Shown: one piece after another, positions 1-64,000 of the stretch
Numbering within the stretch: the first letter of the stretch is position 1
Layout: every line of letters starts with the position of its first letter
From: Actinomycetes bacterium
GTDB taxonomy: Bacteria > Actinomycetota > Acidimicrobiia > Acidimicrobiales > RAAP-2
Assembly (NCBI GenBank): GCA_021806045.1
Contig: JAJZDI010000001.1
Coordinates: 194,518-258,517 of the forward strand
Direction of reading: 5' to 3'
Length of the DNA stretch: 64,000 bases
The notes under the pieces: generated by a model
Seen by the model: only the letters and a program-made list of their open reading frames with translations
What the model was told of the DNA's origin: nothing
Database searches by the model: none
Translations under genes and position numbers: made by a program

Positions 1-2020
1 ACGAGGACGGTAGGTTCTCCGAGGAGAAGGTCCTCGTCCGCCGGGGCCCGCAGGGCACCGGTGTGCGGGTCGGCGCCACCACCACGTCGTACGGCACCAC
101 CTCCGAGATCGACTTCGTGCCGCCGGCCGAGGTCGACCTGATGGACGTCTCGCCGAAGCAGATCGTGTCGGTGTCCACCGCCCTCATCCCCTTCGTCGAG
201 CACGACGACGCCAACCGGGCCCTGATGGGGGCCAACATGCAGAAGCAGGCCGTGCCCCTCGTGGTGCCCGAGGCCCCCTACATCGGGACCGGGGTCGAGG
301 CCCGCGCCGCCCGCGACGCCGGTGACGTCGTCCTCGCCGAGGCCGACGGCACGGTGGTCGACGTGTCGGGTGACCAGATCGTCGTCGAGTACAAGGCCGG
401 TGCGAAGGACCGCCTCGGTCACGTGCTCGGCCGCAAGGTCTACCGGCTGGCCAAGTTCCGCCGCTCCAACCAGAACACCTCGATCAACCAGAAGGTCGTG
501 GTGGCCGAGGGCGACAAGGTGAGCGCCGGTGACGTCCTGGCCGACGGGCCGGCCACCCACAACGGCGAGCTGGCCCTGGGGAAGAACCTCCTCGTGGCCT
601 TCATGCCGTGGGAGGGCTACAACTACGAGGACGCCATCATCCTGTCCGAGCGCCTGGTGCGCGACGACGTCCTCACCTCGATCCACATCGAGGAGCACGA
701 GGTCGACGCCCGCGACACCAAGCTGGGCGCCGAGGAGATCACCCGGGACATCCCCAACCTGTCCGAGGAGATCCTGGCCGACCTGGACGAACGGGGCATC
801 ATCCGCATCGGCGCCGAAGTCGAGGCGGGCGACGTCCTGGTCGGGAAGGTGACCCCGAAGGGCGAGACCGAGCAGACCCCCGAGGAGCGCCTCCTGCGGG
901 CCATCTTCGGTGAGAAGGCCCGTGAGGTCCGCGACACCTCCCTCAAGGTCCCCCACGGCGAGTCGGGCACCGTCATCGACGTGCGCGTCTTCTCCCGTGA
1001 GGACTCCCACGAGCTCCCCCCCGGCGTCAACCAGCTGGTGCGGGTGTACGTGGCCCAGAAGCGCAAGATCTCCGAGGGCGACAAGCTGGCCGGACGGCAC
1101 GGCAACAAGGGCGTCATCTCGAAGATCCTGCCGGTCGAGGACATGCCGTTCCTGGCCGACGGGACCCCGGTCGACATCATCCTGAACCCGCTCGGCGTCC
1201 CCAGCCGGATGAACGTCGGCCAGGTCCTCGAGTCGCACCTCGGGTACGCGGCCCGGTGGGGCTGGAACAGCGCCGGCGAGGTGGCCCGCACCCCGGTCCG
1301 TGGCACCGAGACGAAGACCCGGGCCCGCACCGAGCCCGCCGTGTGGGTCTCCACACCGGTCTTCGACGGCGCCCACTGGGACGAGGAGGCCGACGCCGGC
1401 CGGCACCTGACGATCAAGCAGATCTTCGACACCCTGAACCCCGACGGCATCGACGGCGACGTCCAGGTGGCCAACGACGGCAAGGCCACCCTCTACAACG
1501 GTCGCACCGGCGAGGCCTACGACAACCCGATCTCGGTCGGCTACGTCTACATCCTGAAGCTCCACCACCTGGTGGACGACAAGATCCACGCCCGCTCCAC
1601 CGGCCCGTACTCGATGATCACCCAGCAGCCGCTGGGTGGGAAGGCCCAGTTCGGCGGCCAGCGCTTCGGTGAGATGGAGGTGTGGGCGCTCGAGGCGTTC
1701 GGCGCCGCCTACGCCCTCCAGGAGCTGCTCACCATCAAGTCGGACGACGTGCTCGGCCGGGTGAAGGTGTACGAGGCCATCGTGAAGGGCGAGAACATCC
1801 CCGAACCGGGCATCCCCGAGAGCTTCAAGGTTCTCATCAAGGAGATGCAGTCCCTCTGCCTCGACGTCGAGGTCCTGTCGACGACCGGCGAGGAGATCGA
1901 GATGCGGGAGCTGGACGAGGACGTGTTCCGGACGGCCGAGGAGCTCGGGATCGACATCAGCCGGCCCGAGCGCGGCTCGGACGAGGACGACGAACGGCGC
2001 GCTGCAGAGAGGGGATTCTG

Positions 2021-2021
<1 letters not shown>
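1..2021 (+). CDS. rpoB: RNA polymerase beta subunit, C-terminal part (5' end outside window)
   Basis: Beta subunit of RNA polymerase, which with beta' forms the catalytic cleft. The window opens inside the gene: the first whole codon is at position 3 and 672 residues remain, somewhat more than half of the usual length. The rifampicin pocket would lie upstream and cannot be read here. Conserved blocks seen are [38 protein letters not shown] and [14 protein letters not shown], followed by the C-terminal clamp-contact segment ([13 protein letters not shown]) and an acidic end. The stop overlaps the start of rpoC in TGATG, so the two subunits are translationally coupled. Confidence 0.98.
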
Positions 2022-6058
<4,037 letters not shown>

Positions 6059-6062
6059 CGCC

Positions 6063-6083
6063 GGGCCGGCCGCGGGCCGGCTC
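6063..6083 (+). terminator. GC-rich hairpin after rpoC
   Basis: A perfect 7-bp stem (6065-6071 with 6075-6081, loop 3 nt), extendable by a G-U and a G-C pair, begins five bases after the rpoC stop. No U-run follows, as is common in high-GC actinobacteria. It probably ends or attenuates rpoBC transcription. Confidence 0.5.
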
Positions 6084-6199
6084 CCTCATCGAATCCTCAT
6101 CACGCGCTCACCGGGGTCTCACGCGCCACCGCCACCATCCTCCTACCGGGGCACACGGTCCCGGGCCCGCCGGGGGCGGGTGCGGAGGGAGGTGGCGCC

Positions 6200-6352
6200 A
6201 TGGTCGCCAAGGCGAACGCTCGCAAGGTCCACTGGCGGGGATGGTGGCACGTGGTGCGACACCGCCGCCGGGTGGTGATCCTCGACGCCGCCCCCACGAC
6301 GGTCGCCGGCTCGTGGCGCGCCGCCGAGGCGGCCCGCCGGGCCTGCCTGTGA
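6200..6352 (+). CDS. Small basic protein of unknown function (50 aa)
   Basis: An open frame of 50 codons between rpoC and the convergent pdxH. It is supported by a strong SD (GGGAGG, 6187-6192) seven bases before the ATG. The product is strongly basic (about ten Arg plus Lys and His) with a Trp-rich segment WRGWWHVV near residues 17-24 and a central VVILDA strand-like run. I recognise no family. The length and charge would fit a nucleic-acid- or ribosome-associated small protein, but that is a guess. It could also be a chance frame in GC-rich DNA; the SD is the best argument for it. Confidence 0.4.
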   Translation: MVAKANARKVHWRGWWHVVRHRRRVVILDAAPTTVAGSWRAAEAARRACL

Positions 6353-6419
6353 GCCACGATCTGGCGACCCCGGACGTGGGTCGGTGGGCCTGCGCCGGCC
6401 GGAGGGGGGCTGGTGCCGG

Positions 6420-7055
6420 TCAGGGCTGGAGGCGGGTGCGGGCCCAGGTGCCCCCGACCGGCCCCCCCTGTGCCGTGCGGGTGAAGACCAGCCGGTCGTG
6501 GAGCCGGTCGGTCCGGCCCTGCCAGAACTCGAACCGGTCGGGGGCCAGCCGGTAGCCACCCCAGTGGTCGGGACGGGGGACGCTCCGCCCGGCGAACCGG
6601 TCGGCCACCTCGGCCACGTTCCGGTCGAGCTCGGCTCGCGACCCGAGGGGCCGGCTCTGGGCCGAGGCGTGGGCGCCGATCTGGGAGCCCCGCGGGCGGG
6701 TGGCGAAGTAGGCGTCCGATTCGGCCGCAGACGTCCGGGACACACTGCCTTCGATGCGCACCTCCCGCATCAGGGCCGGCCAGAAGAAGAGGAGGGCGGC
6801 ACCGGGGTGGGCGTCGAGCTCGCCCCCCTTCCGGCTCTGGTAATTGGTGAAGAAGGTGAAGCCGTCCGTTCCCCAGCCCTTCAACAGCACCATCCGCAAC
6901 GACGGGCGCCCATCGGCCCCCACGGTGGCCAGCCCCATCGCCTCCGGCTGGTCGTCCACCTCGCCGGCGGCGGCGAACCACGCGCCGAACAGGGCGTACG
7001 GGTCACCGCCGGCGTCCTCCTCGCTCAGCGCAGCGGTCGCGTCCCCGGGTGGCAC
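6420..7055 (-). CDS. pdxH: Pyridoxamine/pyridoxine 5'-phosphate oxidase
   Basis: FMN enzyme that oxidises pyridoxamine or pyridoxine 5'-phosphate to pyridoxal 5'-phosphate, the last step of the vitamin B6 salvage route. The 211-residue length is normal. Family blocks in order are RMVLLKGW, FFTNYQSRKG, EVRIEGSV, SDAYFATRP, GSQIGAHASAQS, WGGYRLAP and the C-terminal W-x-R-x-RLQP. The GTG at 7055 is chosen because it lies 7 nt after a TAGGGT -10 hexamer (leaderless start) and gives the family length; longer readings run into the rpsL promoter region. It sits alone on the reverse strand between rpoC and rpsL, an unusual interruption. PLP made here would serve Alr and other PLP enzymes. Confidence 0.9.
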   Translation of the reverse strand: MPPGDATAALSEEDAGGDPYALFGAWFAAAGEVDDQPEAMGLATVGADGRPSLRMVLLKGWGTDGFTFFTNYQSRKGGELDAHPGAALLFFWPALMREVRIEGSVSRTSAAESDAYFATRPRGSQIGAHASAQSRPLGSRAELDRNVAEVADRFAGRSVPRPDHWGGYRLAPDRFEFWQGRTDRLHDRLVFTRTAQGGPVGGTWARTRLQP

Positions 7056-7062
7056 CCCACCG

Positions 7063-7068
7063 ACCCTA
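7063..7068 (-). promoter_or_regulatory. -10 hexamer TAGGGT for leaderless pdxH
   Basis: On the reverse strand TAGGGT ends 7 nt before the pdxH GTG, the spacing expected when transcription starts at the start codon itself. No convincing -35 element is seen. Confidence 0.45.
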
Positions 7069-7113
7069 GTGAGCGCCCTGCCGCCACTGCGCACGACCGG
7101 GCCCGATGCCGGC

Positions 7114-7142
7114 TTGCCGATCCGGCACGCATCCCGTAGCAT
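7114..7142 (+). promoter_or_regulatory. rpsL promoter (TTGCCG-17-TAGCAT)
   Basis: A -35 TTGCCG (7114-7119) and a -10 TAGCAT (7137-7142) separated by 17 bp. This predicts a start near 7149 and a leader of about 105 nt before rpsL. It should drive the str operon rpsL-rpsG-fusA-tuf and perhaps rpsJ. Confidence 0.6.
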
Positions 7143-7253
7143 TGACCCCCTGCGGCCGCGCGCCCGACGGTGCCCCGACGGTGCGCCGTGCCCGCCCGCA
7201 GTACCGAGCAGCATCCGGTAGAACCCCCGCCGTCCACGATCCAGAGGTAGCGC

Positions 7254-7625
7254 GTGCCCACGATCTCCCAGCTCGTCCGCAAGGGACGGGCGACCAAGCA
7301 GACCAAGACGAAGACGCCGGCGCTCCGGGGAGCACCCCAGCGGCGCGGCGTGTGCACGCGCGTCTACACCCACACCCCCAAAAAGCCCAACTCGGCCCTC
7401 CGCAAGGTGGCCCGCGTCCGGCTGACCAGCGGGCTCGAGGTCACCGCCTACATCCCCGGTGAGGGCCACAACCTCCAGGAGCACTCGATCGTCCTGGTCC
7501 GGGGCGGCCGAGTCAAGGACCTCCCGGGCGTCCGCTACAAGGTCATCCGCGGCACGCTCGACGCGTCGGGTGTCCGTGACCGCCACCAGGCCCGCAGCCG
7601 CTACGGCGCGAAGAAGGAGGGCTGA
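7254..7625 (+). CDS. rpsL: 30S ribosomal protein S12
   Basis: Decoding-centre protein of the small subunit, 123 residues, normal length. The start is GTG (reads [11 protein letters not shown]). The loops that contact the decoding site are intact: [11 protein letters not shown] and [12 protein letters not shown]. The lysine in KPNSA is unchanged, so the sequence shows no classical streptomycin-resistance substitution there. It is the first gene of the str cluster; rpsG starts one base after its stop, with its SD inside the end of rpsL. Confidence 0.98.
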
Positions 7626-7626
7626 C

Positions 7627-8097
7627 GTGCCCCGCAACGGTCCCGCACCCCGCCGTGAGCTCATGCCCGACCCCGTCTACCGGTCGGTGCTGGTCACCCA
7701 GTTCGTGAACAAGGTCCTGAGCCGGGGCAAGCGCACCCTGGCCGAGCGGATCGTCTACGCCGCCCTGTCCGACGTCGGGGAGCGCAGCGGCAACGACCCG
7801 GTGGCCATGCTGAAGAAGGCGGTGGAGAACACCCGCCCGGAGCTCGAGGTGCGCAGCCGCCGGGTCGGCGGCGCCACCTACCAGGTCCCGGTGGAGGTGC
7901 GCCCCCGCCGGGCCACCACCCTGGCCATCCGCTGGCTGGTCAGCTACTCCCGCCAGCGCCGCGAGCGCACGATGGCCGAGCGCCTGGCCAACGAGATCAT
8001 GGACGCGGCCAACGGCACCGGCCAGTCCGTCAAGCGCCGCGAGGACCTGCACAAGATGGCCGAGTCCAACAAGGCCTTCGCCCACTACCGCTGGTGA
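7627..8097 (+). CDS. rpsG: 30S ribosomal protein S7
   Basis: Primary 16S rRNA-binding protein that organises the head of the small subunit. At 156 residues it has the standard length. The GTG start is preceded by AAGGAGGG in the end of rpsL and lies 1 base after that stop, so the pair is likely coupled. Characteristic segments are [18 protein letters not shown] and [19 protein letters not shown], and it ends FAHYRW. It is followed by a 137-bp gap with an inverted repeat before fusA. Confidence 0.98.
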
Positions 8098-8173
8098 CCA
8101 GGCCGGCCCCCGCGCCGACCCCACCCACCTCCCACCGGCCCGGCCGCGCCACCTGGCGCCCGTCGGGCCGCGG

Positions 8174-8196
8174 GTCCGATCCCCGTACGATCGGAC
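8174..8196. promoter_or_regulatory. Perfect inverted repeat between rpsG and fusA
   Basis: GTCCGATC (8174-8181) and GATCGGAC (8189-8196) are perfect 8-nt arms around a 7-nt spacer. A -10-like TACGAT (8186-8191) overlaps the right arm, without a good -35. It may be an operator, or an RNA hairpin in the str transcript that sets the S7/EF-G ratio. Function is inferred only. Confidence 0.4.
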
Positions 8197-8234
8197 TGAA
8201 CGCCCGATCCACCCGATCCGAGAGCTGAGCACCG

Positions 8235-10331
8235 ATGGCTGACGCGACCAACCGACGACACCCCCTGGCCAAGACCCGCAACATCGGGATCATGGCCCAC
8301 ATCGACGCGGGCAAGACCACCACCACCGAGCGGATCCTCTACTACACCGGCAAGAACTACAAGATCGGTGAGGTCCACGAGGGCGCCGCCACCATGGACT
8401 GGATGGTCCAGGAGCAGGAGCGGGGCATCACCATCACCTCCGCCGCCACCACCTGCAACTGGCGCGACACCGTCATCAACATCATCGACACCCCCGGCCA
8501 CGTCGACTTCACCGTCGAGGTGGAGCGCTCCCTGCGGGTGCTGGACGGTGCCGTGGCCGTGTTCGACGCCGTGGCCGGGGTGGAGCCCCAGACCGAGACG
8601 GTGTGGCGCCAGGCCAACAAGTACGAGGTCCCCCGGATCTGCTTCGTCAACAAGATGGACCGCATCGGCGCCGACTTCGCCCGCTGCGTCGAGATGATCA
8701 AGGACCGCCTCGACGCCGTCCCCGCCGTCGTCCAACTGCCCATCGGCGCCGAGGCGGGGTTCCGCGGCGTCGTCGACCTGGTCCACATGCGGGCCCTGGT
8801 GTGGGACGAGGGGATGGGGGAGGAGTGGAGCGAGGAGGTCATCCCCGACGACCTCGCCGCCGAAGCCGAGGACGCGCGCCACCAGTTGATCGACGTCCTC
8901 TCCAACCACGACGACAACATCATGGAGAAGTACCTGGCCGACGAGGAGATCACCCCCGCCGACCTCGAGGCCGGGCTGCGCACGGTGACCCTGGGCAGCC
9001 ACGCCGTGCCCGTCCTGTGCGGCTCGGCCTTCAAGAACAAGGGCGTCCAGCCCATGCTCGACGCGGTGGTCGACTACCTGCCGAGCCCCCTCGACATCCC
9101 CCCGGCGTCGGGGACCGTGCCTCGCAAGGGCGACGACGTCGTCGAGCGGCCGTCGGACGACAGTGCGCCGTTCGCCGCGCTGGCCTTCAAGATCATGACC
9201 GACCCCTACGTCGGCAAGCTGACCTACCTGCGTGTCTACTCCGGGACCCTGGAGAAGGGCTCCGGCGTCCTCAACTCGACCAAGGACCGCAAGGAGCGCA
9301 TCGGCCGGATCCTGCAGATGCACGCCAACCACCGCGAGGACCTCGACGCCGTCTACGCGGGCGACATCGTCGCCGTGGTGGGCCTGAAGGGCACGACCAC
9401 CGGCGACACCCTGTGCGACTCCGACTCGCCCGTCGTGCTGGAGTCCCTCACCTTCCCCGAGCCCGTCATCCACGTGGCCGTCGAGCCCAAGACCAAGGCC
9501 GACCAGGACAAGCTGTCGAAGGCGCTCTACGCCCTGTCCGAGGAGGACCCCACCTTCCGGGTCCAGACCGACGAGGAGACGGGCCAGACGGTCATCTCCG
9601 GGATGGGCGAGCTCCACCTCGAGGTCCTCGTCGACCGCATGCTGCGGGAGTTCAACGTCGACGCCAACGTGGGCAAGCCCCAGGTCGCCTACCGCGAGAC
9701 GGTGCGCAAGCAGGTGGAGAAGGTCGAGGAGCGCTACGTCCGCCAGACGGGCGGCAAGGGCCAGTACGGCCACGTGGTCATCACCCTGGAGCCCACCGGG
9801 CCGGGGGGCGGCTACGAGTTCATCGACAAGATCACCGGCGGCGTCATCCCGAAGGAGTACATCCCCTCGGTCGACGCCGGCATCCAGGAGGCGCTCACCT
9901 CGGGCGTGCTGGCCGGCTACCCGACCGTGGACGTCCGGGTGACCTTGACCTTCGGCTCCTACCACGACGTCGACTCGTCGGAGATGGCGTTCAAGATCGC
10001 CGGATCGATGGCGGTGAAGAAGGCGGCCAGGCTGGCCGACCCCGTGCTCCTCGAGCCGGTCATGGCCGTCGAGGTGACCACCCCCGAGGACTACATGGGC
10101 GACGTGATCGGCGACCTGTCGTCCCGCCGGGGCAAGGTGGAGGGCATGGAGCAGCGGGGCACCAGCCACATCGTCCGGGCCCAGGTACCGCTGAGCGACA
10201 TGTTCGGCTACGCTACCGATCTGCGCTCGCGGACGCAGGGTCGGGCCACGTACTCGATGCAATTCCACGCCTACAACGAGGTCCCCGAGTCCATCGCCAA
10301 GGAGATCATCGCCAAGGCGCGCGGGGAGTAG
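8235..10331 (+). CDS. fusA: Translation elongation factor G
   Basis: GTPase that moves tRNA and mRNA through the ribosome and helps recycle ribosomes. The 698-residue length is typical. The G domain has AHIDAGKTT (P-loop, residues 21-29), the switch I region [19 protein letters not shown] and [10 protein letters not shown]. Domain II follows, then domain III/IV blocks ([25 protein letters not shown]-like) and the C-terminal domain ([12 protein letters not shown]). The ATG gives the family N-terminus; only a weak purine-rich SD is seen. Third gene of the str cluster. Confidence 0.99.
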
Positions 10332-10485
10332 CCCGGCAGCGGGCGACCAGCCGGCCCTCCGGGGCGGGGAACCGGCACCAGCAACATCGACAGCAGCACC
10401 GACACCAACCAGCAACGGGGCGGCGACAGCCGTCCGACGGTGGGCCCGAGGGGGTACCGCCCGAGACAGGGAGCAGCACGCCGAC

Positions 10486-11673
<1,188 letters not shown>

Positions 11674-11707
11674 GCGCGAGCCCCACGAGAAGAGGAACGA
11701 GCACCCG

Positions 11708-12037
11708 ATGGCCGCCGAAGGCCCCCGCCAGAAGATCAGGATCCGGCTGAAGGCCTACGATCACGAGATCCTCGACCAGTCCACCGAGAAGATCGTGCAG
11801 ACGGTCATCCGCACCCAGGCCAAGGTCCAGGGTCCGGTGCCCCTCCCCACGGAGAAGCACCGCTACACCGTGATCCGCTCCCCCCACAAGTACAAGGACA
11901 GCCGGGAGCACTTCGAGATGCGGGTGCACAAGCGCCTGGTCGACATCGTCGATCACACCCCGAAGACGGTCGACTCGCTCCAGCGCCTCGACCTGCCGGC
12001 CGGGGTGGACATCGAGATCAAGATCCAGACCGTCTGA
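11708..12037 (+). CDS. rpsJ: 30S ribosomal protein S10
   Basis: Small-subunit head protein, also known as the antitermination factor NusE. At 109 residues it is slightly longer than the usual 102 because of a short N-terminal extension (MAAEGPRQ) before [11 protein letters not shown]. The start is the ATG at 11708, 34 bp after tuf and preceded by a GAAGAGGA SD. The core blocks [18 protein letters not shown] and [10 protein letters not shown] are conserved. Normally this is the first gene of the S10 operon, but here a hairpin and a 330-bp gap separate it from rplC, so it may travel mainly with tuf. Confidence 0.97.
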
Positions 12038-12045
12038 CGGCCGTC

Positions 12046-12070
12046 GCCACCGCTCCGGCGGTGCGGTGGC
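12046..12070 (+). terminator. Hairpin just after rpsJ
   Basis: A 7-bp stem (12046-12052 with 12064-12070) starts eight bases after the rpsJ stop. An alternative 6-bp stem with a TCCG loop overlaps it. No U-run is present. It could end or attenuate the str-rpsJ transcript. Confidence 0.4.
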
Positions 12071-12095
12071 AGCCGCCGCCACCATGGTGTAGCGT
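12066..12095 (+). promoter_or_regulatory. Candidate promoter for the rplC operon
   Basis: GTGGCA (12066-12071), 18 bp, TAGCGT (12090-12095). The -10 matches the TANNNT form seen at other starts in this window; the -35 is weak. It would give rplC a leader of roughly 265 nt. The 12038-12367 gap shows no convincing gene, only this element and two hairpins. Confidence 0.35.
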
Positions 12096-12209
12096 TGCAA
12101 GCCGGGTCGAACCGGCCCCGGCGCTCACCCGGCGGTATGGCGGGGAGCACCACGTGACGATGTGCCCGAGCGCCCGCTGTGGCGGGGACCTCGGGCCGGA
12201 CCAGGCGAG

Positions 12210-12239
12210 CGCTCCGTCCGGGCATGTCCGGGCGGAGCG
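12210..12239 (+). promoter_or_regulatory. Long hairpin in the rplC leader
   Basis: CGCTCCGTCCGG and its partner CCGGGCGGAGCG pair over 12 bp (one G-U) around a short loop centred on 12224. It lies about 130 nt before the rplC start. Its position suits a ribosomal-protein-responsive leader element, in the way L4 controls the E. coli S10 leader, but no sequence similarity to that element is claimed. Confidence 0.4.
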
Positions 12240-12367
12240 TCTGCGTGCCGGGGGAACCGGCAGCAGGGCCCGCACACGCAGGGAACGAGCAGGAACAGCC
12301 ACCGGGGGCGGCACGCGCCGCCGGGTGGGCAGTGAGTACGAGACAGATCCGAGACGGAGAAGCGCCA

Positions 12368-13030
12368 GTGGCCACCAGGGCGATCGTGGGTGAGAAGGTC
12401 GGAATGACCCAGATCTGGGACGACCAGCACCGGGCGGTACCGGTGACGGTGCTGCGCGTGTCCCCGGCTCGGGTCGTGCAGGTCAAGACGCCCGAGCGCG
12501 AGGGCTACTCGGCCCTCCAGGTGACCTGGGGTCACCGTCGGGCGTCGACGTTGACCAAGCCGGAGCTGGGCCACTATGAGCGGGCCGGCGTGGAGCCGGG
12601 CCGCCGGCTGGTCGAGCTCCGCATCGACGGTGCCGACGCGTACGAGGTCGGCCAGCAGCTGACGGCCGACCTGTGGGAGGCGGGCGAGCTGGTGGACGCC
12701 ATCGCCGTCTCCAAGGGCAAGGGCTTCGCCGGCGGCATGAAGCGGCACAACTTCAAGGGCCAGGGCGCCTCGCACGGCAACCACAAGAAGCACCGCGCCC
12801 CCGGTTCGGTGGGAGCGTGCGCCACGCCGGCCCGGGTCTTCAAGGGGACCCGCATGGCCGGTCGCATGGGAGGCGAGCAGGTGACGACGCTGAACCTCGA
12901 GGTGGTCCAGGCTGATCCCGAGCGGGAGCTGGTCCTGGTCAAGGGGGCCGTGCCCGGTCCCCGTGGTGGGATGGTCGTCCTGCGTGACGCGGTGCGCACC
13001 CCGACCCCGAAGGGCGGTGGGGCCCGATGA
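12368..13030 (+). CDS. rplC: 50S ribosomal protein L3
   Basis: Early-assembling 23S rRNA-binding protein near the peptidyl-transferase centre, 220 residues. The GTG at 12368 is chosen because it begins the family N-terminus (VGEKVGMTQIWDD nearby) and has a CGGAGAAG SD. An upstream in-frame extension would be far too long and unlike L3. The signature loop KGKGFAGGMKRHNFKGQGAS and GNHKKHRAPGSVG are intact. Its last bases overlap rplD in ATGA. Confidence 0.97.
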   Translation: MATRAIVGEKVGMTQIWDDQHRAVPVTVLRVSPARVVQVKTPEREGYSALQVTWGHRRASTLTKPELGHYERAGVEPGRRLVELRIDGADAYEVGQQLTADLWEAGELVDAIAVSKGKGFAGGMKRHNFKGQGASHGNHKKHRAPGSVGACATPARVFKGTRMAGRMGGEQVTTLNLEVVQADPERELVLVKGAVPGPRGGMVVLRDAVRTPTPKGGGAR

Positions 13031-13749
13031 CCACCACCACCGAACTGTCCCCGGCCGAGCTGCGCCGTGCCCGTCGCACGCCACCCGTGGCCCGGCAGCT
13101 CACCCGGCGCCGGATCGACGGGTCGGAGGCCGGCACTGTCGACCTCGACCCCGAGCTCTTCGGCATCGAGCCCAACGTGGCCGTGCTGCACCAGGTCGTG
13201 ACGGCCCAGCTGGCGGCGGCCCGTGCCGGCACCCAGTCCACCAAGACCCGGGCCGAGGTGCGGGGGGGCGGCGCCAAGCCGTTCCGCCAGAAGGGCACCG
13301 GCCGGTCCCGCCAGGGCTCGACCCGTGCTCCCCAGTGGTCGGGCGGCGGTATCGCCCTCGGCCCCAAGCCCCGCGACTACTCGCAGCGGACCCCGAAGAA
13401 GATGGTCCGCCTCGCCCTGCGGTCGGCCCTCTCGGACCGAGCCGCATCAGGGCACGTGGCCCTGGTCGACGCGTGGACGTTCGAGACGCCCCGCACCAAG
13501 GACGCCATCGCCGCCCTCGACGCCCTCGGCCTCACGGGCCGCGTGCTGGTGGTCCTCGACGCCGACGACGGGATCGCCGACCGCTCGTTCGCCAACCTGC
13601 AGAACATCCAGACGATCCAGGTCGGTGAGCTGAACGCCTACGACATCCTGGTGAACGACTGGCTGGTCTTCACCGACGCCACCCTGCCCACCGGCGGGGA
13701 GGCCAGCGCCGAGGCCGCATCGGCCGGCGACGAAGGGAGCGACCAGTGA
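13027..13749 (+). CDS. rplD: 50S ribosomal protein L4
   Basis: Lines the nascent-peptide exit tunnel with its long loop and in many bacteria represses its own operon. The length is 240 residues, slightly above average, because of a Thr-rich N-terminus and an acidic Ala/Glu/Asp/Gly tail of about 18 residues. The tunnel loop is RGGGAKPFRQKGTGRSRQG. The ATG overlaps the rplC stop and the stop overlaps the rplW GTG. If L4 autoregulation exists here, the hairpin leader before rplC is the obvious target. Confidence 0.97.
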   Translation: MTTTTELSPAELRRARRTPPVARQLTRRRIDGSEAGTVDLDPELFGIEPNVAVLHQVVTAQLAAARAGTQSTKTRAEVRGGGAKPFRQKGTGRSRQGSTRAPQWSGGGIALGPKPRDYSQRTPKKMVRLALRSALSDRAASGHVALVDAWTFETPRTKDAIAALDALGLTGRVLVVLDADDGIADRSFANLQNIQTIQVGELNAYDILVNDWLVFTDATLPTGGEASAEAASAGDEGSDQ

Positions 13750-14036
13750 GGAACCCCCACGAGATCCTCATCCGCCCGGTGGTGTCGGAGAAGTCGTACG
13801 CGCTGATGAACGACAACGTCTACGTCTTCGTGGTCGACCCGACGGCGACCAAGATCGACGTCCGCCTGGCCGTGGAGCAGGCCTTCGGGGTCCGGGTGAC
13901 CAACGTCAACACCCTCAACCGCAAGGGCAAGGTCCGCCACAACCGCCGGACCAACACCAAGGGCCACCGGCCCGACACCAAGCGCGCCATCGTCACCCTG
14001 CACGAGGGTGACTCGATCGACTTCTTCCAGAGCTGA
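13746..14036 (+). CDS. rplW: 50S ribosomal protein L23
   Basis: Exit-tunnel protein and docking site for trigger factor and SRP, 96 residues. The GTG overlaps the rplD stop (GTGA). It begins [18 protein letters not shown], the family N-terminus, and contains the hairpin extension [19 protein letters not shown]. It is followed after 11 bp by rplB. Confidence 0.97.
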
Positions 14037-14047
14037 GGACCGCTTCG

Positions 14048-14884
14048 ATGCCACTCCGTTCACGCAAGCCGACGAGCGCCGGGCGCCGGTTCCAGACGGT
14101 CTCGGACTTCTCGGAGATCACCCGTGACCGCCCGGAGAAGTCCCTCCTCGCGCCGAAGCCCCAGAGCGGTGGACGCAACAACGCCGGTCGGAAGACGTCC
14201 CGCCACCGCGGCGGGGGCCACAAGCAGCAGTACCGCATCATCGACTTCCGCCGGGACAAGGACGGCGTGCCGGCCAAGGTCGCCTCGATCGAGTACGACC
14301 CGAACCGCAACGCCCGCATCGCCCTGCTCCACTACCTCGATGGAGAGAAGCGCTACATCCTGGCTCCGTCCCAGGTGGCGGTGGGCGACCTCCTCCAGTC
14401 GGGCCACGGAGCCGAGATCCGGCCGGGCAACGCCCTGCCCCTCCGCTACATCCCGGTCGGCTCGACCGTCCACAACGTCGAGCTCCGCCCCGGTGGCGGC
14501 GGCAAGCTGGCCCGGGGCGCGGGGATGAGCGTGCAGCTGGTTGCGAAGGAGGGTGCCTTCGCCACCCTGCGGCTGCCCTCCACCGAGATGCGCCGGGTGT
14601 CGATCGACTGCCGGGCCACCCTGGGCACCGTCGGCAACGCCGAGGCCGAGCTGGTCAAGGTGGGCAAGGCCGGGCGCAACCGGTGGAAGGGCGTGCGACC
14701 CCAGACCCGTGGCGTGGCCATGAACCCCGTCGACCACCCGCTCGGCGGTGGCGAGGGCAAGTCCTCCGGCGGCCGTCACCCGGTGTCGCCGTGGGGCAAG
14801 CCCGAGGGCCGCACCCGTGCACGCCACAAGGACTCCGACAAGATGATCGTCCGCCGCCGCCGTACCCGCGGCGCGCGCCGGTAG
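14048..14884 (+). CDS. rplB: 50S ribosomal protein L2
   Basis: Large, highly conserved 23S rRNA-binding protein needed for subunit joining and peptidyl-transferase activity. The 278-residue length is standard. The RNA-binding core contains [18 protein letters not shown], and the C-terminal part [18 protein letters not shown] includes the conserved His near the catalytic centre. It ends in a very basic [10 protein letters not shown] tail. A TGAGGA SD precedes the ATG. Confidence 0.98.
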
Positions 14885-14904
14885 GAACAGGGGACGCCCA
14901 CGCC

Positions 14905-15183
14905 ATGCCTCGCAGCCTGAAGAAGGGTCCGTTCGTCGACGACCACCTGTTGAAGAAGGTGGACGCCCTGAACGAGGCCGGAGACAAGCGGGTGATCAAG
15001 ACCTGGTCACGGCGCTCGACGATCATCCCCGACATGGTCGGCCACACCATCGCCGTCCACGACGGGCGCAAGCACGTGCCCGTCTACGTCACCGAGTCGA
15101 TGGTCGGCCACAAGCTGGGCGAGTTCGCTCCCACGCGGACGTTCAAGTTCCACGCTGGCCAAGAGCGGGCGGGGAGGCGCTGA
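14905..15183 (+). CDS. rpsS: 30S ribosomal protein S19
   Basis: Small-subunit head protein that partners S13 and contacts the intersubunit bridge, 92 residues. The ATG at 14905 starts [18 protein letters not shown], the family N-terminus; longer in-frame readings are unlike S19. Its stop overlaps the rplV ATG (TGATG). Confidence 0.97.
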
Positions 15184-15860
15184 TGCCCGGGGCCAAGACG
15201 AACGAGCGGCCCGGCACCCGGGCCGTCCTCCGCCACAGTGGCATGTCGGCCACCAAGGCCCGGCAGGTCCTCGACCTGATCCGGGGCCTTCCTGCCGACC
15301 GTGCCGCCGAGATGCTGGCCACCACCGACCGCGAGGCGGCCCGGGTCATCGGCAAGGTGCTGGCCTCGGCGGTGGCGAACGCCGTCCACAACGACTTCCA
15401 GTCGGCCGACGAGCTCTACGTGTCCGCCTGCTACGCCGACGAGGGCGCCACCCTCAAGCGGTGGCGTCCCCGTGCCCGCGGTCGTGCCACCCGCATCCGC
15501 AAGCGCACCACCCACATCACGGTGATCGTCAGCCGGATGTCGGACGAGCAGATCGCCCGTCGCCAGGCGGCCCGCAACGCGGCCACCGCCCAGCGCTCGC
15601 GCCGGGTGGCCGGTTCGCGCCGCCGCCGGGCTGCCGAGGCGGCATCCAGCGCGCCGGCGGCCCCCGTCGAGGAGGCCACCACCGACGCCATCGAAGCCGG
15701 GGCGGAAGCCACCGGTGCCGTCGAGGCGGAGGTCGTCGAGGTCGACGTCACCGCTGCCGACGAGACGGAGGCGGGCGAGGAGGCAGCAGCCGAGGACGGC
15801 GCCGCCGAGCAGACGGGCGAGGAGACCGGTGGCGAGGCCGCCGAGGAGAAGGGCGAGTAG
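15183..15860 (+). CDS. rplV: 50S ribosomal protein L22 with long acidic tail
   Basis: L22 spans the large subunit and forms part of the exit tunnel. Residues 1-118 are an ordinary L22 core (MSATKARQVLDLIRGL, LKRWRPRARGRATRI, KRTTHITVIVS). They are followed by a basic linker (about 125-150) and an Ala/Glu/Thr-rich acidic tail to residue 225, which doubles the usual length of about 115. The tail is in frame, keeps the codon style of the operon and ends 0 bp before rpsC, so it is not a frameshift artefact. A GGGGAGG SD precedes the ATG. Confidence 0.96.
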   Translation: MPGAKTNERPGTRAVLRHSGMSATKARQVLDLIRGLPADRAAEMLATTDREAARVIGKVLASAVANAVHNDFQSADELYVSACYADEGATLKRWRPRARGRATRIRKRTTHITVIVSRMSDEQIARRQAARNAATAQRSRRVAGSRRRRAAEAASSAPAAPVEEATTDAIEAGAEATGAVEAEVVEVDVTAADETEAGEEAAAEDGAAEQTGEETGGEAAEEKGE

Positions 15861-16859
15861 ATGGGCCAGAAGGTCAACCCCTACGGCTTCCGGCTGGGAG
15901 TCACCACCGACTGGAAGTCGCGCTGGTTCGAGGAGCGCAGCTACCAGGACTTCGTCGTCGAGGACTGGAAGATCCGCGACTACCTCATGTCGCAGCTCGA
16001 GACGGCGGCGGTCAGCCGCATCGAGGTCGAGCGGACCCGTGACCGGATCCGGGTCGACATCCACACGGCCCGGCCCGGCATCGTCATCGGCCGGCGCGGG
16101 TCGGAAGCCGACCGCCTGAAGAAGAAGATCGAGGAGATCACCGGCCTCAACAACCGGATCCAGCTCAACATCCAGGAGATCAAGCAGCCGGAGCTCGACG
16201 CCGCCCTCATCGCCCAGGGGATCTGCGACCAGCTCGCCCGCCGGGTCGCCTTCCGCCGGGCGATGAAGCGTGCCATCCAGACAGTCCAGAAGGCCGGGGC
16301 CATCGGGGTCCGGGTGCAGTGCTCCGGCCGCCTCGGCGGCTCGGAGATGGCCCGCAAGGAGTCCTACCGCGAGGGCCGCGTACCGCTCCACACCCTCCGG
16401 GCCGACATCGACTACGGCTTCCGCGAGGCGAAGACCACCTTCGGGCGCATCGGCGTGAAGGTCTGGATCTACAAGGGCGACATCCTGCCCTACAAGGTCT
16501 CGACCGAGGAGAAGATCACCCGTGAGGCGGCCATGGCCGTCGGTGAGACGTCGGGCCAGGCGGCAGCGCCGGGACCGCGCCGGCTCATCACCGCCGGCGG
16601 CGGCCGCCGCCGGGCTGAGCAGGGTGCGCCCGGGAGCGTGGTCACCGTCGAGCCGGGAGCGGCCGAGCCGGCCGAACCGGTCGAGGTGGCCGGAGGCGCC
16701 GAGGTGCCCGCGGAGCTGGCCGACCGCCCGCCCGCCGACATCGTGGCCGCACCTGCCGAGCCGGACGAGCTGGAGCGCATCCTGAGCGAGGACGAGGAGA
16801 TCGAGCGGCGCACGCGCGATCACCACGAGACCCCGCACTTCCGCAAGGAGGTGGACTGA
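15861..16859 (+). CDS. rpsC: 30S ribosomal protein S3 with C-terminal extension
   Basis: Forms the mRNA entry channel of the small subunit with S4 and S5. The core (residues 1-215) has the N-terminal [12 protein letters not shown], the KH domain with G77-R-R-G80 and the C-terminal domain ending [13 protein letters not shown]. Residues 216-332 are an extra, Ala/Pro/Glu-rich segment with a short Arg patch and a charged end ([18 protein letters not shown]). The family is usually 210-280 residues. The ATG directly follows the rplV stop and the SD GGAGAAGGG lies in rplV. Confidence 0.97.
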
Positions 16860-16860
16860 G

Positions 16861-17298
16861 ATGCTCATGCCCCGCAAGGTCAAGCACCGCAAGCAGCAGC
16901 GCGGCCGGATGACCGGCGCGGCCAAGGGCGGCACGTCGGTCAACTTCGGCGACTTCGGCATCCAGGCCCTCGAGCCGGGCTGGCTCACCGCCCGCCAGAT
17001 CGAGGCAGCCCGAATTGCCATGACCCGGCACGTCCGCCGTGGCGGCAAGGTGTGGATCCGGGTGTTCCCCGACCGGCCCGTCACCCAGAAGCCCGCCGAG
17101 ACCCGCATGGGATCGGGGAAGGGCAACCCGGAGCACTGGGTGGCCGTGGTCAAGCCCGGTCGCGTGCTCTTCGAGCTGGCCGGCGTCGACCAGGAGTTGG
17201 CCCGGGCGGCCATGGAGCGGGCCATCCAGAAGCTCCCCTTCAAGGCGAAGTTCGTCGTCCGGCCCGGGACGCACGGCACCCCGGAGGTGAACGTCTGA
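16861..17298 (+). CDS. rplP: 50S ribosomal protein L16
   Basis: Binds the tRNA acceptor regions on the large subunit and is a late assembly protein. The length is 145 residues; two Met codons (16861 and 16867) are possible starts, the second giving the classic [14 protein letters not shown] near-perfect SD AAGGAGGTGG precedes both. Conserved blocks are [17 protein letters not shown] and [18 protein letters not shown]. Confidence 0.97.
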
Positions 17299-17765
17299 TG
17301 GCAACCGCCGCCGAGATCGCCGGCCTCGACCCGGACGAGCTGGCCAGCCGGGTCGACGAGACCCGCCGGGAGCTCTTCAACCTGCGCTTCCAGCTGGCCA
17401 CCGGCCAGCTGGACGACCCGACCCGTCTCAAGTACGCCCGCAAGGACATCGCCCGCCTGCTCACCGAGTTGCGGGCCCGCGAGATCGCCGAGGCCGAGGG
17501 CCTGACTCTCGAGGAGCTGCCGGCCCACCGTGCCGCCGCCCGCCAGCAGGCGGCCGACGACGCGGCCGGGTTCGTGCGTACCAGCCCTGACGACCGCCGG
17601 GCGCGGCGCCGGGCCGAGCGCGAGGCGGCCCGGGCCGAGGCCGAGGAGGCCGAGGGCGCAGAGGACGAGATCGCCGAGGACGAGGTCGACGAGGTCGACG
17701 AGGACGTCGAGGCCGGTGGCGAGCCCACCGAGGCCGCGGACGGTGTGGAGGATGACGAGCGATGA
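17298..17765 (+). CDS. rpmC: 50S ribosomal protein L29 with acidic tail
   Basis: L29 sits beside L23 at the exit-tunnel mouth. Residues 1-67 match the normal two-helix L29 ([36 protein letters not shown]). The protein then runs on to residue 155 with an Arg/Ala helix-like stretch (98-115) and a strongly acidic end (116-155), more than twice the family length. The ATG overlaps the rplP stop and has a GGAGGTGA SD. The end overlaps rpsQ in ATGA, so the tail is translated unless the annotation of the stop is wrong. Confidence 0.95.
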
Positions 17766-18040
17766 GCGACGACGTGCAGACCGAGGCCCGTCCGAACGGG
17801 CGCAAGGTGCGTGAGGGCACCGTCGTGTCCGACCGCATGGAGGCCACCCTGGTGGTGGCCGTCGTCGAGCGGGTGCGCCACCCGCGTTACGGCAAGACGG
17901 TCCAGCGCACCAAGCGCCTCTACGTCCACGACGCCGAGAACGCCGCCAAGGTGGGGGACCGGGTCCGCGTCATCGAGACCCGGCCGCTCTCCAAGCTGAA
18001 GCGGTGGCGGCTGGCCGAGATCCTGGAGCGTGCACGATGA
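17762..18040 (+). CDS. rpsQ: 30S ribosomal protein S17
   Basis: Primary 16S rRNA-binding OB-fold protein, 92 residues with a short N-terminal extension ([15 protein letters not shown]). Core blocks are [18 protein letters not shown] and [18 protein letters not shown]. It overlaps rpmC upstream and rplN downstream, both by four bases (ATGA). Confidence 0.97.
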
Positions 18041-18405
18041 TCCAGCAGGAGTCCCGACTCCGGGTGGCCGACAACTCGGGCGCCAAGGAGGTCCTCTGCA
18101 TCAAGGTGCTCGGAGGGTCCCGCCGGCGCTACGCGTCGATCGGTGACATCTTCGTCGCCACCGTGAAGGACGCCATCCCCGGTGCCGCCGTGAAGCGCGG
18201 CGACGTGGTGAAGTGCGTCGTGGTGCGGGTGAAGAAGGAGAAGCGCCGCCCGGACGGCAGCTACATCCGCTTCGACGAGAACGCCGCCGTCCTCATCAAC
18301 GACCAGCAGCAGCCCCGCGGGACCCGCATCTTCGGCCCCGTGGGCCGCGAGCTCCGGGACAAGCGCTTCATGCGCATCGTCTCGCTGGCACCGGAGGTGC
18401 TCTAG
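18037..18405 (+). CDS. rplN: 50S ribosomal protein L14
   Basis: Large-subunit interface protein and site of bridge B8, 122 residues, exactly the family length. The ATG at 18037 starts [18 protein letters not shown]; it overlaps the rpsQ stop. The stop is immediately followed by the rplX ATG, whose SD (GGAGGTG) lies in the end of rplN. Confidence 0.98.
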
Positions 18406-18711
18406 ATGCGTATCCGCAAGGGGGACCGTGTGCAGGTCCTGACGGGCAAGGACCGCGGCAAGCGCGGCGAGATCGCCCGGGTCTTCCCGGCCGAGGGGAA
18501 GGTGATCGTCGAGGGCATCCACGTGGCCAAGCGCCACGCCAAGCCGACGAACGCCACCATGCAGGGGGGCATCATCGACAAGTTCATGCCGCTCTCCGCG
18601 TCGTCGGTCGCCATCATCTGCAGCTCGTGCGGGCCGACCCGCATCGGCGTGCGGATCGACGACCAGGGGCGCAAGCTGCGCGTCTGCCGGAAGTGCGGAG
18701 CCGACCTGTGA
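18406..18711 (+). CDS. rplX: 50S ribosomal protein L24
   Basis: Assembly-initiator protein at the exit-tunnel rim, 101 residues. It has the KOW motif [17 protein letters not shown] and four cysteines arranged as CSSC and CRKC near the C-terminus, a zinc-binding form. The end overlaps the rplE GTG (GTGA). Confidence 0.97.
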
Positions 18712-19289
18712 GCACGACCACCACCACCACCACCACCACCCGTCCCCGCCTGAAGGAGCGCTACGACCGCGAGGTCCGGGCCCAGCTCCTCGAGCAGCTG
18801 GGGCTCGACAACATCATGCAGGTGCCCCGGCTGACGAAGATCGTCGTCAACATGGGCGTCGGCCGGGCCACCCAGCAGCAGTCCCTGATCGAAGGGGCCG
18901 TCCGCGACCTGGAGACGATCGCCGGCCAGAAGCCGGTGGTCACCCGGGCGAAGAAGTCCATCGCCGGGTTCAAGCTGCGCGAGGGCCAGGCCATCGGGGC
19001 CAAGGTCACCCTGCGCGGCGACCGTGCCTGGGAGTTCTTCGACCGCCTCCTCTCGATGGCCATCCCCCGCATCCGGGACTTCCGGGGCCTGTCCCCCCGG
19101 TCGTTCGACGGCCACGGCAATTACACCTTCGGCGTGACCGAGCAGCTGATCTTCCCGGAGATCGACTACGACCGCATCGACACCACCCGCGGCATGGACA
19201 TCACCATCGCCACCACCGCACGCACCGACGAGGAGGGCCGGGCCCTGCTCGCCGCCTTCGGCTTCCCGTTCCGACAGGAGAACCAGTAA
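18708..19289 (+). CDS. rplE: 50S ribosomal protein L5
   Basis: Binds 5S rRNA and the P-site tRNA, 193 residues. The GTG overlaps the rplX stop. Right after the start come nine threonines encoded by ACG and eight ACC codons, then the normal N-terminus ([14 protein letters not shown]). Family blocks are [29 protein letters not shown] and [13 protein letters not shown]. The Thr run is a triplet repeat, so length changes in it would keep the frame. Confidence 0.97.
18717..18740 (+). repeat. ACC triplet repeat (8 units) at the start of rplE
   Basis: Eight consecutive ACC codons encode most of a nine-threonine run at residues 3-11 of L5. It is a simple sequence repeat and a likely site of in-frame length variation. 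Confidence 0.9.
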
Positions 19290-19293
19290 CCCC

Positions 19294-19479
19294 ATGGCGA
19301 AGAAGGCTCTGATCCAGAAGCAACAGCGCACCCCCAAGTTCAAGGTGCGCGGCTACACCCGGTGTCGCCGGTGCGGGCGGCCGAAGGCGGTGTTCCGCAA
19401 GTTCGGCCTGTGCCGGATCTGTCTGCGCGACATGGTGCACGCCGGAGAGATCCCCGGCGTGACCAAGGCGAGCTGGTGA
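19294..19479 (+). CDS. rpsZ: 30S ribosomal protein S14, zinc type
   Basis: Short, zinc-binding (C+) form of S14, 61 residues. The CRRC and CRIC pairs form the zinc site. It begins [20 protein letters not shown] and ends GVTKASW, the type Z ending. An AGGAG SD precedes the ATG at slightly long spacing. It lies between rplE and rpsH as in most Gram-positive spc operons. Confidence 0.98.
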
Positions 19480-19495
19480 GGGAGGGGCGAGCACG

Positions 19496-19900
19496 ATGAC
19501 GATGACCGACCCGATCGCGGACATGCTCACCCGCATCCGGAACGCCAACACGGCCCACTTCGACTCGGTGACCATGCCGGGTTCGAAGCTGAAGGAGTCG
19601 CTGGCCGCCATCCTCAAGGAGGAGGGGTACATCGCCGGCTACGAGGTCAGCGACGATCCCGGCAAGCCGGGCAGGCGCTTGGAGATCACCATGAAGTACG
19701 CGCCCGACCGCACCCGGACCATCTCCGGGATCAAGCGGGTGTCCAAGCCCGGCCTGCGCATCTACGCCCGTGCCGACTCGATGCCCCGCGTCCTCGGCGG
19801 CCTCGGGGTGGCCGTCGTGTCCACCAGCAAGGGGTTGATGAGCGACCGCGAGGCCCGCAAGCGCCACATCGGCGGGGAGGTGCTCTGCTATGTCTGGTGA
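19496..19900 (+). CDS. rpsH: 30S ribosomal protein S8
   Basis: Central-domain 16S rRNA-binding protein, 134 residues; in E. coli it represses the spc operon. The N-terminus is [15 protein letters not shown], and the C-terminal core is [19 protein letters not shown] and [20 protein letters not shown]. An SD GGGAGGGG precedes the ATG (a second Met follows at residue 3). A 75-bp gap with no gene separates it from rplF. Confidence 0.98.
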
Positions 19901-19975
19901 CCTGCGGACCACGACGGCCCCGGTGGTGGTGGCGCCGTCGGCGCTCCCGGCGCCGTCCGGTGGAGGTGATCGCTG

Positions 19976-20518
19976 ATGTCCCGCATCGGACGTGCCCCCA
20001 TCCCCGTGCCCAGCGGCGTCACGGTGACCGTCGGCGACGGGAACACGGTGACGGTGAAGGGGCCCCAGGGCGAGCTGTCGCGCTCCCTGCCCGACGTGGT
20101 CTCGGTGCGGCCCGACGGCGACATCCTGGTCGTCGAGCGGGCTGACGACCAGCGCCGTAGCCGTGCCCTCCACGGCCTGGCCCGATCGCTGGTGGCCAAC
20201 ATGGTCACCGGCGTGACCGCCGGGTTCACCAAGGAGCTCGAGATCGTCGGCGTCGGCTACCGGGCCGTCCCCAAGGGACCCGAGGCCCTCGAGCTGGCCC
20301 TCGGTTTCTCGCACCCGGTGAACGTGACGGCGCCCCCGGGTGTGACGTTCGAGGTCCCGAGCGCCACCCGGATCGTGGTGAAGGGGATCGACAAGGAGAA
20401 GGTGGGCCAGGTGGCCGCGGACATCCGGAAGATCCGCAAGCCGGAGCCCTACAAGGGCAAGGGCGTCCGCTACGCGGGCGAGCGGGTCCTGCGCAAGGCC
20501 GGAAAGGCAGCGAAGTGA
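19976..20518 (+). CDS. rplF: 50S ribosomal protein L6
   Basis: Near the factor-binding site of the large subunit, 180 residues, normal length. It begins [18 protein letters not shown] and ends with the loop [13 protein letters not shown]. The SD GGAGGTGAT is close to a full anti-SD match. Its stop overlaps the rplR start. Confidence 0.98.
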
Positions 20519-20883
20519 TGGCACGATCGACCGACCACAAGGTCGCCCTGCGCAAGCGTCGGCACACCAGGGTCCGCAAGCGGATCACCGGGACGGCGGC
20601 GCGCCCACGGCTGGCCGTGTTCCGCTCCAACAAGCACATCACCGCCCAGGTCATCGACGACGACGCCGGCCGGACCCTGGCCGCCGCCTCGACCGTCGAG
20701 GCCGAGTTGCGCGGCACGCCGGGCGGCAACGCCGCCGCCGCCGCTGCTGTCGGCGCCCTGGTGGCCCGGCGGGCGAAGGACGCGGGCGTGACCACCGTCG
20801 TGTTCGACCGGGGCGGCTTCGCCTACCACGGGCGTGTCGCCGCGCTGGCGGACGCCGCCCGCGCCGAGGGACTGGAGTTCTGA
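20518..20883 (+). CDS. rplR: 50S ribosomal protein L18
   Basis: 5S rRNA-binding protein, 121 residues. The ATG at 20518 overlaps the rplF stop (TGATG); a GTG one codon upstream is an equal alternative. Conserved blocks are [29 protein letters not shown] and [20 protein letters not shown]. Confidence 0.97.
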
Positions 20884-20887
20884 GGAC

Positions 20888-21436
20888 ATGAGTGACCTGC
20901 AGTACGAAGAGCGGACCATCCGGGTGAACCGGGTGGCCAAGGTGGTCAAGGGTGGCCGCCGGTTCTCCTTCGCCGCCCTCATGGTGGTCGGCGACGGCAA
21001 CGGCCGGGTCGGCCTCGGCTACGGCAAGGCCAAGGAGGCCGGGCTCGCCGTCCAGAAGGGCATCGAGGAGGCTCGCAAGAACATCTTCGAGGTGCCCCTG
21101 GCCGGATCGACCATCACCCACCCGGTGCTGGGCGAGAGCGGTGCCGGCCGGGTGCTCCTCAAGCCGGCCGCCCCCGGTACCGGGGTCATCGCCGGTGGTG
21201 CCGCCCGGGCCATCCTCGAGATGGCCGGCATCCGCGACATCCTGGCCAAGTCCCTGGGCTCCTCCAACGGGATCAACGTGGCCCATGCCACGATCGCCGG
21301 ACTCAAGGCCCTCAAGCGGCCCGACGAGGTCGCCGCCCTGCGGGGCAAGGACGTCGACGAGGTGGTGCCGGGCGGGGTGCTCCGTGCCTACCGCGAGCGT
21401 CGCCGTGAGGCCGACCTGTTCACCGAGGTCCGATGA
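20888..21436 (+). CDS. rpsE: 30S ribosomal protein S5
   Basis: Decoding-fidelity protein and part of the mRNA entry helicase, 182 residues. The ATG at 20888 (SD GGAG and GAGG nearby) gives the family N-terminus with [18 protein letters not shown]. The double-stranded-RNA-binding fold has [15 protein letters not shown] and the S5 C-terminal domain [17 protein letters not shown]. The end overlaps rpmD in ATGA. Confidence 0.98.
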
Positions 21437-21660
21437 CGATGACTGCTGAGACCACCACCGGCTGGCTCCGGGTCACCCAGGTCCGCTCGGCCATCGGGAC
21501 CAAGCCCAAGCACCGGGGGACGCTGCGCGCCCTCGGGCTCCGGGGGATCGGGCGCACCAACGTGCTGCCCGACCGGCCCGAGATCCGTGGGATGCTGGCC
21601 CGTGTCCCCCACCTCGTCGAGGTGGCCGAGGCGACCGAGGACGAGAGAGGTGCGCGATGA
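21433..21660 (+). CDS. rpmD: 50S ribosomal protein L30
   Basis: Small large-subunit protein, 75 residues. A short N-terminal addition ([10 protein letters not shown]) precedes the core [21 protein letters not shown], which is the L30 signature. It overlaps rpsE upstream and rplO downstream (ATGA at both junctions). Confidence 0.97.
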
Positions 21661-22145
21661 AGGTCCATGATCTCCGACCGGCGCCCGGTTCGACGCGCCC
21701 GCGGCGCCGTGTGGGGCGGGGCATCGCCGGCAAGGGCGGCAAGACCGCCGGCCGCGGCACGAAGGGCCAGGGAGCCCGCGACACGATCCCCGTCGGGTTC
21801 GAGGGCGGCCAGCTGCCTCTGATGCAGCGGATCCCGAAGCTGCGCGGTTTCACCAATCCGTTCCGGGTGACCTACACCCCGGTGAACGTCGGCTCGCTGT
21901 CTCGTATCGAGGGCGCCGCCGCCGACCTGGACGCCATGGTGGCGGCCGGGCTCGCCCGCAAGGGCGCCCTGGTCAAGGTGCTCGGCACCGGCACGGTCGA
22001 CCGTGCCCTCAGCGTCGAGGCCCACGCCTTCTCCGCCTCGGCCGTCCAGGCGATCACCGCCGCCGGTGGCACGACCACCGTGGTCCCCCTTCCCTTCGGC
22101 CACGGGCGGCCGCCGGCGCAGGGCAACGCCCTGACCAACCGCTAG
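21657..22145 (+). CDS. rplO: 50S ribosomal protein L15
   Basis: Late assembly protein of the large subunit, 162 residues. The N-terminal glycine/arginine-rich extension (RVGRGIAGKGGKTAGRGTKG) and the C-terminal domain (VNVGSLSRIEG onward) are typical. It overlaps rpmD by four bases and is followed after 42 bp by secY, the usual order. Confidence 0.98.
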   Translation: MKVHDLRPAPGSTRPRRRVGRGIAGKGGKTAGRGTKGQGARDTIPVGFEGGQLPLMQRIPKLRGFTNPFRVTYTPVNVGSLSRIEGAAADLDAMVAAGLARKGALVKVLGTGTVDRALSVEAHAFSASAVQAITAAGGTTTVVPLPFGHGRPPAQGNALTNR

Positions 22146-22187
22146 CAGTAGCATCTCCCTGCCCGCCGCCCGCGTCGAGGAGCGACC

Positions 22188-23480
22188 GTGCTGACCAGCC
22201 TGGCCAACATCTTCCGTATCCCGGACCTTCGCAACAAGGTCGTCTTCACGCTGGTCGTCATCGCGCTCTACCAGTTCGGTGCGAACGTCCCGTCGCCCTA
22301 CGTCGACTTCACCCAGATCCAGAAGCTGACGGCCAACCAGGGCTCGGCCGGCGTGCTCGGCTTCCTCAACCTGTTCTCCGGCGGCGCACTGACGCGCCTG
22401 GCCGTGTTCGGGCTGGGCATCATGCCCTACATCACCTCGAGCATCATCATCCAGCTGCTCACCACGGTGATCCCCAAACTGGAGCAGTGGCGCGACCAGG
22501 GTGCGGTGGGGCAGAAGAAGATCACCCAGACCACCCGCTACCTGACGGTGGCCCTCGCCCTCATGCAGTCGACCGGCCTCGTGTACGTGTTCCACACCAA
22601 CGCCGGCAACCTCCTCGGCACGTCCCAGACCATCGACCTCATCCTCCACTACTCGATCTGGCGGGCCGCCTTCATCGTCATCACCCTCACGGCCGGCACC
22701 GCGTTCGTCATGTGGCTGGGCGAGCTCATCACCCAGCGGGGTGTGGGCCAGGGCATGTCCATCCTCATCTTCGCCAACGTGGTGGCGGGCATCCCCACCG
22801 GCCTGCACGCCGTGCTCCTGGAGGGCGGCCGCCTCAAGTTCGGGGTGATCATCCTGGTGTCGCTGGTGCTCCTGGTGGTGATCGTCTTCGTCGACCAGGG
22901 CCAGCGCCGGATCCCCGTCACCTTCGCCAAGCGGGTCGTCGGCCGGAAGATGTACGGCGGCTCGAACACCTACATCCCCCTGAAGGTCAACCAGGCCGGC
23001 GTCATCCCCATCATCTTCGCCAGCTCGGTGCTCTACATCCCCATCCTGCTGTCGAACATCATCCCGGCCAAGGGGTTCATCAGCTGGGTGAACCGCAACG
23101 TCACCCCGACGTCGCTCTTCTACATCCTCAGCTACTTCCTCCTCATCCTCCTGTTCACCTTCTTCTACGTCTACGTCGCCTTCGACCCCCACCAGCAGGC
23201 GGACATCATCCGCAAGCAGGGCGGCTACATCCCCGGGATCCGGCCCGGCCAGCCCACCGAGCGCCACCTGGCCCACATCCTCAACCGCATCACGTGGCCG
23301 GGGGCCCTCTTCCTCGGCATGGTGGCCGTGGTCCCGTCGCTCCTCATGCACTTGTGGAACATCAACAACTACCCGTTCTACGGCACGACCCTCCTCATCG
23401 CCGTGGGTGTGGCGCTCGAGACCATGAAGCAGATCGACAGCCAGCTCATGATGCGGAACTACGAGGGCTTCCTCAAGTAG
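22188..23480 (+). CDS. secY: Protein translocase channel subunit SecY
   Basis: Ten-helix channel of the Sec translocon in the cytoplasmic membrane; it exports unfolded proteins with SecE, SecG and SecA. The length is 430 residues. The GTG start has a GAGGAG SD at 22177-22182. Seen are the plug/pore region FSGGALTRLAVFGLGIMPYI, RGVGQGMSILIFANVV, the cytosolic SecA-contact loop QRRIPVTFAKRVVGRKMYGG, and the C-terminal RNYEGFLK. It would export the signal-peptide proteins of this window (the giant protein and the lipase). Confidence 0.98.
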   Translation: MLTSLANIFRIPDLRNKVVFTLVVIALYQFGANVPSPYVDFTQIQKLTANQGSAGVLGFLNLFSGGALTRLAVFGLGIMPYITSSIIIQLLTTVIPKLEQWRDQGAVGQKKITQTTRYLTVALALMQSTGLVYVFHTNAGNLLGTSQTIDLILHYSIWRAAFIVITLTAGTAFVMWLGELITQRGVGQGMSILIFANVVAGIPTGLHAVLLEGGRLKFGVIILVSLVLLVVIVFVDQGQRRIPVTFAKRVVGRKMYGGSNTYIPLKVNQAGVIPIIFASSVLYIPILLSNIIPAKGFISWVNRNVTPTSLFYILSYFLLILLFTFFYVYVAFDPHQQADIIRKQGGYIPGIRPGQPTERHLAHILNRITWPGALFLGMVAVVPSLLMHLWNINNYPFYGTTLLIAVGVALETMKQIDSQLMMRNYEGFLK

Positions 23481-24164
23481 GTGGTACCTGGCGCGAGGCT
23501 CGTCGTCCTCGGCAAGCAGGGGGCCGGGAAGGGCACGCAGTGCGTGCGCCTGTCGCACCACTACGTCGTGCCGCACGTCTCGACGGGCGACATGCTCCGT
23601 GCCGCCGTCAAGCAGGGCACGCCCCTCGGGCGCAAGGCCAAGGACCTGATGGACCGGGGTGAGCTCCTGGGCGACGACCTCATCATGGAGATGGTGGGGG
23701 AGCGGCTGTCCGACGGCGATGTGCGGGCCCGGGGGTTCGTCCTCGACGGGTTCCCCCGGACCGTCCGCCAGGCCGAACTGCTGGCCGAGGTCCTGGCCCC
23801 CATCGACATCGACCTGGCCGTGGACATCGACGTCCCCACCAACCAGGTCCTCCGCCGCCTGGCCGCCCGCCGGGTGTGCGTCGACTGCGGGGCCAACTAC
23901 TCGCTGTCGCAGCCCCCGCTCATCAACTGGACGTGCGACGTGTGCGGCGGTGAGGTGGTCCAGCGGCCGGACGACACCGAGGAGGCGATCTCCCGGCGTC
24001 TCGAGCTCTACGAGCGCCAGACGGCCCCCCTCATCGAGTGGTACGAGGACCGCAGCCAGCTGGCCACCGTCAACGGCTCGGGTGCGCCCGACACCGTCAC
24101 CAGGCGCATCCTGCGGGCGGTGGAGGACCGCCGCGACCAGCGCGGCGGTCGGAGGATCCGGTGA
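23481..24164 (+). CDS. adk: Adenylate kinase, zinc-LID type
   Basis: Interconverts ATP + AMP and 2 ADP in the cytoplasm. The 227-residue length is that of the long form. The P-loop is GKQGAGKGTQ (residues 11-20), followed by STGDMLR, GFVLDGFPR and the LID with C133, C136, C152 and C155 that bind zinc. The GTG start directly abuts the secY stop. The secY-adk-map-infA order is the standard Gram-positive arrangement. The basic C-terminal tail (RRDQRGGRRIR) is a small extra. Confidence 0.97.
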   Translation: MVPGARLVVLGKQGAGKGTQCVRLSHHYVVPHVSTGDMLRAAVKQGTPLGRKAKDLMDRGELLGDDLIMEMVGERLSDGDVRARGFVLDGFPRTVRQAELLAEVLAPIDIDLAVDIDVPTNQVLRRLAARRVCVDCGANYSLSQPPLINWTCDVCGGEVVQRPDDTEEAISRRLELYERQTAPLIEWYEDRSQLATVNGSGAPDTVTRRILRAVEDRRDQRGGRRIR

Positions 24165-24904
24165 GGCGCAACGCCGGCGAGCTGGCCAAGATGCGCAAGG
24201 CCGGACGGGTGGTGGCCGAGATCCACGAGGCCACCCGGGCCGTCATCCGCCCGGGGGTCACCACCGCCGCCATCGACCGGGTGGCCCGTCAGGTGATCGA
24301 GCGCCGGGGGGCTACCTCCAACTTCCTCGGCTACCACGGGTTCCCCGCTGTGATCTGCACCTCGCCCAATTCGATGATCGTCCACGGCATCCCCTCCGAG
24401 CACGTGGTCCTGGCCGAGGGCGACATCATCTCGATCGACTGCGGCGCCATCATCGAGGGCTACCACGGCGACGCCGCCTACACGGTCGGCGTGGGCCAGG
24501 TCAGTGCCGAGGCCACCCGGCTGATGGAGGTCACCGAGGCCAGCCTGTACGCCGGGATCGACCAGCTGGTGCCGGGCAACCGGCTCCACGAGGTGGGCCG
24601 GGCCGTCCAGAAGGTGGCCGAGGCGGCCGGGTACTCCGTCGTGCGGGAGTACGTCGGCCACGCCATCGGCACGGCAATGCACGAGGAGCCCCAGGTCCCC
24701 AACTACTGGCCCGGCTCGCCGGGACCGGCACTGCGCCCGGGGATGGTGTTCGCCATCGAGCCCATGGTCAACGTGGGCGGTCCGGGCACGGTCACCCTGG
24801 AGGACGGGTGGAGCGTGGTCACCGAGGACGGCTCGCTGTCCGCCCACTTCGAGCACACCATCGCCGTGACCGACGACGGACCGGAGATCTTCACCGTGCC
24901 CTAG
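24161..24904 (+). CDS. map: Methionine aminopeptidase, type I
   Basis: Removes the initiator methionine from nascent proteins. It has 247 residues from the GTG at 24161, which overlaps the adk stop and has a GGAGG SD. Metal and active-site residues are all present: H75, D93, D104, the His in GHAIGTAMHEEP, the Glu in AIEPMV and the Glu in FEHTIAV. There is no N-terminal SH3-binding or zinc-finger extension, so it is the short bacterial form. A GC-rich hairpin (24913-24943) follows it. Confidence 0.97.
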   Translation: MRRNAGELAKMRKAGRVVAEIHEATRAVIRPGVTTAAIDRVARQVIERRGATSNFLGYHGFPAVICTSPNSMIVHGIPSEHVVLAEGDIISIDCGAIIEGYHGDAAYTVGVGQVSAEATRLMEVTEASLYAGIDQLVPGNRLHEVGRAVQKVAEAAGYSVVREYVGHAIGTAMHEEPQVPNYWPGSPGPALRPGMVFAIEPMVNVGGPGTVTLEDGWSVVTEDGSLSAHFEHTIAVTDDGPEIFTVP

Positions 24905-24946
24905 GAGGGGTGGGGCCGGGGGACCGGCGGACCCGTCCGGCCCGGA

Positions 24947-24975
24947 CTGGCGCGATCTGCCAGGTGGGCTAGAAT
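24947..24975 (+). promoter_or_regulatory. infA operon promoter (TAGAAT -10)
   Basis: A -10 TAGAAT (24970-24975) close to consensus, with a poor -35 CTGGCG (24947-24952) 17 bp upstream. It predicts a start near 24982 and a leader of about 135 nt for infA-rpmJ-rpsM-rpsK-rpsD. Confidence 0.55.
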
Positions 24976-24979
24976 GTTC

Positions 24980-25027
24980 GTTCGGCTCGCCACCGGCATC
25001 CGGCGGTGGGCCGATCCCCGTCCGAAC
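24980..25027 (+). promoter_or_regulatory. Nested hairpin in the infA leader
   Basis: GTTCGG (24980-24985) can pair with CCGAAC (25022-25027), enclosing CCACCG (24990-24995) with CGGTGG (25004-25009). It lies at the predicted 5' end of the transcript and may protect the mRNA or regulate infA translation. No known riboswitch class is recognised. Confidence 0.35.
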
Positions 25028-25116
25028 GGTGCCGTGCGGTGCGCCGCTCGGGGGCGGGCGGTCCTCCGAGATCAGCCGGCCCGGAGAACGCTGCAGCAAA
25101 CGACGAGGAGAATCAC

Positions 25117-25341
25117 CTGCCGAAGCCCAAGGAAGACGCCATCGTGCTGGAGGGGACGGTCATCGAGCCGCTCCCCAACGCCATGTTCCGGGTCGAGCTG
25201 GAGAACGGCCACAAGGTCCTGGCCCACAGTTCGGGGAAGATGCGGATGCACCGCATCCGGATCCTCCCCGGCGACAAGGTCCAGGTCGAGATCACGCCCT
25301 ACGACCTGACGCGGGGCCGGATCACCTACCGGTACAAGTAG
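25117..25341 (+). CDS. infA: Translation initiation factor IF-1 (probable CTG start)
   Basis: OB-fold factor that binds the A site during initiation, 74 residues. The family N-terminus ([14 protein letters not shown]) is preceded in frame by CTG at 25117, not by ATG, GTG or TTG. An AGGAG SD lies 6 nt before this CTG (25106-25110), so a CTG initiator is the best reading. A GTG nine codons downstream would remove a conserved strand. The core [14 protein letters not shown] and [16 protein letters not shown] is intact; the segment [12 protein letters not shown] differs at usually conserved positions (Ser for Ile, Arg for Tyr). Confidence 0.92.
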
Positions 25342-25407
25342 GGCGCCGCCCCGGAGGGGGCGAGCGGCACGAGGGCGCTTCGCCCGAGAGCGGAATGAGG
25401 AAGAGAC

Positions 25408-25521
25408 GTGAAGGTTCGGCCGAGCGTGAAGCCGATGTGTGAGAAGTGCAAGGTGATCCGCCGCCACCGGCGGGTCCTGGTGATCTGCGAGAACCCCCGC
25501 CACAAGCAGCGGCAGGGTTAG
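25408..25521 (+). CDS. rpmJ: 50S ribosomal protein L36
   Basis: Smallest large-subunit protein, 37 residues: GTG start, then [20 protein letters not shown]11, C14, C27 and H32 make the zinc site of the C+ form. It sits between infA and rpsM as in other Gram-positive bacteria. An AATGAGGAAGAG purine-rich stretch serves as SD. Confidence 0.96.
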
Positions 25522-25558
25522 TCGGTCGCGGACGGACGAAGCAGAAGGAAGGACGATC

Positions 25559-25936
25559 GTGGCCCGCATCGCCGGCGTCGACATCCCCCGTGAGAAGCGG
25601 TTGGAGATCTCGCTGACCTACATCTACGGCATCGGCCGGACGACGGCGCAGCGCGTCTGCGCCGAGACCGGCACCAGCCCCGACACCCGTGTCCGGGACC
25701 TCACCGACGAGGAGGTCACGCGCCTGCGGTCGTGGATCGACGCCAACCTCACCGTCGAGGGCGACCTGCGCCGTGACGTGTCTCAGGACATCAAGCGCAA
25801 GATGGAGATCGGCTGCTACCAGGGCATCCGGCACCGCAAGGGCCTGCCCGTCCACGGCCAGCGCACCCACACCAACGCACGTACACGCAAGGGACCGAAG
25901 AAGACGGTCGCCGGGAAGAAGAAGGTCCGCAAGTAA
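25559..25936 (+). CDS. rpsM: 30S ribosomal protein S13
   Basis: Head protein making intersubunit bridges and contacting P-site tRNA through its basic tail. It has 125 residues, with a GTG start preceded by AAGGAAGGA. N-terminal [20 protein letters not shown] and C-terminal [20 protein letters not shown] are typical. Its TAA overlaps the rpsK ATG (TAATG). Confidence 0.98.
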
Positions 25937-26343
25937 TGGCCAAGCCCACCAAGCAGGCGGGAGGCGCGCGCCGCCCCCGCCGCCGCGAGCGCAAGAACGT
26001 CACCCACGGCGTCGCCCACATCAAGAGCTCCTTCAACAACACGATCGTCTCGATCTGCGACCCCGAGGGCAACGTGCTGGCCTGGGCGTCGGCCGGCAAC
26101 GTCGGGTTCAAGGGCTCCCGCAAGTCCACCCCCTTCGCCGCCCAGATGGCCGCCGAGGCCTGCGCCAAGCGGGCCATGGAGCACGGCGTGCGCCGGGTGG
26201 ACGTGCTGGTGCGCGGCCCGGGCTCGGGCCGTGAGACGGCCATCCGGTCCATCGCCGCCGCCGGCATCGAGGTGGCCGGCATCAAGGACGTCACACCCAT
26301 CCCCCACAACGGCTGCCGCCCGAAGAAGCGCCGCCGGGTCTGA
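25936..26343 (+). CDS. rpsK: 30S ribosomal protein S11
   Basis: Platform protein that shapes the mRNA exit region, 135 residues. After a basic N-terminus ([18 protein letters not shown]) come the S11 blocks [18 protein letters not shown] and [12 protein letters not shown] and the C-terminal [12 protein letters not shown]. It overlaps rpsM by one base. Confidence 0.98.
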
Positions 26344-26373
26344 TCGCCGAAGACACGAGGAACCACGAACGAC

Positions 26374-27021
26374 ATGGCTCGATACACCGGACCCGTATGC
26401 CGGCTCTGCCGCCGGGAGCGCACCAAGCTCTTCCTGAAGGGCGAGCGCTGCTACTCGATGAAGTGCCCCGTCTCCGAGGCGGTCACTGACCGCCACAGCC
26501 GCGCCTACCCGCCCGGCGAGCACGGCCGTGACCGCATGCGCCAGGGGTCGGAGTACCTGACCCAGCTGCGTGAGAAGCAGAAGGCCCGCCGGATCTACGG
26601 CCTCCTCGAGCGCCAGTTCCGGAACCTCTACGCCGAGGCGAGCCGGGCGCCGGGGATCACCGGCGAGAACCTGCTGCGCATGCTGGAGCTCCGCCTCGAC
26701 AACGTGGCCTTCCGGGCCGGGTGGGGGGCCAGCCGAGCCCAGGCCCGCCAGTTCGTGCGCCACGGTCACGTGCTGGTGAACGGCAAGCGGGTCACCATCC
26801 CGAGCTACCGACTGCGCCAGCACGACACGGTCACGCTGAAGCCGTCGTCGCGCGAGATCTTCCACGTCCGCCGCAACATGGACACCCTCGACCGTGCGCT
26901 GCCGCCGTGGCTGTCGACGGAGGGCGACCGCTTCACGGTCACCGTCTTCTCCCTGCCCCTCCGGGAGCACATCGACGAGCCCGTCCAGGAGCAGCTCATC
27001 GTCGAGCTCTATTCGAAGTAG
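26374..27021 (+). CDS. rpsD: 30S ribosomal protein S4, zinc type
   Basis: Assembly-initiating 16S rRNA-binding protein, 215 residues. C9, C12, C26 and C31 form a zinc site, so this is the C+ form. The S4 RNA-binding domain has LRLDNVAFRAGWGASRAQAR and RHGHVLVNGKRVTIPSYR. It is the last gene before the rpoA leader. Confidence 0.98.
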   Translation: MARYTGPVCRLCRRERTKLFLKGERCYSMKCPVSEAVTDRHSRAYPPGEHGRDRMRQGSEYLTQLREKQKARRIYGLLERQFRNLYAEASRAPGITGENLLRMLELRLDNVAFRAGWGASRAQARQFVRHGHVLVNGKRVTIPSYRLRQHDTVTLKPSSREIFHVRRNMDTLDRALPPWLSTEGDRFTVTVFSLPLREHIDEPVQEQLIVELYSK

Positions 27022-27026
27022 CACCT

Positions 27027-27042
27027 GCGGGCCCCGGCCCGC
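27027..27042 (+). terminator. Hairpin between rpsD and rpoA
   Basis: GCGGGCC and GGCCCGC pair around two bases, five bases after the rpsD stop; a second small C/G stem (27051-27063) follows. The 148-bp rpsD-rpoA gap is larger than other gaps in the cluster. Partial termination or attenuation is possible; no U-run is present. Confidence 0.35.
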
Positions 27043-27170
27043 ACGACCCACCCCGGACCGGGGGAGGAACAGACCGGGCGGGCGGTCGGGGCGACCCGGC
27101 CAGCCGGCCACACAACGCAGTCACCCCACAGCGCAGTCACCAAACCGCCATACCAGGAGCCACGATCCGC

Positions 27171-28109
27171 ATGCTCATCATCCAGCGCCCCACCGTCGAA
27201 GCGATCGGCGAGGAGGACGGCAACCGCCAGCGCTTCGCGGTCGGCCCGCTCGACCCGGGGTTCGGCCACACACTCGGCAACTCGCTCCGGCGCACGCTCC
27301 TGTCGTCCATCCCCGGCGCCGCCGTCACCCAGGTGCGCTTCGACGAGGCCCTCCACGAGTTCACCACCCTGCCGGGGGTGAAGGAGGACGTCACCGACCT
27401 CATCCTGAACCTGAAGGACATCGTCCTGCGGGTCCACAGCGACGAGCCCGTCACCGTCCGCCTCGACAAGCGGGGCCCCGGCGACGTCACCGCCGGCGAC
27501 CTGCAGGTCACCGCGGACGTGGAGATCCTCAACGCGAGCCAGCACATCGCCTCGCTGAACACCAAGGGCCACCTGGCCGCCGACGTCACCGTCGAGCAGG
27601 GCCGGGGGTACGCGTCGGCCGACAAGAACAAGCGGTCGTCGGCCATCGGCGTGATCCCCGTCGACGCCATCTTCTCGCCGGTGCGCCGGGTGACCTTCAC
27701 GGTCGACCCGGTCCGGGTCGAGCAGTCGACGGACTACGACCGGCTGGTGATCGACATCGAGACGGACGGTTCGCTCTCCCCCCGCGAGGCGCTGGCCTCG
27801 GCGGGTGACACACTGCGCGCGCTGGTCGGCCTGGTGGCCGACCTGGAGGACCAGCCCCGGGGACTGGAGCTGGGTGAGGTGGGCACCACGACCACCGGCT
27901 CCCCCGACCTCGACCTCCGCATCGAGGACCTCGACCTGACCGAGCGCCCCCGCAACTGCCTCAAGCGGGCCCAGATCAACACCATCGGCGAGCTGGTCGA
28001 CCGGACGCTCGAGGACCTCCTCAACATCACCAACTTCGGCCAGAAGTCGCTCGACGAGGTCATCCAGAAGCTCGACGAGCGCGGCCTGTCCCTGCGGACG
28101 AAGGACTGA
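27171..28109 (+). CDS. rpoA: RNA polymerase alpha subunit
   Basis: Alpha subunit, whose N-terminal domain dimerises to start polymerase assembly. It has 312 residues from ATG 27171 (MLIIQRPTVEAI); longer frames are not alpha-like. The N-terminal domain includes LGNSLRRTLLSSIPGAAVT and the C-terminal domain (about 250-312) includes LTERPRNCLKRAQINTIGEL, which binds UP elements and activators. A CAGGAG SD lies rather far (about 11 nt) upstream. rplQ follows after 4 bp. Confidence 0.98.
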   Translation: MLIIQRPTVEAIGEEDGNRQRFAVGPLDPGFGHTLGNSLRRTLLSSIPGAAVTQVRFDEALHEFTTLPGVKEDVTDLILNLKDIVLRVHSDEPVTVRLDKRGPGDVTAGDLQVTADVEILNASQHIASLNTKGHLAADVTVEQGRGYASADKNKRSSAIGVIPVDAIFSPVRRVTFTVDPVRVEQSTDYDRLVIDIETDGSLSPREALASAGDTLRALVGLVADLEDQPRGLELGEVGTTTTGSPDLDLRIEDLDLTERPRNCLKRAQINTIGELVDRTLEDLLNITNFGQKSLDEVIQKLDERGLSLRTKD

Positions 28110-28113
28110 CACG

Positions 28114-28467
28114 ATGCGAGCAACCCCGAAGAAGGGCCGCCGCTTCGGCGGCGACGCCGCCCACCAGAAGGCGATGATGGGCAACCTGGTGGCCTCGCTC
28201 ATCGCTGCCGAGTCCCTGGTGACGACGGAGGCCAAGGCCAAGGCGCTACGCCCGGTGGCCGAGAAGGTCATCACCCAGGCAGTCAAGGGCGGTGTCGCCC
28301 GCCACCGCAACGTGGTCGCCTTCATCCGCGACAAGGACATGGCCCACAAGCTGTTCGACGAGATCGGCCCCCGCTACGCCGATCGGCCCGGTGGCTACAC
28401 CCGGATCCTCAAGCTGGGCACCCGCCAGGGCGACAGCGCCCCCATGGCCCGCATCGAACTGGTGTGA
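28114..28467 (+). CDS. rplQ: 50S ribosomal protein L17
   Basis: Large-subunit protein near the tunnel exit, 117 residues, the short bacterial form without the C-terminal extension found in many actinobacteria. Blocks are RRFGGDAAHQKAMMGNLVAS and TTEAKAKALRPVAEKVIT. Its end overlaps the truA GTG, extending the operon into tRNA modification. Confidence 0.97.
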   Translation: MRATPKKGRRFGGDAAHQKAMMGNLVASLIAAESLVTTEAKAKALRPVAEKVITQAVKGGVARHRNVVAFIRDKDMAHKLFDEIGPRYADRPGGYTRILKLGTRQGDSAPMARIELV

Positions 28468-29408
28468 CCGATGTCGCCCGGGCCGGCGGGCCGCCCCGGG
28501 CGGACGACGACCCGGTGACGGTGCCGGCGGGGGACCACCCTGACGACCAGGTGGTGCGGTGGCGGTTCCGCGTCGCCTATGACGGTGCCCCGTTCCACGG
28601 GTTCGCCGCCCAGCCCGGACAGCACACGGTGGCCGGCGCGCTGACCGACGCCATCGCCCGCCACGCCGGTGTCCCCGTGACCCTGGTGTGCGCCGGCCGC
28701 ACCGACCGGGGGGTGCATGCCGCCGGCCAGGTCGTCCACGCCGACCTGCCGGCCGGCGTGGCCGCCACCCTCGACGCCGCCGCGCTCGTCCGCTCCTGCA
28801 ACCGCCAGTTGGCACCCGCCCTGTCCGTCCTCGACGCCGCCCCCGCCCCCGCCGGCTTCGACGCCCGCCGATCGGCACAGGCCCGCGCCTACCGCTACCT
28901 GGTCGTCGAAGCGCCAGTTCCCGACCCGATCCTGGCCGGACGGGCCTGGCAGGTGGCGGGCCCGCTCGACCTCCGGGCCATGGCCGCGGCGTCCGACGCC
29001 CTCCTCGGCGAGCACGACTTCCGGGCCTTCTGCCGGCGGGTACCGGGCACCGAACCGGGCACACCGGCCATCCGCCGGGTGATCGACGCCCGCTGGTCCG
29101 ACCGCACCCCGGGTGCCGCTCTCGCCCCGGTGGCCGGGCGCCTCCTCGCCTTCGACATCGAGGCGTCGTCGTTCTGCCACCAGATGGTCCGCTCGCTGGT
29201 GGGAACGCTGGTGGAGGTGGGCCAGGGCCGGCGCCGGGCCGCCGACCTGGTGTGGATCCTGCGCTCGGGCGAGCGTTCGCTGGCCGGCCAGCCGGCGCCC
29301 CCTTCCGGCCTCACCCTGGTCTCCGTGCGGTACCCGCCCGGGTTGGGCTGGGACGCTCCACCGGCCGGCGGGTCGACCGGCTTGCCCGGCCCCGCCGCGA
29401 CGCCGTAG
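28464..29408 (+). CDS. truA: tRNA pseudouridine(38-40) synthase
   Basis: Makes pseudouridine at positions 38-40 of the tRNA anticodon arm. It has 314 residues; the catalytic aspartate is D81 in [11 protein letters not shown]. Other motifs are [28 protein letters not shown] and [19 protein letters not shown]. The GTG at 28464 overlaps the rplQ stop. It yields about 28 extra N-terminal residues rich in Pro/Asp, so an internal GTG near codon 30 is an alternative start. Confidence 0.95.
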
Positions 29409-29411
29409 AGT
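29382..29411 (+). promoter_or_regulatory. rplM-rpsI promoter (TTGCCC-18-TAGAGT)
   Basis: TTGCCC (29382-29387) and TAGAGT (29406-29411) are 18 bp apart; the -10 overlaps the truA stop. It resembles the rpsL promoter in this window and predicts a leader of about 120 nt for rplM. Confidence 0.5.
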
Positions 29412-29538
29412 GGAGGGCCGCCGACGGCGGGGTCACCAACCCGCGAGCGGTCCCAACGCGGCAGCGCCGGGAGCGTGGCAGTGCCGCACCCCGGAGCGCC
29501 AGAGCTCCACCCGAGCCGTCGCACCGAAGCGAGGATCC

Positions 29539-29997
29539 GTGCCGACCTACAGTCCCAAGCCCAGCGAGATCACCCGTGCCTGGCACGTCGTCGACGCCGA
29601 CGGGCTCGTCCTCGGCCGGATGGCCACCGAGATCGCCGCCATCCTGCGCGGCAAGCACAAGCCGATCTTCGCCCCCCATGTCGACACCGGCGACCACGTC
29701 GTGGTGGTCAACGCGGCCAAGGTGGTCCTCACCTCGGACAAGGCACACCAGAAGTTCGCCTACCGCCACAGCGGGTACCCGGGCGGCCTGCGGGCCACCT
29801 CGTACGCCGACCTGCTGGCCGACCACCCGGAGGACCTCGTCACCGCCGCCATCCGGGGAATGCTGCCGAAGAACCGGCTCGGCCGGCAGATGCTGACCAA
29901 GCTGAAGGTCTACGCCGGCCCCGACCATCCGCACGAGGCCCAGTCCCCCGTCCCGCTCGACCTCCCGGCCGCCCGGCGCGTCGCCGCCGGCGCCTGA
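29539..29997 (+). CDS. rplM: 50S ribosomal protein L13
   Basis: Early assembly protein of the large subunit, 152 residues. The GTG at 29539 with SD GAGGAT starts [20 protein letters not shown]. Family blocks are [36 protein letters not shown] and [14 protein letters not shown]. It pairs with rpsI, as in nearly all bacteria. Confidence 0.98.
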
Positions 29998-30040
29998 GGC
30001 CGGGCCCCCCGATCCGCACCGCAGACTCCGAGGAGCACCC

Positions 30041-30433
30041 GTGACCGCCCCCCTTTGCCAGACCACCGGACGCCGCAAGCAGGCCGTCGCCCGGGTCCGG
30101 TTCCGTCCCGGCCAGGGAACCATCACCGTCAACAAGCAGAAGTTCGAGGACTACTTCACCTCTGCCACCCACCGGATGATCGTCACCGAGCCCCTCCGGG
30201 TCACGGAGAAGGTCGAGTCGTGGGACATCGACGTCACCATCGACGGTGGGGGGGTGTCCGGCCAGGCTGGCGCCTTCCGCCTGGGCATCGCCCGCGCTCT
30301 GTGTGAGCTCGATCCCGAGCTCCGTCCGGCACTGAAGAAGGCCGGCTTCCTCACCCGCGACGCCCGGGAGAAGGAGTCGAAGAAGTACGGCCTGAAGAAG
30401 GCCCGCAAGGCACCGCAGTACTCCAAGCGCTGA
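30041..30433 (+). CDS. rpsI: 30S ribosomal protein S9
   Basis: Its C-terminal tail reaches the P-site tRNA anticodon loop. The length is 130 residues, with a GTG start and a CCGAGGAG SD. The N-terminal block is [19 protein letters not shown] and the conserved basic tail ends [12 protein letters not shown]. glmM starts three bases after its stop. Confidence 0.98.
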
Positions 30434-30436
30434 TCG

Positions 30437-31801
30437 GTGGGACGGGCGCACTTCGGCACCGACGGCGTCCGGGGCGTCGCCAACACCGAGCTCACTCCCG
30501 AGCTGGTCCTGGCCCTCGGCCGGGCCGCCTCGGTGGTCATGCCGGCACGGGCGTTCGTGGTCGGTCGCGACACCCGGCGATCGGGGCCGATGCTGCAGGC
30601 GGCCCTGGCCGCCGGACTGGCCTCGGAAGGTGCCGACGTGCTCGACGCCGGCGTGCTCCCCACCCCGGCCGTCGCCTGGTTGGCGGCGCGTGACGATCTC
30701 CCCGGCGCCGTCGTCTCCGCCTCCCACAACCCGTTCGCCGACAATGGGGTGAAGCTCTTCGGGCCGGGGGGGACCAAGCTGGACCACGCCACCGAGGCGG
30801 CAGTGGAGGCAGAGCTGGCCCGGCTCCTCGATCCGGGCGCACCCGCCCGCCGCCGCCCCGAGGGCCCGGCCGTCGGCCGGGTCGTCGAGCTGGCCGACGC
30901 CTCGGAGGACTACGTCGCCCACCTGGTGGCCACGGCCGCCGGTGCCGGCCTGGAGGGTCTGTCGGTCGTCGTCGACTGCGCCAACGGTGCGGCCAGCGGG
31001 GTGGCGGCCCGGGCGTTCGCCGCGGCAGGCGCGACGGTGACGGCCATCGGGTGCGAGCCCGACGGCCGGAACATCAACGACGGCTGCGGCTCGACCGACC
31101 CGGCACGCCTGGCCGCCGTCGTGGTCGAGCAGGGCGCCGACCTCGGGCTGGCCCTGGACGGCGATGCTGACCGCCTGGTGGCGGTGGACCACGGCGGCTC
31201 GGTGGTCGACGGCGACCAGCTCCTGGCCCTCTTCGCCATCGACCTGGCCGAACGGGGCGGCCTGGCCGGCGACGCCGTGGTGGTCACGGTCATGACCAAC
31301 CTGGGGTTCCGCCTGGCCATGGCCGAGCGGGGCATCGCCGTGCACGAGACACCCGTCGGGGACCGCCACGTGCTGGCCGCCCTGGACGAGGGCGGCCTGG
31401 TGCTGGGCGGGGAGCAGTCCGGCCACATCGTGTTCCGCGACCGGGCCACGACGGGTGACGGCCTCCTCACCGGGCTGGTGCTGGCCGACCTCGTCCGACG
31501 GTCGGGTCGCCCGCTGGCCTCGCTGGTGGACGGGCTGGTGGAGCGGGTGCCCCAGGTGCTCGTGAACGTGGCCGTGCCCGACGCCCGCCTGCTCGACGGG
31601 TGCGAGATCGTCTGGGCCGCCGTGGCCGAGGAGGAGGCGCGCCTGGGCGACCGCGGCCGGGTCCTGCTGCGCCCGAGCGGCACCGAGCCGGTGGTGCGGG
31701 TGATGGTCGAGGCCCACGGCGACGGGGTGGCCGAGGAGGTGGCCAGGCGCCTCAGCGCCCTGGTGGCCGAGGAGCTCCGTGCCGCCGCCCCGTCGGCCTG
31801 A
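30437..31801 (+). CDS. glmM: Phosphoglucosamine mutase
   Basis: Converts glucosamine-6-phosphate to glucosamine-1-phosphate for UDP-GlcNAc and peptidoglycan. It has 454 residues. The phospho-serine loop is SASHNP with S96, the metal-binding loop DGDADR is residues 241-246, the sugar-binding GEQSGH block is present and the phosphate-binding RPSGTEPVVRVMVE is near the C-terminus. The GTG start 3 bp after rpsI gives the family N-terminus GRAHFGTDGVRG. With glmS next it forms the amino-sugar pair. Confidence 0.97.
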   Translation: MGRAHFGTDGVRGVANTELTPELVLALGRAASVVMPARAFVVGRDTRRSGPMLQAALAAGLASEGADVLDAGVLPTPAVAWLAARDDLPGAVVSASHNPFADNGVKLFGPGGTKLDHATEAAVEAELARLLDPGAPARRRPEGPAVGRVVELADASEDYVAHLVATAAGAGLEGLSVVVDCANGAASGVAARAFAAAGATVTAIGCEPDGRNINDGCGSTDPARLAAVVVEQGADLGLALDGDADRLVAVDHGGSVVDGDQLLALFAIDLAERGGLAGDAVVVTVMTNLGFRLAMAERGIAVHETPVGDRHVLAALDEGGLVLGGEQSGHIVFRDRATTGDGLLTGLVLADLVRRSGRPLASLVDGLVERVPQVLVNVAVPDARLLDGCEIVWAAVAEEEARLGDRGRVLLRPSGTEPVVRVMVEAHGDGVAEEVARRLSALVAEELRAAAPSA

Positions 31802-31817
31802 GCGCCCGGACCGGGGC

Positions 31818-31823
31818 TAGCCT
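31818..31823 (+). promoter_or_regulatory. -10 hexamer TAGCCT for leaderless glmS
   Basis: TAGCCT ends 7 nt before the glmS ATG, and no SD is visible in the 29-bp gap after glmM. This implies an internal promoter giving a leaderless glmS mRNA. No glmS ribozyme is present, as there is no room for one. Confidence 0.5.
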
Positions 31824-31830
31824 CCCTCGC

Positions 31831-33687
31831 ATGTGCGGGATCATCGCCGTCACCGGATCCGACGCAGCCACCGAGATCATCCTCGAGGGCCTCGGCCTCC
31901 TCGAGTACCGGGGCTACGACTCGGCCGGGGTCGCGTTGGTGACGGACGGTGCCGAACCGGCACTGTGGCGGGCCCGTGCCGCCAACGGCACCCGTTCGCT
32001 CGAGGACCTGGTCAAGGCGGCCGAGGGGGCACCGGCGGCCGTCCGGGCCGGGATCGGCCACACCCGGTGGGCCACCCACGGCCGGCCGACCGAGGCCAAT
32101 GCCCACCCCCACGTCGACTGCACCGGCCGGATCGCGCTGGTGCACAACGGCATCATCGAGAACCACGGTGAGCTGGCCGCCGACCTGGAGGGTACCGGCC
32201 ACGTGCTCGAATCGGAGACCGACACCGAGGTCCTGGCCCACCTGATCGAGGAGGAGGTGGCGGCGGACGGCACGGCCGGCCTGGTGGCGGCGGTGCGCCG
32301 GGCACTGGCCCGGGTGCGGGGGGCCTTCGCCCTCGCCGTGGTGGACGTGGACGACCCCGAGGTGGTGGTGGCCGCCCGCCGGGTCTCCCCTCTCGTGATC
32401 GGCAGGACGGGCGACGCCGTCCTCCTGGCCTCCGACATCCCCGCCCTCCTCGGGCGCACCCGGGAGTTCTTCGTCCTCGACGACGACCAGGTGGCCGAGC
32501 TGCGCCCCGGGTCGATCGACGTGACCACCCTGGACGGCACCTCCGTGCCCCTCGTCGCCCGCACCGTCGACTGGGACCTCGATGCCGCCCGCAAGGACGG
32601 CTACGACGACTTCATGAGCAAGGAGATCCACGACCAGCCCACCGCGGTGGCCGACACGCTGCGTGACCGGGTGCTGCCCGACGGGAGGCTGGCCCTCGAC
32701 GAGATGCGCCTGTCCGACGACGAGCTCCGCTCGGTCGACAAGGTCTTCATCGTCGCCTGCGGCAGCAGCTACCACGCCGGCCTGGCGGCCAAGTACGCCA
32801 TCGAGCACTGGACCCGCCTCCCCGTCGAGATCGACATCGCCAGCGAGTTCCGCTACCGGGATCCGGTCCTCGACGCCCACACCCTGGTCATCGGGGTGAG
32901 CCAGTCGGGGGAGACGGTCGACACCCTCCAGGCCATGCGCGAGGCCCGCCGGTGGAACGCCAAAGTCCTCGTCATCTCCAACGTCGTCGACTCCTCCATG
33001 GCACGCGAGGCGGACGCCGTCCTCTACACCAGGGCGGGCCCGGAGATCGGCGTGGCCGCCACCAAGACCCACCTGGCCCAGATGACCGCGCTCGTCGTCC
33101 TCGCCCTCTATCTGGCCCAGCTGCGCGGCACCCTCTACCCGGCCGAGACGGAGGAGCTGCTGGCGGCCATGGGCGAGCTGCCGGCCAAGGTGGCCACCGC
33201 CCTGGAGCGGGCCGACGCGGTGACCGAGGTGGCCCGCAGCGTGGCCGGCTCGTCGGCGTTCATCTTCATCGGCCGGCACGTCGGGTACCCGGTGGCCCTC
33301 GAGGGGGCGCTCAAGCTGAAGGAGATCTCCTACCTGCGGGCCGAGGGGTTCCCGGCCGGCGAGCTCAAGCACGGCCCCATCGCCCTCATCGAGCCGGGCA
33401 CGGTGGTGCTGGGGATCGCCACCCGCACCCGGCTGTGGGAGAAGATGATGGCGAACGTGGCCGAGGTGCGCAGCCGGGGTGCCACCGTGGTGCTGGTGGC
33501 CAACGACGGCGACGAGGAGACGGCCCGCCAGGCCGACGCCGTCCTGTGGGTCCCGCCCACCGGGCCCCTGTTCGCACCCATCGTGGACGTCGTCCCCCTC
33601 CAGCAGTTCGCCTACACCCTGGCCCGCCTCCACGGCCTCGACGTCGACCGGCCCCGCAACCTGGCCAAGGTCGTCACCGTCGAGTGA
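31831..33687 (+). CDS. glmS: Glutamine-fructose-6-phosphate aminotransferase
   Basis: Makes glucosamine-6-phosphate from fructose-6-phosphate and glutamine, the committed step of hexosamine synthesis. It has 618 residues. The ATG gives MCGIIAV with the N-terminal nucleophile Cys2. The glutaminase domain has LEYRGYDSAG, GHTRWATHG and HNGIIENH. The two SIS domains contain ACGSSYHAGL and SQSGETVDT, and the C-terminus ends RNLAKVVTVE. Its stop overlaps the acpS ATG. Confidence 0.98.
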   Translation: MCGIIAVTGSDAATEIILEGLGLLEYRGYDSAGVALVTDGAEPALWRARAANGTRSLEDLVKAAEGAPAAVRAGIGHTRWATHGRPTEANAHPHVDCTGRIALVHNGIIENHGELAADLEGTGHVLESETDTEVLAHLIEEEVAADGTAGLVAAVRRALARVRGAFALAVVDVDDPEVVVAARRVSPLVIGRTGDAVLLASDIPALLGRTREFFVLDDDQVAELRPGSIDVTTLDGTSVPLVARTVDWDLDAARKDGYDDFMSKEIHDQPTAVADTLRDRVLPDGRLALDEMRLSDDELRSVDKVFIVACGSSYHAGLAAKYAIEHWTRLPVEIDIASEFRYRDPVLDAHTLVIGVSQSGETVDTLQAMREARRWNAKVLVISNVVDSSMAREADAVLYTRAGPEIGVAATKTHLAQMTALVVLALYLAQLRGTLYPAETEELLAAMGELPAKVATALERADAVTEVARSVAGSSAFIFIGRHVGYPVALEGALKLKEISYLRAEGFPAGELKHGPIALIEPGTVVLGIATRTRLWEKMMANVAEVRSRGATVVLVANDGDEETARQADAVLWVPPTGPLFAPIVDVVPLQQFAYTLARLHGLDVDRPRNLAKVVTVE

Positions 33688-34085
33688 TGGGCGTGGTCGG
33701 CGTGGGCATCGACGCGGTCGACCTCGCACGGTTCCGGACCGTGCTGGCCCGCCGGCCCACCCTGGCCGAGCGGGTCTTCACCGACGCCGAGCGCGCCTAC
33801 GCTGCCCGCGCCGCCGATCCGGTCCCCCGCCTGGCCGCTCGGTTCGCGGCCAAGGAGGCGGCGATGAAGGCCCTCGGCGTGGGGATCGGCGTCGTGCGCT
33901 TCGCCGACCTCGAGGTGGTCCGGGCCGGTGACGGTGCGCCGACCCTGTCCGTCTCCGGCGGTGCGGGCGAGCTGGCCGACCGGGCCGGCGTCTCCCGCTG
34001 GCACCTCTCCCTCACCCACTCGGAGCTGGTGGCGGTGGCGTCGGTGGTGGCCGAGTCCGGGACGCAGCCGTGCGACCCGTCCTGA
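33687..34085 (+). CDS. acpS: Holo-[acyl-carrier-protein] synthase
   Basis: Transfers 4'-phosphopantetheine from CoA to the acyl carrier protein for fatty-acid synthesis. It has 132 residues. Magnesium/CoA ligands are D9 in VGVGIDAVDLARF and E57 in FAAKEAAMKALG; the C-terminal WHLSLTHSE block is present. The ATG overlaps the glmS stop (TGATG), and the end overlaps the start of nnr by 16 bp. Confidence 0.95.
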   Translation: MGVVGVGIDAVDLARFRTVLARRPTLAERVFTDAERAYAARAADPVPRLAARFAAKEAAMKALGVGIGVVRFADLEVVRAGDGAPTLSVSGGAGELADRAGVSRWHLSLTHSELVAVASVVAESGTQPCDPS

Positions 34086-35491
34086 CCGTCGCCGAGATGC
34101 GGGCCGTCGACGAGGCGGCCCAGGCGACGGTGTCCCTCGACGCCCTGGTGGCCCGGGCCGGGGCGGCCGTCGCCGCCGGTGCCCTCGACCTGATGGGCGG
34201 CGCCTACGGCCGCCGGGTGGTGGTGCTGGCCGGCCCCGGCAACAACGGCGCCGACGGCAGGGTGGCGGCCGCCGCCCTCGCCCGCCGGGGAGCGAGGGTC
34301 ACGGTCGTCCCGGTGGGGCGGGGGATGGCCATCCCCGCCCTCGGGCCGTGCCACCTGGTGATCGACGCCGCCTTCGGCACCGGGTTCCGGGGCGAGTTCG
34401 ACGGCCCACCGGTGCCCGGCGGCGTGCCCGTCCTGGCCGTCGACATCCCCTCCGGGGTGGACGGCGACACCGGGGCGGCCGCCGGCTCCCCCCTCCCCGC
34501 CACGGCGACGGTCACCTTCGCGGCCGAGAAGCCGGGGCTGCTCCAGGGGGACGGCCCCGGGCTGGCCGGGCCCGTCCGCGTGGCCGACATCGGGCTGCCC
34601 ACCGCCACCGCCCGCATCCACGTGGTGGAGGACGTCGACGTCGCTTCCCGGGTGCCCCGCCGGCGCCGGGACGACCACAAGTGGCGCACCTCGGTGCTGG
34701 TGGTGGCCGGCTCCCCCGGGATGACCGGGGCGGCCGAGCTGTGCGCACGGGGCGCCCTGCGTGCTGGCGCCGGCATGGTCCGGGTGGGGGTGCCCGGTGC
34801 CCCACTCGGCACCGTCCCCGTCACCGAAACGGTGGGCGTGGCACTGCCCGAGCGCGGGTGGGCGGGACCGGCCCTGGAGGAGCTGTCCCGGTGCCGGGCC
34901 CTGGTGGTGGGCCCCGGGCTCGGGCGCCATCCGGAGACGGCCGCCGAGGTGGCCCGCCTCCTCGCCGCCGCTCCCGTGCCGGCCGTGGTCGATGCCGACG
35001 CGCTGGTGGCGCTGGCCGGCGCCGGTGCGGTTCCGGCCCCGGCGGGGGTCCCCCGTGTCATCACCCCCCACGCCGGCGAGTACCGGACGCTGGTGGGGGA
35101 GGACCCCGGCCCCGACCGGGTGGCGGCGGCACGCCGGCTGGCGGCCGGGTGGGGAGCGGTGACCCTGGTGAAGGGGACGACGACGGCGGTGGCCGACCCC
35201 GACGGCTCCGTCCTGCTGGCCACGGCCGCCACCTCGGCGTTCGCCACCGCGGGGACGGGGGACGTCCTGGCCGGTGTGATCGGTGCGCTGCTGTCCCGGG
35301 GGACGCCGGCACTGTGGGCGGCAGCACTCGGGGCACATGTCCACGGGCGTGCCGGCGGGCTGGGGCCGGCCGAGGGCCTGCGGGCCGGTGACCTGCCCGA
35401 CGCGGTGTCGGCCGTGCTGTCGGCGCTCCTCGGAGCCGGGATCCTCCCCGGCCCCGGGGGGGCACCCGGGCCCGCCGGCGGCCGCCGGTGA
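34070..35491 (+). CDS. nnr: Bifunctional NAD(P)H-hydrate repair enzyme (epimerase + dehydratase)
   Basis: Repairs hydrated NADH/NADPH. The N-terminal YjeF_N half (about 1-200) is the NAD(P)HX epimerase, with GPGNNGADGRVAA and DIPSGVDGDTG. The C-terminal half (about 205-465) is the ADP/ATP-dependent dehydratase with VVAGSPGMTGAAELCARGAL, TPHAGEY, LVKGTTT and the catalytic loop ATAGTGDVLAGVIGAL. At 473 residues it has the fused-protein length. It overlaps acpS upstream and alr downstream, in the common actinobacterial order. Confidence 0.95.
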   Translation: MRPVLTVAEMRAVDEAAQATVSLDALVARAGAAVAAGALDLMGGAYGRRVVVLAGPGNNGADGRVAAAALARRGARVTVVPVGRGMAIPALGPCHLVIDAAFGTGFRGEFDGPPVPGGVPVLAVDIPSGVDGDTGAAAGSPLPATATVTFAAEKPGLLQGDGPGLAGPVRVADIGLPTATARIHVVEDVDVASRVPRRRRDDHKWRTSVLVVAGSPGMTGAAELCARGALRAGAGMVRVGVPGAPLGTVPVTETVGVALPERGWAGPALEELSRCRALVVGPGLGRHPETAAEVARLLAAAPVPAVVDADALVALAGAGAVPAPAGVPRVITPHAGEYRTLVGEDPGPDRVAAARRLAAGWGAVTLVKGTTTAVADPDGSVLLATAATSAFATAGTGDVLAGVIGALLSRGTPALWAAALGAHVHGRAGGLGPAEGLRAGDLPDAVSAVLSALLGAGILPGPGGAPGPAGGRR

Positions 35492-36687
35492 CCGGGGCCC
35501 GGCACCGCCCGGCGTGGGCGGAGATCGACCTCGGCGCCGTGCGCCACAACGCCGGCGTCCTCGCCCGGCTGGCGGCACCGGCCCAGCTGTGCGCGGTGGT
35601 GAAGGCCGACGCCTACGGGCACGGTGCGCTCGTCGTCGCCCGTGCCGCCCTGGAGGGAGGCGCCTCGTGGCTGGCGGTGGCACTGGTGGACGAAGGTGTC
35701 GCACTGCGCGAGGCGGGGATCGAGGCGCCCATCCTCCTCCTGTCCGAGCCGCCCCCCGGTGCCATGGCCGACGCCGTCGCCGCCGGACTGGTGCCCACGC
35801 TGTACACGGCGGCCGGCATCGACGCCCTGGCCCGGGCGGCCGCCGCCGTCGCCCCCGGCCGGCAGGTGGCCGTCCACCTGAAGGTCGACACCGGCATGCA
35901 CCGGGTGGGCGCCGACCCGGCCGACGTGCCCGCCCTGATCGAACGGATCGCCGGCCATCCGGCGCTGGTGGTGGCCGGGCTGTGGACCCACCTGGCCGTG
36001 GCCGACGGGCCCGGCGACGACGACCGTGCCTTCACGGCCGCCCAGCTGGAGACGCTGGACCGGGTGCGGGGCGCCCTTCCCGCCGCTGCCCTTCCCGCGG
36101 CCGGCACGGCCGCCGGCCTCGTCGTGCACGCGGCCAACTCGGCGGCGGCCCTGGCCCACCCGGCCGCCCGCCTCGACCTGGTCCGGTGCGGGATCGCCCT
36201 CTACGGCGAGCTGCCGGCCCCCCACCTGGGCAGCGAGCTGGAAGGGGCCGGGGCGGCGCTCCGGCCCGTACTGTCCCTGCGGGCCCGGGTGGCCCACGTG
36301 CGCGAGCTCGACGCCGGCGCTCGCCCCTCCTACGGCCGGCACCGGCCGCTGCCGGCACGCTCGGTGGTGGCGACCGTCCCCCTCGGCTACGCGGACGGCG
36401 TCCCCCGGCGGCTGTTCGAGACCGGTGGCGAGGTGCTGATCGGCGGGGCCCGGCGCCCGCTGGCCGGCATGGTCACCATGGACCAGATCGTGGTGGACTG
36501 CGGCCCGCCCGGGAGCGGCCCGCCCGTGGCGGTGGGGGACGAGGTCGTGCTGCTCGGGACCCAGGGGGGGGAGCGGATCGGCCCCGGCCAGTGGGCGGCC
36601 CAGCTCGGCACCATCTCCTACGAGATCCTGTGCGGCATCGGCCCCCGGGTGCCCCGAGTCCCCCTCGACGGTGACCCTCCCGGCTGA
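35488..36687 (+). CDS. alr: Alanine racemase
   Basis: PLP enzyme that makes D-alanine for peptidoglycan, 399 residues. The PLP lysine is K39 in VVKADAYGHG, and the catalytic tyrosine is in RPSYGRHRP. Other blocks are HLKVDTGMHRVG and RCGIALYGE, and MVTMDQIVVD is the C-terminal family motif. The GTG overlaps the nnr stop. The end overlaps the downstream permease by 17 bp, so the permease is probably read from the same mRNA. Confidence 0.96.
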   Translation: MTGARHRPAWAEIDLGAVRHNAGVLARLAAPAQLCAVVKADAYGHGALVVARAALEGGASWLAVALVDEGVALREAGIEAPILLLSEPPPGAMADAVAAGLVPTLYTAAGIDALARAAAAVAPGRQVAVHLKVDTGMHRVGADPADVPALIERIAGHPALVVAGLWTHLAVADGPGDDDRAFTAAQLETLDRVRGALPAAALPAAGTAAGLVVHAANSAAALAHPAARLDLVRCGIALYGELPAPHLGSELEGAGAALRPVLSLRARVAHVRELDAGARPSYGRHRPLPARSVVATVPLGYADGVPRRLFETGGEVLIGGARRPLAGMVTMDQIVVDCGPPGSGPPVAVGDEVVLLGTQGGERIGPGQWAAQLGTISYEILCGIGPRVPRVPLDGDPPG

Positions 36688-39271
36688 CGGGGCCTGGCCC
36701 CGTCGCCGGATCGGCGTGCCGACCCTCGTCATCCGGTCGTTGCGGGCCGACCGGGCCGTGCTGGCCGCCTCTGCCGTTGCCGTGGCCGTCACCGTCGCAC
36801 TGGCCGCGTCGGCGCTGTTCGCCGCGGTGGCGATCCGCGCCTCCGAGCAGGCGTCGCTGGCGTCGGGGCTGGACCGGGTGCCGCTCGTGGTACGGGGCCC
36901 CGGCGGCGGCGCCGGCACGGTGGTCGGCGGCTCGCTGGCCGTCCCCGAGGTGGCCGTGGGCCAGGCCGCCTCCGTGCCCGGGGTGGCATGGGCCGAAGGC
37001 GACGTGGCCGGCTACGCGCGGGTGCGGGGCACCGACGGCCGGTGGGTCGGGGGCCTGGGGGAGCCGGCCATCGGCATGTCGATCGGCCGGTCCTCACCGC
37101 TCGGTGCCCTGACCGTGGTGCGCGGCCGCCTCCCGTCCGGCCCGGACCAGCTGGTGACCGACCCGACCACCGCGGCATCGGGCCACCTCCGGCTGGGCCA
37201 GCGGGTCATGGTGGCCTTCGCCGGCGGCGTCGGGCACTTCGACCTGGTCGGGGAGGTGGTCCCGGCCGGGAGCGGGGCGGTCTCCGGCGCCACTCTGGCC
37301 GGCTTCGGCCTCGGGGCGGCCCAGCGGGCCTTCGGCACGGCCGGATCGGTGAGCCAGGTCGAGGTCGGTCTGGTGCCGGGCGCCGACCCCGGGCGGGTGG
37401 CCGCCGCCGTCTCGGCCGCGGTGGGACCGGGGCTCCAGGTGGAGACGGGCCGCGCCGCCGGGGCGGGCATCGCATCAGCGGCCGCCGGGGACCTGGCCTT
37501 CGTTCCCGGCGTCCTCGGCGCGCTGGCCGCCGGTGCCCTCGTGGTCGCCCTCTTCGTGACGGCCAACGCGGTGGCCCTCATCGGGGAGCGTCGCCGCCGC
37601 GATCTGGCACTGGCCCGTCTGTGCGGTGCGCCCGCGTGGTGGGCCGGCGCGGTACCGGCGTGCACGGCAGCGGCGACCGCCCTTGCCAGCTCGGCGGCCG
37701 GCACCGGACTGGCCCTCGCCGCCCTTCCGGCGGCGGGCCGGCTGGCCGCCGCCAGTGGCGTCGGCGTCCCCCTCGCTCCGGTCGCCTCGGCCGCGACCGT
37801 GGCCGTCGCCGTCGCCGCCCTCGCCCTCGGGCCGCTGGTGGCGCTGGCCGCCGCCGCCCGCCCGGCTCGCCGGGCGGCCCGCGACGCCCCTCTGGAGGTG
37901 CTGGCTGCCGGCGACCTCGGCCACCCGCCCGGCGGTGGTCCGGGGTGGGGCGGCTGGGTCCTGTCGGTGACGGGGGTCGTGGTGGGTGGGGTGACCGTCG
38001 CCGTCGCCGCCCGGTGGGTGGGGGGCGGCCCTCCCGTCCCGTTGGAGGCCCGGCTGGCCGCCGTGGGTGCCGGTGCCCTGGTCGCCGGGGCCGGGGCGCT
38101 CGGTTGCGTGGCCCGGCTGGCCCGCTCGGTGCCGCCTGCCCGCTACGGGAGCGGGGGGGCGAGGGTCGTCGGCTGGCGCCAGGCACGGGCTGCCGGTCCC
38201 CGGGCCACGTCGGTCGTGGCCGTGGTCGGCGCGTCCGTCGGCGTGCTGGTGGCGGTGGTGACCATGGCGGCGTCGACCCGGTCCGCCCTCGCCGCCACCG
38301 TTCGCGCATCGGTGCGGGCCGACCTGGTGGCCGTCCCTTCGGGGCTCGAGCCGTTCCCGGGCACCGTCCTGTCCGGCGGGCCCCTCCCGGCGGCGCTCGC
38401 CGCCGTGGCTCCCGTCCACGTGGGCACCGTCACCGTGGCCGGCGCGCCGCGGCGCGTCTACGGCGTGGACCCTGCCAGCTGGGAGCGGCTGGTGACGGTG
38501 CACGTGGTGGGCGGGTCGCTCCACGCCCTGGCCGGATCCGGGGTGGCCATCTCCTCGTCGTTGGCCGCGGCGGCCGGCGTGCGCGCCGGCGGCGACCTCC
38601 CCCTCGTCTCGCCGCGGGCGGGCCCGGTCGACGTCCCCGTGCGGGCCGTCTACGCGGACGACCCGGTTGCCGGCGATCTGGTGATGGCGAGCGCGACCTT
38701 CGACGACCTGGTGCCCGACGACGGCGTGCTGTTCGTCCTGGCCGCGGCGGCGCCGGGCGTCCCGCTGCCGGGGGCCCGTGCCGCCCTGGCCCGGATGGTG
38801 GCGGGGGCCCCCGGTATCGACGTGATGGACCGGTCGGCGTTCGTCTCCCTCGTGTCGGGGGCCATCGAACGGGCGGAGGCCGCCCTCGGCGTGCTGGCCG
38901 GCGCAGCCTCGCTCGGCGCGCTGGCCGGCGTGGCCGAGGCGATGGTGGTCAGCGTGCTTGCACGCCGTCGTGAGCTGCGGCTGCTGTGGGCGGTCGGGAT
39001 GCCCCCCGCCGGCCTGCGGGCCACCGTTCGCTGGGAGGCGCTGTCGCTCGCCACCGTGGGAGCGGTCCTGGGTGCGGCGGTGGGGGTGCCGGTCGGCTGG
39101 GCGGCGGCGGCAGTGGCCGTGCCTGGTGGGTCGCACGGGCCGGTCGTGCCCCTCGGTGCCCTGGGCGCGGTGGGCGCGGGTGTGGTCGTGGTGGCCGCCC
39201 TGGCTGCCGAGGTGCCGGCACGGTGGGCGGGTCGTGCGGGTCGCCGGACCGCGCCGGCCGCCACCACGTGA
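36671..39271 (+). CDS. FtsX/MacB-type ABC transporter permease, no ATPase alongside
   Basis: Large membrane protein of 866 residues, very rich in Ala, Val and Gly. One N-terminal membrane helix (residues 30-55) is followed by an extracytoplasmic domain (about 60-270). A block of about six helices follows (275-305, 330-350, 367-395, 425-447, 460-483, 510-535), then a second extracytoplasmic domain and three C-terminal helices. That double FtsX layout is typical of lipoprotein- or peptide-exporting permeases. No ATP-binding partner is encoded nearby. The GTG at 36671 overlaps alr; another GTG at 36716 (PTLVIRSLRADRAV) may be the true start. Substrate unknown. Confidence 0.75.
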   Translation: MTLPADGAWPRRRIGVPTLVIRSLRADRAVLAASAVAVAVTVALAASALFAAVAIRASEQASLASGLDRVPLVVRGPGGGAGTVVGGSLAVPEVAVGQAASVPGVAWAEGDVAGYARVRGTDGRWVGGLGEPAIGMSIGRSSPLGALTVVRGRLPSGPDQLVTDPTTAASGHLRLGQRVMVAFAGGVGHFDLVGEVVPAGSGAVSGATLAGFGLGAAQRAFGTAGSVSQVEVGLVPGADPGRVAAAVSAAVGPGLQVETGRAAGAGIASAAAGDLAFVPGVLGALAAGALVVALFVTANAVALIGERRRRDLALARLCGAPAWWAGAVPACTAAATALASSAAGTGLALAALPAAGRLAAASGVGVPLAPVASAATVAVAVAALALGPLVALAAAARPARRAARDAPLEVLAAGDLGHPPGGGPGWGGWVLSVTGVVVGGVTVAVAARWVGGGPPVPLEARLAAVGAGALVAGAGALGCVARLARSVPPARYGSGGARVVGWRQARAAGPRATSVVAVVGASVGVLVAVVTMAASTRSALAATVRASVRADLVAVPSGLEPFPGTVLSGGPLPAALAAVAPVHVGTVTVAGAPRRVYGVDPASWERLVTVHVVGGSLHALAGSGVAISSSLAAAAGVRAGGDLPLVSPRAGPVDVPVRAVYADDPVAGDLVMASATFDDLVPDDGVLFVLAAAAPGVPLPGARAALARMVAGAPGIDVMDRSAFVSLVSGAIERAEAALGVLAGAASLGALAGVAEAMVVSVLARRRELRLLWAVGMPPAGLRATVRWEALSLATVGAVLGAAVGVPVGWAAAAVAVPGGSHGPVVPLGALGAVGAGVVVVAALAAEVPARWAGRAGRRTAPAATT

Positions 39272-39304
39272 CGGGGCGCCCCATCGGCACGAACCCGTTC
39301 TTCC

Positions 39305-39331
39305 TTGACTTGTTACCGTCCAGTCAGTAAC
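39305..39331 (+). promoter_or_regulatory. Operator-like near-palindrome overlapping a promoter before the lipase gene
   Basis: TTGACT (39305-39310), a good -35, is followed 17 bp later by TAACGA. Between them lies a 20-bp near-palindrome (39312-39331, arms GTTAC and GTAAC, 7 of 10 half-site positions symmetric). The form resembles TetR-family operators. The rest of the 39272-39418 gap shows nothing else. Confidence 0.45.
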
Positions 39332-39418
39332 GATGGTGCGAGCGTCGGCGGGCAGGGCGGCCGGTGCGGACGGGCAGGATCGAACCGGTAGCCGGGGGGC
39401 ACCGGACGAGGGGGCACC

Positions 39419-40345
39419 ATGAAGCGTCGTTGGCTGGCCACGCTGGCGCTGGCGGCACCGCTGCTCAGCGCGTGCGTCACCCAGAGCGGGTCACCGCTGC
39501 CGGAGGGGACGCTGGCTCAGGGGCTGGCTGCGGGCATCACCGCTCCCGACACGCCGCCACCCGGGTCGAACATCGCCGGCTGCACCCCGTCATCGGCCCA
39601 CCCCTACCCGGTGGTCCTGGTGCACGCCACCATGATCAACATGGACTTCAACTGGCAGGCGCTGTCACCCATGCTCTACAACGCCGGCTACTGCGTCTAC
39701 GCGTTCAACTACGGCGCCACCGCGAGCGGGTTGGGCATCTTCGACGGGCTCGGCGACATCGCCACCTCCGCCCAGCAGCTGGCCACCGAGGTGGATTCGG
39801 TGCTGGCCGCCACAGGCGCGTCGCAGGTGGACATCGTCGGCCACTCGCAGGGCGGGATGATGCCCCGCTACTACATCCAGGACCTGGGCGGGGCCCCCAA
39901 GGTCCACGAGCTGGTGGGGATCGCACCGTCCAACTACGGCACCACCCTCGACGGGCTGGCCTCCCTGGCCGGCGCGCTGGGCGGGCTGGGCTTCGACGTG
40001 AACGGACTGGTCTCCTCCCTGGGCGGCCCGGCGCTGACCGAGCAGGAGCAGGGGTCGGCGTTCATGACCGCCCTCAACGCCAACGGCGACACCGTGCCGG
40101 GTGTGACGTACGTGGTGATCGAGTCGGACCACGATGAGGTGGTCACGCCGTACACAAACGCGTTCCTGAAGGGACCGGGAGCGCAGAACATCCTCGTCCA
40201 GGACCAGTGCCCGTCCGACCCCGTCGGCCACATCGGCATGGTCTACGACCAGACCGTCCTCGACGACGTGATGAACGCGCTGGGCACGGACAGCCCCACC
40301 TACCAGCCACCCTGCAACTCGTCGGGGTTCGGCGTCCCCGTCTGA
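39419..40345 (+). CDS. Secreted lipoprotein lipase/esterase (alpha/beta hydrolase, class 2 type)
   Basis: Exported hydrolase, 308 residues. The N-terminus is a lipoprotein signal (KRRWLATLALAAPLLSAC) with lipobox cysteine C19, so it is probably anchored to the outer face of the membrane. The oxyanion strand VVLVHATM is followed by the nucleophile elbow GHSQGG with S143; the likely acid is D239 and the base H271 in GHIGM. Two further Cys pairs may form disulfides. The layout matches extracellular LipA/EstA-like lipases of actinobacteria. The substrate is probably an ester or lipid; that is family inference. Confidence 0.85.
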   Translation: MKRRWLATLALAAPLLSACVTQSGSPLPEGTLAQGLAAGITAPDTPPPGSNIAGCTPSSAHPYPVVLVHATMINMDFNWQALSPMLYNAGYCVYAFNYGATASGLGIFDGLGDIATSAQQLATEVDSVLAATGASQVDIVGHSQGGMMPRYYIQDLGGAPKVHELVGIAPSNYGTTLDGLASLAGALGGLGFDVNGLVSSLGGPALTEQEQGSAFMTALNANGDTVPGVTYVVIESDHDEVVTPYTNAFLKGPGAQNILVQDQCPSDPVGHIGMVYDQTVLDDVMNALGTDSPTYQPPCNSSGFGVPV

Positions 40346-40363
40346 GGCCACCTGCCGGTGGCC
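40346..40363. terminator. Hairpin between convergent lipase and sulfatase genes
   Basis: GGCCACC and GGTGGCC pair around TGCC immediately after the lipase stop. A second 8-bp stem (ACCACCGG with CCGGTGGT) lies in the rest of the 67-bp gap. The position between convergent genes suits a bidirectional terminator. Confidence 0.5.
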
Positions 40364-40412
40364 GGCACCACCGGGACGGTCCCGCCCGGGCCGGTGGTCC
40401 GGGGGCGGCCGG

Positions 40413-41957
40413 TCAGACGTTGAGGCCGACCGACGCCTTGGGCGGGTACTGGGCGAACGAGTGGATGTGGTCACGCAGACCGTGCTGGAACGCCTCCAGG
40501 TAGGCCAGCTTCCGGATCAGGTAGGAGTGCTGCTCCTTCGGGTCGAGGTAGAGGTTGTAGACCCGGCCGTAGGGGTACTTCTGCGACACCCCGCTGAACC
40601 CGCCGTCGGTGGCCACGTCGGTGTTGCCGTCGGAGATCGACCCCAGCATGAACTTGTACTCCCCCACCCGCAGTGCGGAGAACATCTGGCCCAGCCAGTA
40701 GTAGAGGTACTTGCGGTGACTGAGGCCACCCGGAGCCAGCAGGAAGGCGCTCTGGTCGACGCCGTCGACGAAGCGGTCGTCGGGGACGAGGTCGCCACTC
40801 CCGGCCACCGAGAGCACGGTCGGCAGGATGTCGGTGAAGGAGAAGATCCCGTCGGTCACCTCGTCGGGCTCGATGGTGCCGGCCCACGACCAGATCCCCG
40901 GCACCCGCACCCCGCCCTCCCACGTCGACCCCTTGGCACAGCGGAACGGCGTGTAGGCGGCGTCGGGCCACGTCTCCATCTCCGGCCCGTTGTCGGACGA
41001 GATGAAGATGAGGGTGTCCTCCAGCTGGCCGGTGGCGTCCAGGCGGTCGACCAGCCGGCCGACGATGGCGTCGAGCTCGACGATGGTGTCCTTGTAGGGG
41101 TGGCGGGCCGGTGACGAGCCCAGGTACTGCTCGTGGGGGTAGTTGTCGAAGTGGGCCCCCCGGGTGCAGTGGTAGAGGAACCACGGCTCGTCGCGCCCGG
41201 CCATGGAGTCGATGAACTCCTCGGAGTAGGTCGCCCACCGGTCGTCGAGGGTGGAGAGGACGGGGATGGTCACCTCCTCGACCTCCTCGATCTCGCCCCC
41301 GCGGGCGGCGTGCACGAAGCACTTGTTGAACGGCATGTTCTCCACCCACGCCGTCCGGGCCTCGCTGTAGACCATCTCCGGGAAGAAGTAGGGGTCACGC
41401 CACTCGGTGTACATGTCCGACACCGACAGGAACCCGTAGAAGTCGTCGAACCCGCAGTTCTGGGGCTGGGAGGCGGTGTTCTCCCCCAGGTGCCACTTGC
41501 CCACCGCCTGGGTGACGTACCCGGCCTCGGAGAGCAGCTCGGCCAGCGTCCGCTCGCCCTCGAGGCCGCCCGCCTCGCCGTACATCGGGGGCCGCTGCAG
41601 CCCGTGGCGCATGGGGAGCCGTCCGGTGAGAAGGCTGGCCCGCGACGGTGTGCACGACGGCTCCGAGTAGCAGGAGGTGAGGAGCTTCCCCTGACGGGCC
41701 AAGCGATCGATGTTGGGAGTGGGCGCGCCGACGGCGGCGCCGCCTCCGTAGCAGCCGAAGTCGCCCCAGCCGACGTCGTCCATGAGGACGACGAGCACGT
41801 TGGGCTTGCTGCGCCCCCGCCGCTCGCGCCAGGCGGCCAGCCGGCGAGCCGCCTCCTCCTCCTGGGCCGGGTGGGCGAAGGCGGGCTCCCGGTTGGGGGG
41901 AGCGGGCGCCGCCTGCGAGGCGATGGGGTCGAACGGGAGCGCGGCGTCGGTGGCCAT
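40413..41957 (-). CDS. Sulfatase (cysteine type, formylglycine-dependent)
   Basis: Type I sulfatase of 514 residues that would hydrolyse a sulfate ester. The maturation motif is C102-T-P-S-R, followed by ASLLTGRLPMRHG. Metal-site residues are D60 and D61 (LMDDVGWGDFG) and DNG in ISSDNGPE; GKWHLGE carries the conserved Lys and His. Cys102 must be converted to formylglycine by a modifying enzyme that is not in this window. There is no signal peptide, so it appears cytoplasmic. It is transcribed divergently from a TetR gene through a shared 90-bp region. The substrate cannot be told from sequence. Confidence 0.9.
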   Translation of the reverse strand: MATDAALPFDPIASQAAPAPPNREPAFAHPAQEEEAARRLAAWRERRGRSKPNVLVVLMDDVGWGDFGCYGGGAAVGAPTPNIDRLARQGKLLTSCYSEPSCTPSRASLLTGRLPMRHGLQRPPMYGEAGGLEGERTLAELLSEAGYVTQAVGKWHLGENTASQPQNCGFDDFYGFLSVSDMYTEWRDPYFFPEMVYSEARTAWVENMPFNKCFVHAARGGEIEEVEEVTIPVLSTLDDRWATYSEEFIDSMAGRDEPWFLYHCTRGAHFDNYPHEQYLGSSPARHPYKDTIVELDAIVGRLVDRLDATGQLEDTLIFISSDNGPEMETWPDAAYTPFRCAKGSTWEGGVRVPGIWSWAGTIEPDEVTDGIFSFTDILPTVLSVAGSGDLVPDDRFVDGVDQSAFLLAPGGLSHRKYLYYWLGQMFSALRVGEYKFMLGSISDGNTDVATDGGFSGVSQKYPYGRVYNLYLDPKEQHSYLIRKLAYLEAFQHGLRDHIHSFAQYPPKASVGLNV

Positions 41958-41963
41958 GGCCGC

Positions 41964-41992
41964 ATCGTAGGCAGTTGACTACACCTCGTCAA
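41964..41992 (-). promoter_or_regulatory. Sulfatase promoter (TTGACG-17-TACGAT), leaderless
   Basis: On the reverse strand a -35 TTGACG (41992-41987) and a -10 TACGAT (41969-41964) are 17 bp apart. The -10 ends 6 nt before the ATG, so the mRNA should be leaderless. This is the closest match to a housekeeping promoter in the window. Confidence 0.65.
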
Positions 41993-41993
41993 C
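41974..41993. promoter_or_regulatory. Inverted repeat in the sulfatase/TetR divergent region
   Basis: GTTGAC (41974-41979) and GTCAAC (41988-41993) form perfect 6-bp arms with an 8-bp spacer. They cover the spacer and -35 of the sulfatase promoter, as expected for a repressor site. The adjacent TetR protein is the obvious candidate ligand. Confidence 0.5.
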
Positions 41994-42035
41994 GACGCAC
42001 GGAAACGGCGGGGCGAGCCCGCGTAGTCGGCGGGC

Positions 42036-42041
42036 TACGCT
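42036..42041 (+). promoter_or_regulatory. -10 hexamer TACGCT for the leaderless tetR-like gene
   Basis: TACGCT ends 6 nt before the GTG start of the regulator and no SD is visible. A -35 is not obvious. Confidence 0.4.
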
Positions 42042-42047
42042 GCCCCG

Positions 42048-42656
42048 GTGACCGGAGGACCCGACCGCCGGCCCCGTCCCTCCGGGTGTGCCGAGGTGAC
42101 CGAGGCCCTCCTCGACGCGGCGGAGGTCGAGCTGGTCCGCCACGGCGCCGCCCACGCCTCCATCCGGCGCATCGCGGCGGCCGCCCGGGTCAACCACGGT
42201 CTGGTGCACCGCTACTTCGGCGCCAAGTCGAATCTGGTGGCCGCCGTGCTGGCCCGGCTCTCGAGCCGGACCGCCGACCAGCTCGCGGGTGACGCCCCCC
42301 TCGTCGAGGTGCTGGCGACGGACGGGCCCGTCGCCCGCCACCTGCGGATCCTCGCCCGCCTCATCCTGGACGGCGAAGACGTGGCCACCCTCCAACCCGA
42401 GCATCCGGCCATCGGCGCCCTGGTGGCCGACGCCGTCCGGGACGGCGGGGCGCCGCTCGAGCTGGCCCAGGTCCGGGTGGCCCAGGTCATCGCCCTCGTC
42501 TTCGGCTGGCACCTGTTCGAGCCGTTCCTCCTCGACGCCAGCGGCGCCTCCCCCGACCTGGCCCGTGCCGAGTTGCCGGGCGCGGTCGCCGCCCTGGCCG
42601 CCCTCCGGCCGGCCGGTGGCCGGGGGAAGCCGACCGGGGCCGCGGCCGGGACCTGA
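42048..42656 (+). CDS. TetR-family transcriptional regulator
   Basis: DNA-binding regulator of 202 residues. The N-terminal helix-turn-helix is near residues 20-65 (EVTEALLDAAEVELVRHG, then RRIAAAARVNHGLVHRYFGA with the family Tyr-Phe). The C-terminal ligand domain is Ala/Leu-rich, with no known ligand signature. The gene lies head-to-head with the sulfatase and 2 bp ahead of a glycosyltransferase, so it may control either or both. The inverted repeat at 41974-41993 is a plausible operator. Confidence 0.9.
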   Translation: MTGGPDRRPRPSGCAEVTEALLDAAEVELVRHGAAHASIRRIAAAARVNHGLVHRYFGAKSNLVAAVLARLSSRTADQLAGDAPLVEVLATDGPVARHLRILARLILDGEDVATLQPEHPAIGALVADAVRDGGAPLELAQVRVAQVIALVFGWHLFEPFLLDASGASPDLARAELPGAVAALAALRPAGGRGKPTGAAAGT

Positions 42657-42658
42657 CC

Positions 42659-43840
42659 GTGGCCCGCTTCCTCTTCGTCGTCCCGCCGCTCCACGGGCAC
42701 GTCAACCCGACCATGGCGGTCGGTGCCGCCCTGGCCCACCGGGGGCACGACGTGGCCTGGTGCGGGGCGCCCACCTTCCTCGAGGGCGTCCTGCCTGCCG
42801 GTGCCGAGGTGGTCGCGAGCGGCGAGGACGTGCCCGCAGAGGCCATCGCCGAGGTCGAGGCCCGCTCGCACGGGCTGAAGGGAGCCCCCGCCCTCAAGTT
42901 CTTCTGGGAGGAGTTCCTCGTCCCCCTGGCCCACGCCATGATCCCCGGGGTCGAGGCGGCCATCACCTCCTGGCGACCCGACGTGGTGGTTGCCGACCAG
43001 CAGACCGTCGCCGGCGCCCTGGTGGCCCGCCGCCACGGCGTGCCGTGGGCCACCAGCGCCACCACCTCGGCCGAGCTCGTCGACCCCTTCGCCGGCTTCC
43101 CCAAGCTGCAGGCATGGTCGGACGGCTGCCTGGTCCAGGTCCAGCTCGACCATGGTGTGCCGGCGGCCGAGGCCAGCGCGGCCAACCTGCGGTTCTCCGA
43201 CGACCTGGTCCTCGCCTTCACCACCGTCGAGCTGGCCGGCCGCCGCCCCTACCCGTCCCACTGGCGCTTCGTCGGCCCCGCCTTCGGCGACCGGCCCCCG
43301 CACGACGCCGACTTCCCCTGGGACCACGTCGACGGGGACGATCCGGTGGTACTGGTGTCGCTCGGCACGGTGAACGCCGCAGCCGGGGAGCGCTTCTACC
43401 GGGTGGTGGCCGAGGTGGCCGGCGGCCGTCCCGAACGCTTCGTGCTGGCCGCCCCCCCGGAGGTGGCCGGGCCCATGCCGGCGAACGTGGTGGTACGGCC
43501 ACGGGTTCCCCAGCTGGAGCTGATCGAGCGGGCCGGCGCCGTGGTGTGTCACGCCGGGCACAACACCGTGTGCGAGGCGCTGGCGTCGGGGGTTCCGCTG
43601 GTGGTGGCGCCCATCCGCGACGACCAGCCGGTGGTGGCGGCCCAGGTGGTCGAGGCCGGCGCCGGTATCCGGGTCCGCTACGTGCGCGTCCGGCCTGACG
43701 AGCTCTCCGGCGCCCTCGACGCCGTGCTGACCGATCCCGCCTACCGGGAGGCCGCCACCGCGGTGGGGGCGTCGTTCATCGCGGCCGGCGGTGCCGCCGC
43801 CGCCGCCGTCCACCTGGAGGACCTGGCCGGCCGCAGGTGA
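42659..43840 (+). CDS. MGT-type (GT1) glycosyltransferase
   Basis: Family 1 glycosyltransferase of 393 residues, related to macrolide and flavonoid glycosyltransferases. The N-terminal acceptor domain begins FLFVVPPLHGHVNPTMAVG. The C-terminal donor domain has VSLGTVNAA and the nucleotide-sugar motif CHAGHNTVCEALASGVPLVV, ending in D-D-Q. It starts two bases after the TetR gene and is probably co-transcribed with it. The acceptor is unknown; roles in natural-product modification, self-protection or glycolipid synthesis are all possible. Confidence 0.88.
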   Translation: MARFLFVVPPLHGHVNPTMAVGAALAHRGHDVAWCGAPTFLEGVLPAGAEVVASGEDVPAEAIAEVEARSHGLKGAPALKFFWEEFLVPLAHAMIPGVEAAITSWRPDVVVADQQTVAGALVARRHGVPWATSATTSAELVDPFAGFPKLQAWSDGCLVQVQLDHGVPAAEASAANLRFSDDLVLAFTTVELAGRRPYPSHWRFVGPAFGDRPPHDADFPWDHVDGDDPVVLVSLGTVNAAAGERFYRVVAEVAGGRPERFVLAAPPEVAGPMPANVVVRPRVPQLELIERAGAVVCHAGHNTVCEALASGVPLVVAPIRDDQPVVAAQVVEAGAGIRVRYVRVRPDELSGALDAVLTDPAYREAATAVGASFIAAGGAAAAAVHLEDLAGRR

Positions 43841-43904
43841 CCAGGGCCGGCTCCCGGCTCGGCGCCGACTGGCACCCGGACAGCCGCCGTGCTGCACTCT
43901 CCCC

Positions 43905-44933
43905 GTGCGACGATCGACCACGGGACTGATCGCCGGCGCGGGAGCCGCCGCAGCGGGCCTCGCCGCGCTGGCCTGGTCGCGGCGCCGGGCCCGCCGCCCG
44001 GGTGACCCGGGGACGCGGCCGGTACCGAAGGTGCCGCCGGCACCGGCACGCGACGAGGGACCCGGCCCACTCGACCCGGCCGTCACCCGCCACCAGGTGA
44101 CCACGAGCGACGGCGGCTCGATCCACGTGGTCGACCACGGCGAGGGCCCAACCGTCGTCCTCGTCCACGGCGTCACCCTCACCTCCGACATCTGGCTGAA
44201 CCAGTTCGATGACCTGGCCGCCACCCACCGGGTCATCGCTCTCGACCAGCGGGGGCACGGCCGCTCCACCGCCGGTGACGGCGGCTACGCCCTCACGAGA
44301 ATGGCCGACGATCTCCTCGAGGTGCTCGACCACCTCGAGGTCGAACGGGTCGTTCTGGTGGGCCATTCCATGGGCGGGATGGTGTCGCTGACCGCGGCCA
44401 CCACCCGGCCTGAGCGGTTCGCTGCCCGCGTCGCGGGGATGGTGCTGGTCAGCACGTCGGGCGGGCCGTACCCGACGGCCGGCCGGCGAGTGCCGGCCCC
44501 GCTCGCGTCGGGCGCCGTGTCCGTGATCGGGCGCCAGCTGGCCCGCTCCGAGGCCCGGGGCCTCGGGATCGTGCCCGTCCCCCGGGCTGCCGGGATGGCG
44601 GCCCGGGTGGCGTTCGGTCGGGAGCCGTCCGCTGCGGACGTCGAGCTCACCCGCCGGGTGATGGCGCCGATGTCGCCCACCGCGCTGGCCGCCTGCATCG
44701 GGGCCATCGCCGCCCACGACGTCTCGACCCGGCTGGCAGCGATCTCCGTGCCGGCACGGGTGGTGGTGGGGACCCGTGACCTGCTGACCCCCCCGTTCCA
44801 CGCCCGGCGGCTGGCACAGGGCATTGCGGGCGCCGAGCTCGTGGTCCTTCCGGGATGCGGTCACATGCCGATGCTGGAACGGCGGGAGGAGCTGCGCGAC
44901 GTCATCGCCGGCGTGGCGGCCGCCGCCCGCTGA
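43905..44933 (+). CDS. Membrane-anchored alpha/beta hydrolase
   Basis: Alpha/beta-fold hydrolase of 342 residues. The GTG at 43905 gives an N-terminal hydrophobic helix (GLIAGAGAAAAGLAALAW) followed by an Arg patch, which suggests a membrane anchor facing the cytoplasm. The catalytic set is S155 in GHSMGG, the Asp in VVGTRDLLTPP and the His in GCGHMPMLER; VVLVHGVTL gives the oxyanion loop. Its closest style is the esterase/epoxide-hydrolase/haloperoxidase group; the substrate is unknown. Upstream TGCACT may be a weak leaderless -10. Confidence 0.85.
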   Translation: MRRSTTGLIAGAGAAAAGLAALAWSRRRARRPGDPGTRPVPKVPPAPARDEGPGPLDPAVTRHQVTTSDGGSIHVVDHGEGPTVVLVHGVTLTSDIWLNQFDDLAATHRVIALDQRGHGRSTAGDGGYALTRMADDLLEVLDHLEVERVVLVGHSMGGMVSLTAATTRPERFAARVAGMVLVSTSGGPYPTAGRRVPAPLASGAVSVIGRQLARSEARGLGIVPVPRAAGMAARVAFGREPSAADVELTRRVMAPMSPTALAACIGAIAAHDVSTRLAAISVPARVVVGTRDLLTPPFHARRLAQGIAGAELVVLPGCGHMPMLERREELRDVIAGVAAAAR

Positions 44934-44969
44934 ACGGGCGGGCCCGGACGGTGCGAGCGGTGGTGGCGG

Positions 44970-44975
44970 TACCAT
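44970..44975 (+). promoter_or_regulatory. -10 hexamer TACCAT for leaderless uracil-DNA glycosylase gene
   Basis: TACCAT ends 6 nt before the GTG at 44982, with no SD present. The -35 is not obvious. Confidence 0.4.
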
Positions 44976-44981
44976 GCGCCG

Positions 44982-45548
44982 GTGGCCGACACACCTCTGG
45001 CGCAGCTCGCCGCGGACGCGTCGGCCTGCACCCGTTGCCGGCTCGCCGGACACCGCACCCAGGTGGTCTTCGGCGTGGGCGATCCCGGCGCCGACCTCAT
45101 GTTCGTCGGTGAGGGCCCCGGCCGGGAGGAGGACCTGCGGGGCGAGCCGTTCGTCGGTCGCTCCGGCCAGCTCCTCGACCGCCTGATGGCCGAGGAGCTC
45201 GGGATCGGGCGGGACCGCTGCTACATCGCCAACGTGGTGAAGTGCCGCCCGCCCGACAACCGGGACCCGCTGCCCGACGAGATCGAGTTGTGCCGGCCCT
45301 TCCTCACCCGTCAGATCGAGCTGGTCCGCCCGTCGGTCGTCGTCACCCTGGGCAACTTCGCCATGCGCCTGCTGCTCGGCACCACCGACGGGATCCGCTC
45401 GGTGCGGGGCCGCGTGTACCCCTTCGGCGACGCCCACCTGGTCCCCACCTACCACCCGGCCGCGGCCCTGCGGGGTGGGGGGACCGTGGTGGCCGAGATG
45501 CGGTCCGACCTGGTCCGGGCCAAGCGCCTGCTCGGGTGGGCGACGTGA
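44982..45548 (+). CDS. Uracil-DNA glycosylase, 4Fe-4S type (family 4)
   Basis: Base-excision repair enzyme that removes uracil from DNA, 188 residues. Four cysteines C16, C19, C88 and C104 are placed to bind a 4Fe-4S cluster. The uracil pocket has [18 protein letters not shown] and [13 protein letters not shown], and the C-terminal motif is PTYHPAAAL. The GTG start is supported by the leaderless -10. The gene's end overlaps tsaE (GTGA), so this repair gene leads into the t6A operon. Confidence 0.93.
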
Positions 45549-46144
45549 GCGCCCCTGCGACGGTGGCCGCCCGGACGGCGGGGGCGGACGCCACCCGCGC
45601 CCTGGCCGGTGCCCTGGCTGCCTGCTGCCGACCGGGGGACGTGGTGCTGTTGGCCGGCGACCTGGGGGCGGGCAAGACCACCTTCGCCCAGGGGTTCGCC
45701 GCCGCTCTCGGGGTGGCCCAGCGGGTCACCAGCCCGACCTTCACGCTGGTGCATACCTATCCGTGCGGCGGGGGCGCGGTGGCCACCCTCCTCCACGCCG
45801 ACGTCTACCGGCTGGACGACCTGGCCGAGGTGGTCGACCTGGGCCTGGCCGAGATGGTGGACGCCGGTGCCGTGGCCCTGGTCGAGTGGGGGGACGTGGC
45901 CGCGCCCGTCCTGGGCGAGGGCGCCCTCACCGTGACCCTGGCCGTCCCGCCCGGCGGCGGTGAGGACGACCGGGTGGTCGAGGTGAGCGCCCCCGCCGTC
46001 GGCCCGCTGGCCGGCCCCGGGCCCAACGGGGCGTGGCAGGACCGGTGGCCGTCCGTCGCCACCGCCCTCGCTCCGTGGCGGACCGGCGTTCCCGGAGAGG
46101 ATCCCGGAGAGGACGGAGCAGACCCCGTGGAGGTGCACCGGTGA
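45545..46144 (+). CDS. tsaE: tRNA t6A synthesis ATPase TsaE
   Basis: ATPase that drives the TsaB-TsaD-TsaE cycle making N6-threonylcarbamoyladenosine at A37 of ANN-decoding tRNAs. It has 199 residues. The Walker A is [29 protein letters not shown] and VEWGD are family motifs. The C-terminus carries about 40 extra Pro/Gly/Glu-rich residues. The GTG overlaps the upstream glycosylase stop and the end overlaps tsaB. Confidence 0.95.
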
Positions 46145-46920
46145 ACCTGCTCGCCATCGAGACGGCGACCGACCTCGTGGGGGCGGCGTTCGTGGCCGAC
46201 CCGGCCCGGCCCGGTCACCCGGCTGCCGCCGTCCAGTCCGAGCCGGGGGGGAGGCGCCACGCCGAGGCGCTGGCCCCGGCCGTCGAGGCGGTGTGCGCCC
46301 GGACCGGGCACACCGTCCGGGACGTGGACGTCGTCGCCGTCGACAACGGCCCCGGGCTCTTCACCGGCCTGCGGGTGGGGGTGGCGACGGCCAAGGCGTT
46401 CGGCCAGGCCCTCGGCATCGGAGTGGTCGCCGTCTCCAGCCTGGACGTGCTGGCCGCCGCCGCTCTCGAACGGTGGGAGGGCACCCGCCCGGTGACGGTG
46501 GTGGCCGTCGTCGACGCCCGGCGGGGCGAGGTGTTCACCGCCGCCTACCGCGACGGGGGAGCGGGCGATGCCGATCCGGCGGACCTGGTGGTGGCACCGA
46601 CGGACCGGTTCGACCCGGCCGCCCTGGTGGCCGGGGTCGAGCGCCTGGCCGCCGAGGTGGCCGGGGGACCCGTGGTGGTGGTAGGGGACGGCGCCGCCCG
46701 CTACCGGGACCTGCTCGACGGGATCGCCGGCGTCGTCCCGGACCTCCTCGACGGCGAGGGCGCCCTCGTGGCCCCGCCGCCGGACGTGCTGGCCGCACTG
46801 GCCCGGGCCCGGCTGGCCCGGGGGGAGCAGCCGGCACCGGCGGCCACCGTCGTCCCCGACTACCGGCGTGAGGCGGACGCCCGCATCAACTGGGTCGAGC
46901 GCCGCCCACCCGAACGGTGA
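46141..46920 (+). CDS. tsaB: tRNA t6A synthesis subunit TsaB
   Basis: Inactive-ASKHA partner that dimerises with TsaD, 259 residues. It begins [16 protein letters not shown] and has VDNGPGLFTGLRVGVATAKA and VVDARRGEVF. The GTG at 46141 has an excellent GGAGGTG SD and overlaps the tsaE stop. It overlaps rimI downstream (GTGA). Confidence 0.95.
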   Translation: MNLLAIETATDLVGAAFVADPARPGHPAAAVQSEPGGRRHAEALAPAVEAVCARTGHTVRDVDVVAVDNGPGLFTGLRVGVATAKAFGQALGIGVVAVSSLDVLAAAALERWEGTRPVTVVAVVDARRGEVFTAAYRDGGAGDADPADLVVAPTDRFDPAALVAGVERLAAEVAGGPVVVVGDGAARYRDLLDGIAGVVPDLLDGEGALVAPPPDVLAALARARLARGEQPAPAATVVPDYRREADARINWVERRPPER

Positions 46921-47483
46921 GCGCCAGGGGCGCCCCCGAACGGGGAGTGCCGGTCCGCGTCGTGCTGGAGCCCATGCGCCCACGGGACCTGCCCGCCGTC
47001 CTCGACATCGAAGCGGCCGTCTACCCGCGCCCGTGGTCGCACCGGATCTTCACCGACGAGCTGGCACAACGCCGGTCGCGCGTGTACCGGGTGGCCCGGG
47101 TGGGGCGGCGCATCGTCGGGTACGCCGGCCTGATGCTCGTCCAGGACGACGCCCACGTGAACAACATCGCCGTCGATCCCGCCTGGCAGGGGCGGGGCAT
47201 CGCCACCGTGCTGCTGCTGGAGCTGGTGCGGGTGGCGGTGGGGCGTCGGGCCCGGGACCTCACCCTCGAGGTCCGGGTGGGCAACGAGCGGGCCATCGCC
47301 CTCTACCGGCGCTTCGGCCTGGCCCCGGTGGGGGTGCGGCCCGGCTACTACGAGGAGACGGGCGAGGACGCCATCATCATGTGGGCACGGGGCATCGACA
47401 CCGAGGACTACGCCCGTCGGATCGACGGCATCGTCCTGTCCCTGCCCGAGGACGTGTCGGTCCGCTGGGGCGCCGACCGCTGA
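46917..47483 (+). CDS. rimI: Ribosomal-protein-alanine N-acetyltransferase, RimI-like
   Basis: GNAT acetyltransferase of 188 residues; RimI acetylates the N-terminus of S18 and related proteins. Seen are EPMRPRDLPAVLDIEAAVYP, the acetyl-CoA loop VDPAWQGRGIATVLL, and EVRVGNERAIALYRRFGL. It is longer than the classic 150-residue RimI because of an N-terminal lead of about 15 residues and a C-terminal tail. Placement between tsaB and tsaD is the standard bacterial arrangement. Confidence 0.92.
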   Translation: MSARGAPERGVPVRVVLEPMRPRDLPAVLDIEAAVYPRPWSHRIFTDELAQRRSRVYRVARVGRRIVGYAGLMLVQDDAHVNNIAVDPAWQGRGIATVLLLELVRVAVGRRARDLTLEVRVGNERAIALYRRFGLAPVGVRPGYYEETGEDAIIMWARGIDTEDYARRIDGIVLSLPEDVSVRWGADR

Positions 47484-47542
47484 CCGGCCGGTACCGCCGG
47501 GCTGCCACGCTCCGACCGGTCGGCGGTGACGCCTCGGCCGGG

Positions 47543-47548
47543 TAGCGT
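47543..47548 (+). promoter_or_regulatory. -10 hexamer TAGCGT for leaderless tsaD
   Basis: TAGCGT ends 7 nt before the GTG at 47556. The 72-bp gap after rimI has no SD for that GTG, so an internal leaderless promoter is likely. Confidence 0.45.
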
Positions 47549-47555
47549 GCCCGGC

Positions 47556-48584
47556 GTGGACGTGCAGCGGGTGCTGGGGATCGAGACGTCGTGCGACGAG
47601 ACGGCGGCCGCCGTCGTCGACGGTGGCACCACCATCGTCTCGTCGGTCGTCTCCAGCCAGGTCGACCTCCACGCCCGCTACGGCGGGGTCGTTCCCGAGC
47701 TGGCCGGCCGGGCCCACGTCGAGCTCCTCACCCCCGTGCTTGCCGACGCCCTGGCCGCGGCCGGGTCGGACGCCTCGGGCCGGGGGATCGACGCGGTGGC
47801 CGTCACCTACGGTCCCGGTCTCATGGGCTCGCTGCTCGTCGGCGTGGCCGAGGCGAAGGCGCTGTCGATGGCGTGGGGGGTCCCCTTCGTCGGGGTGAAC
47901 CACCTCGAGGCCCACCTGTTCGCGTCCCTGCTGGAGCAGCCCGACCTGGGGTGGCCCCTGGTGGTGCTGCTCGTCTCCGGCGGCCACACCCTGCTGGTCG
48001 AGGTGACCGCCCCCGGCACCTACCGCCTTCTCGGCGGCACCATCGACGACGCCGCCGGCGAGGCGTTCGACAAGGTGGCCCGCTTCCTCGGCCTCGGCTA
48101 CCCCGGCGGGCCGGCCATCGACCGGGTGGCGGAAGACGGCGACCCGGCCGCGTTCGCCTTCCCGCGGTCGCTGCTGGGCAAGGGCTACGACTTCTCCTTC
48201 AGCGGGTTGAAGACGGCGGTGGTGAACGAGGTCCGCAAGCACCCCGAGGCCCGCACGGAGGATGTGGCCGCCTCCTTCCGCCGGGCGGTGGTCGACGTGC
48301 TGGTGTCCAAGGCCCGTGCCGCGGCGGCCGATGTCGGCGCCCGGGCCATCTGCCTGGCCGGCGGGGTGGCGGCCAACTCGCTGCTGCGCTCCGAGATCGT
48401 GGCCGCCTGCGAGGCCGACGGCATCGGGGCCTTCGTCCCCAGCCGGGCGCTGTGCACCGACAATGCGGCCATGGTGGCGGCGGCCGGCTGGTGGCGCCTG
48501 GCCAACAGCGGCGCCAGCCCCCTCACCCTGGGCGCCGATCCCAACCTGGAACTGGTTCCAACACACTCGCCAGACCTCAGCTAG
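47556..48584 (+). CDS. tsaD: tRNA t6A threonylcarbamoyltransferase TsaD
   Basis: Catalytic subunit that transfers the threonylcarbamoyl group to A37 of tRNA. It has 342 residues from GTG 47556 (VQRVLGIETSCDETAAAVV); a GTG 30 bp upstream would add residues not typical of the family and would place the -10 inside the gene. The metal ligands are the two His of NHLEAH. Other blocks are TYGPGLMGSLLVGVAEAKAL, VSGGHTLLVEV, FSGLKTAVVNEV and CLAGGVAANSLLR. Confidence 0.96.
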   Translation: MDVQRVLGIETSCDETAAAVVDGGTTIVSSVVSSQVDLHARYGGVVPELAGRAHVELLTPVLADALAAAGSDASGRGIDAVAVTYGPGLMGSLLVGVAEAKALSMAWGVPFVGVNHLEAHLFASLLEQPDLGWPLVVLLVSGGHTLLVEVTAPGTYRLLGGTIDDAAGEAFDKVARFLGLGYPGGPAIDRVAEDGDPAAFAFPRSLLGKGYDFSFSGLKTAVVNEVRKHPEARTEDVAASFRRAVVDVLVSKARAAAADVGARAICLAGGVAANSLLRSEIVAACEADGIGAFVPSRALCTDNAAMVAAAGWWRLANSGASPLTLGADPNLELVPTHSPDLS

Positions 48585-48587
48585 AGT
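48582..48587 (+). promoter_or_regulatory. -10 hexamer TAGAGT before the giant secreted-protein gene
   Basis: TAGAGT overlaps the tsaD stop and would give a leader of about 70 nt for the giant gene. The -35 region is not recognisable. Confidence 0.35.
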
Positions 48588-48666
48588 TCCCCGCACAGTT
48601 GGGGAGGGGCTCGGGGGCAGCAGCAGTGCCGCGCGTTCGTGCTCCGCGTAGAACGTGAGGTCGTCC

Positions 48667-51600
48667 ATGCGGGTTCACCGGGGCAGCGCCGTCGTCACAC
48701 GCCGGGACGGGGACGGCGGCGGCCGCATCGGGCGTGCCGTCCGGGGATGGCGGCGGACCGTCTCGGCGCTCGCCGCCACCCTGGTGGTCGTCTCGGGCGT
48801 CACCCAGTTGGTCGCCGTGGCGCCTGCCACCGCCGCCGCGCAATCGACCATGAACGTGATCACGATCGCGTCCAACCCGTCCGTGACCCTGCCGTGGGCC
48901 ATGGCCGTCGACCCGGCCACCGGCAACGTGATTGTCGCCAACAACCCCGGAACGGCGGGCAACATCGTCGTGATCGCCGGCAGCACGGGCACCTACTACG
49001 GCATTGCCATGACGGCTGGTGGCACGTACGCCGTCCCGGGTACGACCGGCGTGATCTCGGTCGCACTCGACGCCAGCGGCAACATCCTCTACGGCAGCGA
49101 ATCGCCGCAGTACTACACCTACGTGGTTCCCGTCACCACCCAGTCGAACATCTACGGGATCGCCACCGCCACGGCCGGCACCTCGTACCACATCATCGGA
49201 AGCGGCTACCTTACCTATACCGGTGACGGCAATCCGGCGCTCGGCGAGGGCGTTGCCGGGTCCTACCTGGCCGTGGACCACGCCACCGGAGACGTCGTCA
49301 TCGGCGACAAAGTCTCCCAGGGCACGAGGAGCGTCGTGCGGTTCGTGGCCGAGTCGACGTCGCCGTTCTTCGGCGTGGCAGCGCCCGTGGTCGGGGACAT
49401 CTACACCGTCTACACGTTCCCATCCGGCCAGGAGCTGAACGGTCTTGCCAGTGACCCGAACAACGGCAACTTGTTCTTCACCCACTGGTACGACGGCAGC
49501 GGTCCCACGGACTCGACCGTGCAACTCGACGCTGCCACGAGCGGCACCTACTACGGGGTCTCCGCCACGGCAGGCACTCCGGTGATCGTCGCCGGCAACG
49601 GCACGGAGAACCTCAATCGTGACGTGACCAGCGCCACCGAGAACGGCGTTCCGGCCACCAGCGCGTCGTTCCTGACGCCGACGAGCCCGGTGGTCGACGC
49701 CGCCGACAACCTGATCATCCCAGACACGCAGGACGACGCCATCCGGATCGTGGCCGCGTCCACGTCGCCCAACGGCTTCTACGGCGTGGCCACCGCCGGG
49801 ACCACCGCCGGTTACGTCTACACCGCCGCCGGCACCGGGGGGAATTTCGGTGGATATACCGACTACGTCCCGGCCACTTCCAGCAACTTCAACTATGTCA
49901 TGGGCGTCGGGCTGCGGGCCGGGGGTGACCTGGTCTTCACCGACGAGGGCAACAACGCCGTCCACCAGACGGGCACGCCGAGCACCCCGACCGGCCCACC
50001 CGTGGGCCTGGCCACGACCCCGGCCGGCGGTGGCACGGTCAGCGCCACCTGGTCCGCCCCGCCACAGCTGGCGTGGGGCTTCCAGCAGCTGACTGGCTAC
50101 ACCCTCGAGTGGTTCACCTGCACCGCGGTCGGGAACTGCTCGGGTACGCCAGCGGGATCGGTGATCACCACCAGAGCGTCCGCCGTCTCGGCCACGGTGG
50201 GCAACCTGGCCGGCGGGCAGCTGTACGCCTTCGAGGTGGCAGCGGTGAACGCAAGCGGGACCGGGCCGCTGTCGCCGCCTTCGTACCTCACACCGTCGCT
50301 CTCCGTGCCCGGTGCGGTCACCGGGCTCACAGTGACGGCCTTCAGCGGGCAGCTGGTGGCCACCTGGGCAGCACCGGCCTCCGACGGTGGCAGCCCCATC
50401 ACCGGGTACTCGGCCACCATCTCGCCGTGCTCGTCGGGTTGCACCCAGACGCTGGCTCCGGGCACGACGACAGCGACCTTCACCGGACTCACCAACGGGG
50501 TGAGCTACTCGGTCACCGCCACCGCGTCGAACGCGGTGGGCGCGGGCCCGCCGAACACGGCCAACGGCTACCCGACCGGGGTCCCCGGTCCGCCGTTCCT
50601 CAATTCGGCCACCGCGGGCGCCGGGCAGGTGACGGTGTCGTGGAGCCCGCCGGCCTCCGACGGCGGGCTACCGGTTATCGACTACCGCGTCTATGTCACC
50701 GGCATCGGGTGGGTGGACATGGGCTCGGCCGTTACGAGCTTGACGTTGAGCGGATTGGCGAACGGAACCAAGGTGTCCTTCGCCGTCCAGGCGGAGAACG
50801 CCAACGGGTTCGGCGCAGTGTCCAACACGCTGTACTTCACGCCGGTGGCCGCTCCGACGGCCGCGCCTACCGGCGTCGGATCCTCCGCCGGTGACCGCAC
50901 GGTGACGATCACGTGGACGGACGTGCCCGCCGCGTCGGACGGCGGTAGTCCGATCACCTCGTACGCCGTGACCCTCACCCAGGGGGCGACCACCGTGGCC
51001 ACCGCCTCGGTGGCACCGGGCACCCAGACGGTGACGTTCAACGGACTCACCAACGGCCTGGCCTACGTCGGGTCGGTGGCCGCGGTCAACGCCGTGGGCA
51101 CGGGCCCGTCGGCATCCGCCCCGCCGGCCACCCCGGTGTTCACCAAGCTCACCCCGACCGTCGCCGCCCCGTCGTCCACCCCGTCGAGCACCGTCTATGG
51201 CACGCAGACCGACCTGTCGACGACGGTGTCCGGTTCGGGGCCCGTCCCCACGGGCACGGTGACCTTCCTCGTCGGCGGCAACCTGTTCGACCCGGCGTGC
51301 ACGAACGTGCCGGTTTCCCCGGTGGGGACCGCAGGCTGCGTCACGGTGCTGCTGCCGGGAGGGACCGACAGCGTCACCGTCCAGTACTCCGGTGACGCCG
51401 CCTACAACGGGGCCACCTCGGTGCCGACGTCCGTCCCGGTCGGGGCGCTCACGCCGGGGATCAACGTGTTCTCCTCGGTCAGCCCGTCGGTGACCGGCCA
51501 GACCGTCACCTACACGGCATCGCTGGCGACCCCGCCCGGTGCCGCCCTCCCGACGGGGAGCATCGCCTTCTTCGACGGCGCCAACCCGATCACCTGCACC

Positions 51601-54600
51601 GGCGGTGTGGTCTTCTTCGGCACCGGCGCCAGCTGCGCCGTGACCTACACGACGACGGCCGGCTCACCGCATTCGGTCACCGCCGCCTTCACCACCGGGG
51701 ACCTGAACTACGCGTCGACCACGTCCTCCGCCTTCATCCAGACGGTGAACCCGGCAGGCACCACGACGGCGGTCACCTCGTCCCTCAACCCGTCGTCCTA
51801 CAGCGAGGTGATCCAGCTCACCGCCACCGTGACCGTGAACGCCCCCGGCGCGGGCACGCCAGCCGGCTCGGTCGCCTTCTACGACGGTGGCACTCCGCTG
51901 ACGTGCCAGCCCGGGCCAGGCACGTCGCCCTTCGACGGGACCTCCGCCAGCTGCCAGGTGAGTCTGTCGGCCGGGACCCACGGCGTCACCGCCGTCTTCA
52001 CCCCCACCGGGGGTGACTTCACCGGCTCCACGTCGGCGACCACCATGCAGGTCGTCAACCCGCAGTCGACCACGACGTCGGTGACCAGCTCGGGCACGCC
52101 CGTCTCCTTCGGCACCCCGGTGACGTTCACCGCCACCGTGGGAGTGAACGGCGCCACGTCCGGCACCGTCACCTTCTTCGACGGGGTCACCACCTTGTGC
52201 GCCAACGTGGCCCTCGGCGGTCTCAGTCCGGGCGGTGCCACCTACACGTGCACGGTTCCGGACCTGGTCGTCGGTACCCACGCGGTCACCGCCGCCTACA
52301 GCGGCGACGCCAACAACTCGGCGTCGAACTCGGCGACCTCGCCGTTCGACGAGGTCGTCACCCAGGCCACCCCGGTGGTGGCCGCTCCGACCGTCGGCCC
52401 GAACCCGTCGGCCTTCGGCCAGCCGGTGACCTTCGCCACGACCGTCTCGGGCCCGGGGACCACCCCGACGGGCACGGTGACCTTCGACTCGGGCGGCACC
52501 CCGGTGGACGCCGCCTGCACGAACGTGCCCGTGGGTGCCTCGGGTTCCGCCACCTGCACCTCGGCCGCCCTGGCCGTCGGCACCGACCAGGTCACCGCCG
52601 TCTACTCCGGTGACGGGAACTACACCGGCCTCACCTCCTCGGCCACCCCCGAGACGGTGAAGCAGGCGCAGACGGTGACCTCGGTCGCCTCCTCGGCGAA
52701 CCCGTCGGTGACCGGCCAGACCGTCACCTACACGGCCATGGTCGGGGTCACCGCCACCGGGGCGGGCACGCCCACCGGTTCGGTGACGTTCTCCGACAAC
52801 GGCGGCCCGATCACCTGCGGGGCCGGCAGCCAAGCCTTCAACGGCACCTCGGCCACCTGCACGGTGGCCTACAACGCCACGTCGGTCTCGCCGGAGTCGG
52901 TCACCGCCACCTACGGCGGCGACACGGACTTCGCCACCTCGACGTCCCCGGCCCTCGCCCAGAAGATTGACCCGGCGTCGACCACGACGACGGTGTCAAC
53001 TTCGACCCAGCCGTCCCTCTTCGGCCAGACGGTGACCCTCACGGCCACCGTGGCCGTCACCGCTCCGGGCAGCGGTGCGGTGACGGCGCCCACCGGGACC
53101 GTCACCTTCTCCGACGGGTCGAACCCGATCACCTGCGGCGCGGGGAGCGTCACGTTCTCCGGCACCACGGCCACCTGTGTCACCTCGGCCCTGGGGGCCG
53201 GGACCCACGCCGTCACCGCCACCTACACAGGTGACGCCAACTTCTCCGGGTCCACGGCGGCGCCGTTCATCCAGATCGTGGGCCCGGCCCCGACCACCAC
53301 CACGGTCGTGCCGTCGGTCAACCCCTCGGTCTACGGCCAGACGGTGACCTTCACGGCCACGGTGGCTCCGGTCGCCCCGGGGGCGGGGGCGCCCACCGGG
53401 GTCGTCCAGTTCTCGGACGGCACCTCTGGGCTGTGCACCAACGTGGTCCTCACCCCGGGGACGGGGAGCTCCACCGCCACCTGCAGCGAGTCCATGTTCG
53501 TCCCCGGCACCTACCCGGTCGTCGCCTCCTACGACGGCAGTGCCGACTTCGTGCAGTCGGACAACTCGGCGGCGCCGCTCAGCCAGGTCGTTGACCAGGC
53601 CACCCCGACGGTGGTCGTGACCGCCGATGCTGCCACCCCCAGCCCCTCCACCTACGGGTCACCGGTCACCTTCAACGTGACCGTCACCCCGCCCTACGCG
53701 GGGATGGCCACCGGCACGGTGACCGTGGCCGGCGACGGCTCGGTGGGCACGCTGTGCACGGTGACCCTGGCTGCGGATGCCGGAACGTGCACCACGACGA
53801 CGGCGTCGTCCGCCGTCTTCGGTGCCGGTGCCCATACGGTCACCGCCACCTACAACGGCGACACCAACTTCACCACCGCTTCGGGCACGGTGCCCTACAC
53901 GGTCGACCAGGCCACCCCGACGGTGACCATCACCTCGGCCACGCCGGCCGACGCCACGCCGGGCCAGGACGTCACCTTCGCCGTGACCGTGGCTCCGCCG
54001 GGGGCGGGAACGCCGACGGGCTCGGTCACCCTCACCGGCAACAACGGCATCGGCACGCTGTGCACGGTGACGCTGGCGGCCGGGACGGGCACCTGCACCA
54101 CGCCGAAGGGGTTCTGGTCCTCACGGGCCGTCACCGTCACCGGCGCCTACTCGGGTGACGCAAACTTCACCGCCGCGTCGGGCACGGCGTCGGTCACCCC
54201 CGCCGTCGGCTACTGGATGGTCGCCTCCGACGGCGGCATCTTCACCTTCGGCAACGCCCGGTTCTTCGGCTCCACCGGTGGGCTGACCCTGAACAAGCCC
54301 ATCGTGGGCATGGCCCCCACCCCCGACGGCCAGGGCTACTGGCTGGTGGCCTCTGACGGCGGCGTCTTCTCCTTCGGGGATGCCACCTTCTACGGCTCGA
54401 CGGGCAAGCTCACCCTGAACAAGCCCATCGTGGGCATGGCCGCCACCCCCGACGGCAAGGGCTACTGGCTGGTGGCCTCCGACGGCGGCATCTTCGCCTT
54501 CGGGGACGCCACCTTCTACGGCTCGACGGGCAAGCTCACTCTGAACAAGCCCATCGTGGGCATGGTCCCGACCCCCAACGGCAAGGGCTACTGGCTGGTG

Positions 54601-54702
54601 GCCTCCGACGGCGGCATCTTCGCCTTCGGGAACGCCGTCTTCAAGGGCTCGACCGGGGCGCTGACCCTCAACAAGCCGGTCGACGGCATCGGCTTCCCGT
54701 GA
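48667..54702 (+). CDS. Giant secreted mosaic protein: NHL propeller, 4 FnIII, 10 Ig-like, 4 C-terminal repeats
   Basis: Exported protein of 2,011 residues; I recognise the domains but not a named protein. ATG 48667 has a GAGG SD 6 nt upstream (a GTG at 48655 is the alternative). Residues 1-58 are a long signal peptide ending ATAAA. Residues about 60-437 are NHL-like propeller blades (for example [20 protein letters not shown]). Residues 440-823 hold four fibronectin type III domains ([21 protein letters not shown]). Residues 828-1843 hold ten Ig-like domains of about 100 residues, most with a Cys pair and the ending Y-x-G-D-x-N/D-F/Y. Residues 1848-2011 are four 42-residue repeats. No sortase motif or C-terminal membrane helix is seen, so attachment must be by another route, or the protein is released. 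A role in adhesion or surface structure is inference. Confidence 0.85.
51150..54195 (+). repeat. Ten tandem Ig-like domain repeats (about 300 bp each)
   Basis: Degenerate repeats with the pattern T-x-T-S/T-V-x-x-S-x-N-P-S, then G-Q-x-V-T-F-T-A-T-V, P-T-G-x-V-x-F, C-x-x-V, then V-T-A-x-Y-S-G-D. Copies 6 and 7 are most alike. They lie inside the giant gene and make it prone to recombination or assembly collapse. Confidence 0.8.
54208..54702 (+). repeat. Four tandem 126-bp repeats (42 aa, [10 protein letters not shown] type)
   Basis: Units begin at 54208, 54334, 54460 and 54586, an exact 126-bp period; the last is 117 bp and ends at the stop. Each encodes [20 protein letters not shown], then [15 protein letters not shown] and a PTPDGKG linker. 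Middle units are almost identical at DNA level, pointing to recent duplication or gene conversion. Confidence 0.95.
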
Positions 54703-54707
54703 TCTGA

Positions 54708-56831
<2,124 letters not shown>

Positions 56832-56866
56832 CATCCGCCGCGGCGCCCACCGGGCGCTCCGTGTGA

Positions 56867-56901
56867 GGCGATGGCCGGGCCCCTGTGGCCCGGCCATCGC
56901 C
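56867..56901 (+). terminator. Terminator of groESL
   Basis: A perfect 14-bp stem (56867-56880 with 56888-56901) with a 7-nt loop, preceded by a smaller 6-bp hairpin at 56843-56857. GTCCT follows. It is the strongest terminator-like structure in the window. Confidence 0.75.
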
Positions 56902-57059
56902 GTCCTACCGGCCCGACGTCGCGGCAGGTCCCGATCCATGCTGTGCGTGTCCCACCGTGGCCCACCGGAGCCGTCCGATTGCGCCGGCCATCCTCCGCGC
57001 GGTCGAATGGGGCGGGCCGAAGGACCGCCCGCTCCAGCTACATGCACGAGGAGGCAACC

Positions 57060-58220
57060 GTGGACCCGTCCCGCATCACCAGTGTGGCTGAGGCGCGCCG
57101 GCTGGCCGCTCGGAGCGTCCCGCGCGCCCTGTTCGACTACGTGGACGGAGCCGCCGACGACGAGCTGACCCGGGCCCGCAACGAGGCGGCCTTCCACGCC
57201 GTCGGGTTCCGTCCCCGCATGGCGGCGTCCATGGGTGAGCCCCGCCTGGGCACCGAGCTGTTCGGCCGGTCCCTGTCGCTCCCCGTGCTCCTCGCCCCCT
57301 GCGGCCTCGTCACCGCCCTCCACCCCGACGGCGCCGCCGGTGTCGCCCGGGCGGCGCGCTCACGCGGGACCGTCTCCGTGCTGAGCGCGGTGGCCGGCGC
57401 CTCGCCCGAGCGGGTGGCCGCCGACCTCGGGAGTGGCGACCGTCCCCTGTGGTACCAGCTGTACGCACCGGGGGGGCGGGCCGAATGGGAGCCGCTCCTC
57501 GATCGGGCCGCCGGTGCCGGCTACGAGGCGCTGATGGTCACCGTCGACACCCCCGCCCTCGGCAACCGGGAACGCGACCGCCGGAACGGCTTCTCCGGGT
57601 CCATGAAGCTTCGCCCCCGGGGCGCCGTCCGCCTGGCCGGCCAGGTCGCCGCCCGTCCGGGGTGGGCGGTCCGCATGGGCCGGGCAGCCCTGGCCGCACG
57701 TGGGCAGCAGGCCACCGACGGTCCCACCGTCGGCCTGGTGGCGGCGGGCGGATCGCCGTTCACGTGGGACGACATCGCCGCCATGGTGGAGCGGTGGGAG
57801 GGCCCGGTGGTGGTGAAGGGGGTGTTGGGGGCGGCCGACGCCCGTCGCGCCCTCGACGCGGGTGTTGCCGGGATCGTGGTCTCCAACCACGGTGGCCGCC
57901 AGCTCGACGGTGCCCCGGCCACCCTCGACGTGCTCCCCGAGGTGGTGGCCGAGGTGGCCCGTGCCGTGCCCGTCCTCCTCGACAGCGGCGTGCGGCGGGG
58001 CAGCGACGTCGTGAAGGCGATGGCCATGGGCGCGGCCGCCGTGCTGGTGGGCCGTCCGTACCTGTACGCGCTGGCCGTGGCCGGCACGGCTGGCGTGGAG
58101 CGACTGCTCGACGTGCTGCGGTCCGACCTGTCGCGCACCCTCACCCTGCTCGGGTGTCCCGGGGTCGACGAGCTCGGTGCCGAGTGGTTGGACCCGGACC
58201 CGGTGGCCATCGCCGACTGA
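57060..58220 (+). CDS. FMN-dependent alpha-hydroxy-acid dehydrogenase/oxidase
   Basis: TIM-barrel flavoenzyme of the lactate dehydrogenase/glycolate oxidase family, 386 residues. It oxidises a 2-hydroxy acid to the 2-keto acid. GTG 57060 is chosen because of a strong SD GAGGAGG (57048-57054). Seen are PRALFDYVDGAADDELT at the N-terminus, the FMN/substrate segments MVTVDTPALGNRERD and VVVKGVLGAADARRAL, and the active-site signature SNHGGRQLDGAPA with H277. The phosphate-binding DSGVRRGSDVVKAMAMGA follows. The exact substrate (lactate, mandelate, other) cannot be read. It stands alone after the groEL terminator. Confidence 0.9.
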   Translation: MDPSRITSVAEARRLAARSVPRALFDYVDGAADDELTRARNEAAFHAVGFRPRMAASMGEPRLGTELFGRSLSLPVLLAPCGLVTALHPDGAAGVARAARSRGTVSVLSAVAGASPERVAADLGSGDRPLWYQLYAPGGRAEWEPLLDRAAGAGYEALMVTVDTPALGNRERDRRNGFSGSMKLRPRGAVRLAGQVAARPGWAVRMGRAALAARGQQATDGPTVGLVAAGGSPFTWDDIAAMVERWEGPVVVKGVLGAADARRALDAGVAGIVVSNHGGRQLDGAPATLDVLPEVVAEVARAVPVLLDSGVRRGSDVVKAMAMGAAAVLVGRPYLYALAVAGTAGVERLLDVLRSDLSRTLTLLGCPGVDELGAEWLDPDPVAIAD

Positions 58221-58238
58221 GCGGCGGGATCCCGGCCG

Positions 58239-58463
58239 TCAGGCCGTCTTCCGGCGCCCCTCGGCCACGTAGTGGCGCTCCCCGGACGGATCGAGCCACA
58301 CCCGCATCACCCGGCCGGTCGACGGATCGTTGAACAGCTCCCCGGTGGCCTGCCACCCGGGCTGGGGCCGGTCGGACTCGGCGTGACGGCGCACGAAGAT
58401 GCTGGCCACCACGAACCCGACGACGACCAGGGCGACCACCGCGCCCAGCACGCCGATCACCAC
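58239..58463 (-). CDS. Small single-helix membrane protein, unknown function
   Basis: A 74-residue protein with one N-terminal membrane helix (IGVLGAVVALVVVGFVVASIFV) and a short soluble tail containing ELFNDPSTGRVMRVWLDPSG and HYVAEGRR. The tail looks like a small beta unit. The start (GTG) lies 17 bp after the stop of the YbjQ-family gene, so the two form a reverse-strand operon. No family is recognised with confidence. Confidence 0.7.
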   Translation of the reverse strand: MVIGVLGAVVALVVVGFVVASIFVRRHAESDRPQPGWQATGELFNDPSTGRVMRVWLDPSGERHYVAEGRRKTA

Positions 58464-58479
58464 GCCGCGGCCGCCTCGC

Positions 58480-58839
58480 TCACGCGCGGGGTCCCAGGAC
58501 GACAGCGGTGCCGTAGGCGACGATCTCGGTCAGCGACTGGCCCATCTCCGAGGAGTCGAAGCGCATCTGGACGATGCCGTTGGCGCCGAGCACCCGGGCG
58601 TTCTCGATCATGCGGTCGAGCGCGTGCCGGCGGCTGTCCTCCACCAGCTGCGTGTACTGCTTGACCTCACCGCCGGCCATGGCCTTGAACCCGGCACCGA
58701 TCCCCTTGATGGCGCCCATGGAGCGCACCACGACCCCGAAGACCATGCCGAGGCTGCGTTCGATGCGCCATTCGGGGAACTCGAGCGCGGTGGTGATGGG
58801 GAAGGCGGCCACCGGCGCCTGCGGCTGTTCGTAGGTCAT
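58480..58839 (-). CDS. YbjQ/UPF0145-family protein
   Basis: Small pentamer-forming-type protein of 119 residues, called heavy-metal-binding or YbjQ in databases; its role is not established. The ATG at 58839 is chosen because a GGAGGG SD lies just upstream. The family signature is ENARVLGANGIVQMRFDSSE followed by AYGTAVVL. The reverse-strand -10-like TAGCGT (58920-58915) may be its promoter. It is paired with the small membrane protein downstream. Confidence 0.85.
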   Translation of the reverse strand: MTYEQPQAPVAAFPITTALEFPEWRIERSLGMVFGVVVRSMGAIKGIGAGFKAMAGGEVKQYTQLVEDSRRHALDRMIENARVLGANGIVQMRFDSSEMGQSLTEIVAYGTAVVLGPRA

Positions 58840-59006
58840 CGTCCCTCCGTTCGTGGCCGGGAGCGCCGGACGGGTCCGGCCGGCACTCGGCACTGGTCGT
58901 CTGCCGTCCGGGTCACGCTACCGGGAGCACGCTCGGCCGGCGGTGATTGGCTCGGCCGACGGGGACTGGCGCGGCCGGTGCCGCCCGACCGGGGCCTGCG
59001 GGGCCG

Positions 59007-59012
59007 TACCCT
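59007..59012 (+). promoter_or_regulatory. -10 hexamer TACCCT for leaderless NUDIX gene
   Basis: TACCCT ends 6 nt before the GTG at 59019. There is a GGAGAC stretch in between, too close to act as an SD. Confidence 0.4.
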
Positions 59013-59018
59013 GGAGAC

Positions 59019-59822
59019 GTGCCGCTCGCCTCCGAGGGATCCGCCCGGCAGGTCATCCGACGGCCTGACACCCACCGTCCCGGTGGCCCGCCCCCGTGGT
59101 CGGCCATCCCGGCGCCGGCGCGCCGGGGGATCGGTCTCGACCTGGTGCGCGCCCGCCTGTCCGGCTACCACCCCGCCACCGGCCTCGACACGGCCGAGGT
59201 GGCGGTGGTGCGGGGCATCAACGGGATCGACGTCGACGGCACCCGGGCGGCCGTCCTCGTCCCACTGTTCGAGGAGGCGGGCGAGACCAGGGTCGTCCTC
59301 ACCGTGCGCGCCTCGCACCTCCGCTCCCACCGGGCCGAGGTCGCCTTCCCCGGAGGACGGCTCGACGACGGCGAGGACGTCGAGGACGCTGCTCGCCGTG
59401 AGGCCCACGAGGAGGTCGGCCTCGACCCGGCCTCGGTCACCGTGGTCCGCCACCTCACCTCCCTGCCGACCGTCGGCTCGAACACGGTGATGACGCCGGT
59501 GGTGGCCACCCTTCCCGCCCGCCCGGTGCTGGCGCCCCAGCCCACCGAGGTGGCCCGGGCCTTCGACCTGGCCCTGGCCGACCTGCTGGTCGAGGGGATC
59601 TTCGCCGAGGAGTGGTGGGCCGTCCCCGGCCGCCCCGGACTCGACGGGCGCCCGGGCGGGGAGTACCCGGTCTGGTTCTTCGAGGCGGCCGGCGAGATCA
59701 TCTGGGGGGCCACCGCCCGGGTCCTCGTGGAGCTCCTCTCGGTGGTCCTCGACGTCCCGCCGCCCGTCGGCCGTGCGGGCCCCAGACGGGCGCCGGGACC
59801 GGGGCGCCAGGCGGTATCGTAG
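59019..59822 (+). CDS. NUDIX hydrolase, probable CoA pyrophosphatase
   Basis: Hydrolase of 267 residues. The NUDIX box is G-G-R-L-D-D-G-E-D followed by ARREAHEEVGL. Just before it, LRSHRAEVAFPGG matches the extra motif of the NudL/CoA-pyrophosphatase group, which cleaves CoA to 4'-phosphopantetheine and 3',5'-ADP. An N-terminal Pro/Arg-rich stretch of about 40 residues and a C-terminal tail flank the domain. The GTG start rests on the leaderless -10 and on where homology-like sequence begins. Confidence 0.85.
   Translation: MPLASEGSARQVIRRPDTHRPGGPPPWSAIPAPARRGIGLDLVRARLSGYHPATGLDTAEVAVVRGINGIDVDGTRAAVLVPLFEEAGETRVVLTVRASHLRSHRAEVAFPGGRLDDGEDVEDAARREAHEEVGLDPASVTVVRHLTSLPTVGSNTVMTPVVATLPARPVLAPQPTEVARAFDLALADLLVEGIFAEEWWAVPGRPGLDGRPGGEYPVWFFEAAGEIIWGATARVLVELLSVVLDVPPPVGRAGPRRAPGPGRQAVS
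59815..59820 (+). promoter_or_regulatory. -10 hexamer TATCGT before guaB3
   Basis: TATCGT predicts transcription from about 59827 and a leader near 80 nt before the guaB3 GTG. It overlaps the end of the NUDIX gene; the -35 is poor. Confidence 0.35.
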
Positions 59823-59906
59823 GGGGAGGGCCAGGCGCAGCGGAGGTGTCGGGGGACGCGACGTTCGGCCGTCGGAGGAACCACTACCGGGCCGGAGGAC
59901 ACACAC

Positions 59907-61070
59907 GTGGCTGAAATCGAGATCGGCATCTTCAAGTCGGGACGGAGGGCGTACGGGTTCGACGACATCGCCATCGTCCCCAGCCGCCGGACCCGTGACC
60001 CGGAGGACGTCGACGTCAGCTGGGAGATCGACGCCTACCGGTTCGAGCTCCCCCTGCTCGCCTCGGCCATGGACGGCGTGGTGAGCCCGGCCACCGCCAT
60101 CGAGATCGGCAAGCTCGGCGGCCTCGGCGTCCTCAACCTCGAGGGGCTGTGGACCCGCTACGAGGACCCGACCCCCCTCTTCGACGAGATCCGCGAGCTG
60201 CCGGCGGAGAAGGCCACCGCCCGCATGCAGCAGATGTACGCGGAGCCAGTCAAGCTCGAGCTCGTCACCGAGCGCATCCGGGAGATGAAGGCGGCCGGCA
60301 TCACCACCGCCGCCTCCGTCACCCCCCAGAAGACGGAGGCCTTCGCGCCGGCCGTGCTGGCCGCCGAGCTCGACCTGCTGGTGATCCAGGGCACGGTGGT
60401 CTCCGCCGAGCACGTCTCGAAGACGGTCGAGCCCCTCAACCTCAAGCGCTTCATCCGCGAGTTCGAGATCCCCGTGATCGTCGGCGGATGCGCCTCCTAC
60501 CAGGCCGGCCTCCACCTGATGCGCACCGGCGCGGTGGGCGTGCTCGTCGGCGTGGGCCCCGGCAACGCCTGCACCACCCGTGGCGTGCTCGGCATCGGCG
60601 TGCCCCAGGCCACCGCCATCGCCGACGTGGCCGGCGCCCGCATGCGGCACCTCGACGAGACCGGCGTCTACTGCCAGGTGATCGCCGACGGCGGCATGTC
60701 GAAGGGCGGCGACATCGCCAAGGCCATCGCCTGTGGTGCTGACGCCGTCATGCTCGGCTCGCCACTCTCCTCGGCCGTCGAGGCCCCGGCCCGCGGCTAC
60801 CACTGGGGCATGGCCACCTTCCACCCGACCCTGCCCCGTGGCGCCCGGGTGAAGACGACCACCCGTGGCACCCTTCGTGAGATCCTCCTCGGCCCGGCCC
60901 ACGAGAACGACGGGCGGATGAACCTGTTCGGTGCCCTGCGGACGGCCATGGCCACCTGCGGGTACGAGACGGTCAAGGAGTTCCAGAAGGCCGAGGTCAT
61001 GGTGGCGCCCGCCCTGCAGACGGAGGGCAAGGACCTCCAGCGGGCCCAGGGCGTCGGCATGGGCCATTGA
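59907..61070 (+). CDS. guaB3: GuaB3-family IMP-dehydrogenase-related protein
   Basis: TIM-barrel protein of 387 residues, related to IMP dehydrogenase but without the paired CBS domains (IMPDH is near 490-500). The IMPDH-type catalytic loop reads GNACTTR with C222, where true IMPDH has [27 protein letters not shown] and [20 protein letters not shown] are conserved. The GTG has a GGAGG SD 8 nt upstream. It is next to guaA, as in other actinobacteria. Some GuaB3 proteins are thought to act in GMP reduction or purine balance; the reaction here is not shown by sequence. Confidence 0.92.
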
Positions 61071-61098
61071 GCCCGGCCGGCCCGACCGGTCGCGCCTC

Positions 61099-62676
61099 GT
61101 GACCGGTGGCCCCCAGGCCGATCCGACGGACGGGCCCGTCCTCGTCGTCGACTTCGGCGCCCAGTACGCGCAGCTGATCGCCCGCCGGGTGCGTGAGGCG
61201 CACGTCTACTCGGAGATCATCAGCCACACATCGACCGTCGAGGAGGTGGCCGCCCGCCGTCCCCAGGGCATCATCCTCTCGGGCGGTCCAAAGTCGGTCA
61301 ACGAGGTCCCCGCCCCCGAGATCGACCCGGCCATCTACGAGCTCGGGGTGCCCATCCTCGGCATCTGCTACGGCGCCCAGCTCATCGCCCGGCAGCTGGG
61401 CGGCGAGGTGGCCCGCACCGGGCGGGGCGAGTACGGCCGGACCCGCCTCACCCAGTCGGCCGCCTCCCCGCTGCTGGTGGACTGGCCGGAGGCGTCCGAG
61501 GTGTGGATGAGCCACGCGGACGCCATCACCGCCGTGCCGCCCGGGTTCGTCGCTACCGCCTCGTGCCCCGACGCGCCGGTGGCCGCCTTCCACGACGCAG
61601 CCCGCCGGATCTACGGCGTGCAGTTCCACCCCGAGGTCGTCCACACCGACCGGGGGGGCGAGATCTTCGAGCGCTTCCTGGCCGACGTGTGCGAGGCCCC
61701 GCCGTCGTGGACCCACACCTCGATCATCGAGACGGAGGTCGAGGCGGTCCGCGCCCAGGTCGGCTCGTCCAAGGTGCTGTGCGCCCTGTCGGGCGGGGTG
61801 GACTCGGCGGTGGCCGCCGCCCTGGTGCACAAGGCCATCGGCGACCAGCTGACCTGCGTCTTCGTCGACACCGGGCTGATGCGGGCCGACGAGGGGGAGC
61901 AGGTCGAGGAGACGTTCCGCCGGCAGTTCCACATGGACCTCGTCCACGTGAAGGCGGCCGACCGGTTCTTCGCCGCCCTCGCCGGGGTCACCGACCCGGA
62001 GCGCAAGCGCAAGATCATCGGCGAGCTCTTCATCCGCATCTTCGAAGAGGTGGCCCGTGACCTGGTCAGCTCGGGGGACCATCCCGGCGAGGCCGGGTTC
62101 CTCGTCCAGGGGACCCTCTACCCCGACGTGATCGAGTCGGGCTCGGCCCAGGCCGCCACCATCAAGTCCCACCACAACGTGGGCGGCCTCCCCGACGATC
62201 TTGCCTTCGACCTGGTCGAGCCCCTCCGGCTCCTGTTCAAGGACGAGGTGCGGGCCGTCGGCGAGGAGCTCGGGCTGCCCCACGAGATCGTCTGGCGCCA
62301 GCCGTTCCCCGGTCCGGGGCTGGCCGTGCGCATCGTCGGCGAGGTCACCCCCGAGCGTGCCGCCATCCTGCGGGCCGCCGACGCCGTCGTGGTCGAGGAG
62401 GTTCGCCGGGCCGGCCTGTACCGGGAGCTGTGGCAGAGCTTCGCCGTCCTGCCCGCGGTGCGCACGGTGGGGGTGATGGGGGACGGCCGGACGTACGCGT
62501 ACCCGGTGGTCATCCGCGCCGTCACCAGCGACGACGCCATGACCGCCGACTGGGCCCGCCTCCCCTACGACCTGGTCGAGCGCATCTCGTCGCGCGTCAT
62601 CAACGAGGTGGAGGGTGTCAACCGGGTGGTCCTCGACGTCACGTCGAAGCCGCCCGGCACCATCGAGTGGGAGTGA
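61099..62676 (+). CDS. guaA: GMP synthase (glutamine-hydrolysing)
   Basis: Makes GMP from XMP, ATP and glutamine, 525 residues. The class I glutaminase domain has C90 in GICYGAQ, H177 and E179 in QFHPEVV. The ATP-pyrophosphatase loop is SGGVDS at residues 231-236. The dimerisation domain ends [18 protein letters not shown], the standard GuaA C-terminus. GTG 61099 is the best start, 28 bp after guaB3, although no good SD is seen. Its stop overlaps pcrA (GTGA). Confidence 0.97.
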
Positions 62677-64000
62677 GCGCCCCGGCGGTGCCCGACGACC
62701 TGGTGGCCGGCCTCACCGACGCCCAGCGGCGGGCCGTGGAGCACCGGGGCGGCCCGCTCCTGATCGTGGCCGGCGCCGGCTCGGGCAAGACCCGGGTCCT
62801 CACCCGGCGGATCGCCCACCTCATCGCCACCGGGGACGCCGCCCCCTGGCAGGTCCTCGCCATCACCTTCACCAACAAGGCGGCCGACGAGATGCGGCGC
62901 CGGGTGGCCGAGCTGGTGGGGCCGGCCGGTGCCCGCATGTGGGTCTCCACCTTCCACTCGGCGTGCGTGCGCATCCTCCGGGCCCAGGGCGACCGGCTCG
63001 GCTACAAGGGTTCGTTCACCATCTACGACGACGCCGACGCCCGCCGCCTGGTCGAGACGGTGTGCAAGGAGCTCGACGTCGACACCAAGCGCATCACGCC
63101 CCGCGCCGTGCTCGGCCAGATCAGCCAGGCGAAGTCGCGCGGTCTCGGTCCCGAGGAGTACCGGGACGAGGCGGCCACCATCTTCGACCGGCGCATCGCC
63201 GACGTGTGGGACGTCTACCAGCGCCGCATGGTGGCGGCCAACGCCATGGACTTCGACGACCTCCTGGTGAACGTGGTCCGCCTCTTCGAGGGCCATCCGG
63301 ACGTGCTGGCCCACTACCGGGAGCGCTTCACCCACGTGCTCATCGACGAGTACCAGGACACGAACGCCGTCCAGAACGCACTGGCCGTGCTGCTGGCCGG
63401 CGAGCACCGCAACATCGCCGTCGTGGGCGACAGCGACCAGTCCGTCTACCGCTTCCGGGGTGCCGACATCACCAACATCCTCGATTTCGAGGAGGCGTTC
63501 CCCGACGCCACCACCATCACCCTTGACCAGAACTTCCGCTCCACCCAGACCATCCTCGACGCCGCCAACGCGGTGATCGCCAACAACCTGTCGCGCAAGC
63601 CCAAGGCGCTGTGGACCGACCGTGGGGCGGGCGACCGCATCGTCCGCTACCGGGCTGAGGACGAGGTGGACGAGGCGACGTGGGTGGCCGGGGAGGTCCG
63701 CCGCCTGGTACGCGAGCACGGGCTGGCGCACGGGGACGTCGCCGTCTTCTACCGGACCAACGCCCAGAGCCGGGCCCTCGAGGAGGCCCTCGTCCGGGCC
63801 GAGGTCCCCTACCGGGTGGTGGGGGGGACCAAGTTCTACGAGCGTCGAGAGGTGCGGGACCTGCTCGCCTACCTGCGGGTGCTGGTGAACCCGGACGACG
63901 AGGTGAGCTGGCGCCGGATCGTCAATGTGCCCAAGCGGGGGGTGGGGGAGACGTCCGTCGCCCGGCTAGCCGCCTGGGCCGCGGCCAACGGTGAGCCGTT
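62673..64000 (+). CDS. pcrA: UvrD/PcrA-type DNA helicase, N-terminal part (3' end outside window)
   Basis: Superfamily 1A 3'-to-5' helicase for repair and replication. The first 442 residues lie in the window. The Q-motif region [10 protein letters not shown], the Walker [15 protein letters not shown], motif Ia [11 protein letters not shown], motif II DEYQDTN, motif [19 protein letters not shown] and motif [12 protein letters not shown] are intact. The GTG overlaps the guaA stop. The frame continues to the last base, so the C-terminal part, including any PcrA Tudor-like end, cannot be judged; UvrD is the alternative name. Confidence 0.95.

Follow-up and report, generated by a model that had tools for sequence, protein, structure and literature searches.

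The endolysins of pneumococcal phages combine an N-terminal enzyme with a C-terminal part which binds the wall of the host, and choline-binding modules, usually C-terminal, are common to pneumococcal surface proteins and phage endolysins, as set out in the portion of PMC4929436 that deals with them. In the same portion, the choline-binding proteins of Streptococcus pneumoniae, LytA, Pal and Cpl-1 employ one repeat-built, non-covalently acting module in host and phage. Propellers, where PMC6115969 treats them, are placed in receptor-binding proteins and not in endolysins. Acidimicrobiia abound in many kinds of habitat, and very few of their species have been cultured, according to the lines which PMC5962788 devotes to them. 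In the open-access literature we found no description of a propeller anchor of the kind proposed below; the peptide words of its repeat, and Acidimicrobiia in combination with endolysin, were not found there either, and Acidimicrobiia in combination with propellers led only to phosphorus, phytase and plant topics. The gene discussed here encodes, with a probability of about two in three, a secreted fibre which is held to the wall by a C-terminal propeller, a wall-binding module common to host proteins and phage endolysins.

The window, by which we mean the whole stretch of 64,000 nucleotides analysed, contains an intact open reading frame for 2,011 residues, running on the forward strand from the ATG at 48667 to the stop codon at 54700-54702 with no internal stops. 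Its parts and the downstream hairpin are as follows.

48667-54702, forward strand: whole gene of a secreted mosaic protein of 2,011 residues (open frame; GTGAGG 5′ of the ATG)
48667-48837, forward strand: signal peptide (sequence reading and a home-made signal-peptide rule)
48838-49986, forward strand: N-terminal NHL-like beta-propeller, the putative distal head (distant homologues and an AlphaFold2 model)
49990-51150 (outer limits approximate), forward strand: four fibronectin type III domains (Pfam PF00041, E = 8.2e-39)
51150-54207 (outer limits approximate), forward strand: ten bacterial Ig-like domains, Big_3_5 (Pfam PF16640, E = 3.4e-106)
54208-54699, forward strand: four C-terminal propeller repeats of 42 residues, the candidate wall-binding anchor (spacing, HMM and a modelled paralogue)
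54745-54786, forward strand: strong GC hairpin, a possible terminator without a T-run (folding against shuffles)

The sequence GTGAGG at 48655-48660 reads as a plausible ribosome-binding sequence for the ATG at 48667; a GTG at 48655 is in frame with it. The signal peptide has a long arginine-rich n-region and a hydrophobic core, with cleavage likely near ATAAA. The C-terminal repeats start at 54208, 54334, 54460 and 54586, a spacing of exactly 126 nt, are also found by the repeat HMM, and are followed at the end of the protein by a putative closing strand, PVDGIGFP. A first-pass annotation, made from the DNA letters, had proposed a single gene of about 2,011 residues with a signal peptide, four FnIII and ten Ig-like domains and four terminal repeats; this agrees with the uninterrupted frame, the signal-peptide rule, the four fn3 and ten Big_3_5 stretches matched in Pfam, and the repeat spacing and HMM. 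It also pictured a surface fibre, secreted and modular, with Ig and FnIII domains as the stalk, which is likewise supported at the level of sequence, by Pfam and the signal-peptide rule. The sortase motif which it reported missing is indeed absent, no LPxTG-like motif being present in the last 60 residues, and sortase anchoring of the window protein was rejected on this ground. A -10 element of the gene's own, also claimed, was not recovered, since the scan gave no promoter-like site upstream. Of the strong terminator, the hairpin stands: the folding energy of the region 54700-54830 is -90.6 kcal/mol, that of 200 shuffles -74.3 ± 3.9 kcal/mol (z = -4.15). The hairpin, at about 54745-54786, is a possible terminator, but it is unlisted in the terminator scan and no T-run follows it. 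Rfam and tRNA scans of the 64-kb window found nothing.

The gene is flanked, as annotated, by housekeeping genes, tsaD (47526-48584) upstream and groES (54886-55179) downstream. A search of 41 genomes, own included, found both flanking genes on one contig in 29 relatives, the gap between match ends being below 300 nt in 13 of these and 0.8-9.4 kb in 16. None of the 16 longer gaps contains the repeat by HMM, and the repeat gene is absent from this place in 29 of 29 relatives. The check that had been suggested, a search of related genomes for the same gene between tsaD and groES, was thus run with a negative outcome (0/29), and a conserved tsaD-groES gene was rejected. tsaD and groES are a widely kept pair into which the window gene is set.

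The N-terminal 383 residues yield no Pfam model above its cut-off (NHL scores 10.7 bits, cut-off 20) and no PDB sequence match at E ≤ 10. Distant homologues from related genomes contain repeats which, judged by eye, are NHL-like. The AlphaFold2 model is of moderate quality (pLDDT 66.8, pTM 0.71), and its best fold matches are the teneurin, Pizza6, NHL and PknD propellers. An NHL-type propeller, as first annotated, is therefore plausible on the homologues' repeats and the fold matches, but with a profile score below the Pfam cut-off and a model of only moderate quality it is less certain than the other parts. The domain has a single match in its own genome, the window gene itself. It matches nothing in a genome of the same genus, which is 88% complete, and of 60 related genomes only five contain relatives of it, all weak.

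The C-terminal repeat behaves quite differently. The 164 C-terminal residues give 114 matches in the genome (G000; 3,104,608 bases in 43 contigs), and in the 45 stretches around these the repeat core occurs in 59 reading frames, one of which is the window gene. Six pairs among these frames adjoin or overlap, leaving about 53 places. The frames are not equivalent to 59 genes: 27 have fewer than six repeats, and among these nine reach a contig end and 11 adjoin or overlap a neighbouring repeat frame, the arrangement expected of split genes. By a 42-residue profile, six repeats are present in 30 of the 59, five in eight and four in five, while the remaining 16 have other numbers. In 45 of the 59, at most 14 residues separate the array from the end of the frame, which for three of them is also a contig end; in the other 14 the distance is greater. 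No LPxTG-like motif is found in the last 60 residues of the 48 repeat proteins (of 59 frames) that were checked. Two sortase-like proteins are encoded by the genome, and the propeller therefore cannot be its only possible anchor.

A signal peptide is predicted by our home-made rule in 19 of 32 repeat ORFs, leaving 13 without one, compared with 18 of 100 other ORFs, which may include false genes (Fisher p = 2e-5); a laxer rule gives 22 of 32 and 23 of 100. A Pfam scan of 53 of the 59 frames (set A2; six short fragments excluded) reveals a variety of partners: TIG, He_PIG and fn3 in four proteins each, RCC1, PD40, NHL and collagen in two each, and GH43, Amidase_3 and BD-FAE in one each. Among the matches listed (25 of 57 families), no real partner family occurs in more than four of the 53. 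Single repeat proteins contain an esterase domain (L037), a GDSL lipase (L042) or SpoIID (L034), and others RCC1, BNR/sortilin-type, PD40 or DUF7948 domains; many have no Pfam match. The propeller is thus an end shared by proteins which are otherwise unrelated, often exported and in several cases enzymes.

The 30 frames with exactly six repeats, one lengthened by ten residues, were aligned (A1), and AlphaFold2 gave a confident model of a six-repeat paralogue domain from this set (pLDDT 94.7, pTM 0.90). It has six blades with three strands per repeat, except for the first blade with two, and a lone last strand at residues 252-256 which, by strand order, apparently closes the ring at the C-terminus. 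The beta-propeller fold is thus predicted for the six-repeat paralogue; the window copy has four repeats. In VIA-align the six-bladed YWTD propellers take the best rows, with NHL close behind (Z up to 17.8; top match with rmsd 3.6 Å over 230 residues; identity 6-16% in the rows listed), whereas Foldseek ranks WD40 propellers first (TM-scores about 0.45-0.65). The best PDB sequence match is the YVTN surface-layer protein 1l0q (E = 0.0058). The YWTD (LDL-receptor, LRP), NHL and YVTN surface-layer propellers are among the closest known systems, but the blades here are 42 residues long, three-stranded and marked by a sequence motif of their own. The profile likeness to RCC1 repeats is weak: RCC1_2 matches 8 of the 30 members, a profile search of the PDB matched an RCC1-like chain of HERC2 (E = 4.8e-4), and the window copy reaches 12.1 bits against a cut-off of 21.7. 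Among RCC1, WD40, YVTN and NHL the window copy stays below every Pfam cut-off, with weak matches in some members.

In Pfam and NCBIfam we found no model covering the C-terminal domain. PF04075, an F420H2 quinone reductase family, scored 30.4 bits (cut-off 22) on the first six-repeat domain over a stretch of 33 residues and matched 7 of the 30 members; DUF5818 matched 24 of 30, below its cut-off wherever scores were listed. Both identities were rejected as chance, since repeats sum weak matches, and cover about 15-35 residues of the repeat. The remaining Pfam and NCBIfam matches listed are below cut-off or scattered, and those to PHROGs are scattered, with function unknown for nearly all. With no curated family found, this is a beta-propeller family undescribed so far; the "novel-looking" of the first-pass annotation was correct and even an underestimate.

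A search of the own genome and 60 relatives with A1 gave matches in 35 of the 61, with up to 69 match pieces per genome; the 26 without a match include members of the same family (G007, G008, G010, G011 and G014). In an even draw of the phylum the domain is present in 21 of 396 genomes, and the plasmids scanned gave no match. In the named collection at least 567 loci were confirmed, of which the best 80 were kept; 75 of these 80 have actinobacterial names, 39 of them acidimicrobial (36 titled Acidimicrobiaceae, Acidimicrobiales or Acidimicrobiia, two Acidithrix ferrooxidans, one Acidiferrimicrobium) and 36 broader, while the other five are named Thermoplasmata (two), Acidobacteriota, Chloroflexi and "bacterium" and are possibly misbinned. 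To judge by these names, the bacterium that carries the window gene is probably acidimicrobial as well. Among the same best 80 of at least 567, all complete ORFs, the array lies within 20 residues of the C-terminus in 65 and farther from it in 15; six repeats are present in 63 of the 65, a count biased to six by the six-repeat query and the keeping of the best 80. With an HMM trained on the own genome, 10 of 23 complete ORFs of the relatives' loci have a C-terminal array and 13 do not, and six repeats occur in five of the 10.

A scan of viral contigs yielded 45 loci with the domain, 42 of them with an ORF containing at least two repeat matches; 35 of the 42 have the array no more than six residues from the ORF end. 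A Pfam scan of 42 viral proteins (L256-L258 of the 45 loci excluded) reveals Amidase_2 in 21 and Glyco_hydro_25 (GH25) in three at E ≤ 0.001. Clustering of N-terminal parts by single linkage at E < 1e-4, on a slightly different 42 (L219, L235 and L248 excluded), placed 30 in one group, which holds all six of the Pfam-positive amidases checked singly. One of this cluster, L222, has no Amidase_2 match at E ≤ 1, and L214 has none at E ≤ 0.001. Two pairs outside the big cluster we take, by eye, to be M15-type peptidase-like, and other lysins outside it to be GH25-like or amidase-like on the same footing. The viral rows are not independent, as L221, L223 and L224 begin alike, and so do L245 and L249. 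Ten neighbouring genes on six contigs were also examined: tail, virion and tape-measure families are found beside L214 and L242, a helicase and a polymerase family beside L221 and a methyltransferase beside L233; those of L216 and L217 have no family match. Among 50,697 phage records only one contains the domain at E ≤ 0.001, Caudovirales GX15bay, where a gene annotated "glycoside hydrolase family 25", not far from one for a minor tail protein, carries it at 31% identity.

By analogy, this viral architecture is that of an endolysin with a wall-binding domain, and the likeness to the pneumococcal case extends to the enzymes, the catalytic parts of those phage endolysins being, in the portion of PMC4929436 concerned, likewise amidases or GH25. 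The module is present on host proteins (59 frames) and on viral amidases and GH25 proteins, and is mostly C-terminal (45 of 59 own frames, 65 of the best 80 of at least 567 named loci, 35 of 42 viral ORFs), but only in 10 of 23 ORFs of relatives. The modules differ in construction: choline-binding modules form extended choline-binding rods (PMC4929436, in the same portion), whereas here 42-residue blades are predicted to make up a propeller. We read the propeller as a wall binder because it shows the same sharing between host and phage as the choline-binding modules, in a different fold.

The choline-binding repeat family itself (CW_binding_1 in Pfam) is absent from the window protein (E ≤ 1), from the 30 six-repeat domains (E ≤ 0.01) and from the 42 viral proteins (E ≤ 0.001), and a choline-binding protein was rejected for want of such a match. 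No Cpl-7 family figures in the Pfam listings of the 30 six-repeat domains or the 42 viral proteins, which sets the repeat apart from Cpl-7 repeats in sequence. The S-layer-like role first suggested gained no support and SLH membership was rejected, since no SLH domain is found in the genome at E ≤ 0.001, although not every S-layer protein has one.

By analogy, the C-terminal domain is probably the foot with which the protein holds to the wall, and not a second binding head. The "two different binding heads" of the first-pass annotation were revised in this sense because the repeat is not particular to the window protein, recurring in 59 frames of its genome, and also occurs on phage peptidoglycan hydrolases. 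On this reading the propeller, built of three-stranded 42-residue blades, mostly six, with the last strand closing the ring, would bind the cell wall non-covalently, probably via a wall polymer of the actinobacterial lineage. Dozens of different proteins exported by the bacterium would carry it as a fusion, and so would phage endolysins, which would thereby be targeted to the same kind of wall; the host of these phages would accordingly share the bacterium's wall type. In the window protein the propeller would be the foot and the 14 FnIII and Ig domains the stalk, with the NHL-like propeller as an outward head that may meet ligands or neighbours. If true, a shared anchor would make surface proteins predictable genome by genome; it would also identify the domain by which these phage endolysins are targeted and bring the propeller into the set of wall-binding folds.

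In other propeller families the face of the ring binds ligands, and the C-terminal propeller might instead be an outward adhesive or lectin head for extracellular polysaccharide or biofilm neighbours, its carriers being matrix components not anchored to the wall. The FnIII/Ig stalk, which separates it far from the N-terminal head, and the fusions to enzymes with matrix polymers as possible substrates would suit such a role; we nevertheless consider it unlikely, for it leaves unexplained why the module sits at the C-terminus of phage amidases and lysozymes, which seek the peptidoglycan of the host. Still less probable is a protein-docking module recognising one wall-bound scaffold, in the manner of dockerins on cohesins. 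One C-terminal module on dozens of unrelated proteins would fit a docking code too, but the phage lysins would then need the host scaffold to be present.

A very improbable reading, though one which touches on how the family evolves, takes the repeats for neutral sequence without a common function, which amplifies itself and has passed from gene to gene by recombination. Over 26 genes the identity of inner blades is 0.71 within a gene and 0.60 between genes, with no effect of position, and from this higher identity within genes the blades seem to multiply and homogenise inside them; amplification and homogenisation of blades are described for new propellers in the relevant part of PMC6805158. 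The genome also has intact frames of four or five repeats, as neutral spread would allow. It fits poorly with six being by far the commonest number (30 of 59 frames, the next commonest number, five, being found in 8), with the many nearly invariant glycines and aromatics of the repeat, and with its retention in several families within the order as well as in phages.

Four blades and a closing strand are found in the window gene and in one other, C17:55948-60228. By analogy with the four-blade units derived from WD40 propellers, which formed dimers in the experiments outlined in PMC6805158, the window copy may form an eight-blade dimer, or may have lost two blades. The count of four could also be an assembly collapse; the longest exact internal repeat is 53 nt in the window gene and 112 nt in the other four-blade gene. 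The oligomeric propellers of two to five blades in that part of PMC6805158 are constructs derived from WD40 propellers, unlike the natural blades here.

A bolder version of the wall-binding reading, which we put forward tentatively and rate somewhat below an even chance, makes the propeller the main surface-protein anchor of a bacterial order, with dozens of exported proteins per genome sharing the foot. The phage modules, with one, two, three or six blades apiece, would complete a six-blade ring on the wall as hexamer, trimer, dimer or monomer. Such assembly of the one-, two- and three-blade modules would make the lysins oligomeric because of their targeting domain. The phage copies with these blade numbers are also natural cases for the growth of propellers from single blades. 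A single designed WD40 blade was an unfolded monomer in the work outlined in PMC6805158, which counts against the one-blade hexamer.

The phage repeats were counted with two profiles. A whole-repeat HMM, applied to 39 complete ORFs with at least two matches, gives three repeats in 22, two in 12, six in three, and 10 and 11 in one each. A core HMM, applied to 42 ORFs, gives three in 19, two in 14, one in four and six in two, with five, eight and nine in one ORF each. The repeat numbers are divisors of six, save for L235 (five or six) and two tail-like proteins (8-11).

The interval between tsaD and groES is a variable site flanked by two conserved genes: the two lie less than 300 nt apart in 13 of the relatives and are separated by 0.8-9.4 kb in 16, the longer intervals being L260-L275. 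Upstream of groES, a sequence match locates a perfect inverted repeat, TTGGCACTC-N9-GAGTGCCAA, at 54833-54859, which we take to be a CIRCE-like (HrcA) operator.

The blade repeat recurs in the following genes of the same genome and of viral contigs.

C9:259630-262983 (L040), own genome: further repeat gene, 1.1 kb past the window's end
L216:1666-4797, viral contig: large protein with about 8-11 repeats, mid-protein
L217:1858-4923, viral contig: large protein with about 8-11 repeats, mid-protein
L235:2905-4080, viral contig: array of 5-6 blades near the N-terminus of the protein

L040 carries two arrays, one with 6 repeat hits and the other with 5; no other reading frame of this genome reaches this total of 11. 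Six of the 43 contigs (C6, C12, C32, C34, C35 and C36) start or end within a repeat array, and the draft assembly therefore breaks at the repeats.

The large proteins of L216 and L217 are perhaps tail proteins that serve in host binding and not in lysis. The L235 product, with a start resembling a signal peptide and its blades near the N-terminus, is similar to a host surface protein. Among the best 80 of at least 567 loci in the named genome collection, the domain is present at 65-70% identity to the six-repeat query in L145, L159, L205 and L152, whose records are titled, taken together, Thermoplasmata (two), Chloroflexi and Acidobacteriota; possibly this reflects misbinning or transfer.
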